Translations under genes and position numbers: made by a program | Source of the DNA: Chiua virens | Taxonomy: Eukaryota; Basidiomycota; Agaricomycetes; Boletales; Boletaceae | NCBI GenBank assembly: GCA_019787685.1 | Contig: JAHNUO010000002.1 | Coordinates: 2,232,001 to 2,296,000 of the forward strand | Reading direction: 5' to 3' | Length of the DNA: 64,000 nucleotides | Part shown: positions 1 to 64,000 of the stretch, piece after piece | Numbering within the stretch: the stretch's first letter is position 1 | How the letters are laid out: each line of letters opens with the position of its first letter | Notes under the pieces: generated by a model | What the model saw: the letters and a program-made list of their open reading frames with translations, nothing else | Databases searched by the model: none | What the model was told of the DNA's origin: nothing

Positions 1-602
1 ACAGTGAGGCCATCCTAGAATAGCTGAACAGCGACGTACGGCCTCACGTAATCTCGTCATCGCCGTTCAACTTTGCCCAGTATCTAATTTGAACGATCAA
101 CAGTGATCGTATACCCCAAAGCAGTAAAACTCACTCGCTCCATGCCTTGACATGTCGTACACCAGGGTCAAAGGATAAACTAACATCGCTCATTTGACAA
201 CCCACCTTGGACCCATACTTTGCCTCGGCCACGTTGTCTTGAAATGCAAAACATCAATATACAAACGACACATCAAGCGTACGAATCGGAAGCAACGCAC
301 GATAACCTTCACCATGCCGGCCCAGAAAAAAGACCTTGAATTGAGTCCCTGGCCTAGCAGTCGCGTTGAGTCGCCCAATCTCTGCAATAAATTTCGTCCA
401 CCGGTCCGAAAATGTATCGATCAGACCGAATCTTGGGAGTACCTGTGAGTTCAGTGTCACCACTTCAAGCACCCTTACAAGATCGGAGATGTAGCATAAT
501 CGTCAACTCACAGCCTGGTGGTGCCCAGATCAGGGACGGGTCGAGTAATACAAGTGGAACACCCAGTGGTTTAGCATTTAACGGCCCTGCGGGCAGACCT
601 GG

Positions 603-902
603 ACCCCGAGCGATAAATTGATTATGTAACATGTTAATATTATAATACATCGTACGATTCACGAGCAAGACAGTAGATGCGTGTTATGATAGAGAGACAG
701 TTGATTTCTTGCGTTGAAGATCGAAACGAAACTTACACCCGTTTGAGTAAATAATGGCAGTCACAACTCGGGTGTAGATTGTCAACGGACTCAGAAAAAG
801 TCATGCTTCGTACCCCAAGCGATAAACAGATTATGTAACATGCTATTCTAACACATTGTGCGATTTACGAGCAAGATTTTGAAGACAGTAGATACATTTT
901 AT
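603..902. repeat. Diverged direct repeat pair of about 85 bp
   Basis: The segment 603-687 recurs at about 811-902. Both hold the order gcgataaa, gattatgtaacatg, then a cgattyacgagcaaga block and cagtagat. The units are about 205 bp apart and differ at many positions, with a small insertion in the second, so the duplication is old. No ORF or terminal inverted repeat is tied to it. Confidence 0.6.
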
Positions 903-2046
903 ATACTTAATCATCTAGATCAGCTGAGTGAACAATAAGCCTGTAAAGAACATGAGCAAGAATAATAAATGTTAATCAATCGTGATAAACTGACGTTGCC
1001 AGAATGTGGGAAACAAATTGAACGGCCTCCATCGGAACGTGGGTGTATACGTGTGGGCGGCATTTTGACAGCATCATGACAAGGACAGGGCCCTTGAAAC
1101 TGCACGGGACAGGGAGCAGGACATAGACTATACGATTCCATAGTAAGTGCGAAGGAACACGCTTTTCTGTAGAAAGGCACAAAGATATGTAGTACGATAG
1201 TGGAGAAAGCGATTGTATACATACTTCAAGAAGTTGTCGCACCGTACGGTCATCTTTTACAACATCATGGTGGGTCGCCATGAGGGCCCGGGTGTAGGGG
1301 TGCAAGGTGATGTTTCGATGAGCTCAACTCGGAGGTTTACATATAGCAATGGAAGACGCACGGGACCGGCGGTCGTGAGACTGCGACTTAGACGAATGAT
1401 TTGAAAAATTTATGGACAGGTCTAGACGAGCAGATTTATCAGGGAATTGGGATTACAAGTGAAACAGCCTGTCGTTGCGGTACGTTTGTGATTCAGATGC
1501 AAAATTTTAATCATCATCACACACATATCGAAGCGTGAATTGAAATACACTAGGTGATATCCGCTCCACTGATGGCGATATGAATTTGTGTTGTCGGGAT
1601 TTGATGCGAAAGGAGGCTTATGACTTGCAAGCCTGAAATACGCACCGTTCATCGTTTTGTCGTTTCAACCATTCTTATCGATATGTGCCTGCATGCGAAA
1701 GATTCATTGGAAACGCGGATTAGAAAGGTACGTACTTTTAAATGTTTTTGCAAGAGAACGAGAGTGTTCAAAACAGCAACCGGTGTATTTCCGATCTTTG
1801 ACACCATTGTGGACCTTAGTCGAAGTCAACGTATGTTCCGTTCGCGAGACAGGAGCAGTTTGACGTATTGAAACACAGAATTTTCACGCATGTTGTCCCT
1901 CCGGCACGCTCTTGGGACATATACCCGACAAAATTATTTAAAAAAAAATAGCAGGCTTCATGTCTGTGGCAGATTTAGTGGTGTACGGAGGGACGTGCAA
2001 AGCAAATTACGATGTAATGCATGGTATTGACGCACTTCGGGCTGCC

Positions 2047-2210
2047 ATGGCTATCACGACAAAGAGATAAGAGTAAGAGAAAACGACAATAGCTATCGCG
2101 ACGAAGCTATAAAAGGAAACAACAGCATCCAAGATCCGTTCAGACACAGACGATATTGGCAAAAGACGTACGATTTGCAGCGATAGCTATCACGACGAAG
2201 AGATAAAAAC
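2047..2210. repeat. Three degenerate short direct repeats
   Basis: The motif agctatcrcgacgaag followed by (ag)ataaaa-like sequence occurs at about 2047-2068, 2090-2113 and 2183-2209, always on the + strand. The copies are imperfect. They could be remnants of a minisatellite or a protein-binding cluster; no function can be assigned. Confidence 0.5.
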
Positions 2211-2716
2211 GAAGAGCTAGAAGAAAACAACATCCGACGACAACGTCCGATTAGATCTGTTGAGACTCAGACGAAATCGGAGCAGCGACGAAACCCAGCC
2301 CATCCTACAAAGAATTCGAATCCGACCTACTCCGACCGGTCCGAGACATCCGTCATTTTTTGGCACTCCGCCCACCTCTGAAACCTGGGCCTTAGGGGCC
2401 CAGGAATAATGAACGCGTACCTTTCCGAATCCAGTGGATGATTTGTCTACATGATCCTGAATAAAAAATCCGGGAACAGTCTGTTAGATGTATAGATTAG
2501 ATCCGCCTTCAAGCTACAACATAATGATTGGACGAACCGAATACGTTCTTGCCCTCATAGCTAGTATCCCTAGCTACCTCACAGTTATTCCAGGCTGAGA
2601 TCCAGCGGTCTGTGCCGAGTACTAGTTATCGTCGTGCCGTACGCTTACATAAATAGGTGTGTTTTTGTTGAACACTCTGCGTTTAGATTGACCCGTCTAC
2701 TCATCCTTAGCAAACC

Positions 2717-5700
2717 ATGCTCAACAGTTTGAGCCAGCAATCTGGATCAAGTAAATTCAAGACCCTGAATGTGTGTTTGAGACGGATTCCCTGCGTTATC
2801 ACTTATCTACCCATCCAACAGGTACCTGAAGCTCCCGGAGCTGGCTTCTCTGACCCCAACTTCGAATGGGCGGAAAACGAGCGAGGAAACAAGGAAGAGT
2901 CTCTCGGGAGCCAGACGTTGATTGTGTCCTCTTCTTCAAGTTCCGCAACACTCGTGGACGAGAACTGAAAGAATGGTTATTTCAAGTACGGAGAGTCACT
3001 CTTCACAGCCCGCAAAGAAGTTAACGTCGGGATAGCCATCCGCGCAACAGATGTTACTCGTGGTCTTGGACGAATCCCAGCCTGTTTTTACGCTGTGGTA
3101 CATCATAGTGGTCTTGAATGGAGGGACTGAAAAGAAGGTTTTGTCGGTCAGTCACGATGCTGTCGAATGGGTTACTCCGATCCCAGTGTGAGGTTTCCCT
3201 CTCGCACCCAAACCAGTTCTGAAGAAGTTCTCAGACCAAACGATCCCCTTGCCACTGTGTCTCTTGCGATCTACGCACCTTTTGAATTCCAACCTGTACT
3301 GGGTGATGGGGAACGACTGCGCAGCCTAACAACTATCGTGGAAGAGTTACTGGACCGGAATGCAAAGACTCTCCGTGAGTTACTCGGGTCCTATGTGTAT
3401 GTTAGGTGTTGATACCGGGCAGCGTTCACCTTCTCAAACAATGGACGACTTGACATCTGACTTGTCGTCTCCTTGTTCATCCCTCTTGGTGACGATCAGA
3501 CAGTCCGAGTGTGAAAGTGGCAGCTCATCTACTTCGGCGGGCCTTGAGCCTCATCGCGTAAGTCCATGATTTGTGTCAACATTATTTTTAATTAGTATCC
3601 GCACACAGTCAACCGCTAAGTCCGGAGGCCAGTTAGAAGATGCGACGAATCACGGTCATGACTGTCTTTCGCGTTTTCAAAAGCACACGGGAAACCGTGA
3701 CCTTGAGCGTGCTATTGAACAGTTTGAAGCTTGCACTCGATGTCTGTCCTGTTGACCATCCTTGTCGTGCCGCTGCCCTGTCAAATTTGGCCATGGCGAA
3801 ACTCATGCTGTTTCGGGTTGACAGCAGAGACCCTTCCTTCGATGTTCCGCTTACGTTGTATCGCAATGCACTCGCTGCGCGTCCCGTCGGGCATCCTGAT
3901 CGTCCTTCTACGCTGATCCGGTTGGCCACTGTGTATTTCGCTCGCTTCGAGAAGGGGCAGAATGAAGTGGATGCGACCGAGGCCAAGGCTCTACTGTATG
4001 AGGCGATAGACTTAAGCTCCTCAGAGAGTTATGAGAGCCGAGCTGCCATTTCGACGCTCCAGGTGCACAGCTGATGTGACTGGCTCAGCTGACTCGGCTA
4101 GCCAATCATCCGAAGAACGAAATTCTGCCTCGCATTCAAGAAATGTAGATCCATGGTGTTCTGGTTTTCAATCTTTGGGTCGCTTTGAACGATCTGGTGA
4201 TTTAACCGACCTCCAGCAAGCAATTTCTATTTTGGATACGGGTATCAGGTCCATCTCACTTCAACAACATCCGTATCCTACAGGACAAATGAGACTCGGT
4301 GTTGCACTACTCTATCGATTCCATCTGCTTGGGGAGCTGGATGACCTGAAGCAAGCGATTTTGAGGTTCGGGGATGCTATAGGCCTCATGCCTGATAGTC
4401 ACCCTGACAAACCCGACCATCTATACAATCTGGGAGATTCTTTCAGAGTCCGCTTCAGGCGACTTGGGGAACTGAGTGATCTCCACCAAGCGATTTCGAG
4501 GTACAAGGATGCCGTCAACCTCACCCCTCACGGTCACCCGGACAAGGCCCACCGTCTGAGCACCCTTGGTAGCTCCTTCTTCGCTCGCTTCTGGCGTCTC
4601 GAGGATCAAAGCGACCTCGAGGAGGCGATTTTAAAGCTTGAGAATTCACTTGACCTCACCCCCCATGGACATCCTGACGAGCCAGACCGTCTATGGAATC
4701 TCGCCAACTGCTTCCTCGCCCGCTTTCGTCGTGTTGGAAAGTTGCAAGACCTCAATAAATCAATCTCTATGCTTAGGAGTGCCGCTGATCTCACTCCGGA
4801 TGGCCACCTCGACAAGCCGGTCCAGGTTACATAACCTCAGCATCTATCTCCTTAACCGTTTCCGGTGCAGTGGAGAGCTAAGCGATCTCAATGAGACGAT
4901 TTCGAGGCTTGGAATCGCCGTAGATCTCACGTCCCATGATCACCCTCAAAAGGTTGACTATCTAAATCTCCTGGGTGATTCATTTTTCACCCGTTTCAAT
5001 CGCATTGGGGACCAAAGCGATCTCGACGACGCAATTTCAAGACAAGAGGCTGCTGTTACCCTTGCGCTTGACTGGTCACCCTGCCAGGTTGGATTGTTTG
5101 GTTGATCTTGGTAGATCCTACGTCACCCGTTTCCAGCACCTCCAGTTTGGGGGACTCGATGATCTGGAGAGAGCCATTTCGAGATTCCAGGACGTCATCA
5201 ACCTACTTCCTGACAACCACCCTGACAATTCTCGTCATCTGACACTCCTTGGCCACTCATTCAGAATTCGTTTTGAATGCTTCGGGAAGCTTAGTGACCT
5301 CGAGCAAGCCTTTGCGAGGTACAAAGATGCTGTCGACCTCTCCCCACATGACCACTCTGACAGACCTGCCTACTTAAACAACTTCGGCAACATTTTCTAC
5401 ACTCGGTTTGAGCGCCTCGGGGTGCTGAATGATCTAGAAGATGCAGTTTCATATCAAAGGAATGCCATTGCTTTAACCCCTCTTGGCGATCCAGACATGC
5501 CTTGCAGGTTAAATAATCTTGGTGATTCCCTTCGTATTCGTTTCAAGTACCTTGGGGAGCTTGGTGACCTTGAAGAAGCAATCTCGATGCTCACAGAGGC
5601 CGTTAACCTCCCACCGGATGGGCACCCTGTCCATCTAAATAGCCTTGGTGTCTCACTTTTCACCCGATTTGCCCGTTTTGGGGAGCGACGGGACCTTGAG

Positions 5701-8307
5701 GACGCAATTTTACAGCAAGAGCTGGCTGTTGGCTTGATCCCCTCTGGCCATCCTCACAAGCCTAAATATTTAAGCAACCTCGGAAACTTATTCCGCGCTC
5801 GTTTCGAGCAAGTTGGGGAGCTGGGTGATCTTGAGAAAGCAATTTCAAGACAAACAGACGCTATAGGCCTCACCCCTCATGGTCATCCCCTTGAACCCTC
5901 CTACCTAAGTAATCTTGGTAGCTCCTTTCGCACTCGGTTTGATCATCTAGGGGAGCCATGTGACCTAGATGATGCAATTTCAAGGCTCCAGGGTGCGGTT
6001 GACCTTGGCCCTCATGATCACCCTGAAACACCTGGGTATCTTAACAACCTTGGAATCTCCTTCCTCTCTCGTTTCAGGCGCCTTGGAGAAATGAATGATC
6101 TAGAACAAGCAGTCTCGAAGTTAAAGGATGCTGTCGACCTCACCTCCCAAGACCACCCTAGCAAACCTACTTACTTAAACAACCTCGGTAGCTCTTTCGT
6201 TTCCCGTTTTTGTCAGCTCGGGGAGCTGCCTGACCTCGAGCAAGCGATTTCCAGCTTCCAGCTTGCTGTCGACCTCACACCAGATGGTCATTCTAACAAG
6301 CCGGCCAGGTTGTTCAATCTTGGCAATCATCTTCACACCCGTTTTCGGCAACTCGGGGAGCTGGGTGACCTCGAGGCAGCGATTTCACGAATGCGGGATG
6401 CTGTTGACCTTACCCCGTTGGATCATCCCGACAGATTCGATTACATGAGCAGCCTCGGTAGCTGCTTTGCCACTCGTTTCCAGAACCTGGGTGATGTTAC
6501 TGCCCTCGAGCAAGCAATTTCATTATACTCGCATGCTGCTTGTGCTTCCACAGGCGCAATTGCTGTTCGACTTCGTGCATCCCAAGGGTGGATCTTATGT
6601 GCCCGTATTCTAAACCATCACTCTCTCCTTGGTGCATATTCTGTTGCTATCAGCCTGGTCCCTCAACTTGCGTGGATTGGCCTTTCCCTCGCACAGCGTT
6701 TTCATGAACTCGTGCGGGGCGCTGACGTGGTGCGCGAAGCGGCAGCGACGGCATTGGGTTCGGGACATCCTGAAACGGCGGTAGAGTGGCTCGAGCAAGG
6801 ACGCTCCATCGTGTGGGGCGAATTGTTTCAACTACGCAGTTCTTATGATGAGCTCTCATCCGTGCATCCAAATCATGCCCGGAAACTTCAGGAGCTGTCT
6901 ACTGCATTAGAGGAAGCTAGTTCCAGTCGCGAAAACTCCTTTTCTTCATCAATGGAGCCCCCAAACGGAGAGCCTCGTATGCAGTCTCTGCAAGAGGTAG
7001 CTGCCGGACACCGCGCGCTCGCAATCGATCGAGATAAGCTGCTACGAGAAATCCGTGGACTACCTGGATTCGAGCGATTCCTCCTCCACAAAGAATTCTC
7101 TTCGCTCCGTGCTTCAGCGTGCGCTGGACCGGTGGTCATCCTCAACACCGCCAAAAGCCGCTGTGACGCGTTAATTGTTCTCGCTGATGTGGAGAATGCA
7201 ATCCATGTTCCACTTCCTAATTTCACCTTTGATCGATCCAAGGGTCTTCAAGATCTGCTCAGGAGTTTGCTTGGTCCCTCTCGTATTGTACCATGCGACG
7301 AAAGGGTAGGACAAAGTGTGGTGCGGAGACGTATAAGCTGGGAGTCTCTCTTGTCCATCCTATGGAATGGCATTGTCAAACCAGTCTTGGATGCGCTGGG
7401 TTTCTCGGTACGTGACGCCCCGTTGCTTGGGCAAGCCGGTCCATTCATCTATATGTCCGATCAGACACCCGGGGATCTATCACGCATCTTTTGGTGCCCA
7501 ACGGGGCCGTTCACGTTTCTTCCACTCCACGCAGCCGGTCTTTATGGTACGCAGTCTTCGAAACCTGGACACGCAGTATCCGATTTCGTCGTGTCGTCGT
7601 ACCTCCCTACTCTAAGCATTCTTTCGTTCCCACGGCAACCCAATGCTAGATCTCGCGACCAACTGCGACTCCTCGCAGTCCGCCAACCAGCCACAGACGG
7701 TCAATCTCGGCTTCCAGGCGTCGACCTCGAGTTGGGACACATCGCGACGGTGATCCAGAACGTGCCTTCTGCCAGAGCCACCTTCGTCGCGTCGCCCACC
7801 GGCACCGTCGAGCAAGTGCTCGCGCTCATGCAAGACGCAGACTGGGTCCATTTCGCCTGTCACGGGATCCAAGATGCCCAACGCCCGACCGAGAGCGGAC
7901 TCGGTCTTGCCGATGGCCGGCGTTTACGTGTCGTGGATATGATGTCGCTCTCGCGTGATCGTCGTGAGGACGGCGGCGATCGTGGGCTGGCTTTTCTCTC
8001 AGCGTGTCAGACGGCGACGGGCGACCGGGGTCTGTCCGACGAGGCGATCCATATCGCGGCGGGGATGTTGTTTGCGGGGTATGGCGGCGTCGTGGGGACG
8101 ATGTGGTCGATCAGCGATCGGGTTGCGCCCAGTCTGGCGCGGGACGTGTATGAGCAGCTCTTTCAACGTGTTGATGGCAATGGTGCCAACAGCGTGACGC
8201 CGGATTATCGGGAGGCGGCGCGAGCGCTGCATGGGGCCATCGGACGTCTTCGAGAGGGCGGAGCGTCGTTTGTAGAGTGGCTGCCGTTCATTCATGTCGG
8301 TCTGTGA
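2717..8307 (+). pseudogene. TPR-CHAT protein gene with multiple +1 frame breaks
   Basis: One TPR-CHAT gene is recognisable over the whole span but cannot be read in one frame. The N-terminal part holds an FEFQP...RLRSL..EELLDR segment typical of agaricomycete TPR-CHAT proteins, continued after an intron at 3375-3422 by PFTF and then SPCSS.LVTI. A second intron fits 3558-3608. The reading frame then has to move +1 at about 3443, 3728, 4067, 4822 and 5068. At 4822 and 5068 the repeat consensus runs on with no missing residue, so no intron can explain the shift. Stops also lie in the early part (2966, 3128), where exon structure is uncertain. About seven TPR units precede 5070. From there the frame is open to the CHAT domain. 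Either the gene is decaying or the 5' half carries sequence errors. Confidence 0.7.
4975..8307 (+). CDS. TPR-CHAT protein, intact 3' open frame (11 TPRs plus CHAT protease)
   Basis: This open frame encodes about eleven TPR units of about 45 residues (5150-6560) with the signature DLE.AIS, DAVDLTP, HP and NLG.SF..RF. A helical linker follows, then a C-terminal CHAT domain, a caspase/separase-fold cysteine peptidase. The catalytic His lies in VHFACHG (codon 7861-7863) and the catalytic Cys in SACQTATGD (codon 8005-8007), so the dyad is present. In bacteria TPR-CHAT proteins act with type III-E CRISPR effectors (Craspase); the fungal members have no assigned substrate. The first 30 or so codons after 4975 are out of the repeat frame, so this is the 3' part of the broken gene at 2717-8307, not a complete gene. 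No introns are needed after 5100. A truncated protein could be made from an internal ATG. Confidence 0.75.
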   Translation: MIHFSPVSIALGTKAISTTQFQDKRLLLPLRLTGHPARLDCLVDLGRSYVTRFQHLQFGGLDDLERAISRFQDVINLLPDNHPDNSRHLTLLGHSFRIRFECFGKLSDLEQAFARYKDAVDLSPHDHSDRPAYLNNFGNIFYTRFERLGVLNDLEDAVSYQRNAIALTPLGDPDMPCRLNNLGDSLRIRFKYLGELGDLEEAISMLTEAVNLPPDGHPVHLNSLGVSLFTRFARFGERRDLEDAILQQELAVGLIPSGHPHKPKYLSNLGNLFRARFEQVGELGDLEKAISRQTDAIGLTPHGHPLEPSYLSNLGSSFRTRFDHLGEPCDLDDAISRLQGAVDLGPHDHPETPGYLNNLGISFLSRFRRLGEMNDLEQAVSKLKDAVDLTSQDHPSKPTYLNNLGSSFVSRFCQLGELPDLEQAISSFQLAVDLTPDGHSNKPARLFNLGNHLHTRFRQLGELGDLEAAISRMRDAVDLTPLDHPDRFDYMSSLGSCFATRFQNLGDVTALEQAISLYSHAACASTGAIAVRLRASQGWILCARILNHHSLLGAYSVAISLVPQLAWIGLSLAQRFHELVRGADVVREAAATALGSGHPETAVEWLEQGRSIVWGELFQLRSSYDELSSVHPNHARKLQELSTALEEASSSRENSFSSSMEPPNGEPRMQSLQEVAAGHRALAIDRDKLLREIRGLPGFERFLLHKEFSSLRASACAGPVVILNTAKSRCDALIVLADVENAIHVPLPNFTFDRSKGLQDLLRSLLGPSRIVPCDERVGQSVVRRRISWESLLSILWNGIVKPVLDALGFSVRDAPLLGQAGPFIYMSDQTPGDLSRIFWCPTGPFTFLPLHAAGLYGTQSSKPGHAVSDFVVSSYLPTLSILSFPRQPNARSRDQLRLLAVRQPATDGQSRLPGVDLELGHIATVIQNVPSARATFVASPTGTVEQVLALMQDADWVHFACHGIQDAQRPTESGLGLADGRRLRVVDMMSLSRDRREDGGDRGLAFLSACQTATGDRGLSDEAIHIAAGMLFAGYGGVVGTMWSISDRVAPSLARDVYEQLFQRVDGNGANSVTPDYREAARALHGAIGRLREGGASFVEWLPFIHVGL

Positions 8308-8566
8308 GGCTTTTTGTCTGCACCCACGTTTGGCCGGATTGTCTGTCTTGGTTATTCACAGATATGAATTGACTTGAATGGATCATCTTCTCTACGCTGC
8401 ATCGCGTGTCGATTGCTGCAGTTCAAAACTTGTCATGTATGGGAAGAACTGAGCTACCCCCGCAGAATCGTCAAACTGCAATAGCTGTACAGTAAACCCA
8501 ATTGATAAGGGCGCACGCCATGTGTTGAATTTCACCCCGCCCCCACTTTACTTGTATAAAACGGCA

Positions 8567-11500
8567 TTAGAGCTCGTTAAACTTGATCCGATGGTACTCC
8601 TCCGAACTGCTCCGCATCGCTTCTATACTCTCAAACTGTGCCTCGTTCCCCTGGTGATCGAACACATGCACTGGCGCATATGCAAACGGCGCGGGTGCGT
8701 CGGGGATGCAATGTGCCGGCTGCACACCATAGTCGTCGAACGGGAACGGGTCGCCCGGGTTTGCGGGCGTCTGAAGGAGGATGGCGTTGGTGGAGTCGAT
8801 CGAGACATCGTGGTCAAAGAAGTTGAGCGGGGTGAGGAAGAAACTGTCGGGCAACGTTGTGAGGGTGTCATCGGAAACATAGGCAAGACTTACGTCGACG
8901 TGGCTGTGTTTGTCCGGGTGCTGGGTGCGTCTTCGGATTGCGGCTAGAGGTGTGCAACGACGTGAGTTTAGATTTGGAAGGAGACAAGACAGAGTCTCAC
9001 CAGGTGGTGCATGCCGATGTTGATCCAAGCGACTAAATCTTCCTGGGTGATATTCTCCCCATCGAAAAACTTGTGGAAGTCGACCGGAGGTCCGCCCGGG
9101 AGATTAAAGTTCCAGACGCTGCTCGACGAGGGCTCAGTGTCCTTGCGACGGGATACGGCGAGGTTGTAGCGTGCCCAGTTGGCGTTTTTGAGAAGTCGCT
9201 TGGAGCCCACGACAGCCTGCACTGACGATCAACGTCTGTTCGTTCGAGACTTCAGCTCAACGGTGCTTACACTGTGAATCGGAGAGTATCCAGGGTGGAT
9301 CGCATATCCCCTGACAGTACCCCATTTATTTTTGTTCTCTTGGTTGACGATGGAATACCCCCCTTGGAAATTGGTAGGATACTTGAGCAGCGCGTCGTCT
9401 TCGTTAGTGATGTACTCCCGGTTGATGGTTTGTTGGATGACTTCGTTGCCCCAATCGTCGTCGAACCAGGGGTGAGACACAAGTTCTTGATGTGTCGTCG
9501 TTTTCAAAAGGGAGTTGGCTGTGCCTCCAACGTCGAGGTCGACCTGAGAGAGATAAGCGAGATTGTCTGGTGTTTACCAATTCTTCCCTACCTTGTAGTT
9601 GATGACATGGTCGTGCAGACTTCCCACTGAGAAAGGGGAAATATAATTAATGCTTAGTACGACGAAAGTCGTGAATTACACACTCGTAGTTTCCCAGATC
9701 CGAGCGCCATAGCGCTGTTGATCTGTATCCCAGTATCCAGCTTGGAGATAACCTGACGCTGATACCCGGACTTCGATTGTTCCGTCAAGGTGGAACATGT
9801 AGTCAAACTAAACCAAATCAGTAAAGGACTTCTGTTCTTCGGAATCCACACTATACCACTAGAAAGAGAGCCGACGATCGATCAGCAAATAACCTATTTG
9901 ATAATATCATTCACTCACGATAGTCATAACTGCGTAAACACCCGTAAGCTTCTGGTTTCCAAGAGAAAAAAAAAGTTAAGTTCAACGTACTTTCCGAGTG
10001 TAGCCACGCTTCTGATCACGAGCTGGTACCCCTTCACGGCACCAAACTCGTCTTTGTCATAACCCAAGTGTCTCGTGAGCGGCCGTTCGCTGTCGTGCTC
10101 AAATATGCAGATGGCACGGTCTCTTGACAAGATGCCCGTGAGACCGAACGTTGTCGCGGGCAAATAAACTGCCTCGTGGGGGCAGTCATATCCGGGAAGC
10201 ATGTCTCGAACCGAATGTACCCATCCCAAAGTAACGGTCGAGCCAAGCAGCTGACGACTGGAATGGGTCGTTGCCAGCTATAATTATTCCGAATCTGGTC
10301 AAGTGTATCACGCGCATAGATGACAAACAACGAACCGTATTGTGCCAATGCATCTTGTGGCTTGAGCTGAAAACGCAGTTCCATATCGAAGAAGCTAAAG
10401 CACGGAAATGAAACATACCTCATAGATAATCCGTTCATCTCGGAATCGAATGTCCCACAGACTGAGACCCATATCTCTATCGAAACCAAGATAGAGTCCC
10501 CACCCCATCCAACTAACGTATTGTCGCTCGTAATCGACTCTAAACCTCAGCCCTGCAAAGTTGACGGAACGTGGACCGGGAAGGTGATCCAAGTCGCGCT
10601 GAGGTCCCGTGCGTTTTCTGGTGCTCCAAGAAAAGTCCGCGTCTTGAACGGGCGACGGAGCACGCTTGAGCGAACCATTGTGGAGTGCTTCCAAGAACGA
10701 TTCGGTAGTATCGAATATTTGGTGATTGTACACGATCTGGAGCACTCGCTGAGTTCTGGTCATTTCCAACAAGAAGATACCAACCTTGAGCTGCTTCCAT
10801 TGAGACGAATCTGTACCACTGACGTCGACATACTGGTAAAAGTTCAGAGGGTGCAAAAAGGGTCCGGGTACATTACGACGCCAGCCGATCCACATACGAC
10901 GGAAGGATCCGTCGAAGCTGAAAGGACCAGCCCCTGCCGCAACAAGGGTATCGTTTGGAAGCCCAGCGGCTTGGCCATCAAACAATTCCTTGCCAAGGGT
11001 AAACACCAATGAGAACGCAGAATGGTATCCGACTCACTTTGAAAGCTTCTGCCAAGGGAGCAGCTATATTGGAATATATCTCGGGAGACTCCCAGTCACG
11101 GGTATCCCATGAACGAGCGTTGTAGGGAATGGGATCTACCTGATAAATGTCGGTCAAGGGTGACAAGGTCGTGTGTGGTCCGATGGGAAGTGGTCCGACG
11201 AGATAGTTTTGCACGACGGGTATGCGCGCCGCTCCATGATGAATGACCACCCTGGCAAATCGGGGTGGTGGGCCGACGGTAGCAGGGGAGGCCAAATAAC
11301 GCAGCACTGCGGACTTTTGAGGGTAATACGCCTCGATGATATAGAGGTGGTTGTCCGATGCAGCAGCTACTTGACCAAGAGTGAGGTTGAGACCCCGCTC
11401 AGGGAAAAAGAGCCAGTCGTGTATGTCCACGATCTCAGAGATGGAGAGGGAAGCCCATGGGTTCGTGGGTGCAGGTGGTGACGCGGGTGGTATCAGTGCT

Positions 11501-11717
11501 TGCCGCACACTTTCCGAGTGATTCTTCATTGTCGTGTTCTCCCGAAGGCGGTGAGCTGATGTTGGTTATATGAGTACAGGAGGCTGAACTTGGACACCAG
11601 GAACGCCGTCAAGACAAATAAGACGATGGCGGAGACTAGACGATACGTGGACCTGACCGAGGACGGCTTATCGACGGCCGCAGTTTTGAGCAACTGGTAA
11701 CCTCCACCAGGTGCCAT
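8567..11717 (-). CDS. Copper amine oxidase, membrane-anchored type, with frame irregularities
   Basis: The gene encodes a copper- and topaquinone-dependent primary amine oxidase, which oxidises amines to aldehyde, ammonia and hydrogen peroxide. About ten exons are read on the minus strand. The first (from 11717) encodes one hydrophobic segment (IVLFVLTAFLV), suggesting a type II membrane anchor. Later exons show the catalytic Asp in AWLDRYFGMG (about 10240), GYDCPHEAVYLP, a tiny exon at 9919-9929 that can supply the NYDY topaquinone site, FDYMFHLDGTIE, the copper ligand pair LHDHV (about 9625), the third copper His in AWINIGMHHL (about 9015) and the C-terminal SFFLTPLNFFDHD region. Two frame problems are visible. 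The anchor exon and the next exon (from 11529) meet one base out of register. FGMG and VRDMLPGYDC are in different frames near 10215. The gene may be a recent pseudogene, or start at 11529. Confidence 0.72.
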
Positions 11718-12067
11718 GGTGGTGGTTGATAGTAAAGATTCAGGTAGTCGATCTTTGGGAAGTTAAATAGGCCCGAGACAGCTCATGCGTGGCTGAAACC
11801 ATGATACGATGAGCGTGAGTACGGATTGGATTATTTTATCTTCCGGCCCAGAACTTCGGTACTTACCTCTACAAGTCACCAGTTATATAACTGCCTCATC
11901 GTATAGGCTGATGATGCGCACGTATGTCGGAGACCATGACTTTCGGAGAAAGGCCGACCCCGTCGGTATTTTCCAACGGCCAAATGTTTTGGCGCGGAGA
12001 TGGGCGGAACCTGAACTCTCGGGATGAGCGTGAAACTCCGAACATTACCTGCTGGTTGGGCAGAAAC
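11718..12067. promoter_or_regulatory. Divergent intergenic region between amine oxidase and SAP18
   Basis: This 350-bp gap separates a minus-strand gene (start 11717) from a plus-strand gene (start 12068), so it should hold both promoters. I see no clear TATA box or strong repeat. Short open frames here have no recognisable product. Confidence 0.45.
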
Positions 12068-13043
12068 ATGAACAACTCGGAGCCAAGCTCGCCGGTTGGT
12101 CAAACCATCGTTTCCAGAGAAAAGGTCAATAGCATCTTCACTTTTGATCCCATCCTTATCATTCTTACAGACAGCCCCGTTTCTCATTCGGTCATTCGTC
12201 AAAGTCGGCACCTTCCATCGTCTTTCGTTATTTGAAGAAGGGACACTCCCAACGACCGACGAGCACCAAATCTTTACTTGGTAAGTCATCGCATATCCTG
12301 TCACATTGTCTACCTTATCCATATAATTCAGGAAAGATGCCACTTTGCGTGAAGTCCTAACCACCTTGCGTAACACCACACCTCAAATTCCAGAGTTCAG
12401 ACACCCGCTTGCCCGCTACTCCTTCCGTGCGATATATGCAGACGGCGCCAACAAAGGCCGCTTTGCCCAAAAGGAACTCGGTATCGTCTACTCCCGCGAT
12501 ATCCTCGGAGAACCAGGCTCGCTCGAATTACCCGCCGCTCGACTTTTGGAAGACTCTGACGACCAACACCGCGAATTGACTGAACGCGAAAAAGAAGAAA
12601 GGACGCTCGAAGAACTGCGTTTTGTGCCTGGGGACTATCTCTGCGTTTCCATTATACTTCCAAAAGGGGCTGCTCCCAGCGTACCGCAAGCGGATGTTGC
12701 TGCCAAACAGGTTCAGCCCAATGGGTGGCGCAGTGGTCCGCCCGGTCGTGTGAGTGATAGTGGATGGGGTAATGTTGCACACGCGCAACCTTCGGGACGT
12801 GGAGGACATTGGCGGGGCGATTCTAACCCGCCGCCTCCCGGAGGTGGTCGTGGTCGTGGAGGAAGAACGGGTGATTTTGCGGGGAGGGACCGTGATTTTG
12901 ATCGTGCGCGGGAACCTGAGAGGCGTCCTCGTAGGGATTCGCCACCACATCGGGGTGGTCGAGGTGGTCGCGGAGGGAGACGATCTCCCACGTATTCACG
13001 ATCCCGAAGCCCACCGAGACGACGGGCTTCCCGGTATGATTGA
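12068..13043 (+). CDS. SAP18: SAP18-like Sin3-associated / ASAP-complex protein with RGG and RS tail
   Basis: Three exons (12068-12124, 12171-12280, 12332-13043) join in frame. The core is a clear SAP18 fold: TAPFLIRSFVKVGTFHRL, LPTTDEHQIFTW, KDATLREVL, HPLARYSFRAIYAD, LGIVYSRDILG and FVPGDYL. SAP18 is a ubiquitin-like protein of the Sin3 histone-deacetylase complex and of the ASAP/PSAP splicing complexes with RNPS1 and acinus. After about residue 165 the protein ends in a low-complexity tail rich in RGG and GRGR, then RS/RSPPRRR. The tail suits RNA binding and nuclear-speckle targeting. The start gives an N-terminus MNNSEPSSP directly before the conserved core; both introns are 46-51 nt with good GT-AG ends. 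The body reads without frame errors. Confidence 0.9.
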
Positions 13044-13206
13044 ATTAGTATACTTACGTTGATTGGGAATGTGTATGTTGGTCGAACACGATCATTTGAA
13101 GGAATATAAGGTGTAGTTCCGTGCGGGTCACCGCGCGTGGACCCTGAATCCGTTTTTGAACTTGAACATAAAATTCCTCGAGGCATCTTATCGAAGGGGT
13201 TGGCAG

Positions 13207-15056
13207 ATGGGTTCGAGTCCATCCAGGCCGTCCTACCCCTTCCCAATTCCAGGGACTTCAAAACCAGCCATGTGGACTTTGAAGAGAAGGAGCAAAAAGA
13301 CCAGAGAACACGAAAAGCACGACGATTTCATTGTTCCAAAGTTCCCTACTGGCATCCCCACCGCAGCTTATTATGGAGCCCCTTATTGTACGTATCTCGA
13401 GACAGCTGTGTGCAATGAGTCCCTGATTGCCAGCTGTAGACCCACAGATGCCATCGACGTACCCTACGTACTATGCACCAGTACAGATGGGGGTTGTGCC
13501 ACCCTATGGGATGCAGCAGCCGGTGATGATGCCCCAGGGATACGTCCCGATGGCGACATACCCAACCACCGTCCAACCTGTTATACCAGCTTCGGTCACC
13601 CAACTGGCGCCACCTATGCAAATGCCCACCACTGCTGTAGCACCAGCTCCTCCTAGTGCTCGATCTGCCGCGCAAATGCCCACCCCCGCCACTGCGCCAA
13701 CGCCAGCACCCATCCCCGTTCCCGTTCCCGCTCCCGTGGTCCCCCCACCCTCCGCACCACCCTTCACTGCCCCAGTGATCCCGCGCACACCCGTCCTCGC
13801 CGATCCCGTCATCCCATCACCCCCCGTCGCCACCCACGAACGCCGCGACCCTCTCTACTCAGATCTCTATCGGGGCCCCTCCAAACGTCGCGACCCGCTC
13901 GCCTCAGATCACTATCGGACACCTGCGTATCCACCCGACTCAGTCCGTCCCCGCTTCACCGACTTTTACAGGCGCCCCACCGACCCCCCACCTCGCCCAC
14001 CCTCCGTTATCGAGCCCGTCCGACCACCGCACGCCGGACAACCCGGTCGTACGCCTTTCAACGGCCCAGCACCTATGCCAGTACCAGACGCAGACCCCGC
14101 GCGCGTCCCCATGCCCCAGCCCGACCCCACGGTCGCCATGCCTTTTGCCCCACGCCAACACAACCCCCTCCCGCCACCCCCCGCAGACATATGGAGCACC
14201 TCGCCGTACCGCCAGGTCCTCCAGAACCTCCCCAACGAGATTCCGAATCTGTTTGACGGCCAACCGTCCGAAATGCACGTCAGTATGCCCGAACCGGAGC
14301 CATCCCACCCGTCGTCGCGGCTCGGGGGCCTCTTTCCGTTCGGCTCGACGCGGGATAAGGGCAAAAAGCCGCTGAGGGGGTTGTTTCGCTCGCGCAGCAC
14401 CTCGGGGCCGGACGTGTTCAACGACGTGGGGTCGAGTAGTGGCAGTCGACATGGCCACGTGCGCGCACAGACGATGACCTCGATTTATGTGCCCGCGCCT
14501 GGCCCGAACGGGTCGTCGTCAGGCTCGTCCTCGGGTGCGTCGATGCCCGCCCCCTCGCACGGTCCACCGATCAAGTTTGATCATACGGGCGAGTTTGCCG
14601 GGTTTGTGAACCACTCAAATCATAGGGTGATGTACAAGAACAAGATGTACCCAACGGCGCTGCATCTACTCGAGGCCATGAAGTTTTCGCATCGGCCCGA
14701 GTTACAGGAACGGATACGGACATGCAAGGATGTGAATGATATGTATCCGCTCTCGGCCGGTTTCCAGGAACACGTACGATCAGATTGGGGACAGGTGTTC
14801 TTACAGACGGTACGTCGACTTTCCCTTCGTGGATGGAATCGAACTGACTGCTGATTAGATGGAAGACGTGCTATATCTCAAGTTTAAGCAACATCCGGGT
14901 TTACGCACATTGCTCCTACGTACGGGGCTGGTGGACATCGTGTATGCGGACGAAAATACATACTGGGGTGAAGGTGCCGAGGGGGAAGGTGCCAACGAAC
15001 TCGGTAAAGCCCTCACGCGCGTCAGGGAGCGACTACGGCAAGAAGGCGGGAGATGA
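13207..15056 (+). CDS. NADAR-domain protein, copy A, with long proline-rich N-terminus
   Basis: Three exons fit (13207-13387, 13440-14809, 14859-15056). The last 150 residues are a NADAR (YbiA/DUF1768) domain: FAGFVNHSNHRV.YKNKMYPTA, HLLEAMKF, a KFKQHPGLRTLLLRTG block and a final YADENTYWGEG...ANELGKAL..VRERL. NADAR proteins are N-glycosidases acting on ribosyl or ADP-ribosyl adducts; some remove ADP-ribose from guanine in nucleic acid, reversing DarT-type toxins. The first 430 residues are predicted disordered, rich in Pro and Ser. They contain the repeats RRDPLYSDLYRGP and RRDPLASDHYRTP followed by RFTDFYRRP. The start MGSSPS places Gly at position 2, a possible myristoylation signal. Start choice rests on splice phase. 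The substrate in fungi is unknown. Copy B follows in tandem. Confidence 0.82.
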
Positions 15057-15295
15057 TGGGACATTTTTCCAAAACGCAACGATCACGACAGCGGTACATC
15101 TCACGTTGGTTAATTGTTAACTTACTATACCTTTTACGTCTCTCATTGCTATTGCGCTGCTTTAGCTTCGGAATGGTATGATATCTCAGGTCCACTAGTA
15201 CTTTGCATGCAATAACATCAGCATTCATGATCAGCTGTCTCGTTTCCGTTTTTTCCACCCGGTTCCATGGGCCCTGTTATGCTGCGTCGACTCGG
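14560..15295. repeat. Tandem duplication arm, copy 1 (NADAR 3' half and flank)
   Basis: The NADAR-coding 3' half, its 49-nt intron and the 3' flank are nearly repeated at about 16960-17722 (offset 2398 bp at the last exon). Similarity stops abruptly at 15295, opposite 17722, at the shared ctcgg. The part 15230-15295 matches the last 65 bp of the neighbouring LARP7 coding region, so the duplicated block carried the end of that gene. The second arm has about 30 extra bases in the 3' flank. Confidence 0.85.
15230..15295 (-). pseudogene. Remnant of the LARP7 3' coding end
   Basis: On the minus strand this segment corresponds to the C-terminal codons and stop of the LARP gene at 17658-17722 (the TGWKKRKR tail), including the shared tttccgttttttccacccgg block. 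It has no upstream exons and is a passenger of the tandem duplication. Confidence 0.8.
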
Positions 15296-15530
15296 TGGGT
15301 GGAGCCTTCGCCAAAGTGGAGGCGATCAGGAAATCAGTGACATACCTTTGTAGATACACGTGACATCATATGTTATACTGGGGATCTGGGTGCACAGCCG
15401 CTGCACAGCACGAGATAAAGTTGTACATGTGGACACCGGCGCTTGATCACACCCCTTTCCTGTGCCAGTACCGCCAGTGGTCCCTCACTGGCACACTCCG
15501 CACCATTCACCACCAAATACGCTGTCTTAG
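15296..15530. other. Spacer between NADAR copies; holds lost N-terminal coding of copy B
   Basis: Just before the copy B start, the frame PVPVPPVVP...PPNTLS runs up to a TAG that directly abuts the ATG at 15531. It resembles the proline-rich segment of copy A. This suggests copy B once extended further 5'. No equivalent of the MGSS exon was found. Confidence 0.5.
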
Positions 15531-17454
15531 ATGTCCCGCCACCTCAACGAACCACGCCCAAACATCCAAGGTCCAGTGGTCTCGGCTACACCCGTCATCG
15601 CTGAACCCTTTACTTCACCATCCACCACCTCCACCTCCTCCGAAGGTCGTCATCCAATCGACTCGGACCACTATCGGTCACCCCCCCTTCCACGTTTTTA
15701 CGGGCGTACCTCCGATCATCTATCACGCCGCCGCTTCCCAACCAGCGCCTTACCCAATGCGGCGCCAGCACCACTGGTCTCCCCACCCTCTGCACCATCC
15801 TTGACCGCCCCATTACCAGGCACACCTCAGATGCCCCAGTTCCCAATCAACGAACCACCTCTAGTCATCCGAGGTCCAGTGATCTTGCCTACACCTGTCA
15901 TCGTCGAGCCCGTGCTTTCACCATCCTCCACCTCCACCTCCGAAGGTCACCATCCGATCGACTCGGATCATTATCGGTCGACCCCTCGTCCCCGCTTTAC
16001 CAACTTTTACGCACGCCCTGCTGATCCCATACGACCTCCCCGTTATCCAACCACCGTCCAACCTGCACTGACACCAGCACCAGACCCACAAGTGGTCTCC
16101 CCACTCGCCCCATCATCCTCGGCCGCCTCACCACCAAACATGCCGTCCCAGCCCGAGATGTCCCAACCTCCGATGAACGTCATCGTCGAATCCATTCTCT
16201 CACCATCCTCCATCGCCACCACCACCTCCTTAGGTCGCCATCCAATCGACTCGGACCACTATCGGTCACCTTCCCAGTCCAGCTATTCATCCAACTCACC
16301 CTTTATTGATTTTTACGGGCGCGCGTCCTCCCTTGACGAGCCAATCCGTGCACAACAACCCCAACGAACGTCCACGCTTTTCAACGAAGCATCCATATCA
16401 ATTCCAGACACCGACCTAGTCCCCGCGTTCTCCGTTGATGAACCTGTTCATCCACGAACGCCTGTGCCCTTCAACGGTTCAGTGCTCGTGTCAATTCCAG
16501 ACATAGACTCAGCGACAACTCAAAGCCCAGTCATCCGGAACGCCTCGTCCTATCGGTCACCTTCCCAACCCAATTATTCATCCGACTCGGTCCCTCCCAA
16601 CTTTACCGGCTTTTACGGGCTTCACACCGGTCCTCCATCACCCCGCGCGCCGTCTGTCGACGAGTCCATTCGTCCACGACAACCCCGTCGAGAGCCACAG
16701 TCCACGCCTATGTCCGCTCCATTGTCGAACAATCCCCTCCCCCCACTTCCCATAGACGTGTGGAACATCTCCCCGTACCGACCCTTACTCCAGGAACTCC
16801 CCATGGAACTTTTGGAGGAGTTGAGCGGTCGACAGAACCACTCGCGCGCGCAATCGACGTCTACGATCCACGTGCCTGCGCCCGGTCCGAGCGGCATGTT
16901 TTCGTCTGGGTCGTCCTCGGATACGTCGTTCCCGGCATCGACGAACGTCCCTTCGCGCGTTCCATCGATCAAGTTTGATCATACGGGCGAGTTTGCTGGG
17001 TTCGTGAACCACTCGAACCATAGGGTGATATACAGGAACAAGATGTACCCGACGGCGTCACATTTGCTCGAGGCGATGAAATTTACACATCGGCCCGAGC
17101 TACAGGAACGGATACGAACATGCGAGGATGTGAATGATATGTATCCGCTCTCTGCGAGTTTTCAAGAACACGTGCGACCGGATTGGGGACAGGTGTTCTT
17201 ACAGACGGTATGTAGGTTTTTCTTTTGTGGATGGAATGGACTTGACTGTTGAATAGATGCAGGACGTGTTGTTTCTCAAGTTTAAGCAACATCCGGGTTT
17301 ACGCACGTTGCTCCTCCGTACGGGGCTGGTAGACATCGTGTATGCGGACGAAAATACATACTGGGGTGAAGGTCGCGCGGGGGAAGGTGCCAACGAACTC
17401 GGTAAAACCCTCATGCGCGTCAGAGAACGACTACGGCAAGAAGGCGAGAGATGA
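15531..17454 (+). CDS. NADAR-domain protein, copy B, with SDHYR repeats
   Basis: Two exons (15531-17207, 17257-17454) encode a paralogue of the upstream NADAR protein. The C-terminal domain is almost the same: GEFAGFVNHSNHRV, HLLEAMKF, KFKQHPGLRTLLL and ADENTYWGEG. Its intron has the same position and length (49 nt). The N-terminal 420 residues are proline/serine-rich and diverged, with repeated HPIDSDHYRS units near 15655, 15950 and 16230 and a weaker YRSP unit near 16550. Each is followed 10-25 residues later by an F.xFYGR/FYARP element. It lacks the MGSS first exon of copy A, and an in-frame TAG sits immediately before its ATG, so the N-terminus is probably secondarily shortened. Enzyme role as for copy A; substrate unknown. 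Confidence 0.8.
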
Positions 17455-17722
17455 TGGGACATTTTCCCGAAACGCAATGCTCACGACAGCAATACGCATG
17501 TGCTTGCACGCTTGCTCATGCATGTCACGTCAATTAATTCTTAACTTACTATACCTTTCACGTCTTTCATTGCTATCGCGTTGCTTTTAGCTTCGGAATA
17601 GTATCTCAGGTCCACTAGTACTTTGCATGCAATAATATCATACATCAGCATTCATGATTAGCTGTCTCGTTTCCGTTTTTTCCACCCGGTTCCATGGGCC
17701 CTGTTATGCTGCGTCGACTCGG
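16960..17722. repeat. Tandem duplication arm, copy 2
   Basis: Second arm of the duplication described at 14560-15295. It is probably the original junction, because here the sequence continues without a break into the rest of the LARP7 coding region. Confidence 0.8.
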
Positions 17723-19503
17723 ATAGCATCGCAGACGACTCGGTGCCGGCTGTGAGCTGTTCCTTGATCGCCTTGTCCACGGCCTGCCGTCGTACCTTTT
17801 CGGGAACCTTTTCCCAGTACAATTCTTCCTTTTTACCCTGAATCAACTCCATCGCTATCGGTTTCTCATCTCTAACGGGTGTTCGCCCCACCGCGTCCAG
17901 TCCATCCGCCTGGACGACACCATGTGTGCCAAAGGACGTAATCAGGCGTGTCGCGTGGGGTGGCGCCGCGACGCGAAGGTAGCACTAGCCATGTCCATAC
18001 ACACGTCAAGTCGACTTCCATTTAAAGGTGATCGAGAACGTACCGTATCCATGCCCTTGGTAAAATCGACATAGTCGAGACCGGTGCCGCTCCCTTCTTG
18101 GGATGCCCGAGAAAAGAGGGATTTGAGCGTGGTCTTGTTCGTTTCTGGGTGGACGTGGCGGACGAACACGAGGCAGTCAAACGGGTAGGGCGACGAGGCC
18201 GCGGTGCGCATCTGGGCCTGGGGTGGGGGGTGAGACGGTGGTGTGGGTTCTCTAGGGTCGTCCTTGTGGACAACTTCGACTTCGATATCGTCTGGGTGAA
18301 CGACGCTAGGTTGTGTCCTCGTCATCTCGTCCACGAGGGATTGTTTATGGAGGAGGTATTCCTCGTTGAGCGCATTCCAGCGTGCCTTGGACAGTATGCG
18401 CAACCCGTACTTGAACGCGTCTTTCACTGCAGGGGACACGTTTTCGTCTGCGTCTTCAGAGGCAGGAATGCTGCGTCGCTTCCAGGGCCACGCATCCAGA
18501 ATTGTCTCGTGGTGCGACTTGGTTGACAAGGTGATGAGGGCGTACCCTTTGCATTTCTGCATGTCCCCGGGTTTGTCAAGGTAGTGTGGAGGAAGAGTGA
18601 CGTTTTGCACGCGGAAACATGGTCGCGTGCCTGTGTCTGTCTCCGATTTCGAACATGTTGAGAGGAGCGTTTCAGCTAAACGCGCGATACCCCCGATAGT
18701 ACGGTATTGGGGCGGTATCCCTTCCTAGAAACGCGATCGCAAAGCAACGCACAAGATCAGATGGGGCTGGAAGAAAATCACGGTCACGAAAAACGAACCA
18801 TGTAGATCGTCAACGCGTCCCACCGTGCACGCGTCCACCCATGCGACATCGACCAGTCCTTACGACGAACTTCGTACCCACCGACATCCTTCTTCCGCGA
18901 GGTCTTTCCGGTACCGTACCAGATGGACGACGGCGATGTGAAAGAGGGAAGACGCATCCGTACTTCGAAGACGTGGCTCGCGTGCGTGCGGAGAGCTTTG
19001 ACGACCTCTGCTTCGGAGGGGTCGGGTTGGCCGCTCGTCAGGGGGAACGACCCGCGAAACGGGGATCGACGGAGGAGGTAGTTGATAGGTACGACTGTGG
19101 ATATGGCAGAGGTCAATGGTAGGCATGCTTGGATAAGGGGAAACGTACACCCAGCGTCGTCGGAAGCGGTGTCGTCGGTCAAACACGCGTCGAGTTTTTG
19201 GCGCAAGTCGGCATCGAGCCAGATGTTGTAGTCTGAGAGGGCCAGGGAGATGAGTGACGCGATGTCCTGGTGGAGTGTGGAATGTTTTGAAGGGGCCGAT
19301 TCAATGGCTTTTTCTTTGCCTTTGCCCTTGTCGGATGATGGTAGCGCGCCGCCCTCGTCATCGTCGTTGTACTCGTCTTGCTCGAGTTCGGAGTCGGTGG
19401 TGGGGTCTGGTGGTGGGGATGGAGAAAGGGTGGGGATTCCATGCCATGGTTTTGCGTGTTTAGTGACAATTCGTGGAACAAAAGCAAGAGAGGAAGTCGA
19501 CAT
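17658..19503 (-). CDS. La-related protein of the LARP7 family (La motif, RRM1, C-terminal xRRM)
   Basis: Four exons fit on the minus strand: 19149-19503, 18799-19094, 18044-18724 and 17658-17984, all with in-phase GT-AG introns of 54-74 nt. The protein has a disordered acidic start, a La motif (LISLALSDYNIWLDADLRQKL ... FVPINYLLRRSPF, split by the first intron), a first RRM (IYMEGIPPQYRTIGGIARL, KGYALITLS) and a C-terminal xRRM (CLVFVRHV, DYVDF, CYLRVAAPPHA, GKKEELYWEKVPEKVR). It ends in a basic KKRKR tail that could be a nuclear signal. LARP7-family proteins bind the 3' end of one RNA: 7SK in animals, telomerase RNA in ciliates (p65) and fission yeast (Pof8). A telomerase-RNA role is likely by analogy but not shown. 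The last 65 bp are duplicated at 15230-15295. Confidence 0.87.
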
Positions 19504-19989
19504 CTGAGTGAACGATGTCCTAATACACCGGTCGCTTTACGCTGTGTAGTAAGTCACAGTAGTGACACAAGACAAAGTATATTCTACCTCTCATCACCAC
19601 CTCTGACTAGGCATTCAACTAAACGGCGACGTGGTCACTGTCGTCAATGTGTCGTCCCAGGCTGCTTCTCGAGAGGGTAGGCTCAGGAGGAACTGCTAAA
19701 CATGGCTTACAGAATCTGGGTCGTAGTTGCAGTGCTGCTTGCCACTTCGCTCGGACCGTAGTACGTCCAAGTCGAGCGGTAATGTTCAAGTTACGTGCCA
19801 GCCTAAATGCACGCCGTTGTCATCAACCCGCGATCGGCCCGGCCACTGGCATTCAACAGCACTCCCGACACAGCCCGGCGCCCATCTTTGGCCCGTCATT
19901 CACTCGAAATATTTACCAATCAGAGTAAGTCACCATGGAAGTATCATCATCTTGTGACTCTTAAATTGAACGTGACTCGTCAAACTAGA
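19504..19989. other. Intergenic, no gene seen
   Basis: The stretch lies between the LARP7 start and the 3' end of sugar transporter 1. Open frames on the + strand here have no recognisable domain. It should hold the LARP7 promoter. Confidence 0.5.
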
Positions 19990-22198
19990 CTACCCACATC
20001 TTTGGGGTCTTGTACTATGACCTGCCTCCATAGTACCATACGCCGGCGGGTCATTTCCCCCTTGTTCACTCTCGTACACTATCCATATAAACCGTGAAAT
20101 TCCTCGGAAAGCACAAATGCACTCACAGAACGTCAGCTCTTCCAACGTGTGCCCCGATGTCTCGGGAAACATGAGGTAGACGAACACGACCTGGAAGGCG
20201 TCCCAGACACAGTAACTAACGCATTTCAGCAATCACCCATATTCATGCCACACAAGAGAACTTACATGATGTACCAGCGCCAACCTAATATCGTGTAGTT
20301 CCGCCAGGGTCCATCGGACGAACAAGTAATGCAGTAGGAAGATGGACGCACCTGCAGCGTCTATACCAATCGGAGCCACAAACTGATCGAAAAATCCCGC
20401 ACCACGAAGCCACCACTGATAAAAGGCGATACCTCTGGCTCGAACATGGAACGGGAAGAGCTCAACCAGAAAAGCTATTATAGTCTGATTCATCAAAAAG
20501 GTTGAATGTGATCAAAATGGATCCACACTTGCCGTAAGGTAAGGCAACGAATCCCAGGTTATAAGCGGGACTGTACAAGAAAATGAGACTACAAAGGACA
20601 TAATGAGAAGTTGATGCGCGTTCATTCGGTGAACACAACTCACGCAATCACTACGCGAGCAGAGATTTTACTCTGGCTAAACGAATACTCCGCAGTAGCT
20701 ATAGTCCAAGCGGTAAATAAGACGAAAACAGATATGGCACACACCTATAGAAATGTTAAAACAGAACTTGTATCAGAATGACGAAGTTGCGTACTAAAAA
20801 TGTACTCCTTCGAGGGTATCTTGGCACTAGAAACGAGAAGATTGTACCATTCACGAAGCTCCAGGAAACTCTTGAAAGGTTGATAATATGCTTCATCCGG
20901 TTATCATGCACACCAATGCTGTCCAAGACAGGGGAAAGGTACTGGCTGTACTTGTGATAAGGACCCGACACTCCAAAGACCGGTTAGCCATATTGAACGT
21001 TGACTTACGAAGCTAATCCATTTCCACACCATTGAGTAAAGAGAGCAAGGAATGCGGTGACGATGACACGCTTTCGCATCACTGGCGTGGAAAATACGTC
21101 CTTCTGGCTTATTTTGGCGACCGTAAGTTCAGCTTCCAGAGTTTGCTCGATCTGGCTATACTCTGCCTTGACAAAGTCTGAATTTTCGTCACCCTCCCCG
21201 TGATACTTCACAAGAATAGCGTATGCCTCAGTTTTTCTCCCTTGAAAGACAAGCCAACGAGGTGATTCTGGAAGGAAGAAAATGAACGATACTTGAAGTA
21301 AACTGGGCACCATTTGAACAAAAGATGGGATTCTCCACCCCCAATTGCTGGTCATATCGAACGTCGTGAGGGTAACCACAGCAGCGGTTACAGCACCTAG
21401 ATTGAACTCAGCGCAAAAACGCGTCTCAGTAGGCGCTTTGATTTACCGAGCGCGTAGGAAGCATTAAAAAGGCAACCAATGATCGCTCGCTCCTTCGGAT
21501 GCGAAAGTTCTTCAAAAAATATAAGACTAATAGACAGGTTAAAATCGCTCTATTCTTACCACCAATCATGCATGAAGCCGCTACAATACAGAAAACATTG
21601 GCAGATCCAAGGATAAAACGAGCAAATATAAATATTGTGACTATCGCGTTAGCGATTTAAGCATTGTGGAATCTGATGCTCATCAATGACTCACAAGTTG
21701 ATGCAGATCCCTGAAGAATTGCCCCAATTATTGAGATCAGGCCTCCGAGTAAAATGGGGAATCGTCGCCCGAATTTATTAACGACCGAAGAAACAAACGG
21801 GAGAGCACCAACAGAACCCAGAGGATACATAGCAGACACGAGGCCCAATGAAACGGAATGAGGGTGATGATAATCTGTCGCACTAATCAGCTTTCCGGAC
21901 ACCCGTTACGCGATCGCCTTACATTCAAGCCACGAGGGCACGGCTTGCAAGCTATTCACCATGGACGAGTCGAAGGTTTCCTTATCTCAGCTCCTTTTGT
22001 TCAACAGACATCTTCGAATGCTTACCCACTCGTCATCTCCACTCCGATGCAGGTCGGAATCATCAGGAGATATAAGAGTCGAAGGTTTGGCTTGTAGTAC
22101 CAGGGTACTTTGTCTTGCTCTGCAAGCCGTGAGACGATCATGCTATTACTTTGGGGTTGTGCATGATTATCCTGAGAACCACCCCTCCGCGAATCCAT
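19990..22198 (-). CDS. MFS sugar transporter 1 (lactose permease/sugar porter type), apparently intact
   Basis: About ten exons encode a 12-helix major facilitator of the sugar porter family in the plasma membrane. From the start at 22198 (MDSRRGG) the protein shows PNLRLLYLLMIPTC (helix 1), MVNSLQAVPSWLE, SLGLVSAMYPLGS, NKFGRRFPILLGG (the GRR loop motif), IFIFARFILG, PKERAI, GWRIPSFVQMVPSLLQ, PESPRWLV, FTQWCGNGL in helix 7, PRYPRR and VELFPFHVRARG. The tail FPETSGHTLEELTF is followed by an intron at 20079-20126. All exons I checked stay in phase. It is the least damaged of three paralogues in this cluster and is divergent from an Atg22-like gene. Substrate is unknown; lactose, maltose or other sugars are possible. 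Confidence 0.82.
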
Positions 22199-23327
22199 TT
22201 CGATGGCGAGCTGAGGATTGAGGAAATACTCAGCCTACGAAAGGCAACTGAGGACGGTCAGTGTGACTCGACTCGGACTTACATGATTTTACGTTTCTCA
22301 GGAAACCTTCTAGATGGCGATATAACGACGCTTTCTAGGCTGTTCGTGTCATCGGGCTCTCGAAAGGATAGTGAATCCTTCAAGAACTGATCCAAGGATC
22401 AATATATCTGTGTTGTACTGAGCAGCGCTCGTCTCGGACTATCATGAGAGGATTCCAAGTTCAGTGTCATCTCGTGAAGTGCCACCAAGGTACGCAGCGC
22501 CAGCCTGACCGGCTATCAGCGTGGGGCCTTAGTCAGCAAATCCTAACTATCAACTCCGAGACTTGAATTCAGCGAGTGGACACGCTTACATAGGAGACAG
22601 CGCCGTATGTGCGTGAAAACATACGAAAAGCATCCCGGAGGCCCTGTCGGTCCAGTCACCGATTTGAACGGTTCAACTCGATCAATGTCGAGGACCTATG
22701 TAGACCCAAAAAGGTCCAGGAACTACGTGACAGGCCCGGTGACAGTTTGGCTGAGAGGGGGTGGGTTAGGCGGAAATGTACACTGTGCGCTCACTCACCC
22801 CGTGACTCCCAAACAAGAATATTTGCGACGGGAGAAAAGGATGCACTGTGGCGGTGCTTGCGCCACACTACAACTGTAACTGCCACCTGCTTGGGATGAT
22901 ATCGCACTGAGGGTGGTTATCTGCCATTTATTCAGAGACACATGCCGAATGAAACGTTTACACTGCGGAAACAAGACACAAATATCGCGATTCAGCGCTC
23001 AGCTGTGACATTGATGGGTCGCCGCGAGAGAAATTCGTACCGTACTGATAAGATTCAGGGTTACTAGATTCAACACGGATCCGTAGTAACTTGAACGTTG
23101 AGCACGGCTGCCACTGCCAGTGAAGGGAATGGGCATCCGACCATCTCATAACTGCGATTGAAACGTTCGCGTTTTCAAACCGATCGGAGTCCGGTGGAGT
23201 TGAAGCGATTTGCGCGCCGGTTGTTAGTTCTAACGGAGGTAAAGGGGTCTCTTCTAACCATGAGTTCTTATAATACGCTCAATGGGTACGAGCTTCTTCC
23301 GATAACTCAAACTCATCTACATCCATC
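22199..23327. promoter_or_regulatory. Divergent intergenic region, transporter 1 / Atg22-like a
   Basis: This 1.1-kb gap should contain both promoters. Sequence near 22450-22490 (gttccaagttcagtgtcat...) is similar to that at about 28605-28650 upstream of transporter 2, so the flank was duplicated with the gene. Small open frames in it have no recognisable product. Confidence 0.5.
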
Positions 23328-25627
23328 ATGTCGCTCATCTCTCCTCCAGAACATTTGCTTCATGCTCCAAATTCTATTGACGGGAAAAGAGATTCAGATG
23401 GCGGATCCATACTGGTCGCCAGATCACCGCAAAAGATCAACAATCCCTCTGCGCTTATCACGAACGTGGACCGAGACGAACCTGTAGTCACCAAAAGGGA
23501 ACTTTGGAGCTACTACCGTGCGTCATCTCCCCTCAATTTTCACCATTGACATTCTTTTCATTGAATGTAAATCCTCAATGGACATACTTATACGTAGTCT
23601 ACTCGAATGGCGACAACGTAAGGGCGCCCTTTGTGTCGTGAGATGTTCCCGATTCATCTCGTTCCCTAGGGTGTCGGTCCATCTGGCTATACTCTGACAT
23701 TATTTCAAAGTCTCGCCACCTCCGCTGGCTACGATTCGACTGGTGGACCAGGTTCGTCCTGTGTTTCCAATACCACCTCGAGCCAATGTGTCCTCCCCTG
23801 GATGGGCAGTACCAAGTCCGCCTCGAGTATCGTTCTCGTTGCGAACGGTGTCAGCTTTGCTATCATGACAGCCATGTTCACGACGATAGGTGCTGCGGGT
23901 GACTATGGCACCTTTGGTCGCTGGCTCTTGTTCACGGTAACACTTATCTGCTGGGTTGCACAGTATGCTTGTATGGCGCTGACATGTACGTTCGATATCG
24001 AGGGTTGACATTGTGTTTGGAACGCTGAACGATATCCAGCACCGAGCCGCTGGAAACTTGCGATGGTATTGTATATTGTCGGATTCGTCTCCTACGGTGC
24101 AACGCTGGTGTTCTATGCTGCTGCTTTTCCCCGTCTTGCCCGAAACACTTCCTACACTCGCCATTTACGTGACAAATATGAGAAGGGTGAGATCTCCGTC
24201 GAGGAATACGAAAGAGAAGAGTCACTTGAGAAGAACAGAATCAGTAACATTTTGACTGTGGGTCTCAAGGATGTTCAACTTGAAACCTCGAGAATCATTT
24301 CTGTGCCAGGTGCATAGTAACATCGGTTATGTTGTCACGTACCTTTTGAACCTGGCTCTCCTCATTCCACCGAGAACGGGAAACAATTCAATGGTTGACG
24401 GATATACCATTGTCTTGTAGCGGTTTCTCCGTGCTTCGGACGCATTTAACACTGATTACACGATAGGGATAATACGTACTGGGTTCTACTTGGAATTTGG
24501 TGGTGTACGCTTTCGTTACTGACACAGATGCGGTTGCTGACCGTTGTTTAGTCATATACCAGTCGCCTCGCCCGGGTCCTCCTCTACCTAAAGGCGAGAA
24601 ATATATAACTATTGGATGGAAACAGGTAAAGAGTGGTCTCACTATCTAAATCTTATAGCAAGCTTACACGCGCGAATTCCAGATCTGGGTGGCTGTCAAG
24701 ACTTATAAATCCCTGCCGCATACCTTCGTTTATCTCATTGGCTATTTCCTCTTGGCAGATGCGAGTATCTTTTCTGCTCTCCTCGCGAATAAAACTGAAT
24801 GTCCCATCCAGGGACTTAATACCACCGGCACCCTTGTGGCTATATGTCAGAATGACAAGTTCAGTTTCTCGTTCTTGCAGAACACGTATCTTGGTTTGTC
24901 GCAAGCCATCACTTCAACCATCAGCACGTTTGGTTTTTGGTACATACAACGTTCTTGGAAGATCAGTACGAAGAAAATGGTTGGTTCGTCTAATGATCTG
25001 TGCTTTTTGCGATCCTGATCATCCCCCGAGTTTGTCGTCACTAACATTGTGACAATTCTGATCCCCCTCTGGGGTATGATCGGCATATGGACCGACAAGT
25101 TTGGGTGAGTTATAATCATGCTTCCTCTCGCAGTTTTTTCACAAAACAAAATCCCATCGAAGATTCCACAATGCATGGGAGTTTTGGTGAGGAAGTTATG
25201 GAGCACCTACCTGACATTTTGTTGATCCGTTGATCCGATCAAGGGCATACAATGTAGTGTTCGGTCTATTCCAAGCTCCATACTACGCCTTCGCTCAAAC
25301 GATGATGGCCGAACTTAGTCCACCTGGGTTTGACAACATGGTGCGTTGTCGATGTTGGACTCGTTGTCTTTCTCTAGTGTCCTTATTTGACCCTTGTGCT
25401 TGTAGTTCTTTGGCTTGTACGGTCTTTCCAACCGTGCTTCGTCCATGGTCGGGCCTTATGTGGTCCAGGCGATCATTGACAAGACCCAAAATAATTGGCA
25501 AGGGTTCCCTTTTTTATTTGCAATATGTACTGCGGCGTCGTTGGTTATATGGATTTTCGTCGACGTCACGAAAGGAAGACGGGATGCTGCGAGTTGGGCG
25601 GCCGCGCGGAGCGGTCAACGTGGATGA
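23328..25627 (+). CDS. Atg22-like MFS transporter, copy a
   Basis: About eleven exons encode a protein of the Atg22 family, MFS permeases of the vacuole that export amino acids after autophagy. Visible blocks are ELWSYY, a 20-nt exon 23599-23618, GVGPSGYTLTLFQSLATSAGYD, ISFAIM-like helix with SFAIMTAMFTTIGAAGDYG, FVSYGATLVFYAAAFPRL, EISVEEYEREESLEKNRISN, the RPGPPLPKGE loop, FSFLQNTYLGLSQAI, PLWGMIGIW, FGLFQAPYYAF and AELSPPGF. Copy b at 32045 is very similar, which supports the exon borders. The intron 24761-24811 has a GC donor (gcgagt) where copy b has GT. The unusual 61-codon N-terminus before the first helix is hydrophilic. Divergent from sugar transporter 1. Confidence 0.8.
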
Positions 25628-26101
25628 TCGCTTTTGGAATGATCATCACATACACCGAGTCCTTGTTTTGTGGACTACATACAATGGCTTGTGAGATGTA
25701 GCCACTCATCAATTACCCGTGTTTCCGGGTGATGACTGTACCTATTTACATGTATTAGTAGGTGATTATCACCCTCTCCCGCTTGTCGTGTACTTCATTG
25801 AAGCTCATCTAGTCGAATGTTGTCATGAGAGGACGAATCTCCTGATCCGTACATCTGTCTGTTCGTATGGATGTATATATGTTACCGCATCTGTTCGCTC
25901 GATCATGTATATAGTAGCCGCTCCGCTCGTCGCATCTCCTTTCCCCCAGCGTCGAGCTAGTCTTTCCCATGGTCCGACGCACTGTGTGAACCGTAGGTTT
26001 GGTAGTCGTGACAAATGTATCCCATTCAAGTTGCCTTGTGAGCCATATGATTTAGCGGTGCTATTGCCACTCGAACCAGTACGCGGGTGTTACATATATA
26101 C
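25628..26101. other. Intergenic, convergent 3' flanks, no gene seen
   Basis: The region lies between the stop of Atg22-like a (+) and the stop of transporter 2 (-). It is AT-rich with short unrelated open frames. No repeat or RNA gene was recognised. Confidence 0.5.
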
Positions 26102-28399
26102 TTAGCCAGTGTCGGAATCATCTAACCTTTTCATAGTTCCTCTAGGCACACCCTCCATGGTACCATATGTCTCCCTTTGCCCTTGCTCATGCAGTGTCTC
26201 GATCTCAGCATGCCTGTACACCTCTTGTTCGCCCTCGTACACTGTCCATGTATCCATGAACACACCAAGTACATATCTCAGAGAGTACACTCACAAAACG
26301 TCAGCTCCTCAAGCGTGCGCCCCGATGTCTCCGGAAACATGACGTAGACGAACGTAACCTGGAAAGCATGCCACACACAGTAACTATTACTCCTCAGTGG
26401 TCGTCCAGTGCTATAAACGCCGCAAACAAAAGCTTACATGATGTACCACCTCCAGCCTAATACCGAGTAGTCCGACCGGTTTCATCAGACCCACAACTGT
26501 GTGCTAGGAAAATGGACACGGTACCTAAAGCGTCCATGCCAATCGGATTCACAAACTGATTGAAGAATGTGCCGCAACGGAGCCACCACTGATAGATGGT
26601 AATCCCTCTGGTCCGAACATGGAACGGAAAGAGCTCGACCAGATAAGCTGTCGAGTAAATCCAGATCCGGATTGTCAGAATAGTTCCAGACGATATGAAC
26701 GGCATGAAATCCTACTGTAGGGCAAGACGGTGAATCCAATGTTGTAAGCCGGACTGTACAAGAAAATGAGACTACGAAAATAATCGGTAAGATTTCAACA
26801 CGCGCTTCTTGAGGAACACGAACTTACGCAACCACAAGGTGAGCAGAGACCTTGCTCTCAGTGGACGAATACACTGCACTGGCTATAGTCCAGGCAGCGA
26901 ACACAACAAAAAGGGAGATGGTGCATGTCTGTAAAAATGTTAGCTGCAGCACTAGTATTGGAACGATCACACTATGTACTAGAAACATACGCCGCCGGGG
27001 GTATCGAGGCGCGATAAAGGCGGCCACCGTGCTGTTCGTGAGGCTCCAAGAAACACGAGACAAGTTTATAATATGCTTCGACCGGTTATCATGAATGCCA
27101 ATGCTGTCTAAGATGGGTGAAAGGTAGTATCTGCATCCGGCATCAGGCTTCGGATAGCAGGGACGGGCACAGAGTACAGACTTACGAGATCAACCCAGAT
27201 GCACCCGATTCGGTGAAGAGACCAAAAAAGGTGGCGACGATAACACGTTTTCGCATGCCTGGCGTTGATGATAACTCCTTACGGCCGACCTGACTGATCC
27301 TCAGCTCTGCCTCCAGAGTCTGCTCAATTTGAGTATACTCCGCCTTCACAAAGTTCGAATTCTCATCGCCTTCTGCATGATACTTCACAAGAATTGCATA
27401 CGCTTCATCTTTTCTCCCTTTCGACACAAGCCAACGAGGGGATTCTGGGAGGAAGAGGATAAATGAGACTTGAAGTAGAGTTGGTATTACTTGAAGGAAA
27501 GATGGGATTCTCCATCCCCAATTACTGGTCATGGTAAATGTCGTGAGGGTGATCCCAGCAGCAAAAACAGTACCTAAGATACGTCAACTCAACAACACGC
27601 TCAGGGTGACGGTCTCGTACCAAGCTCGTAGGTGGTACTGAAAAGGGAGCTCATGATCGCTCGCTCCCTTGGATGTGAGAGTTCTTCACATATTTTAGGA
27701 CTAATGGACAAGTTAAAGGACCCTACCTTACCTCCAATCAGAGAAGAAGCCGCAACAACGCGGAAGACATGGCCAAAGCCAAGGACGAAAACGGGCCAAT
27801 ACAAACATGGTGTCTATGATATTCAATACGTAACAACTTGAACCACATCAATAAGTGACAATAACTTACAATTCAATGCAGATCCTTGGAGGATCGCACC
27901 GGTTATTGAGATGATGCCTCCGAGCGATATGGAGTATCGCCTTCCCATCTTATCGACTACCGGGGATACAAACAGAACGGAACAGATGGAACCGAGAGAA
28001 AACATAGCAGACATGATGCCCAAGGAAGCGGAGCGAGGATGATGGAAATCTGTCATTGGCTTTCATATCAATCACAATCGTCTGCATCAAGTGATCACCT
28101 TACACTCAAGCCATGAGGGCACAGCTTGCAAGCCATTTACCATCGTGGCGTCGAAGCTTGCCAGTCCTCAGGAATTTTTCATTGGACAATTATCTGCAAA
28201 AATCTTACCCACTCGTAACCTCGACCGCGAGGCAAGTCGGGATCATCAGCAAATACAACAACCGGAGATTGGGTTTGCGGTACCAAGGCACATTATCTTG
28301 TTGTGCGAGCTGAGAGACGACCGTCGTGTCCGAATCGTTACTTTCCAGCTGAACACGACCACCCGAGCCATTCAAGTTCCCATCCCTCCCCGCATCCAT
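26102..28399 (-). pseudogene. MFS sugar transporter 2, frame-broken paralogue
   Basis: The gene is parallel to transporter 1 along its length: start MDAGRDG at 28399, PNLRLLYLLMIPTC, MVNGLQAVPSWLE, SLGIMSAMFSLGS, GRRYSISLGG, GWRIPSFLQVIPTLLQ, PESPRWLV, PRYPRR, VELFPFHVRTRG and the tail LYEGEQEVYRHAEIE. Against transporters 1 and 3 it has one extra base at about 27793 (cgttttcgtcctt instead of cgtttt.tcctt) between ARF and LGFG. This shifts the frame inside a helix, with no splice site able to rescue it. The helix 7 motif QW.GNG is replaced by ESGASG. Both changes argue for loss of function. A one-base sequence error at 27793 is the main alternative. Confidence 0.72.
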
Positions 28400-28867
28400 T
28401 TTGACGAAAGAGACTTTGACTGATTCGGAACGCCACTTGGCAGGGCTTGGCTTGCAAGAGCGCGGATTGCGAGGTGTTTCAACGTCTCCAGCTAAGAACG
28501 TTGAGACTTTCAATTGAACGGCGATAGGGCGGAACTCTAAATTCACATTCAATCTGAGGAACTGCTGAATTGACTCTACACTGGAATCTGTAGTGTGTGG
28601 CTTAGACCACGTTCCAAATTGAGCGTCATGTCGTGGAGTGCTACGACGGTATGGAGTCTGTAGAGGCGGAACTGCATCCCACGGCCCGTTACGGTCCGGC
28701 CGCAACCCTCATCATTCGCAGCCTATTCAGAATTCCCCGACATTGACCCGTTGAAATGCCCCCATAAAATACCTCAACAGGCTCTGGAAACTGAAGCGAC
28801 ATATACTCTGAATCTGACGTACATATAATGCATGATTCAGATACCCTCGCCTGGTATACTGTCTCTC
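28400..28867. other. Intergenic, upstream flank of transporter 2
   Basis: The region separates the start of transporter 2 from the 3' end of transporter 3 (both -). Part of it (about 28605-28650) resembles the flank of transporter 1. No independent gene was seen. Confidence 0.5.
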
Positions 28868-31154
28868 TCAGAATTCGACTAACACTCCATCGGGTCTCTT
28901 GATAGATTCTCTGGGACCAACCTCCATGCTGCTACACGTTTCGCTTTCCTCTTCAAGTGATTCATGGAGGATTTCGACTTCGGCTTGCCTGTATGCTTCT
29001 TGCTCATTCTCGAACATTGTATTCGTGCATGCGTTGAGATGGGTCTCGGAGAGAATGAATGCACTCACAGAAAGTCAGTTCTTCAAGCGTACGCCCCGAG
29101 GTCTCGGGAAACATGAAGTAAACGAACACGATCTCGAAAGCATTCCATACGCAGTAACTAACACTTTTCAGTACATGTCCAACGTTCCTGCCGCAAAATA
29201 GACCTTACAAGATGTACCATTTCCAGCCTACCAGGTTGGTCCGACCGGCTTCGTCAGACCTGTGATCCATGCAGTAGACAGGTGGACATACCCAAAGAAT
29301 CAAGGCCAATGGGATTCACGAACTGACTGAGGAATGACGCAGCACGGACCCACCATTGATAGATGGTAATGCCCCTGGCTCGAACACGGAACGGGAAGAG
29401 TTCGACCAAGAAAGCTGTCGAATGAGGATCCACCTTGTCAGAATCATATAACATGACGCAAATAACGTGAAAACTTGCTGTAAGGCAAAGCATTGAATCC
29501 TGGGTTATAAGCGAGACTGTACAAGAACATGAGACTACAAAGCACGGGATAAGAATCGGCACGGATTTATGTGGTGAACACAAACTTACGCAACCACTGT
29601 TTGAGCAGCAATCTTGCTCTGACTGAACGAATACTCAGCACTAGCTACAGTCCAAGCAGTGAACACAACAAAAACGGAGATTGTGCACGCCTTCAGAAAT
29701 ATTAATGGTAGAGCTAGTATCAGAGCGAACAGTCTTACCAAAAATATCCTCCGCCGAGGGTATCTAGGCACAATAAATGAGAAAACTGTAACATTTACGA
29801 AGCTCCAAAAAGCTTTGGAAAGGTTAATGATATGCTTCGTCCGGTCGTCATGAATGCCGATGCTGTCTAAGACGGGCGAAAGGTAGTATCTGTGTCTGAG
29901 ATGAGACTCCGGTCTAAGGGATGGTCACCAATTTTAAACTTACGAAAGCAGCCCATTTCCGCTCCATTGCGTGAAGAGACCAAGGAAGGTGGCGATGATA
30001 AGACGTTTTCGCATCCCGAGCGTTGAAAATGATTCCTTGCGGCTTGTCTGTGAAATCCGTAACTCTGCTTCCAGAATCTGCTCAATCTGGTTGTACTCCG
30101 CTTTAACAAAGTCTGAATGTTCATCTCCTTCTGCGTGATACTTAACAAGAACAGCGTATGCTTCAGCTTTCTTCCCTTTCGAGAGAAGCCAACGAGGCGA
30201 TTCTGGGAGGAAGGAAATGAACATGACTTGGAGTAAACTCGGTACCGCTTGAAGATAGGATGGGATTCTCCATCCTCAATTGCTTGTCATGGTAAATGTT
30301 GTGAGGGTGACCGCAGCAGCGGAAATGGCACCTAGAATGAGGCAGTTTAAATACAATGTTGTACTTGTAAACACCCTTAGTTTACCAAGCTCCCACACGG
30401 CATGAAACAGACAGCCCATGACTGCTCGCTCCTTTGGGTGCGAGAGTTCTTCACATAGTTGACATGAAGTTAGTAGGCGAGTTCGAGTAACTCTGTCTTA
30501 CCTCCGACCAAGGAAGAAGCCGCTACAATGGACCAGGTATCCGCAAATCCAAGGAGAAAACGAGAAAACATAAACATTGCGACTATTGTATTGGAGATAT
30601 GTATAAGCATTCGGAGGTCTCAGAGTACATCAATAACTTACAATTGGACGCAGACCCCTGAAGGATGGCCCCAATTATTGAGATTATGCTTCCGAGTAAT
30701 ATGGAATATCGTCTTCCGGATTTATCAACGACCGAGGAAACAAATGGGAGAGCACCAATAGAACCCAGAGAAAACATAGCAGACATGATGCCCAAGGAAG
30801 CGGAGCGTGGATGATGAAAGTCTGCGATCATCAAATCAGACGTTTCCGTCACCAACCAAGTGATCGCCCTACATTCAAGCCACGAGGGTACAGCTTGCAA
30901 GCCATTCATCATCGATCCGTCAAAACTCGATTTACCTTAGAAAATTTCATCGAGCAGATGTCGCAAATGACCTACCCAGTTGTAATATTTACAGCCAGAC
31001 AAGTTGGGAACATCACAAGATACAAGAGTCTAAGGTTAGGTTTGCAGTACCAAGGTACTTGGTCTTGCTGCGCGAGCTGAGAGACAGTCGTATCCGAGTC
31101 GTTGCTTTCTAGCTGAACATAACCCTCACGAGTTCGAGGCCGCCGTGAGTCCAT
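28868..31154 (-). pseudogene. MFS sugar transporter 3, paralogue with nonsense codon and lost splice acceptor
   Basis: A third copy of the transporter runs from MDSRRPRTREG (31154) through MNGLQAVPSWLE, SLGIMSAMFSLGS, GRRYSILLGS, MFSRFLLGFAD, PESPRWLL, FTQWSGNGL and VELFPFRVRARG to a tail with NEQEAYRQAEVE. Two defects are visible against the other copies. The Trp of the MTSNWGWRIP block is TGA (complement of 30276-30278). The acceptor of the last intron, AG in copies 1 and 2, reads AA just before the TTCGAG exon at about 29023. The helix 7 motif is intact, so decay is recent. The product would stop about halfway, before helix 6. Confidence 0.78.
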
Positions 31155-32044
31155 TGTAATGCCAACGTGAGACTCGGAGGATCAGCCTATGATATACTGC
31201 GACGTATGGAAGATGTAAATGGCTCTTTCAGAGATGCTACTTGAGTTAAGACCTGTAGGGGTATGGACTGTGAAGGTTATCTCCCGAGTCGCGGATAGCG
31301 CTGTAGCTGAGGCCCAGGTTGTGGCTTGAAAGGGTAAATTCACCCACATTGCTCGTTGTAATGTCGCACGGTTTTCCCTTTCAAGTTGCTGGGACCGCCA
31401 TGTGATATGGGTATCTCTCACTGGCAAGCTTTCGAGCATCTATAACTAGAGGTGCTCTTTCTTAAAGTTCCACTGGCCTGCAGGGATGTAGCACTGGGCA
31501 AGTCTAAGACTCGGCATGCTGTGCGCCAAATCCGATCTCACTTCTACTGCAGTGGCAAGTGCCTGGCTGGCAGCCCGAGGACAGGTGCACATCTGAAACG
31601 CCTGTCACAAGTTTAACAAGTGTCAATTGAGTATGGCTCTTCCTGCATACTACACACTCAGTCGAAGAAATTTTACTGTACTGACTAATTACACTATGGT
31701 CTGGGAAAAGGCGACCCGGACTCGGAAGGTGAAGGCGAAAGAGGTCGCAGATTGAGTCTGACCGAATCGTTTTTTGGTCAAACATTCGCGAACCGTCAAA
31801 CATTGTGCCAAGGTTAAATGGGGTGGGCTGGCAGAGCGTGAGCGAGTCTTATCTTGACGGTGTGTTCGACGACTATCTGGGGATACTTCATGTCCCGCAA
31901 CGCGGGACTGAGCTCGCCGGCTATCACGACCGGGGTAAATTGTCTCTCGTGACCATGAGTACCTCATGATCCACTAAGGTACGAGCAGCCACCTCAAATT
32001 ACTTTAACTTCTCTATCTACACCCTCAGGCTGAGGTCGACAACC
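31155..32044. promoter_or_regulatory. Divergent intergenic region, transporter 3 / Atg22-like b
   Basis: The 890-bp spacer has the same divergent layout as 22199-23327. It should carry the promoter of Atg22-like b. No gene was recognised in it on either strand. Confidence 0.45.
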
Positions 32045-34280
32045 ATGTCGCTCGTCTCTTCTCCAGAATACCCGTCTCACGCTCCCGACTCCACTGACGC
32101 AAAGAAGGATGGCGAATCCACGTCGGACATCGCATCACCCCCGAAGATCGAAAAGTCCACTTTCCTCATCGCGAATGCGGATCGAGATGAGCCCGTAGTC
32201 ACCCAGAGGGAACTCTGGAGCTACTATCGTGCGTCATCTTGTCGTGCTCTACCTTTTTTTTCACTAACGTGGCAATGAATAGTCTACTACAACGGCGACA
32301 ACGTGAGGCAACATCAGATCCCGTCCAATTCTTCGGGCTGATCTTGTTCCACAGGGTGTCGGTCCTCTCGGATATACCCAGACATTGTTTCAGAGCCTTG
32401 CTACCTCTGCTGGCTACGATCCGACTATTGGACCGGGCTCGTCCTGTCTTTCCAATACCGCTTCGGGCCAATGTGTACTCCCTTGGATGGGTGGTACCAA
32501 ATCCGTCTCAAGCGTCGTCCTCGTTGCGAACGGCATTAGCTTTGCGATCATGACAGCCATATTCACTACCATCGGTTCCGCTGGAGACTATGGCACCTTT
32601 GGTCGCTGGCTCTTGTTCACTGTAACGCTTATCTGCTGGGCCGCTCAGTATGCATGTATGGCACTCACGTGTACGTGTCATTTGAAGGGCTGACAGTTGT
32701 GGTGCTTCGAACGCTGAATGATGATATCCCAGCTCCGAGTCGCTGGAAACTTGCGATGGGGTTGTATATCGTCGGATTCGTCTCCTACGGCGCGACACTG
32801 GTGTTCTATGCTGCTGCGTTTCCCCGCCTTGCCAGAAATACTCCCCACTCTCGCTCTTTACGTGAAAAATATGAGAATGGTGAGATCTCCGTCGAGGAAT
32901 ACGAAAGGGAAGAGTCGCTCGAGAAGAACAGAATCAGTAACATATCCACGGTATGTCCAGCGGACGTTTCATCTGATACATCGATGCCATTTTCCTCCCA
33001 GGTGCATAGTAACGTTGGTTATGTTGTCACGTATCTTTTGAACCTGGCTCTCCTCCTTCCCCCGAAGACGGCGAAAGACCCCTTGGTTGATAATTATACC
33101 ATTGCTTTGTGCGGCTGCCCTTTCTCCCCTCGATGATTGCACCACTGAATGTGCAACAGGGACAACTCGTATTGGGTTCTGCTCGGAATTTGGTGGTGTA
33201 TGTATTCGTTATTGGAAGGACAAACAGGCAACTGATTATTGTGTCAGTCATATACCAGTCCTCTCGCCCAGGCCCTCCCCTACCCAAAGGCGAGAATTAC
33301 CTCACTATTGGATGGAAGCAGGTAATTGAGTGGTTCCACGCCTCAAAACATGGCATATTTACCGTCACGAATTCCAGATCTGGGCAGCTCTCAAGACTTA
33401 TAAACATCTTCCATATACCTTTGTTTATCTTATTGCCTATTTCCTTTTGGCAGACGTGAGTACTCCTTCTAAAACTTGTTCGTTAATTGAATGTGGGCCC
33501 TCTAGGGACTTAATACCACCGGCACCCTTGTGGCTATATGTCAGAATGACAAGTTCAGTTTCTCATTCCTGCAAAACACGTATCTTGGTTTGTCGCAGGC
33601 GATCACTTCAACCATCAGCACTCTCGCGTTTTGGTACATTCAACGTTACTGGAAGATCAGTACAAAGAAAATGGTTCGTTCGTTTAAAGTTCTATTTCCT
33701 AGCGATCTTTGATATCATTTTAGTTTGTTGTCACCAATGTGGTAACAATTATGATCCCACTTTGGGGCATGATTGGGATATGGACGAATAAATTTGGGTA
33801 AGTGATGATTACAATCTAGGCTAGCCTGTGTATGACGGACCATTCTAGGTTCCATAACGCTTGGGAATTTTGGTAAAGAAGCTTTTTATTACTTTTACAC
33901 GCTTGCTGATTATACTCAGGGCTTACAATGTGGTGTTTGGTCTGTTCCAAGCGCCATACTACGCCTTCTCCCAGACAATGATGGCTGAGCTTAGTCCACC
34001 CGGGTTTGACAATATGGTACGCCATATTTGGACTTTCTGAGCTCTTTCTTGATCACGATTGTTGTAGTTCTTTGGCCTCTACGGTCTCTCCAACCGCGCT
34101 TCGTCCATGGTTGGGCCTTATGTTGTCCAAGCGATCATTGACAAGACACAAGATAATTGGAAAGGGTTCCCTTTTCTATTTGCGATTTGTACGGCTGCGT
34201 CTTTGGTCATATGGTTTAGTGTCGATGTTGGGAAAGGAAGACGGGATGCTGTGAGGTGGGCGACCGCGCAGCGTGGTTGA
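32045..34280 (+). CDS. Atg22-like MFS transporter, copy b
   Basis: Close paralogue of the gene at 23328 with the same exon plan. Blocks: MSLVSSPEYPSH start, ELWSYY, 20-nt exon 32283-32302, GVGPLGYTQTLFQSLATSAGYD, SFAIMTAIFTTIGSAGDYG, FVSYGATLVFYAAAFPRL, EYEREESLEKNRISN, HSNVGYVVTYLLNLALLLPP, GIWW, RPGPPLPKGENYLTIGW, FSFLQNTYLGLSQAI, AELSPPGF and a C-terminus DVGKGRRDAVRW. The intron after the FLLAD exon has a normal gtgagt donor. Atg22 proteins return amino acids from vacuole to cytosol. The gene is divergent from transporter 3, so a transporter/Atg22 pair was duplicated as a block. No frame break was found. Confidence 0.82.
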
Positions 34281-34413
34281 AACGTTGATGCCTTGGAGAG
34301 GAACGGGCTTAGTTGTGTATCGCTATCATACCTAGATCACGTGATCGCAGCAACGGAAGATTCAAAGTATTCTACTTGAGCTCGCTGTCCGCTACGTCCA
34401 ACACGAAAGAGCC

Positions 34414-35880
34414 ATGTCAAAAAGAGGCATGTCCCCTCCAGGAGATGGTCAACTTGTCAAGCGAGCTCGTTCCAACACACCGCCGCGAAGTCAACTCGTC
34501 ATTTCCTCGTCCGGTGATGACCGCCAAAAAGGCCTCGTACGCAGCGTCAAACGTACAAGCAATCTCGAAGCACCCATCATCAGCCTGAGTGGAGCGCATT
34601 CAGTGAGTGTGGGGGTGATGCTTGATTTTTTTCTCTCGGCTCATCATAATCCAAGGCCGAGATATTCAGCTGTCGTTTCGATCCTACGGGACAGAACATT
34701 GCAGCCTGCTCGGCTGATAGGAGTGTTTGTGCGTGCCATCTCTCGCTCTTTCGCGTGTTCACGCTTGACTCATAAACCATACGTCCGCGGTCACATTCTT
34801 GTTTGAACAGCGCTCTGGCGTACCTATCCTCCAAACACCAACTACGGTCTTCTGTCTAGTCTCCACAAGGCCCCCATCCTCGATCTCCAGTGGTCCCTGT
34901 ACTCGCCCACGCTCTACACGGTCTCTGCAGACCACACGCTCAACCTGACCGACGTCACCACCGGTCAAAGGATTAAGAAAATCCGGGCACACCGCGGCAT
35001 CGTCAACGCGCTCGACCGGACGATGGCAGGTGGCGCCGGGATTGAACTCGTCGCGACTGGCTCGGACGACGGGACAGTGAGGTTGTGGGAGGGAGACGGT
35101 AGTAAACAAAGCGTGGCGGTGTGGGAGGTGGGGTGTCCGGTGACGGGCGTATGTTGGAGTGCGGACGGACAAAACGTATACGTGGCGGCGCTGGATAACG
35201 AAATTCACGTGCGTGTCTCCTCCGTTTGTTCTGGTTCGTTTGGTGGTTCTGTCAAAGACCCCAACAATGCGAGGTGTCTGGTCTGGATGCGGGACAGTGT
35301 GCTGAATGACCATGGGACAGGTGTATGACGTACGGAAGAATGAAGAAGTGTATACGCTTTCGGGACACACCGATACCCCGACATCGCTAGCCCTCTCGCC
35401 TAACGGGTCGTATCTGCTCTCGCCCTCGTTTTCCTCGCAAACCATCATCCATGATATCCGGCCTTTCTCGCCTTCCCCAGCACGCGTCCACCGCGTTCTT
35501 CACGGTGCACCGGCAGGGTTCGAAAACACTTTGTTGAAGGGGGCGTGGAGCAAGGATGACGATGGCCGGCGGGTCGCAGTTGGCGGTGCAGATCGAATGG
35601 TGTGTATTTGGGACGTCGAGAGCGGGCGGGTGTTGTACAAGGTCCGTCCTAGTCTTTGTGTTTCGCTGGATACGGGCATCGACGGGTGCGCATATATAGC
35701 TCCCTGGACACAAGGGGACGGTGACGTCGGTGGATTTCCATCCCAAAGAACCAATCAGTGAGTGTCGTTTTTCCTACGCCCCTGGATCCTCGCTCACGTA
35801 TGGTTTTCCTGTCAGTTTTGACGGCAAGCAAGGATGCAACGATGTTGATGGGCGAGATAGAACAGAGTTTGGTGATATAG
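34414..35880 (+). CDS. SNRNP40: U5 snRNP 40 kDa WD40 protein (Prp8-binding)
   Basis: Six exons join in phase (34414-34602, 34656-34722, 34811-35208, 35321-35641, 35700-35757, 35816-35880). The protein starts MSKRGMSPPGDGQLVKRARS, a basic tail with a likely nuclear signal, then about seven WD40 blades: SLSGAHSAEIFSCRFDPTG, APILDLQWS, LYTVSADHTLNLTDV, ATGSDDGTVRLW, VTGVCWSADGQNVYVAALDNEIHVYDVR, LSGHTDTPTSLALSP and a final GHKGTVTSVDFHP. SNRNP40 is part of the U5 snRNP and binds Prp8 in the spliceosome. Length (about 365 residues) and start fit the family. All junctions keep the blade pattern. Confidence is high for the family, a little lower for the first exon border. Confidence 0.88.
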
Positions 35881-35987
35881 CATTCTTTCTTTCTTCTCTT
35901 ATCGTATTCTCTTGCAATTGCGTGCTGAGCCTTTGCTGTCCCAGCTCTATGGGTCAAAATATACTATGATAGTAAACTAACTGGTGG

Positions 35988-38275
35988 TCACATATCCATG
36001 GTTTCTATGTAAGCTGCTACCTTCTGGGCAACGTCGGGTTCCAAGTGGCACCGTTTTGTCAGGATGCGGATCAGGTCCTTCCCTCTTGGTAACACCAAAC
36101 CAACAAGTGCACTCAATCCGCTCAATAGTCGACCGAGCCACGGCTCCGATGGCATCGAGAATTTGCCTTGGTCAGCATACTGCCAGAGCAGATCCTGAAC
36201 TGCATTCCTCGACTCGGCGTACTTGGGATGACCTTCCAGCGTGGTGATGCATGCATGGCCACCGATATGAATCCCATTCTTCTCCAGCGTCTTGACATTG
36301 CGCCCCCACCATTCGTTCATGTCGGGTTCCCGCTCGAGATGCGTGACTGCCAACGCAATCGGAACTTGTCTCTTGCCGAGCACCTCGTAAAAGAGACGAT
36401 AATTGCTCCGCATGGTCGTTGTCACCCTGCTTCCACGTATACAAAACAGAAAAAGACTAATCCCACCCGAGGCATTGAGTCGCTGTATCAACTCGGCCGC
36501 TTTCTCGATGGCGCCCATGTATCCGTTCGCGCCTCTCTCCGGTTCCTCGAGCCCGACCGTGTCCCAGAGCCGGATCGTAGCCGGACCAAGTTGGAACTGG
36601 TATTCTGTCGATGCAAGTGTACACGCGACGCTGTCGGGCGAGATATCAGCGACGTCCCACCCCGCGAGGAGGTTGACAAGCGAGCTTTTGCCGACGCCGG
36701 TTTCACCAAACAGGATGACATGGATGTCTTGTGCGGGGGTGCTACGTGGCGTGAGGGCATTGTCGATGATCAAATCGCGCACGAGACGTTGGCATTCGTC
36801 GCGACGCCCTGGGATTGGGGGGTGCGCATCGTCGGAGAGGGTAGTGATACAGGCGTGCGCAGTAAATGACATGTGGAAACCTGACACGGTGTTTGCGTTG
36901 GTGTACCACCATTGATCCATGGCGGCGAGGACATCGTCGCGCGCGTCGGATTTACGCTCGAGTTCGGTGATGACGGCAATAAGGGGTGTGTCGGGGGACA
37001 CGCGGTCGCGGAGTGCGAGGACGGTATCGTAGGTCTGTTTCATGCTCTTGGTGACTCGGCGGCCACCTCTGAAACAGACGATGAGGAGGTGTATGCCTGC
37101 GCCTTTGCCGAGTTCTGTGAGGAGGGCCTGGAGTGCGCTGTGTGCGTGTTTGGAGGAGGAGCTCCCCAGGGGGCCTTCGCCCAGTCCGGGGGTATCCCAG
37201 AGACGGAATGTTTGTGTTGGCGAGAGATGCCAGTCATGGTAGCTCGTGCCGACGGTGACAGCACGTACATCGCTCGCTGCGACGGCGCTGTCTGCGCCAA
37301 CCACGAGATTGATGACTGAGCTTTTCCCGACGCCAGTTTCGCCTACGACGACGATGTTACAGGTGAGCTTGACTGAGAGACTAGAGAGGGCATCGGTCTT
37401 CTGGAGGGACCCGCCAAACGCGGCGAGCGGGAGGGCGTGGTCAATGAGAAGGTTCCTTGCGAGCCGTTGGCATTTAGCATGGCGACCTGGCATTTGCGGA
37501 TGACAGTCGTCGAGGAGCGTGGTGAGGCAAGCATGACCGCAAAATGCCATGTCGAACGCAGCCAACGCACTCTCGTTGCTCGTCCACCAGTCTTCCATGG
37601 AGGCAACGATGTTGGCTTCGTTGCAACGTTTCTCTAGTTCGGTTATGACGGCCACGATGGGGATTTGTGGGGAGACCTGGTCGCGAATGCGTTGAATGAT
37701 ATCATAGGTCTGCTTCATGCCCTTTGTTATCCGTGCAAGGCCGCGCATGCACAGGACAAGGAGGTGCACCCCGCCTTCTTTGCTAAGCTCTTGAAAGAGC
37801 GATCTCAATGCATGCTGGGCGGCCTTTGGTGAGACGCTCCCAAACGCTCCCTCACCCAGACCTGGCGTGTCCCATAGGCGAAACGCGTGCAGTTGGGTAT
37901 CTGTTTCCCAATCGAACGGACATGTACGGGTGGTGACACCGCAGACGTCGTTGGCAGTGGTCGCGCTGTCGGTGCCAGTGACGAGGTTGATAAAGGAGCT
38001 TTTACCAACCCCAGTTTCACCTGCGACGATGACGTTGCGGGGGATGAGGTGTGAGGAGGAGCTTGTCGAAAGGGTTGGTTAGGTTTGTCCACGTGTCCGC
38101 CCAAGCGAGTTGTTTGCTTACCTAGATTTCCCAGATGAATTGCCTGTGACTCTGACTGGCATGGGTGGATATGATGTTGCAGGTGGTTAGGACGAATTGT
38201 GGGCTTGAAGAGTTTGGATGAGAAGGCGTTTGACAGGTTGACTTGGCGCGTGCACGTACCTCTGGTGGGAGGCAT
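35988..38275 (-). CDS. Protein with three tandem P-loop GTPase domains
   Basis: Exons 38260-38275 (16 nt), 38122-38155 (34 nt) and 35988-38061 join to a protein of about 707 residues. It has three successive G domains, each beginning with GETGVGKSS (about residue 31, then about 37350 and 36710 in the DNA). G3 is DTPGLGE in the first two and DTVGLEE in the third. A DxxG is followed in each by a W-rich segment and a conserved HAC(I/L)TTL motif, perhaps the G5 loop. VITELE takes the place of the usual TKxD G4 motif. The C-terminus has a hydrophobic LLSGLSALVGLVLP stretch. The layout resembles AIG1/IRG-like GTPases of the TRAFAC class, a group with immune roles in animals and plants. The role here is unknown. 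The two micro-exons are supported only by phase and splice consensus. Confidence 0.8.
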
Positions 38276-39202
38276 GGTGCTGCAGAAGGTCTGCAGGGAA
38301 GGGGGAGCCTGAGGGGAAGGGACGAGCCTAGCCCAGCCTACGCATGACCTCCCCGTGCCGTCACGGTGTCCTCGTTGCGCAACCTTCTGTGAACGGCAGG
38401 TTTTAGATATGAAATCATTACTATGATCGTGTCGGCGATAAGTCGAGCAACAATTGGGGGCCAACTTCGAGGTTCTTTGAAACGTTCAAGTTCAAACGTT
38501 ATATAGCTACGTGCTCACCCTGGCATTTCAGTGATAACAGACACATCTCAAATGTATGACAATGATGATGCCTGATACGTGATAGCTTGGGAGAGATACC
38601 TTTACAGAACCAGCTATGAAACTACTCCTCATCTTTGTCGCGGTCAAAGCTCGATCAAATTCATGCTTGAGAATGCAAACTTACAGAAAGAACCGTACGT
38701 GGTTTGTATATACCACAATAATGGACCTATCAAAGTCTTGTTAGAAGACATCTAGTGCATAGTGAACAGGATTCAGAATTTAAGTCTGGGTACGCACAAG
38801 GAAGATAATCGAAACCCAAGATCATGGGTTTGCGCGTGTTCTTGTCAGGAAATGTCCATCAATTATAGTCGATGCACTAGTACAGAGCACACGATTTTGG
38901 AAGGACGTGTTGTAAACGTGGTTTACATGATGATTCAGCCTACTTCTCAAATGGGAACTCTGGGTATAGGGGTAGCTTTAACTTGAAGTTCGCCTTACCT
39001 TTCTCCCTAATTGGCAATTCTAGGTTTCCACGGCACGTGGTCACCTAGAATATAGTCCGTGCTTGAGTAAGCGAAGTGGCGTGATTCTTCCTTTCCTCCC
39101 GCCACCGCGTTCACCCAAGCAGCCGCCGCTGGCCATCGAGCCCTCTCCCGCTGCTTTCCCTCTCGCCTTTTTGCACCTCTCTTGAACCACCAACCCTCCA
39201 CC
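38276..39202. other. Intergenic between GTPase gene and retroelement
   Basis: No gene was recognised over these 927 bp. The left part should hold the GTPase promoter. The right part contains a hairpin (39018-39050) and leads into the DIRS-like element, whose left end I could not place. Confidence 0.5.
39018..39050. repeat. Long perfect-arm hairpin with CACGTG core
   Basis: The arms ttctaggt and acctagaa are perfect 8-bp inverted repeats. Inside them, after a 2-nt step, lie ccacg and cgtgg around the loop gca. CACGTG is included. It lies about 150 bp upstream of the retroelement's first ORF and may be part of its terminal region, or an E-box-like site. Confidence 0.55.
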
Positions 39203-40757
39203 ATGGACATCCCGCTTGCACCAGCTCCCCCTGACTTTACCGCTCCGCAATTCGAGGAGCAACGTCAACTCCTAATCGGTGCAGGGTTAGAACTGCAAGC
39301 CGCCATCGACGTCCTCTCTCGCCAATGGACAGCTCGCCAGGAGGAAGAGCAAGCCCTGAGGGCACGCAGACGGGAGGAAGAAAACATCGCTCAGGCTGAG
39401 CAGCAGGAGCGCGAGGAAATAGAGCATCAACAACAAATCGAGGAGGAACAGCAAATCCTGAAAGAGGAGCGCAAGAAGAATAAGGCCAAATTCGCTCCGA
39501 TCCCTGACCGCCCCCCCTCAGACTCGCCCCCGATTCTCCCCTCGCAAGCAGCGCTCAGGAAACTAAAAGACCACAAGTTCTGTGAACTCTGGTTCTTCAC
39601 CAACGACGGCCTCGACGCGGCCGACGCCACTCTTTCTTACGCGGACGACGACGACTCCCTCACCCTCATCTCCGCTGGCGACGGAAAAACCTCCCTCATC
39701 CCCTCCTCTTCAGCTCGCGACAAAGCCAATGTTGTCCAAGACGAGAACCTGTCTCTCGAGCAGTTCGGCCAAGCCGCCGTCCGCATCATTCCTTTCTTTC
39801 ACAGCACCGGTTGGGACCCAGCCCACATCAATATGCACATCAGGTTCTGGTCCGCCCTCGAGAACCACGACTTCCGTTTCTCGCGCGATAAATTCCAAAA
39901 CAGAGCACTCTTAGTGTACCAGGGCCAACAGAGACGAAGGTGGCACGTCACCATCGGCGACCGCGCATCCTCTTTCAACCTGGCGCTCATCAACGAGGCC
40001 CTCCTCGAAAGGACCCTCAAGGAGATCACCTCCAAAGCGCACAACGAGCACTTGGACCTATTCAACGCAGTAAGCCCTTTTCTTTCCCCCCCATGTGTCC
40101 CACTCACGTCATTCCCTTTAATCCCCTCCGAAAAACCCTGCTCAACCTGAACCGTCACTCAATTGTGCACCCGACATCCCATGTCCCTTCGGACACATGT
40201 CTCCTGCGCCCCACCCATGCCACCCTTGGCCCCTTCCCCCCCATGCTGCACTCCCTTCGGGACCGCAGCTCAATGAAAAATATCTTCACATAAACGAGAG
40301 CTACAACGCTCTTCTTGCCAGACCCCCTGGTCCCTATGGCCCCCCTGCCAGCGCCCCCCCACACCACTCGCGCTCAGCTAGCGCTCCTAAACGCTTCGCA
40401 TCTCCTCCCCCCTATGAGCCAGTGAACAAGAAGCAGTGAAGTGGTTTTCGGAGCACCGTCCTCCTCATTCTCTCCATCTGCGCCGTTTGCCTTGGCAGGC
40501 ACAAACACAACGTCGCGAAATGCTGTGCCAATAGGACCTGGGACAACAAGCACGACACCATTGTTGAACGCATCAATGGCAACCTCTTCGGACGCCAAGA
40601 TGGACGGCAACTCTGCTGCAAGTGGCAGAAGGCGGATGGCTGCTCTGAACCCCACCGCCTCCTCCACATTTGTTCCGGGTGTGGCTCTAAAGATCACGGG
40701 GCCCAATCTTGCCCCAGATCTCAGAAGTCCTCCGACGACACCATACAGAGCAACTGA
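39203..40757 (+). pseudogene. DIRS-type gag-like ORF with zinc fingers, interrupted by TGA
   Basis: Exon 39203-40069 encodes MDIPLAPAPPDF, a coiled coil rich in Glu and Gln (ARQEEEQALRARRREEE...), then HKFCELWFFT and a helical core (SLEQFGQAAVRIIPFF ... FRFSRDKFQNRALLVY). A probable intron at 40070-40268 (gtaagc...cgcag) leads to LNEKYLHINESYNALL. At 40437-40439 the frame meets TGA, then continues open to 40757 through CAVCLGRHKHNVAKC and CSGCGSKDHGAQSC, two zinc-knuckle-like clusters typical of the C-terminus of these proteins. TGG to TGA is the simplest explanation of the break. It packages element RNA by analogy with Gag. Confidence 0.7.
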
Positions 40758-40850
40758 GTGGCAAACAGCCATTACCGAGGCCTCTCTGAACGACCGGTAC
40801 GGAGATATCCCCCATGGCTTGCATTCTGGCTTCGTTGTAGATTTCCCCCT

Positions 40851-40855
40851 AATTT
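40851..40855. repeat. Target-site duplication AATTT, left copy
   Basis: AATTT directly precedes the 5' LTR and is repeated at 47752-47756 directly after the 3' LTR. A 5-bp duplication is typical of Ty3/Gypsy integration. Confidence 0.93.
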
Positions 40856-41287
40856 TGTTATGATACCAACTTTTCCTCACTTCTCTACTTCGACATTCAA
40901 TCTATTCTAAACATAAACGCCTCATGTCAAGGCTGTCCAAAGGATCATACCCGATTGGCTGCCACAATAACACAACACGCACATAACACATGCCTCTTAT
41001 CTTTTCATTTCCCTTATCACTGACTCATCATCGGCAGTGCAAGGCTATGCTCTTATCTATGACTCATATCGATTCACACCTTATCATCCAATAGGATACA
41101 TTATGCTTATCTACGTAGTTCATACTCAGATTAGAACTCCGATATCCATGTAGTATATAAACCCCATGAATGACAGCCAGAGAGCTCTAACAAAGTTCTC
41201 TTGGAGTTTTCGCCTCTCATCTGGACTGAACCCCCTCTCACTTCATCCACTACACTTTACAGTCTAGATTTGTTCTAGGTTGTTTCA
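40856..41287 (+). repeat. 5' LTR
   Basis: TG...CA-bounded LTR of 432 bp. Inferred U3 is 40856-41188 with a TATA box at 41154-41160; R and U5 run from 41189 to 41287. Only one difference from the 3' LTR was seen. Confidence 0.95.
41154..41160 (+). promoter_or_regulatory. TATA box of the LTR promoter
   Basis: TATATAA lies 29-35 nt upstream of 41189, the RNA start suggested by the self-primer match. The same box occurs in the 3' LTR at 47618-47624. Confidence 0.7.
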
Positions 41288-41300
41288 TTAGAACTTTGTT
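41189..41300 (+). promoter_or_regulatory. Tf1-type self-primer pair: RNA 5' end and primer-binding site
   Basis: aacaaagttct at 41189-41199 is the exact reverse complement of agaactttgtt at 41290-41300, which starts 2 nt after the LTR end where a primer-binding site must lie. The match is 11 nt, and mismatches follow on both sides. In Tf1 the first 11 nt of the RNA fold back on the PBS and serve as the reverse transcription primer. The distance from the TATA box agrees with a start at 41189. No tRNA-type PBS is seen. Confidence 0.85.
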
Positions 41301-41385
41301 GCTTTCTTCGCCGTCGAAACTACTGTCAAGTCCCTCGACCTCGTCGTAGCCGTCTTACCACTAAACAAGAGGAACAAGCGCACAG

Positions 41386-42087
41386 AGTAAGTCGCAACCC
41401 TTTGAACGGAAGATTATATCCTCTTCAGAAGCCGCTCGAGACCAAAGGTCCATATAGCGCAGAAGACGATAGCGCGCCCCTTGACGCTTATTGTCCTCTT
41501 TACTGAGACCACAAAAAATAGTGTCCAACCTCCCTCTCTCTGCTATCGCCGCCGCTCAGGAAGCTTTCCCTGACCTCGTTGACGAACCCTACGTCTTCGA
41601 CGCCGCCTACCTTGCAGAAGTTGTCGCCTTAGAGGATTTAGATCCCGAGGACCGTACCGACACTGAGATCTTCCACGCTCTACTAGGGCATTTCTTAGGA
41701 GACGATTCATCGCTCCCAGACTACTCAACCACCAGAGAGTCAACCCGGTCCGACAGCCCGGCATTACGGTATCCAACAGAGGAACCAGAGATTAAACGGG
41801 AATACTTCCCCGCTCCCATCCCTGAAAGAGAACCGTCCCCATTCCCACCTGCTCCATTACGAGAACCTTCCGAGGAAAGTTTTGGAGACCCTAACGATTG
41901 GCTCCCACCTCGTGAGATTGAAAGAAGAAACGCACGTACAGAGTTAGAGAGAAAAAGGATACTTAGACGCTACAAAGCAAATCGAGTACCTACTCACATC
42001 CGCCCATACTCACAGTACGAAAACGTCGAGCGCCCCTACTTTAGGCCTCGAAACACCCTTAAAACACCTAGGAGATACATTCAGTAG
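41386..42087 (+). CDS. ORFa: ATG-less leader ORF, acidic/proline-rich, possible spliced start
   Basis: The frame is open from 41485 to the TAG at 42085-42087 but has no ATG. If the segment 41387-41521 is an intron (donor gtaagt, acceptor aatag), A41386 joins TG 41522-41523 to form an ATG in this frame, giving a protein of about 189 residues that starts MSNLPLSAIAAAQEAF. The N-terminal half is acidic (EDLDPEDRTDTEIF). The middle is rich in Pro, Glu and Ser. The C-terminal third is basic and Arg/Tyr-rich (ERKRILRRYKANR). No known domain is recognised. A non-ATG start on unspliced RNA is the alternative. The stop codon abuts the ORFb ATG. Function unknown; it is not a Gag, which follows separately. 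Confidence 0.6.
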
Positions 42088-42357
42088 ATGCTTGCTTACT
42101 TCATCTTCGCAGCAATCTTTGTAATCTTCCTTACAATCGTTTTTATCTTCTACCAAATCTCAAAGAATCTTATCGATTACCAAAGATCCTTAAACTTCAG
42201 GATCCAAGTCAACGAATACACGGTTATCTTTGCCCTCTACGCTCCCTACGAACAACAAGACTACCAGTACCAGGCACCCCCCGTTATTAACAACACCGCC
42301 GGTCCTTGGAACGCACCAGTAAACGCAGGCGATTGGGACAATCAAACCGATAACTAA
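42088..42357 (+). CDS. ORFb: 89-residue protein with one N-terminal membrane segment
   Basis: ATG 42088 directly follows the TAG of ORFa. Residues 1-23 are strongly hydrophobic (AYFIFAAIFVIFLTIVFIFY), followed by QISKNLIDYQ and a polar Tyr/Gln/Asn-rich tail. The stop TAA (42355-42357) lies 2 nt before the gag ATG (42360). Its start context is weak (T at -3, C at +4), while gag has A at -3. On unspliced RNA this is the first ATG from the 5' end. It may be a single-pass membrane protein. It is too small for a known Env, and no relative is recognised. Confidence 0.65.
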   Translation: MLAYFIFAAIFVIFLTIVFIFYQISKNLIDYQRSLNFRIQVNEYTVIFALYAPYEQQDYQYQAPPVINNTAGPWNAPVNAGDWDNQTDN

Positions 42358-42359
42358 AT

Positions 42360-43532
42360 ATGTCAGGATACACCTATGCCACCGCCCTCAAAGATCTGAA
42401 CAACCAATCGTTGAACGATGGAGATCGTCTCACGGCATCGGCTTGGCTGGTCCAAGAATTGACAAATGTAGTAGCCACGTTAGAAAATAAGATCAACGCT
42501 GGAGCAGCAGCACCAGCGACCACCTCATCAAAAGTCGAAATATTCGCAGACCCCGGTCTCTATGATGGAGATCAAACCAAATTCGAAGAATGGTGGGCTA
42601 AGATGAAAGGATGGCTCGACATCAATCAGAGGGCTATCGCCCCTGATTCACACCATGCGGTACTCGCCGTACTCTCACGTCTCAAAGGAGCAAAAAGCTC
42701 GCAATTCGCCGAGACAAGATTAGCTCAAGGTTCTAAACTCACATGGGCACAGCTAGTCGTGGACATAGAAGGAATGTTCCGACAAAACAATAAAGTAGAC
42801 TGGGCTCGTACCCAATTGGAAAACCTGAAACAGGGTAACATGAGGGTCAAAGACTTCATAGTCCGATGGGAAAATCTGTGGCAGCAAGCCCAGATCGATC
42901 CCACACACGCCATAAGACTTCTGGAAACGAATACCGCCAGAAGTATAATATTCCAAATCTTCAAAGACGGACAACGGCAAGACCCGAACGATCCGATCTA
43001 CATGAACCCGAAACATCCTGCTTTCATTGATGACCGCAACCAAGCAGTTATCAAATACCTCGCCGCTATTCGCACGGCAGGCAACTCCTTCGAGTCAATC
43101 AATTATGTCCGAGGAGAAAGAAACTGGAAACAGAAGGACCCCAATGCAATGGACATAGGGGCCGTAACATACGAACAAGACGAAGACGGCTGGTTTACCG
43201 GTAAAGAAGTAAGGGCATTTGGTCAGAAGAAGGCCAACCCCAACAACAAATGCTTCAACTGCTCGGAGAAGGGACATTACCCTAGGGATTGCCCTAAACC
43301 CAAAGTGCAGTGTCCGGAGTGCAAATACTACGCCGGAAACCATAAAGCCTCATGTGGCAAAACTCGAAAAGCGAGATCCACATCTCAAAAGGAAACCCCT
43401 AAGGCTTCTACCTCTTCAGTTCCGGATAAGGACCCCTTTGCGGCCATCCGTGGAATGACCCCTGAAGAAGTACAAGCGTATTATTATGACAAATATGAAA
43501 CCGAAAAGAAGGGAAAAGGCAAGGCGAACTGA
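42360..43532 (+). CDS. gag: Gag polyprotein of the Gypsy element
   Basis: The 390-residue protein has a retrotransposon Gag core (YDGDQTKFEEWWAKMKGWL, WAQLVVDIEGMF, MRVKDFIVRWENLWQQA), a PMDIGA-like DPNAMDIGAVTY segment and one CCHC knuckle CFNCSEKGHYPRDC followed by CPECKYYAGNHKASC. The tail is Lys-rich. It forms the particle and binds element RNA. The frame is 0; its last 34 nt overlap pol, which is in the -1 frame. The first ATG is in good context. Confidence 0.92.
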   Translation: MSGYTYATALKDLNNQSLNDGDRLTASAWLVQELTNVVATLENKINAGAAAPATTSSKVEIFADPGLYDGDQTKFEEWWAKMKGWLDINQRAIAPDSHHAVLAVLSRLKGAKSSQFAETRLAQGSKLTWAQLVVDIEGMFRQNNKVDWARTQLENLKQGNMRVKDFIVRWENLWQQAQIDPTHAIRLLETNTARSIIFQIFKDGQRQDPNDPIYMNPKHPAFIDDRNQAVIKYLAAIRTAGNSFESINYVRGERNWKQKDPNAMDIGAVTYEQDEDGWFTGKEVRAFGQKKANPNNKCFNCSEKGHYPRDCPKPKVQCPECKYYAGNHKASCGKTRKARSTSQKETPKASTSSVPDKDPFAAIRGMTPEEVQAYYYDKYETEKKGKGKAN

Positions 43533-46500
43533 GTAAACTGGGATCTCACGTTCGCACAACCCTTCCTAAAAACTATGAAAACACCGTTTCTTTAAAGTTT
43601 GATTTCGCCTATTCCGAAACACCTCCTTGGCAAGAGGATAAACTACCCAAATCACCAAAAACAACAGAAAACGAAAGCGTTGACAGCGTCTCTGCGGAGC
43701 GTGGCGGACACGATAGTTCCGTGCTTAATTCTGTCCCAAAACAAATACCCGATGGGTCTTTCATTAGATCAACATCGGTAGAAAAAGAAATTATATTACC
43801 AATTTTGGTATCCCCAGTAAACCAAATTGGCTATGTTGGAGCAAAAGCGCTTTTAGATAGTGGAGCTAATGCGATCTTCATACACGAGGATTACGTCGCT
43901 AAGCACAAACTTCCCACTCATGCGCTACCACATGCAATACAAGTCTTCAACGTGGACGGAACCAAGAATCAAGCGGGTTCTATTACTCACGCCACACAAC
44001 TATTGATCGATTACAAAGGACACAGGGAAATAGTGGATGCTGAAATTACCAACCTGGGAAAGAACAACCTTATCCTCGGATATACATGGTTAAAGCACCA
44101 CAATCCCCATATAGATTGGTCCACTGGATCGGTTGTAATGCGGAGATGTCCCGAATCATGTCATTCCCAAGAGGAAGACGATTTCTTGGATTCCATTATC
44201 GCAGAAGAACTTAAATATGCAAACTCTATCGCGGAATCCCGTATTTTTACCGCAAACATGGAAACTCCACCTTCTCCTCCTAAGGAACGCACTCTTGAAG
44301 AGATGGTCCCACGAGAGTATTTGAAATATGCTAAAGTATTCGGAAAGACGGAGTCCGAAAGGATACCATTACGCAAACCATGGGATCACCACATTGACCT
44401 AAAAGAGTCTTTCGTTCCCAAGAAGGGTCGCTTAATACCCCTCTCTGTCACAGAACAAGAGGAGGTCTCCGCATTTATTGATGACCAACTAAAGAAAGGA
44501 TACATCAGACCCTCTAAGTCCGAACAAACGTCCCCGGTCTTCTTTGTCCCTAAGAAAGATGGAAAGAAGCGTATGGTCCAGGATTACCGATATCTAAACG
44601 AACATACAACTAAGAATAACTACCCCTTGCCGCTCATTTCGCAGCTTGTGGATAAATTAAAAAACGCTAAACTTTTTACGAAAATGGATCTCCGATGGGG
44701 ATACAATAACGTACGCATCAAAGAAGGCGATGAATGGAAAGCAGCATTTGTCTGCCACCGAGGTTCCTTCGAACCCATCGTCATGTACTTTGGATTATGT
44801 AACTCACCAGCAACGTTTCAAACTATGATGAACGAAATCTTTGCCGATATGAACGGCGTCGTTGTCGTATACATCGATGACCTTATGATTTTTACAGATA
44901 CTGATGACTATGAAACTCATGACAAAATCGTACTCGAAGTGCTTAAACGCCTCGAAGAGAACGATCTATACGTAAAACCCGAAAAATGCTTCTTCCGCGT
45001 AAAAGAAGTGGATTTCCTCGGAATGATCGTGGGAACTGATGGAATAAAAATGGATAATGAGAAAACCAAAGCAGTCGCTGAATGGCCTACTCCCACCTCA
45101 GTAAAACACATCAGAAGTTTCCTCGGACTTGCCAACTTCTATCGCAGATTTATTAAAGATTACGGAAAAATAGCACGACCTTTACATGACCTTACTAAAA
45201 AGGACCAAAAATTTGAATGGACCTTCGCTTGTGACGAAGCATTCACTATGCTTAAGAAGGCTTTTACGACAGCCCCTATTCTAGCTTATCCGGATCAGAA
45301 TGCCAAATATCGCTTAGAATGCGATTCATCGGATTTCGCTACGGGAGCAGTTCTATCTCTTGAAAAGGAAGGACTTTGGCACCCTGTCGCTTACAATAGC
45401 CACTCTATGACACCAGAAGAACGGAACTACCCTATAGCCGATAAAGAAATGCTCTCGGTTATCCGCTCTCTAGAACTATGGCGCCACTATCTCGAAGGTG
45501 CAAAACATGAATTTGAAATATGGAATGACCACCAGAACCTTACGTGGTTTATGACACGCCAAGATCTTAACAGAAGACAAGCAAGATGGGCACAATATCT
45601 CTCACGCTTTAACTTCACTTGGCACCACAAAGCTGGAGTCACCATGGGAAAAGCAGATGCTCTAAGCAGACGAGAAGATCACATGATCGGAATCGAAGAT
45701 GATAACAAAGGAATCCTTCTCATGGACCCATCTAAAATCAGATCTGCCGTCACTCTCCTATACAATGGTGATCAATTCTTATCTGACGTACAACATGAAA
45801 CAATGAAACTATCACCAAATGCCATGAAACACCTACTTTCTATCGGATACAAAGTCGAGGACGCCTTCCTTAGAAAGGGGGATAGGATCTTCATTCCGGA
45901 TGCATTACGCACCAAATCTATAACCATGTTTCATGACACACCAGAAGCAGGACATCCCGGCTATGATAAAACTCTAGAACTTCTATCCCGAACATACGTC
46001 TGGCCTCGAATGAATGAAGAAGTCAAAAATTATGTCTCACACTGTGAAAGATGCGCTCGCTTCAAGGGTTCTAATCAGAAAACAGCAGGACTCCTGCAAC
46101 CCTTAGAAACACCGTCATTACCATGGGAAGATATCTCAGCAGATTTCATCACAGATCTCCCACTTTCACACTCCTATGATTCCATTCTCACGGTTGTGGA
46201 TCGCTTCTCTAAAGAAGTCGAATTCATTCCCTGCCACAAAACGTGTACTTCTATGGAACTCGCTAAATTATATCTCTCACACATATGGAAACATCATGGC
46301 CTCCCTAAAACCATCATATCGGATAGAGGACCACAATTCGCTTCCCAACTTATGAAAGATATATGCTCAGGGTTAAAAATAACGCCCAAATTAAGCACCG
46401 CACATCACCCACAGACGGACGGACAATCAGAACGAATGAATCGAGAAGTGCAACAGTATCTTCGCATGTTCTGTGCTGAGAAAGATAACACATGGGTCGA

Positions 46501-47374
46501 TTGGCTCCCTCTCGCACAATTCTCATACAACAGCAAGAAACACACTGCCACTAAATTCTCACCATTCGAAATCACACGTTCCTACGTCCCTAGAATGGGA
46601 ATTATGCCACAATCCATGAAAAACCCGGCTGCTCAGAACTTCATTACGGATTTTTCCGACATTCTAGAACAAACCAAATCTAATATAGATAAAGCCGCGG
46701 AAAATATGAAAAACATAGCAGATAGATCGAGATCAGAACCCCCTTCCTATTCGGTTGGCGATAAGGTCTGGCTCTCTACCACAAATCTAAAAATAAAACA
46801 ACATCCAAAATTCACGGATAAATGGATTGGCCCCTATGACATAATCTCTATGCACGGTCCGAACGCTCTAAAGCTTCGACTCCCACGCACTATGCGAATA
46901 CATCCAGTCGTAAATATTTCTCAGGTTAAACCATATAAGGAACATCTACCAGAACAGCCGGTATACAAACCACGCCCTGTCGTAATTGGAGATGACCGAG
47001 AAGAAGAATTCGAAGCAGACTATATTGTCGATTCACGAATGAAAGGACGACGCTTAGAATATCTCATACACTGGAAAGGTTATGATGATGACGAAAGAAC
47101 TTGGGAACCCCTAAAGAATCTGAAGAATGCGCCAGATCTCATATCTGACTTCCACGAAGCACATCCAGATGCCCCAAGAAAACTAAAAGTCACACAAACC
47201 GAATTTAACTCCATGTTCCGAACCTACGACGATAAAACTTTACACGAAGATGAGGATAGTCTCCATCATCTCAATTATGAAATGGATCATTCGGAGTCTG
47301 ATCAACAGAAGGGGGATAGTGTTACGATACCAACTTTTCCTCACTTCTCTACTTCGACATTCAATCTATTCTAA
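43499..47374 (+). CDS. pol: Pol polyprotein: protease, RT, RNase H, integrase, chromodomain
   Basis: The frame is open from 43499 without an early ATG, so it needs the upstream frameshift. Order: aspartic protease (LLDSGANAIFI), reverse transcriptase (KKDGKKRMVQDYRYLN, FTKMDLRWGYNN, YIDDLMIF), RNase H (LECDSSDFATGAVLS), an HHCC zinc region (GHPGYDKTLELL...HCERCARFKG), integrase core with Asp in SADFITDLP, Asp in ISDRGPQFAS and Glu in TDGQSERMNREVQ, a GPY motif (DKWIGPYDII) and a chromodomain (YIVDSRMKGRRLEYLIHWKGY...TWEP). This identifies a chromovirus; the chromodomain directs insertion to marked chromatin. The last 18 codons lie inside the 3' LTR. Confidence 0.95.
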   Translation, partial: NRKEGKRQGELSKLGSHVRTTLPKNYENTVSLKFDFAYSETPPWQEDKLPKSPKTTENESVDSVSAERGGHDSSVLNSVPKQIPDGSFIRSTSVEKEIILPILVSPVNQIGYVGAKALLDSGANAIFIHEDYVAKHKLPTHALPHAIQVFNVDGTKNQAGSITHATQLLIDYKGHREIVDAEITNLGKNNLILGYTWLKHHNPHIDWSTGSVVMRRCPESCHSQEEDDFLDSIIAEELKYANSIAESRIFTANMETPPSPPKERTLEEMVPREYLKYAKVFGKTESERIPLRKPWDHHIDLKESFVPKKGRLIPLSVTEQEEVSAFIDDQLKKGYIRPSKSEQTSPVFFVPKKDGKKRMVQDYRYLNEHTTKNNYPLPLISQLVDKLKNAKLFTKMDLRWGYNNVRIKEGDEWKAAFVCHRGSFEPIVMYFGLCNSPATFQTMMNEIFADMNGVVVVYIDDLMIFTDTDDYETHDKIVLEVLKRLEENDLYVKPEKCFFRVKEVDFLGMIVGTDGIKMDNEKTKAVAEWPTPTSVKHIRSFLGLANFYRRFIKDYGKIARPLHDLTKKDQKFEWTFACDEAFTMLKKAFTTAPILAYPDQNAKYRLECDSSDFATGAVLSLEKEGLWHPVAYNSHSMTPEERNYPIADKEMLSVIRSLELWRHYLEGAKHEFEIWNDHQNLTWFMTRQDLNRRQARWAQYLSRFNFTWHHKAGVTMGKADALSRREDHMIGIEDDNKGILLMDPSKIRSAVTLLYNGDQFLSDVQHETMKLSPNAMKHLLSIGYKVEDAFLRKGDRIFIPDALRTKSITMFHDTPEAGHPGYDKTLELLSRTYVWPRMNEEVKNYVSHCERCARFKGSNQKTAGLLQPLETPSLPWEDISADFITDLPLSHSYDSILTVVDRFSKEVEFIPCHKTCTSMELAKLYLSHIWKHHGLPKTIISDRGPQFASQLMKDICSGLKITPKLSTAHHPQTDGQSERMNREVQQYLRMFCAEKDNTWVDWLPLAQFSYNSKKHTATKFSPFEITRSYVPRMGIMPQSMKNPAAQNFITDFSDILEQTKSNIDKAAENMKNIADRSRSEPPSYSVGDKVWLSTTNLKIKQHPKFTDKWIGPYDIISMHGPNALKLRLPRTMRIHPVVNISQVKPYKEHLPEQPVYKPRPVVIGDDREEEFEADYIVDSRMKGRRLEYLIHWKGYDDDERTWEPLKNLKNAPDLISDFHEAHPDAPRKLKVTQTEFNSMFRTYDDKTLHEDEDSLHHLNYEMDHSESDQQKGDSVTIPTFPHFSTSTFNLF
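43511..43555 (+). promoter_or_regulatory. Candidate -1 ribosomal frameshift signal
   Basis: GGGAAAA at 43511-43517 is in the gag frame as G GGA AAA and matches the X XXY YYZ rule. After a 6-nt spacer, gcgaac (43524-43529) can pair perfectly with gttcgc (43550-43555). The pol frame is open from 43499, so a -1 slip here fuses Gag to Pol. No ATG occurs in the pol frame before the protease region. Confidence 0.75.
47307..47316 (+). promoter_or_regulatory. Polypurine tract
   Basis: agaaggggga ends 3 nt before the 3' LTR (47320) and is the expected plus-strand primer site. It lies within the pol reading frame. Confidence 0.75.
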
Positions 47375-47751
47375 ACATAAACGCCTCATGTCAAGGCTGT
47401 CCAAAGGATCATACCCGATTGGCTGCCACAATAACACAACACGCACATAACACATGCCTCTTATCTTTTCATTTCCCTTATCACTGACTCATCATCGGCA
47501 GTGCAAGGCTATGCTCTTATCTATGACTCATATCGATTCACACCTTATCATCCAATAGGATACATTATGCTTATCTACGTAGTTCATACTCAGATTAGAA
47601 CTCCGATATCCATGTAGTATATAAACCCCATGAATGACAGCCAGAGAGCTCTAACAAAGTTCTCTTGGAGTTTTCGCCTCTCATCTGGACTGAACCCCCT
47701 CTCACTTCATCCACTACACTTTACAGTCTAGATTTGTTCTAGGTTGTTTCA
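47320..47751 (+). repeat. 3' LTR
   Basis: 432 bp, identical by eye to the 5' LTR except for C at 47325. Followed by AATTT, the right target-site copy. It contains the end of the pol frame (stop at 47372-47374). Confidence 0.95.
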
Positions 47752-47756
47752 AATTT
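47752..47756. repeat. Target-site duplication AATTT, right copy
   Basis: Matches 40851-40855. Confidence 0.93.
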
Positions 47757-49627
47757 CCCATGTACAAAGCCCACCTAACAAAGATTCTTGCACCCTCCAC
47801 ATCTCCGAGTTTAATAAAACTATTAGTAAAGAACTCGAGAAAGGCCGCTATCGCGGCCCCTTCTCCCTTAATGAATTACTTCACCTAATTGGTCCGTTCC
47901 AATCCTCCCCCATCTCCATCGTTCCCAAACCTGGGCGTCCCGGTAAATTTAGACTAGTGCAGAATTTTTCATTCCCTCTCACCCTCTCGCCCTCTTTCCC
48001 AAACCCATCCGTCAATTCCCTCATTGCCACGGACAAATTCCCGGCCACTTGGGGTAAATTCTCCATAATCTTTCTGCTCATTGCTCGCCTCCCACCCGGC
48101 TCCCAAGTAGCCACGAGAGACATAGCCGAAGCCTACCGCACCATTCCCCTACACCCCTCCCAATGGCCCGCATCCGTCGTACGTGCCCCAGACGAAAATT
48201 TTTACGTCGACACTTGCCTCGCATTTGGCGCAGCCCCCTCGGCTGGCGTGTATGGCCACCTTGCCGACGCAGCAGCAGAAATCTTCCGATTCCACGGCAT
48301 TGGTCCCCTTGACAAATGGGTAGATGACCACATCTTCATCAGGATAAAGCCTCACTATATAGATAATTACAACAAACTTAGAGCCTCATGGCACGCGGAC
48401 ATAACCAAGAACGGCACCATCAAGCAATCAGGCAGCCGCCTATGGTTTGCCGGAAAATCCCATGAACATGGCCATGCCGAAGAGTTCAATGAGGACTGTG
48501 CACATCCCATCCGGGACTACTCGCGCTTCCCCTCATCACCTAACAATGAGAACTCTTTCTCTTACTCTTTCGCAGACATCAACCGCATCTCGCAACAACT
48601 AGGCATCCCATGGGAAACCTCCAAGGACCAACCCTTCGGCCCCTCAACCATCTACATTGGCTTCAAGTGGGATCTGGAGGCACGGATGGTCTCACTTGCG
48701 CCAGATAAGGTAACCAAATATCGCGCGGCCATTAACGATTGGCGCACCAGAACCGCCCACACCCTCAAAGACGTACAACAAATGTACGGCAAGCTCCTCC
48801 ACGCCTCCTCTGCCCTCAAAGAAGGCCGCGCGTACCTCGTCGGACTTGAGCGCATGCTCAAAATCTGCTCCGAAAAACCTTTCATGCCACATCGCCCAAC
48901 ACGCGCGATCGCGAAAGAACTAGATTGGTGGGACGACAACCTCTTAAAAGGACAAGTCCAAACCCTGATCACTCCCCCTCCCGAGTACACTGACATCGCC
49001 GCCTTTTCAGATGCCAGCTCTGGCATGGGCATTGGTATCGTCATCGGCAACCAATGGAGGGCATGGAGACTCATACCAGGCTGGAAAGACGCCAGGGGTT
49101 CCACCCGCGACATTGGATGGGCTGAGGCCATTGGCTTCGAACTCCTTGTCCTCACCATCCTCCATTTACAGCCGAAATTCCCGCACATCCTCATCCATGG
49201 GGATAACACCGGAGTTGTCGAAGGATGGTGGACAGGCCGCCACCGGAACACTGAAGTCAACAGCGTCTTCAAACGCATACATCGTGCGATCGCTGAGGCA
49301 AATTCCCTCCGATCCATACAGACAACCTATGTTCCCAGCGCGAGCAACCCAGCAGACGGGCCATCAAGGGGCTTCTTTCCCTCAATGTCCCTTCTCCTTC
49401 CGCGCCTTCCCATCCCTGCCCCCCTGCTCCCCTTCATTGTCGACGTCACAGATCCCCTCACTCCAGTCGAGCTCCAGCACGCTGCTAGTCCGCCACCCAC
49501 CCCTCAGTCGCGTTCCTCGCCTGACCTCCACCTACGTGCCAACAGAGCCCGTAAACGCCTACAAAACCAGCAGTGCGAGGAAGACACTCTCATCAGAGAA
49601 ACTCTCCGCCTCGAACCCTCGTTTTAA
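47757..49627 (+). CDS. DIRS-type reverse transcriptase / RNase H (3' part, 5' end across the insertion)
   Basis: The frame continues the coding left of the Gypsy element (40441-40855, ATEWQTAITEASLNDRYGDIPHGL...). It contains the RT palm: SPISIVPKPGRPGKFRLVQNFS, RDIAEAYRTIPLHP, the FGAAPSAGVYG block and the catalytic KWVDDHIF. An IYIGFKWDLE region and an RNase H follow, with SDASSGMGIGIVIG, AIGFELLVL, HGDNTGVVEGWW and a late SNPADGPSRG. The Trp/Gly pattern and the VDD motif fit DIRS/Ngaro RTs and not Gypsy. It ends in a Pro/Ser-rich tail with the recombinase ORF in another frame right after. No nonsense codon is seen in this part. Confidence 0.85.
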
Positions 49628-50834
49628 TCGCCCCCTACCTACCCCCACCTCTGGATCCTCGACCAACAACTCTGCTCCTCGTCCTTACCCCCCCTCCCTC
49701 GTTCCAGATGCATCCCCCCTCCGTCCACACTGCCGAGCCAGGGACAGACTAAGGCTCTGGCAACCGTCCAATGCACCTCCCAGACAATTGCTCGACAGTT
49801 CTGGCCATCCCATTACCATACCAGAAGAAAACCTCAACCGGATCCTTGAGGTAATCGACACTTCCTGGTCGGAAAAGACTAAAGAAACCTACGGCGCAGG
49901 ACTTCTTGCTTTCCATGTGTATTGCGACATTAATGGCATCCCAGATGAACAACGTGCTCCCACCTCCCAACCCCTACTCACTGCCTACGTGGCAAGCTGC
50001 GCTGGGGCATATTCAGGTTCAGCCATCGTGAACCATGTGGCTGGACTGAGAGCCTGGCACCTCCTCCATGGCCTACCATGGCTCCTCAACACGGACGAAA
50101 CCAAAGCCATCAAAGAAGGAGCAGCTCGTCTTGCCCCAGCTTCCAGCTCTAAACCCAAACGTGTCCCATTCGAAAGATCCCACCTACTCTCCTTCCTCAC
50201 GTACATGGACCCTTCCCACCCCCGTGACGCAGCCATCCTCGCGTGCATATTGGTAACTTTCTATTCAGTGTCTCACCTCGGAGAATTCACAGTCCCTTCG
50301 ATCGACAAATTTAATGCTTCCCCCACGAAGTACATACTTCGCAAACATGTCAAATTCACCCTCGAAAACATACCCCCTTCGGTCTCCTTCACATTCCCGA
50401 GAACCAAGTGCTCTAAACCTGGCAATACTGAGTCTGCCTATTGTGCGCCCATCAATCACCTCACAAACCCGGTCAACTGGCTCAACAATCACCTAGCCAT
50501 CAACCAACCAGGGGACTCTGACCATCTCTTTGCCTGGCGACACCACAAAGGACTCCGCCCCCTCACAAAGCTTGAAGTTACCAGACGCATCAAGGAGATC
50601 GTGGCACAACGAGACTTGCCAGATCTCAAAGGCCACAGCCTCAGAATCGGCGGCACACTACATTACCTCCTAGCAGGTACTCCATTCGACGTTGTGAAAA
50701 CCATGGGCCGCTGGAAAAGTGATGCCTTTACCTTATACCTCCGTAAACACGCAGTCATTCTAGCCCCATATCTTCAAGAACGCCTGGACATCGTCCAAAC
50801 ACTCACCTCACATGCTATGCCCCCTGTTCGCTGA
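49600..50834 (+). CDS. DIRS-type tyrosine recombinase
   Basis: The ORF (frame open further upstream; the exact start is unknown and it probably follows RT by an overlap or splice) encodes an N-terminal SAM-like core (LNRILEVIDTSWSEKTKETYGAGLLAFHVYC) and a catalytic domain. The box II motif HSLRIGG, the GRWKSDAF tryptophan and the TLYLRK tyrosine are present. The first catalytic Arg is expected in R-L-G-E; here the sequence is SHLGEF, with CAC in place of an expected CGC. These enzymes integrate element DNA in place of DDE integrase. The change may inactivate the protein. Ends at TGA 50832-50834. Confidence 0.8.
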
Positions 50835-52141
50835 TCCCAAGCTATGCATTTCAGGTATTTTCCCTCTGCTCCTTCTGGCAGGGAGCCTCATCTCATGCGC
50901 GTCGCAGACTCCTTCCCACAGGGTGCGCTGCTAGCCTCCCTGCCGCGCTGTCGCTTCGGGCCGGAAGCCCTCCGGGGCTTCGCCCACCTTAACTAGCCTT
51001 TTCACCATCAGTAGTTCTTTAGATCATGTACCTAGTACATCACTTCGTACTACATCTTCCCTTTCCTTCCCTTCACACGTAAGCGTTTGACACGCACGGA
51101 CAAGCGTATAGAAATATTTCTCCGTAGTATTGCGTCACACAGCCCTGGACTTGCCATCCCTGATGGAGATACGTGACTGAACATTGGGACCGCGTGTCCA
51201 AACCATAGATGCAGAGAACAAGCACGAACAGGAGGACGGAAAGGAGAACGAAACGGTGTCAGACGACTCATTGGCGAAACGTTCGAAATTCAACCACTGC
51301 TGGGGGCCGCCGTTTGGAGGTAAGGTAAACCTTGAAAGTCTATACGGTGCAAAACTTGCGTCATTCACTCATCGTGCTCCATTATCAAAGTTCAAGTAAA
51401 ATTGTAAATGCAGTTGTAGTCACAACATAGCATCCTACTTGATGGTACTAGCAGCTTGGTACAGCTAGTCCTGGGCTAATAATCGGACTCGATGTACTTG
51501 ATAGCATGGTCACGTCGAGGAGTGAATGTGTTTCAAGTAGCCCAGCATTGACAGGATGGGTGAGATGAGCGAGGAGTTACTAGTTAGGGACGTGCTGTCG
51601 ACGAATTGCAAACATGACTGGATCGACATCGACAGGACACGGGGCAAGATGGGTAAAAGTGAGGCGTGTGTTCGGCGAAGCTGGACATGCCCTGAGCGAC
51701 GTGGGTTGACTAGTAGGCAGGGGGCTGTATGGTCGAAGTGATCATCAAGGACGTGCATGGCGCCACGGCTCGAGGCTTTCGTCGTGTGGTTGGTGAGTTA
51801 GTAGATGACAAGGTGGAAACTAGGGCAGACGGGGGAGGTTTTCCAACGCGCATACCTCGACATCATCTACGCCCTCCGGGAGCAGGATCATGGATTTCCC
51901 CCGAGTATTGAAAGCGATGAATGTAAACTTGAAGGAGAATGGTCATGATTCCTCGTGAACGTGTCAATGTTCCTGCCAGTGACAGATCGACGCGGTGGCG
52001 GCATCCGGCCCGGTTTTGCCGCTCCATGACCAGCTGGCAGCCGACTTGCCAGCAGCGGCTTGCGCGTGATTGCCGACAACCGAGTCCGAGTCCCTCAGGC
52101 TCCAGTGCCCGCGCCCTCCTCGACCAGTCACCCACCCCGCC
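50835..52141. other. 3' flank of the DIRS-like element and intergenic DNA
   Basis: No gene was recognised. The first about 220 bp, with hairpins at 50953-50981, are probably the 3' untranslated or terminal part of the element. The rest holds only unrelated short frames. The promoter of thioesterase 1 should lie near the right end. Confidence 0.5.
50953..50981 (+). repeat. Mutually exclusive GC-rich hairpins downstream of the recombinase
   Basis: gaagccc (50964-50970) pairs with gggcttc (50975-50981) across the loop tccg. Its gaagc part can instead pair with gcttc at 50953-50957. They lie about 120 bp after the recombinase stop and may be part of the element's terminal structure or an RNA 3' end. 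Confidence 0.45.
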
Positions 52142-52932
52142 ATGGACACCCGCGAATACATCGACGCCACCACCATTCGCGGCAACGCCCCCCACGCCCT
52201 CAAACAAGCCCTCCTCGACCTCATCAGCGCCGGTGCCAAACTGAACAAGGCCCGTGGCACGCGTGGCTTCGAGCCCGAGATCGCTTCCCGAATCATATGG
52301 ACAGAGATAGCCATTGTGCCCAAGGCGGAGGAGCCAGAGAAACAAGAGGGACGGGTGGTGGGTGAGATTACCGTGCAAGGAGGTCCGTTTGGCGTTTGCA
52401 GTCGGTGAAGGCCCGAATTTGGTGTGACGACCTGCGTAGATATGTTGAACGGATACGGGACCCTCCACGGTGCTTGCGCCGCGCTTCTGATCGACAAGTA
52501 CGTCTCCGTCCCCACTGGCATCTCAGCTGCATCACTCACTCCCCACCCAGCTGCTCCACGATGCCTATTGCCCTCCTCAGTCTCGCCACCACGGGTAAGG
52601 GCGACCTCGGCGTCTCACAGTCTCTCAACATTCTGTACCACGCACCCGCCGTCCCGTGCGTTTGCTCATTTCGTTTGCTCACGATGTGCGCGCTGACATG
52701 CCTTTGTCAGGAACGACAAGTTGCGCATCGTCAGCGCTACCATCACGCTCGGCAGTCGTGCACTGTCGTCCCGGTGTGAAGTAGGTGTCGTGATTGTCGT
52801 CTGCATTCAATTACTTGCCCTCATCCGCGCATGGTTCTCCAGATCTGGAACGTCACACAACACCGATTGGTTGCTTCCGCCGTGCACACCAAAATGATTG
52901 CATCTGCCCCACGCACGTCGAGCAAGCTTTGA
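52142..52932 (+). CDS. Hot-dog fold acyl-CoA thioesterase, copy 1 (PaaI/ACOT13 type)
   Basis: Five exons join in phase (52142-52382, 52440-52497, 52551-52655, 52711-52780, 52843-52932) to a protein of about 185 residues. It has the hot-dog signature GYGTLHGACAALLID on the central helix, then GVSQSLNILYHAPA, LRIVSATITLGSRALSSRCEIWN and VASAVHTKM. These enzymes hydrolyse acyl-CoA thioesters; the Asp in LLID and the LHG loop are the usual active-site positions. The start MDTREYID is in good context (ccatgg). Introns are 53-62 nt. Two paralogues follow at 61348 and 62667. Cellular location and acyl chain are unknown. Confidence 0.82.
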
Positions 52933-53166
52933 TATCTCATTGATGTTGATAAATCATCTGTATCATATGCCCTGAAACGAGATCAAACAACAGCGTCTCG
53001 TCATCCAGAGAACCAGCAAAGAGGAAAAGAAAAGAAGCAAAAAAGAGTGTGTCGAGTGTGTGAAGTCAATAAATGGTGTCGCAAAAAGCCAGAAAAAAAA
53101 GGAGCGTATCCAATTCCGAGTCCGTCGAATCTCGAGCACGTATATACCGTTCTCCTCACCAGCGAC

Positions 53167-56100
53167 TTATTTCCATGCGTTACCCAAGACAGGGCCCATC
53201 AGAGGTCCAGAGGGGATCATCGTTCCCTGTCCTAGACTCCTCACGATCTCTTTGCGCCTGTCCTCCCACGCCTTGAGCGCCTTGAGAAGATGTATCACCT
53301 TGTCCCGCTTGCCCTGCCGAATGTCATTGATACTCACAGTCCCCATCTTGACATCGTTATCGAGGAAGAAGTCAAACAGCCGGAACAGTCCGTCGAGTTT
53401 GTCGTCGTTGGGCCCAGAGGGAAAGGCCGAGTCAGGAATGGGGGGCGAGGCGGGTTTGCCCATCATGTCTTCTGCGAGCCGGAGGAGTGAAAGCCCGCCA
53501 AAGAGCGGTCCGGCAGGGTCCGTCACCTGCAGCGATCGTGGCAAATGTGAGTTTGCCCACTCCACCAGGTTACTGTCGGCGGGATACTGGATGAAAAAAG
53601 ACCATGTCAGCTTGTGCAGACAGATCGGCAGCACACGTACATCCATAAATTCTTGCGCAGATATGCTTGCCCGCCGGGCTTCTCTCGCGGGCCGGGGCGG
53701 AGCACCCTTGGCATTCTTGAGCGTTGCGACGTTACCGGTTTCGCCTAACTCGCTCACAAAGCCCTCCTGAGTATCATCGACACGCGCCGCATTGTCCGAG
53801 GATGGCAATCCCATTAGGATACGAGCATCCCGAGTCGAAAGTTGATTGGGATTCTCCCGTCGCAATGCCTTTTGCGTCGCAGCCCGGGCCGTGGGTGATG
53901 GCGGCCTGGGCGCTGGGTTCATCGCCTGCGCGACCGTCAGTGGTATGGTCGGAATGTTGACGGAGGATACCACGGGTCCTGAAAACGCAAGTCAGAATGG
54001 CATCGACAGACAAAGAAGGGAACCCACTCGAATAGTCCCTTCCGATGGTCGCTTTCATGATGGCCTTCATCCACTCACGTACGATGGCCTGTTCATCTGA
54101 GCTGAAAAAGTGTGTCTTGTCTGTCTCATGGACGATCCGGAATCCATAACGGCCTGGGTCAATGTTTTCGTCCGCAACGACCTTGTACCCCACAATATTG
54201 ACATATCCCTTGATCTTCGTTTCCTATATCGAATGTGGGTGATCAGTGGCAAGAACCTTTACCTCTGATCATCTCACCGTCCTGCTATTACTCCGTAATA
54301 TGTAGAGATGCGGTCCCTTGATGATAAAGTATCGGAGTTTCCAAGAGTTATAGTGGTCTCCTTTTTTGCGCATCCATCCTTGGTGATCGGGATGTCCAAT
54401 CTGCTCGACAATGCTCTTTCCGGGCTTGAGCGCATTCGGTCCACGCGACCCTGCACGTCCTTCCTGAGGCGTCCCCGCCGACTTGCGCAGCGTGATACTC
54501 TCCTTGAGCTCCAGTCGTCGTCACCTTGGGCGTCGCCTTCTCCTGATCCCGACTCTTGTCCAGCGACCTTCCTCTCTCCACCTCCCCCCTTTTGGCATCG
54601 TTTTCACTCGCGGACCGCATACCGTTCCTGAACGCGCTGAGCGTCGACCCGTCCGAGGTCGAAGGACGTCCAGAGTTTTTCCGACTACTATAGAGCCTCG
54701 ACAGACCCAACGTCGACGTCTTCTCCGTAGGACTGCTTTCCTCCAATAGCGTCCTGTCCAGCATTAGCTTCCCGTCTTTGTCGATACTAGAAAAAAGGAA
54801 CCACTCACGACGTCACCCGAGGTGCTGGTTTCCTCGATCGACCAATCGTCGCCTTAAGCGACCCACCGAACAAACTGTGCCTCTCCGTGCCCTTGCTGAC
54901 GTCCGTACTACGCTTCGCCCGAGCATGCCTCGTCGCCACGCTCGCATCGTCTTGGGAGTCACGTCCCTTGAGACGGGGAGAGGCAGTCCCCGTCGGTGAC
55001 GAGCCAGGTTTGGTATCACTCGGCGTCTCTGATCGTTCCTTTTCTTTCCCCGACCCAGTCGACTCCATCGAACGACCAAAGAGACGTCGGGTGTGTTGTT
55101 TCGAGCCAACGGAGCCCGACTCGCCCTACGATCCACGTCAGCGAATGTCCACGCGACCGACGACGAACACACTCACGTCACTCTGAGCACCCCGATCTTC
55201 GTCCAGAGTGTCATCTGGCTTGTGCGGCGGGGTAGCAAGCGCAATGTCGCTCGGAGAGGCTTCCGGCAGTGCTCTTAGACCGAGACCTGCGACGGCCACA
55301 AAACCTGCCTTTTCCATCCCAGTGGCCACGCTGGCACCCTCCACCGAGCCACCGCCGTTCACGCTCGCGCCTGCACTCGAGAGACTGGATACGCGCTTGG
55401 AGATCAGCGGGCTCGTGAACCCATCCGTTCTGGGACTCTCAAGGCTCCCAAGACCGCCCAGCGTAGAAGAAGGTGGACCATTGAGCGTCGATCCCATGCT
55501 CGCAAACATGGGGCTGTTCAAAGAGTGTTGCGTCGACCCACTCGGCGAATGGGCATACGAGAAAGACTGTGAAACAGAATGAATGAGGGATTGTCCAAGC
55601 TGGGGCTGATGATCGGGTAGGATGATGGAAGGGGGTCGACGAAGCTCAGCGATAGCATTTGCAATGCGCATGCGCTTCCCAAACGCCACGATACCAATCT
55701 CGACCTTAAGAAGGTTAATATCGAGCTCGAGAAGGACATCTCCTGTGATCTCTTGCTCTGCAATACAACAACGTGAGGAAAATCAAAGAATCAGGGATCA
55801 AACTGACCAATGAACTTGTCATATACATCGGGCCCGAATCCTTTGGACTTCAACCACTCCACGACTTCATCGACAGTCCATTCTGAAGGAGAGGTGGGTC
55901 TGTTTTGGGTTTCGGTTTCCGGCACCGACTGAGCAGATACTCTTGCGGAGGCTTTACCCGTAGAAGACACGCTAGAAGCTTGCCGAGAGTGTTGGCGAGT
56001 ACCGGGCGCAGTGAGAGCGGGGGAGGGAAGAGCCGGTGGGACATCACGGGTGATGCTGGGTGTAGGAGTAGCCCGGACCGGCTCGGGAGAAATGGACATG

Positions 56101-57326
56101 GGAAGCCTCATTTGTGCACCTATAGGTACGATAGGCACGGGTGCAATAATACTCATGGCATCAGGTGCCGTCAGACTTGAACGCGACCTAGGGGAGCGTC
56201 TGTCGTTGGGAATTGGAGAATGCGTGGACCTCGGCGGAGGACTGGCGGAAGCAAATGAGGTGCGCTTCACCAACGGAAACTCCCTGGTCTCCTCTTCCGG
56301 AGACGACAGATCATCCCTAGGAAGGATAGCAGACGAGGTTTCATCGGAATTCTTTCGTCTGTCATCTTTCGCGTCCAAGTTTCGACGTGCTTCCTCGTCC
56401 TCCTCTTCTTCAGGGATGTGCGGATGGTCGCGTGTGAAATGCATGTGTTGCAGGTGTTGGAATCCAGAATCATCTTCCTCCGCTTCACTCTCGTCACTCA
56501 TCTCCACGTCAATTGGGGGTGCACTCGTGCGCCCATGCGCTTCCTGAGCTTCTTGGGCTTCTGCCGCAGCCTGCGCTTCCACGACTTTGCGAGCCTGTTC
56601 GGCGAGCTTATCCCGTGCGCTGCGATGCCAGCCATCCCCGATCTCTCCGTCGGTCTCCGTGCCGTCAGTTTCCCGGTCCGTATCTCCATCCCGAGTGCTC
56701 GAGAAGCTAAAGCTCTGCGCTCCGTCGCGGTCATTTCTTCCGAGTTGCTCGATGGCCTTTTGGACATCGGTCATAGTTGCTTGCATGACTTCGGCGTGAG
56801 GACTCTCCGGTCCTCCGATGGCAATGCCAATTTTGGAATCGGTGTCGCCATCTTGTAGAGACGTCAAGTCGTTCTCTTCGTGGAGAGGACTGAGGGAGTC
56901 GGGAGGGGTGGTAATGGGATCGCTTGAGGAGGCGGAGGGGGTCGTAGAGATTCCCCCGGTGGGCGTCGTGTAGCTCTGAGGGAACAAACCGACCTTGCCT
57001 GCGACATTACGGCCCTTGAAACGGAAGAAGGGTAAGCACAGAATGAACGGCGACATCGTTCAATGACAACGTGGGTGAGGGGGCATGAACCGGCAAATGG
57101 GGAGCGTGGCGTTGGAAAGGAGACACAGTGTAGGCCACGCGTTCGGTGGACACATGTAGTGGGGCGTATTTGGTAAATGAAAAGGTGGATGGGTGCTTAC
57201 CTGCCACCAACCGTCGTTGTACTGATCGTCTTTCTCGACGACCTCGATGGGTTGACCGGCTTCGAACGGGATTTCGTCCTCGTGTTCGGGCATGAAGTTG
57301 TGCAGGGCGTACACATACTCCGGCAT
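53167..57326 (-). CDS. Boi1/Boi2-type polarity scaffold: SH3, SAM, PH and a C-terminal helical domain
   Basis: The first exon 57201-57326 starts an SH3 domain (MPEYVYALHNFMPEHEDEIPFEAGQPIEVVEKDD.YNDGWWQ), completed in exon 55808-57014 (GRNVAGKVGLFPQSY). Long Ser/Glu-rich linkers follow, then a SAM domain (WTVDEVVEWLKSKGF ... EITGDVLLELDINLLKVEIGI, split by the intron 55758-55807) and a PH domain (GWMRKKGDHYNSWKLRYFIIKGPHLYIL, KIKGYVNIVGYKV, YGFRIVHETDKTHFFSSDEQ). The C-terminal part EWANSHLPRSLQV...LSLLRLAEDMMGKP...LFRLFDFFLDNDVKMG resembles a calponin-homology-like fold. Boi proteins link Cdc42, formins and exocytosis at growth sites. Between the linker and PH parts near 54510 the frame needs either a 43-nt intron or a one-base shift. 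The last exons end at 53167. Confidence 0.8.
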
Positions 57327-57582
57327 GGTGGAGGGGTTAGAACGGAGAAGGTCAGAGAATCCTAGGGGAGGTTAGCGGGAAGAGGGTCGATGTAATTGTC
57401 AAGTACAAACCTGTAAGTATAAATGAGGGAAAGAATAAAGCTTGGGTGTGACTTTTTTGAGATTCTCAGTCGACTTGAATGTCGTCAAGGTCGACGTTCC
57501 ACAAGAACCTGAGGCGACAGCGTGCTCAGGGTTTCCGAGAGCCCCATGACCGAACTTGGCAATCTGATTATTGTCCCTGACT

Positions 57583-58416
57583 ATGACCGCTCGTCGTCTA
57601 AGTACGATTAATGGAACGACATCGCCGTTGCTGAACGACTGATACATCCTCGTCTTAGCCTTCGTGACCGGAAATGCAAACAAATTAATGGAAACCAAGT
57701 ACATCCTCTCCCAGGGCATCCCGATCGAAATTGATTCGCAAGATCTTGATAGCAAGTTGGCCATTGTGTATACTCGTACGACAACAAGACTGACATTTCT
57801 CCTAGTTCCCGAGTTGCAGGGTACCACTCAAGAAGTGGCGAGAGCCAAGTGCCGACGGGCTGCTGAGCTGGTAGGTCCCACTTGGGCTACACCTGCACAC
57901 AAACCTGTAGTATCGACTGCGATAGCTCGGACGTGCGTGCATCACGGAGGACACGGCGCTCTGCTACGAAGCCCTCGGTGGTCTTCCAGGACCGTACATC
58001 AAACATTTCATGAAGACTCTCGGACATGAAGGTTTATTCCGCGTGTTCCGATTGACTTCTCTGGAATGACTCTTTGATAAGGTTTGAACAACCTTCTCGT
58101 TGGATTCCCAACGAAAGACGCGTATGCGTTGTGCACGTTTGCATACAGCGCCGGTCCAGGCACCGAGCCCATTCTGTTCGAGGGTCGGACCGATGGTGCC
58201 ATCGTGCCTGCACGAGGGCCAACCACGTTCGGTTGGGACCCCATATTCCAGCCAAAAGGCTTTGACAAGACGTGAGTCACTCATTTCTGATGAGAATCAA
58301 TGCTGATGGGCCATAAAAGCTACGCGGAGATGAGCAAGGAGGAAAAGAATGTCATCTCGCACAGATACCGTGCGCTGGATAAACTGAAGGCATATCTTGC
58401 GCAGTTAGATGTGTAG
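57583..58416 (+). CDS. ITPA: Inosine triphosphate pyrophosphatase (Ham1/ITPase)
   Basis: Six exons fit, the first being 57583-57601 (MTARRL). The protein shows [17 protein letters not shown], the nucleotide-binding start, then [14 protein letters not shown], the [24 protein letters not shown] block with the catalytic acidic residues, [35 protein letters not shown] and a final [10 protein letters not shown]. The enzyme hydrolyses ITP, dITP and XTP to monophosphates and keeps deaminated purines out of nucleic acids; it is cytosolic. Length (about 185 residues) fits the family. The intron 57752-57805 has a GC donor (gcaagt), since only that junction gives DIPELQG. Divergent from the Boi-type gene, 256 bp apart. 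Confidence 0.87.
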
Positions 58417-58576
58417 TAGTAATAGTACCGGCAAATTCCGATATCCGATCGCGACTTTTTTCTTGACCACCAGTCGTCCATGAATTTTTCTGCCTGCAGC
58501 GTTCTCGTCGTCGATCTGGAAAGTCGAGTCGAACTTATTTCTACGACCAGCATTTTTTTGGGAGGCCATAACACAA

Positions 58577-61102
58577 ATGACACCGCGGAAGAAAGCCCGC
58601 ATTCATTTCGACCCCGACGAGGGTCCGAACCAGCCAAAGTCTTCCAGTCCTCTCCAGAAACAACGCGAGCAGCTTCCAATAGCCAAGGGTAACGTAGTTA
58701 GTCCAACTCTATCTTGGACGGTATCTCAGCGTTTGACTTTGTAGGCAAAGATGCACTCATTCGTGAAATCCGCGACAACGATGTTATTATTCTGTTAGGC
58801 GAGACGGGTTCCGGAAAGACTACCCGTACGTGTTCATCCTCGTCATTTTCCTCCGGTGATGTAGTCTTACCAGATAGATGAAGCACAGAGGTCCCCCAAT
58901 ACATCTTCGAAGCTGGTTTGGCAGGCAACGGTGTCATCGCCGTGACACAACCCCGTCGTGTAGCTGCCACCTCCCTCGCTGCCCGCGTCGCCGCAGAACA
59001 GAACGTTACTGTTGGTGGACTCGTCGGCTACTCTGTACGGTTCGATGAAGCTTGCCAACCTCAGACGAAAATCAAATACGTCAGTGACGGTATGCTCGTG
59101 CGCGAGATGCTGTCAGATTCCATATTATCCCGCTATAGTGTCATCATACTCGACGAGGCACACGAACGGACACTTCGCACAGACTTCCTCATCGCAAACC
59201 TCAAGACCATACAGGCGGAGAGAAATGGCGTCGTCGATAAGAAGGGCAAGGGTAAAGGCCCTCTGCTTAAATCAAATCCTCTCAAAATTATCATTATGAG
59301 TGCTACCCTTGATGCAGAAAAGTTCAGCCGATTTTATAACGAGTTCGTTTATAATCTTCGATATCCTTCCACTTACTCATTAGTATCTAGTGCTCGAATT
59401 TTGTACGTCAAGGGTCGTCAGCATCCTGTCCAGATATTCCACACCGTCGTTGGTCAAGTGGACTACGTCGACTCGGCACTACGGACGTTTTTTCAGATAC
59501 ATGTCGACAAACCACCTGGGGACGTTCTCATATTTCTCCCAGGTTCGCACCATTTAACACAATTCTCTTCGTCTACTTACATATCACCCTTCCACAGGTC
59601 AAGAAGATATCGAAAGTCTAGAAAAATCCATTCAGATGTATACCAAATCACTTCCTATAGAGCGCATGACTGTAGGCTATTCCCAACGCGCATATAGTCC
59701 TTGCTCGAACCCAAATTCCAATCTAGGTTATGGTATGTACGATGTATGCGGCATTACCACCTTCCCAACAAGCACGAATATTCTCCTCGACTCCACCAAA
59801 TACAAGAAAGTGTATATTGGCCACGAACATTGCTGAAACGTCTATCACGATACCTGGTATCAAATATGTGATCGATACCGGAAAATGTAAAGAAAAGAGA
59901 TACCTGTCAAAAGACACCGGTTGTGGTAAGAATTTCTACTCTCTAGATGGGTTATCTGGGCCTTCATCCAGCGACCAGGATTCGACACTCTACTAACCCG
60001 TGACATAACGAAATCATCTGCCATGCAGCGTGCTGGTCGTGCCGGACGCGAGGTACAGTCGATATCTGTGCCTTTATATTGATTGTGACTGTCCAATGAC
60101 AGGGGCCTGGATTTTGCTTTCGCTTGTACACTGAGGAGGCCTTCAGCAAGTTATCGGTCTCCGCAGAGCCAGAAATCCTCCGCTGTAGTTTAACTCAAAG
60201 TGTATTGCAACTCAAGTGTCTCGGCCAAGATATGGAGGAGTCGAAATTTATGGACCCCCCCGATATCAATTCTTGTGCGTGTCCGCCCTAACGCGTATGG
60301 ACTTTATCTGACGGCAACAGTGATCTACGCCTTGAAAATACTCTGGCTACTGGGTGCACTGGATAACTCTAAAACATTGACGACGCTTGGTCGCCAGATG
60401 GCTTCCTTTCCTATCGAACCTTATCTCGCTCGTGTCGTTCTCGAATCAAAAACGCAGGGTTGTACATCTGAAGTTGTAGACATCGTCTCCCTACTGTCTT
60501 CCTCGACAAATCTTTTTCTGGACATTTCAGATCAGCGAGACGCCATTGCAGACGCTCGTCGTCAATTCCGACATCCAAGTGGTGACCACCTCACGATGCT
60601 TAATGCCCTTCGATCCTATCAAGAAATCGCAGCCAATGAGGGCAAGAGCGAGCGCAGGGAGTGGTGTCGGAAGTATTACCTGAATGAACGAACGTTCAAG
60701 GAGGCACTCAAAATCAGGGATCAGCTGAGGATGACGTGTCAGAGGGTGGGACTTGACTGGAGAGCAACAAGGAACGATATGGAGGAGCCCGTGTTGAGAT
60801 GTTTCACGGCTGGGTTGATGCAGCAGAGTGCGATGCTGCAACCTGACGGATCGTATAAGCAACTCATGGGCCAGTTTGTCGTTAAAATTCACCCTGGCTC
60901 GACGTTGTGCGAGAAAAAGGTGCCTGCGATCATATTCAACGAGCTGGTATGTCCACTTTTTATGCTTTTCCGGTTCTGGTATTTACACGTCACGCAGGTG
61001 TATACGAGTCAGATTTATGCACGAGTGGTTTCTTCCGTGCCGCGGAACTTCTTCAATAACGCCGCGCCGACGGCAATGAATGGACTCACTTCAAGTAGAT
61101 GA
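58577..61102 (+). CDS. DEAH-box RNA helicase, DHX33/Dhr2-like
   Basis: About nine exons encode a compact DEAH helicase without an S1 or long N-terminal domain. Motifs in order: I GETGSGKTT, Ia TQPRRVAATS, II DEAHER, III SATLDAEKF, IV VLIFLPG, V ATNIAETSITIPG and VI QRAGRAGRE. A winged helix/ratchet region follows (LGALDNSKTLTTLGRQMASFPIEPYLARVVL) and an OB-type end (ERREWCRKYYLNERTFKEALKIRDQL, FTAGLMQQSA, YKQLMGQFVVKIHPGSTL). Family members of this length act in ribosomal RNA processing in the nucleolus (yeast Dhr2) or rRNA transcription (DHX33). The start MTPRKKARIHFDPDEG is basic. All introns checked keep phase. The last 25 residues look diverged. Which subfamily is not settled by reading alone. 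Confidence 0.85.
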
Positions 61103-61347
61103 TCGTGCGGGTCGAATAGTATTGATTACTCACTGTCATCTACTCTAATCTACATACCCAGTCGCCGTGTGCATGTGGACGGAGGTAGCTGCCACTGGCA
61201 AAAATACCTGTTCCAAGAATTGTAGCCGACTTACCAATTGCGACTCAAAGAGTGTCGAATGTTGCCGTGGTTCTTCGTGCTGGCAGGCACACCCGAATGT
61301 CACTTGAAGTCCGTGCAAACCTTAGAAGTTCACGTTTCTTCATTATA

Positions 61348-62269
61348 ATGCACAAAGCCGACAATAGTGAAGGTGAACCCTGGTCGGGGCAACAACTTCG
61401 CAGCATTCCCGGGAATGCTCACATTGACGTCAAAGGTGTGTCTCGACTTGCGACACATGTCGTCCGACTGTTGTTGCCTCGAGTGACGTGGGCTCGCTTG
61501 TCCTCGGCCGTTGTCCATCCCATGATGCGAAAATCTCATTCTCTCTCGCAGAAATGGTCCAGCGCTGGCTGCATGTCTTTTGCAACGATGGCTTCGGTAA
61601 ACTAACGTCCCGATGTCTCTCGCTCGTCGAGGTCTCGATCGTACCCAACGTAGACGAACCCGCGCGGCAAGAGGCGAGAGTGGTGTTGGAGTTGGTCGTC
61701 ACCCAAGGTCTGTCTTGGCCACCCAGTTCGTTGCCGTCACTGACGCACGTAGATGTGCTCAGCGGAGCTGGGACGCTGCACGGGTCGTGCATCACCCATC
61801 TTGTCGACATGTACGTCCCTGCATTTGCTTGACGTCGGCTTCTCGCGTCTCCGGTCCTCGCCCGGTTCATCAGCACATCACTGACGCGTGTGGACAGATG
61901 CACGACACTTCCGATCGCGGCTGTATCGTATGCCAACGGCGGGGACGGTTCGCCAGGGGTGTCTCAGAACATCCACATTGTCTACCACGCACCGGCACAC
62001 CTGTACGTCTTTGTCTTTGTCTGCACAACCTCGAGTGAGATGGAACCCAATCTGGTTCGATGACAGGGGTGATCAACTCAGATTGATCACGACGAGCACG
62101 ACGATCGGACGACGGACGCGGAGCGCGCGGATCGAGGTGCGTCGTGAGCCATATGTCAATGGCGCCACGTGGGGTGACGGTGGGTTGGTAGATATGGGAC
62201 GTGACGCATCATCGGCTGGTGGCTACTGCGGCACAAATCAAGATGGAAGCATCCGGGTCAAAATTGTAA
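61348..62269 (+). CDS. Hot-dog fold acyl-CoA thioesterase, copy 2
   Basis: Six exons fit (first 61348-61435; second 61552-61707; third from 61753; last ends at TAA 62267-62269). The protein begins MHKADNSEGEPWS, has an N-terminal IPGNAHIDVK segment, LVEVSIVPNVDEPARQEARVVLELVVTQ, then the hot-dog helix GAGTLHGSCITHLVD, GVSQNIHIVYHAPAHL, LRLITTSTTIGRRTRSARIEIWD and HHRLVATAAQIKME. Compared with copy 1 the helix has GSCITH in place of GACAAL, but the LHG loop and the Asp remain. It is followed at 62667 by a related, decayed copy in the same orientation. Confidence 0.78.
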
Positions 62270-62666
62270 TCCTCTCCTCTCAACGGCTGGCAGCTAGTGC
62301 CGGCTTGGGGACGATCGTATCAGAGGCGTCTGGCTTGCCAGTCCAGTCTGTCTATGTATGAGTCATGTAACCGTCGACAGGCGGTCAGTATGCTTGGAAA
62401 TCCAACCTCGGAAATAAAAGGGTCACACTAGACCATGTGTCCTACCTTCCTTATCTTCCGCTGGACAACAACACTCTAGTTGCGGGCGTGAGCGTAGAAG
62501 GATCCACGTGGCTAACCCATCATGCCAATTTCATTTAGCAGCATGTGCAACCGAACAAACTCCAGGGTGGCGATCTGCCAATTGCGGTCGACGACATACT
62601 ACACCCAACATACCCTATCCAAATTGCTTGTCCGACAAGCGACAGAGACTTACCTTTGCTCTTGTC
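62270..62666. other. Intergenic between thioesterase copies 2 and 3
   Basis: No gene was recognised. The segment near 62500-62660 has the position of a promoter for copy 3. Sequence similarity between the two copies begins inside the first exons. Confidence 0.45.
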
Positions 62667-63608
62667 ATGCCCAAGATTGACGAAAACGCAGCCTCGGCGG
62701 GCGAACGTCCCCACAGCATCGCTGGGAATGTAGACAGTGCTACCAAAGGTGTGTCTCGTCATACAAAACGAGTCGTCACGCCCTTTCTTGAAGACGAATC
62801 TGTTTTGCCTCGGTTGGTTGACTTCGCATCATGATTGCAGAGCACGACGTTTTGGGCATGTTGCGCTCGTTCAGTGATACCCGTAGGTTCGCGTACCGGA
62901 CGACGCAATCTCTAGACCTCGTCGAGGTCTCCATCGTATCCAACATAGACGAACGTACGAAAGACGAGACGAGGGTGGTGTTGGAAATCACGGTCACGCA
63001 AGGTCCGTCTGCACCAATGTTTCGTGCCAGACTTGAATTTGACTAGAAACCATTCTTATTCCCCTCGTGCTGCCGCATGACGACGTTCCTTGTTGCTAGC
63101 AAGTAGACATGGTGAACAGTTTCGGGACGATGCATGGCGCGTATATCGCACATCTCGTCGACGTGTACGTGTCCTTGTTTGGTTTAGCTTCTCGGGTTGT
63201 TTGTCCGACCGAGTATGGATCGGAACTTTGGTGCTAAAATACCGGTGCGCTTGCAGATGTCCGATGCTCCCCATCATTGCCTTGTCGTTTGCTAAGGGTG
63301 GTGGCTCATACGGTGTGACGCACAGCATCAATGTCATAACAATTGTAAGTGGCTCTTTTTGCTACGAATCGGACGTTGATACTAAAGGAAATCGCTATCA
63401 GAGGTGATAAACTCAGGTTGACCAACACGACCATGACGTTTGGAAAACGTGCCCAGAGTACACGCCTAGAGGTGAGCGACGCGTGGTAGCGGTGTAAATG
63501 TTACAATGGATAAGCTGAGACTGGACCTAGATCTGGAACGTGACGCATCATCGACTCGTTGCGTCTGCCACGTAGGTCAAGATGGAAACGTCGTGGTCGA
63601 AATTGTGA
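62667..63608 (+). pseudogene. Hot-dog thioesterase, copy 3, decayed
   Basis: The exon plan matches copy 2: MPKIDENAASAGERPHSIAGNVDSATK (62667-62748), LVEVSIVSNIDERTKDETRVVLEITVTQ (62841-63002), SFGTMHGAYIAHLVD (63107-63164), then PMLPIIALSFAKGGGSYGVTHSINVITI. Here the conserved YHAPA strand is missing. The next exon (GDKLRLTNTTMTFGKRAQSTRLE) does not join in phase with any visible acceptor, and the last exon (IWNVTHHRLVASAT) meets TAG at 63573-63575 where copy 2 has a Gln codon. The homologous end is the TGA at 63606-63608. The catalytic helix is kept except LHG to MHG. Likely a pseudogene or diverging copy. Confidence 0.65.
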
Positions 63609-64000
63609 AACGCTTCTGAGTCGTCTGACGGGGGGACTCATTATTGGCACTTCGGGACCGAGGCTCTTCGGGTATGGACAACATTGCCGCGTCTGATGGT
63701 GACAATGGAACTACAGTATGCTGAAACGGCGGTTTCAGACTTCAATTATACTCTCCTCGCCTTCCATTCGGATGCTCTTGAATAAGTAGCCACTTTATTG
63801 TCATTCGTAACCGATGCGGCGGTACGTCTGACCATGCAGTGCGTTTGTGAGTTGTTCTTAACCCTATTATACCAGATCACTCCTCCAAAACGTTTCTCGC
63901 AACAAATAGCGACGAACGTTGTGACTGGTTTGAACGTATCATCCCGGCGTCGGTGCCAAATTTATCTGTATTCGGACCACTCAGGTGGTTCGTCTTGTGA
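63609..64000. other. Right flank, no gene seen
   Basis: No convincing ORF or repeat is visible in the last 390 bp on either strand. Confidence 0.5.

Follow-up and report, generated by a model that had tools for sequence, protein, structure and literature searches.

A chromovirus family in Chiua virens with two open reading frames before gag, probably read by ribosome scanning and optional splicing

We analysed a window of 64,000 nucleotides from Chiua virens (contig JAHNUO010000002.1, positions 2,232,001 to 2,296,000), in which an LTR retrotransposon carries two open reading frames, ORFa and ORFb, upstream of gag. The features of the element, in coordinates of the window, are the following:

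40851-40855 and 47752-47756: target repeat AATTT, 5 nt, before the 5' LTR and after the 3' LTR
40856..41287, + strand: 5' LTR, 432 nt, TG...CA, with one mismatch to the 3' LTR, at 40861
41189..41199, + strand: inferred 5' end of the RNA, self-primer AACAAAGTTCT, exact reverse complement of 41290-41300
41189..41386, + strand: leader exon 1, free of ATG, whose final base supplies the A of the ORFa start codon
41290..41300, + strand: primer binding site AGAACTTTGTT, self-priming, Tf1-like, just inside the 5' LTR end
41387..41521, + strand: inferred intron, donor GTAAGT at 41387-41392, acceptor TAG at 41519-41521
around 41502, + strand: branch-like ACTGA within the inferred intron
41386 joined to 41522-42087, + strand: spliced ORFa, 188 aa, stop TAG at 42085-42087
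42088..42357, + strand: ORFb, 89 aa, stop TAA at 42355-42357, predicted N-terminal membrane helix
42360..43532, + strand: gag, Retrotrans_gag, CCHC zinc knuckle, A at -3 of its ATG
43499..47374, + strand: pol frame, with protease, RT, RNase H, integrase and chromodomain
47320..47751, + strand: 3' LTR, by repeat match (300-nt repeat) and pairing with the 5' LTR

The element is a chromovirus (Ty3/Metaviridae), with RT, RNase H, integrase and a C-terminal chromodomain in one pol (Pfam: RVT_1 2.3e-32, RT_RNaseH 1.5e-32, rve 2.4e-9 and Chromo 3.9e-15). The LTRs, the target repeat and the integrase rule out membership of the Caulimoviridae, a family that lacks LTR integration machinery and has its movement protein in the main ORF. 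Furthermore, it is of the self-priming type: the RNA 5' end pairs with the primer binding site beside the LTR over 11 of 11 nt. This complementarity was kept in 56 of the 57 copies tested (the match of a further copy, L044, did not cover it), and in a divergent lineage of the same genome, lineage 3, the two sites are still complementary, with different letters. Therefore, the RNA start at 41189, as inferred in the initial annotation, is well founded. In its LTRs, self-primer, gag zinc knuckle and RT-RNaseH-integrase-chromodomain order the element resembles the Tf1-like self-priming fungal Ty3 elements. Gag and pol are usually the whole gene set of fungal chromoviruses, and in the usual plan of the self-priming ones gag directly follows the leader, whereas here there are two extra ORFs and an inferred leader intron.

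We compared 59 copies, all from one genome, 58 of which were scored in most counts. They are a subset (40 of 429 first-look candidates were scored and then 150 of 509), and the 20 copies drawn from the second round were mostly chosen for a long open pol frame, a choice biased towards intact leaders. L056, whose acceptor reads AAG, was excluded from the frame counts, hence 58 and not 59; L068 (a match of only 99 nt) and L011 (overlapping L012) were removed before counting. The first 93 nt of L044 lie beyond its match and were left out of the ATG counts; there are two ATGs in its sequence upstream of the match. In L049-L067 gag was covered only in its first part, and gag was identified in 46 of the 58 copies, so that the 28 of 58 with three open frames are a lower bound. 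The copies are related to each other and the counts over these 28 are therefore not independent. Lineage 3, represented by L069 and L070 (99% identical to each other), has a leader that cannot be aligned with that of the window. A second chromovirus family (RT 65% identical; L071 and L072) was left out as a control, its LTR and RNA start being undefined; both members also list unrelated long frames. Regarding other sources, a gag search of the protein database gave 44 relatives with 27-43% identity (ena 41, jgi 2, nr 1), all without genomic context, and an IMG/VR search with the RT-RNase H piece gave no matches.

The stretch 41189-42087 (899 nt) had been described as free of ATG and a direct count gave zero; likewise, the coordinates confirm that the first two ATGs of the unspliced RNA are those of ORFb (42088) and gag (42360). 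The earlier expectation of about 14 ATGs was too high, as the base composition gives about 11 and the region's own dinucleotides 4.1. On this dinucleotide null the absence has a probability of about e^-4 in the window alone, which is only moderately improbable, so the claim takes its weight from its replication across copies and in lineage 3. Five control stretches of 899 nt in gag-pol hold 13 to 29 ATGs each. From the RNA start to the 3' splice site, 56 of the 58 scored copies are free of ATG, and the 28 copies with three open frames have a single ATG there against 52 expected from dinucleotides. In these 28 copies ORFa holds 11 out-of-frame ATGs, against 52 in synonymous shuffles, and internal Met is absent from all of them. 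Lineage 3 runs for 987 nt without ATG in its own leader. Extra ATGs are present in 27 of the 58 copies and in 10 of the 28, the other 18 having none. The depletion recurs with few exceptions. Judged from these copies, the leader is kept nearly AUG-free in the element family.

In 21 pairs chosen among the copies with three open frames, dN/dS was 0.05-0.20 for ORFa, 0.03-0.16 for ORFb and 0.04-0.16 for gag (undefined in 4 pairs). On these rates, ORFa and ORFb are protein-coding genes under strong purifying selection. ORFa was broken while gag was kept open in 4 of the 58 copies, and ORFb-like sequence was found at 58 places in the genome, with 42-100% identity, 40 of them without an internal stop. 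The ORFa protein is mostly disordered and has a net charge of -16 in its N-terminal half and +7 in its basic C-terminal half; its AlphaFold2 model, of low overall confidence, has a helix at residues 129-152. The corresponding frame of lineage 3, ORFa', shares the C-terminal motif RPRxxLRxP. ORFb, which has no internal ATG in the window, as claimed before, reaches a hydropathy of 2.94 over 19 residues from residue 2, and its AlphaFold2 model shows a helix at 2-30, followed perhaps by a beta hairpin (low confidence) and then by a Trp/acidic tail. There are three ORFb types, with N-termini MLAYF, MSWEL and MIYIL, and their most hydrophobic stretch of 19 residues begins at residue 2, 6 or 8, according to type. 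In lineage 3, ORFb' has 141 aa, is also of predicted membrane type and contains the only ATG before gag. Searches of the protein database gave no relatives of ORFa at E<=0.01 or of the ORFb alignment at E<=0.1, and PDB sequence searches with both gave no matches.

The start contexts agree with what had been noted before, namely a weak T at -3 for ORFb and an A for gag. T stands at -3 of the ORFb AUG in 55 of 55 scored copies, whereas the gag AUG has the stronger A or G in all 46 copies, among the 58, in which it was scored. In 24 type-B1 copies the T belongs to the ORFa stop codon.

The layout had been likened to that of rice tungro bacilliform virus, where ORF I starts at a non-AUG codon, and the unspliced RNA does have GTG at the ORFa start. 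Nevertheless, conserved splice signals offer an AUG: removal of the inferred intron, A|GTAAGT ... YAG|TG, which the initial annotation had overlooked, would join A to TG and give ORFa an in-frame ATG (MSNLPLS...). A|GTAAGT is present in 59 of 59 copies and the complete split in 58 (the exception is L056); the 58 scored copies agree fully (100%) in the A, donor, AG and TG columns, against 74% identity in the intron body. The intron length varies from 130 to 141 nt, the differences being non-multiples of three, and ORFa is nonetheless open over 183-188 aa in 50 of the 58. On these data, splicing probably supplies the AUG of ORFa, in place of a non-AUG start. This AUG would also be weak, since C occupies its -3 position in 56 of the 58 copies. 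A single AG|TG candidate is present in lineage 3, where it fits the frame of ORFa' and would give MSTCLSF...; the donor there differs from GTAAGT and is ambiguous between A|GTGGGT and A|GTATTG. AG|TG is out of frame with ORFa' in 3 of the 6 sequences inspected (L074-L076, partial elements), and L076 has one leader ATG. Two other acceptors for the same donor were rejected: the CAG before the ORFb ATG is not conserved among copies, and the 14 nt upstream of the gag ATG lack AG in the window. Spliced, intronless copies were sought with two junction patterns (up to 3 mismatches, so that old copies may escape) and none was identified: the first gave seven matches, all with 3 mismatches and apparently due to chance (three in the reversed control), and the second gave zero. 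This absence is expected if only unspliced RNA gets copied.

The initial annotation knew of no Ty3 element with this plan, but the MDG1 group of Drosophila (412, mdg1, Stalker) has two small ORFs, sORF1 and sORF2, upstream of gag, with low rates of non-synonymous to synonymous change (available part of the preprint PMC11952523). According to the same part, there is no splicing evidence in MDG1, a short sORF1 RNA being put down to early polyadenylation, and an ectodomain of about 30 residues forms the N-terminus of sORF2, often with a myristoylation motif. The likeness lies in the pair of small ORFs placed after the LTR and before gag, of which the second encodes a short one-pass membrane protein of the sORF2 or FAST-like kind (predicted for ORFb). 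However, ORFb lacks such an ectodomain, its hydrophobic 19-mer starting at residue 2, 6 or 8, and lacks the N-myristoylation motif MGxxxS/T found in 4 of the 6 fly sORF2s. The likeness is probably convergent, and no sequence relation is shown.

Rice tungro bacilliform virus (RTBV) and badnaviruses use leaky scanning over about 900 nt, with inefficient early starts and two AUG-free ORFs, and RTBV makes P4 from a spliced RNA, so that splicing serves a distal ORF (PMC5902531, in part). As in RTBV, two ORFs free of internal AUG precede the main ORF (in the window and lineage 3, with exceptions in 10 of 28 copies), and an early weak start is followed by a better one. Unlike RTBV, this is an LTR element with integrase and chromodomain, its first ORF appears to gain an AUG by splicing, and the leader has no AUG for a shunt uORF. 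In Cer1 of C. elegans the accessory protein CERV (517 aa, from a 5-exon mRNA with exons 1-3 in the gag frame) also comes from spliced RNA, and the unspliced RNA must exit the nucleus (PMC10309623, in part); ORFa would be comparable in its spliced origin, and no sequence relation is claimed. A long stretch before gag is likewise found in the plant Ty3/gypsy elements Ogre and Diaspora, with an ORF there in Ogre, and as of 2005 not one LTR retroelement was reported to have an intron before gag (PMC1142308, in part). In the open-licence papers searched, as far as their available text goes, the ORFa-ORFb-gag plan was not found reported for fungi.

It could be argued that the AUG desert is a by-product of a C-rich, Met-poor composition and that the leader ORFs are unimportant. 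The 4.1 ATGs expected on the dinucleotide null would fit, as would the synonymous shuffles of the window's ORFa (0 ATGs against 1.9, P 0.08) and ORFb (0 against 0.9, P 0.33), which are not significant. However, none of the 64 trinucleotides is more depleted than ATG in the leader region of the window and in lineage 3, U3 directly upstream holds 9 and 11 ATGs, out-of-frame ATGs number 0 in both ORFa' and ORFb' where about 2 would be expected in each (P 0.04 and 0.03), and both ORFs are under strong purifying selection. This explanation is highly improbable.

Translation as in RTBV, without splicing, would take ORFa from a near-cognate codon (the GTG, or CTG/TTG upstream) and ORFb and gag by leaky scanning. 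RTBV ORF I does start at AUU (PMC5902531, in part), and GTG precedes ORFa codon 2 in the unspliced RNA of 58/58 copies, by construction, as they were scored on YAG|TG. In 27 of the 58 an in-frame stop lies five codons upstream, and past it this GTG is the sole near-cognate codon. Moreover, GUG is a poor start codon in eukaryotes, and a near-cognate start leaves unexplained the invariant A|GTAAGT 130-141 nt upstream amid diverging sequence, so we consider this unlikely. Coupled termination and reinitiation, from ORFa to the adjoining ORFb AUG (TAGATG) and then to gag two bases past the ORFb stop, would resemble the stop/start sites of fungal victoriviruses and non-LTR elements. Among 26 type-B1 copies, 24 have the ORFb AUG immediately behind the ORFa stop (ORFa is broken in the remaining two), and the gag AUG lies 2 nt from the ORFb stop in 31 of 42 measured copies. 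The end-to-end arrangement described earlier is real in the window (42087/42088; 42357/42360), but the distance from ORFa to ORFb is 11-17 nt in 16 of 19 type-B2 copies measured (the remaining three have a broken ORFa), and lineage 3 has gaps of 117 nt (ORFa'-ORFb') and 51 nt (ORFb'-gag). Stop/start contact is therefore secondary and not the core of the design. Besides, coupling needs no AUG-free ORFa and leader, yet this is the conserved feature, and reinitiation appears quite unlikely.

The reading that we prefer, with a probability of about 0.74, is a chromovirus family whose ORFa - ORFb - gag region is read by scanning and optional splicing. In the unspliced RNA, also the genome to be copied, the ORFb AUG would come first; some ribosomes would initiate there and the remainder would scan onward to gag. 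Removal of the leader intron would create the AUG from which ORFa is made, and, this AUG being weak as well, the spliced RNA may also leak to ORFb and gag, which would account for the scarcity of internal AUGs in ORFa. How efficiently the intron is removed would then determine how much ORFa is made relative to ORFb and Gag. From the badnavirus-like scheme of the initial annotation, the AUG-free path, the weak ORFb AUG and the stronger gag AUG stand, and a non-AUG start of ORFa probably does not, although the GTG of the unspliced RNA may still allow a weak one. ORFb may act in the particle pathway as a small membrane protein, and ORFa may be an RNA- or nucleic-acid-binding regulator. Rather doubtful, though conceivable, is a self-contained switch in which splicing alone would pick ORFa or ORFb/Gag, ORFa would promote export of the unspliced RNA, as Rev or CERV, in a feedback loop, and ORFb would play the part, in the fungus, of the small membrane proteins proposed to serve MDG1 elements in cell-to-cell transfer, for example across hyphal fusions. 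The export role is one that we infer from the splice-made start, the helix modelled at residues 129-152 and the charge split.

Leaky scanning through AUG-free genes and an intron-split start codon are known separately, and here they appear joined in one retrotransposon leader, in a combined plan conserved between unalignable lineages of one genome. The family would also place before gag, in fungal chromoviruses, the kind of small membrane protein that in insect elements has recently been linked to transfer between cells. If true, a splice-made start codon would be an unusual route for a mobile element to select its proteins, and this family would offer a simple case, open to test, in which splicing decides which proteins a retroelement makes.

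The element is bounded by two LTRs, which differ from each other at one position:

40856-41287, 5' LTR, 432 nt
47320-47751, 3' LTR, 432 nt

Its target repeat is AATTT, its pol carries RT, RNase H, integrase and chromodomain, and its gag has a zinc knuckle. The PBS (41290-41300) is the exact reverse complement of 41189-41199, and because of this self-priming match we place the RNA start at 41189. In lineage 3, represented by the loci L069 and L070, both partners have changed (L070: 1114 and 1220) and the pairing is still intact. The pol frame lies at -1 relative to gag and shares 34 nt with it (43499-43532), so that pol may be produced by -1 frameshifting. Long open frames adjoin the element at 47732-50834; their weak Pfam hits are to the C-terminal domain of a viral polymerase and to phage-type tyrosine integrase, and they may belong to a tyrosine-recombinase retroelement, of the DIRS type or similar. 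On the minus strand, 35988-38078 is an open frame of 696 aa in which three segments match GTPase domains of the MMR_HSR1 type.

The ATG desert described in the initial annotation was recovered by counting: 41189-42087 contains no ATG, and among the 64 trinucleotides ATG is the most depleted there. The chance expectation of about 14 was too high, being 11 by base composition and 4.1 by dinucleotides. Five gag-pol stretches of equal length (899 nt) contain 13-29 ATGs each. The U3 directly 5' of the RNA start has 9 ATGs against none in 41189-42087, and therefore the depletion starts at the RNA start. ORFb by itself (42088-42357) has 0 internal ATGs versus 1.3 expected, a length too small to be informative.

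Regarding the other copies, we searched one genome (48.3 Mb, 136 contigs), whose introns, together with the element, point to a basidiomycete, and compared the window with 39 copies at 77-95% identity and 19 more found via an RT search at 75-82%, the latter chosen mostly for long open pol frames. This set is part of the family, since the first search scored 40 of its 429 initial candidates and the second 150 of 509; 58 copies were scored here and L056 was left out. One locus (L058:1-2801) has two tandem leader matches, one 89% and the other 78% identical to the window, which suggests nested or adjacent insertions. From the RNA start to the 3' splice site of the putative ORFa intron, 56 of the 58 copies have no ATG, and 31/58 remain ATG-free until the open ORFa frame ends. 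ORFa, ORFb and gag are all open in at least 28 copies. None of these 28 has an internal Met in ORFa, and their out-of-frame ATGs in ORFa number 11 versus 52 in synonymous shuffles, although the copies are related and the counts not independent. At least one extra ATG occurs in 10 of the 28, and the mean number of extra ATGs is about twofold higher in copies without three open frames (0.83 versus 0.43).

The start codon of ORFa is probably split by this intron. A donor A|GTAAGT equivalent to that at 41386/41387 is present in 59/59 copies and an acceptor YAG|TG equivalent to 41521/41522 in 58/59, and joining A to TG gives an in-frame ATG for ORFa, with N-termini such as MSNLPLS or MTSLPLS. In the alignment of 58 scored leaders the A, donor hexamer, AG and TG are 100% identical, versus a mean of 74% in the intron body. 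Upstream of the acceptor the more distant clade has CTTAACTGAC, which we take to resemble a textbook branch point. The putative intron measures 130-141 nt, with length differences between copies that are not divisible by three, and despite this ORFa is open over 183-188 aa in 50/58 copies. Junction-pattern searches of the genome revealed no intronless copy, as expected if reverse transcription takes unspliced RNA only.

Both small proteins appear constrained: dN/dS in 21 pairs of three-open-frame copies was 0.05-0.20 for ORFa, 0.03-0.16 for ORFb and 0.04-0.16 for gag (undefined in 4 pairs), with dS close to saturation in many. The N-terminal half of ORFa is acidic and the C-terminal half basic, and a low-confidence structural model makes the protein mainly disordered with one long helix. 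ORFb occurs as B1 (89 aa, MLAYF..., 26 copies) or B2 (81 aa, MSWEL..., 31 copies, 27-36% identical to the window's ORFb), its start being lost in L036; what the two types have in common is a hydrophobic helix at the N-terminus and F, Y and W positions. ORFb-like stretches (42-100% identity) were found at 58 genomic places, 40 of them free of internal stops. Pfam gave no significant match for either ORF (the best for ORFa, E 0.38, fell below cut-off), and searches of PDB sequences and of the protein database were negative for both. Among 46 copies with gag found, B1 and B2 each occur with both leader/gag clades (A/B1 11, A/B2 13, C/B1 14, C/B2 8), and between clades dN is 0.26-0.30 for gag versus 0.02-0.13 for ORFa/ORFb. 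This points to element families having swapped leader cassettes in the leader-gag region, about 42061 (L020, L054 and L057 are examples).

In lineage 3 the RT protein is 85% identical to the window's and the leader is unalignable. L069 and L070 share 99% identity and count as one observation; its plan is an ATG-free stretch of 987 nt, then ORFa' of 207 aa, ORFb' of 141 aa and gag. ORFb' has a predicted membrane helix and no internal ATG, ORFa' has the C-terminal motif RPRxxLRxP in common with ORFa, and the -3 positions are T for ORFb' and A for gag. Judged by its sequence, this lineage has kept the avoidance of AUGs. A split ORFa' start is likely, though short of proof: the sole in-frame AG|TG candidate lies at the start of ORFa' (yielding MSTCLSF), the donor is ambiguous (A|GTGGGT or A|GTATTG), and in three partial elements from a sub-lineage (L074-L076) the AG|TG does not share the ORFa' frame, L076 also having one leader ATG. 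Directly 5' of the element, L070:1-364 has a frame, read by eye from the translation, that presumably resembles the end of a Tc1/mariner-type transposase. Two loci of a second chromovirus family of the same genome (RT 65% identical) were looked at and are neither support nor control.

The end-to-end arrangement of the ORFs fared differently from the AUG-free scanning path, which is conserved. The ORFa stop directly adjoins the ORFb AUG (0 nt) in 24/26 B1 copies; of the 19 B2 copies measured, 16 have a gap of 11-17 nt here, and in lineage 3 the gap is 117 nt. The gap from ORFb to gag is 2 nt in 31/42 and 51 nt in lineage 3. The conserved feature, judging from these copies, is AUG-free scanning and not ORF adjacency.

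The most likely mechanism is leaky scanning as in rice tungro bacilliform virus (RTBV) plus a start-codon-adding intron. The ORFb AUG has T at -3 in 55/55 scored copies (in 31 B2 copies this T is not imposed by a stop codon), the gag AUG has A or G in 46/46, and the splice-made ORFa AUG has C in 56/58. Ribosomes would scan the AUG-free path leakily, meeting the weak ORFb AUG and then the better gag AUG, and removal of the intron would add the weak ORFa AUG. In RTBV, ORFs I and II are without internal AUGs, which is why ribosomes scan some 900 nt (PMC5902531); AUG-free early ORFs and, in our model, leaky scanning are common to both, and the putative start-adding intron would set the present element apart. 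In green algae, a study reports AUG depletion before the second ORF as a mark of leaky-scanned bicistronic genes (PMC11892635).

The genome RNA, with its intron, would have to be exported from the nucleus in unspliced form. The C. elegans LTR element Cer1 uses a protein from spliced RNA for the nuclear exit of unspliced RNA (PMC10309623), and ORFa is a candidate for such a role because in our model it would be made only after splicing. ORFb is similar in position and size to sORF2 of the Drosophila MDG1 group, but lacks the ectodomain and myristoylation motif of sORF2; the sORF2 membrane proteins are proposed to drive cell-to-cell transfer, a genetic requirement not being demonstrated according to the authors (PMC11952523). 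By these analogies, ORFa may act in RNA export and ORFb may have a part comparable to that of sORF2.
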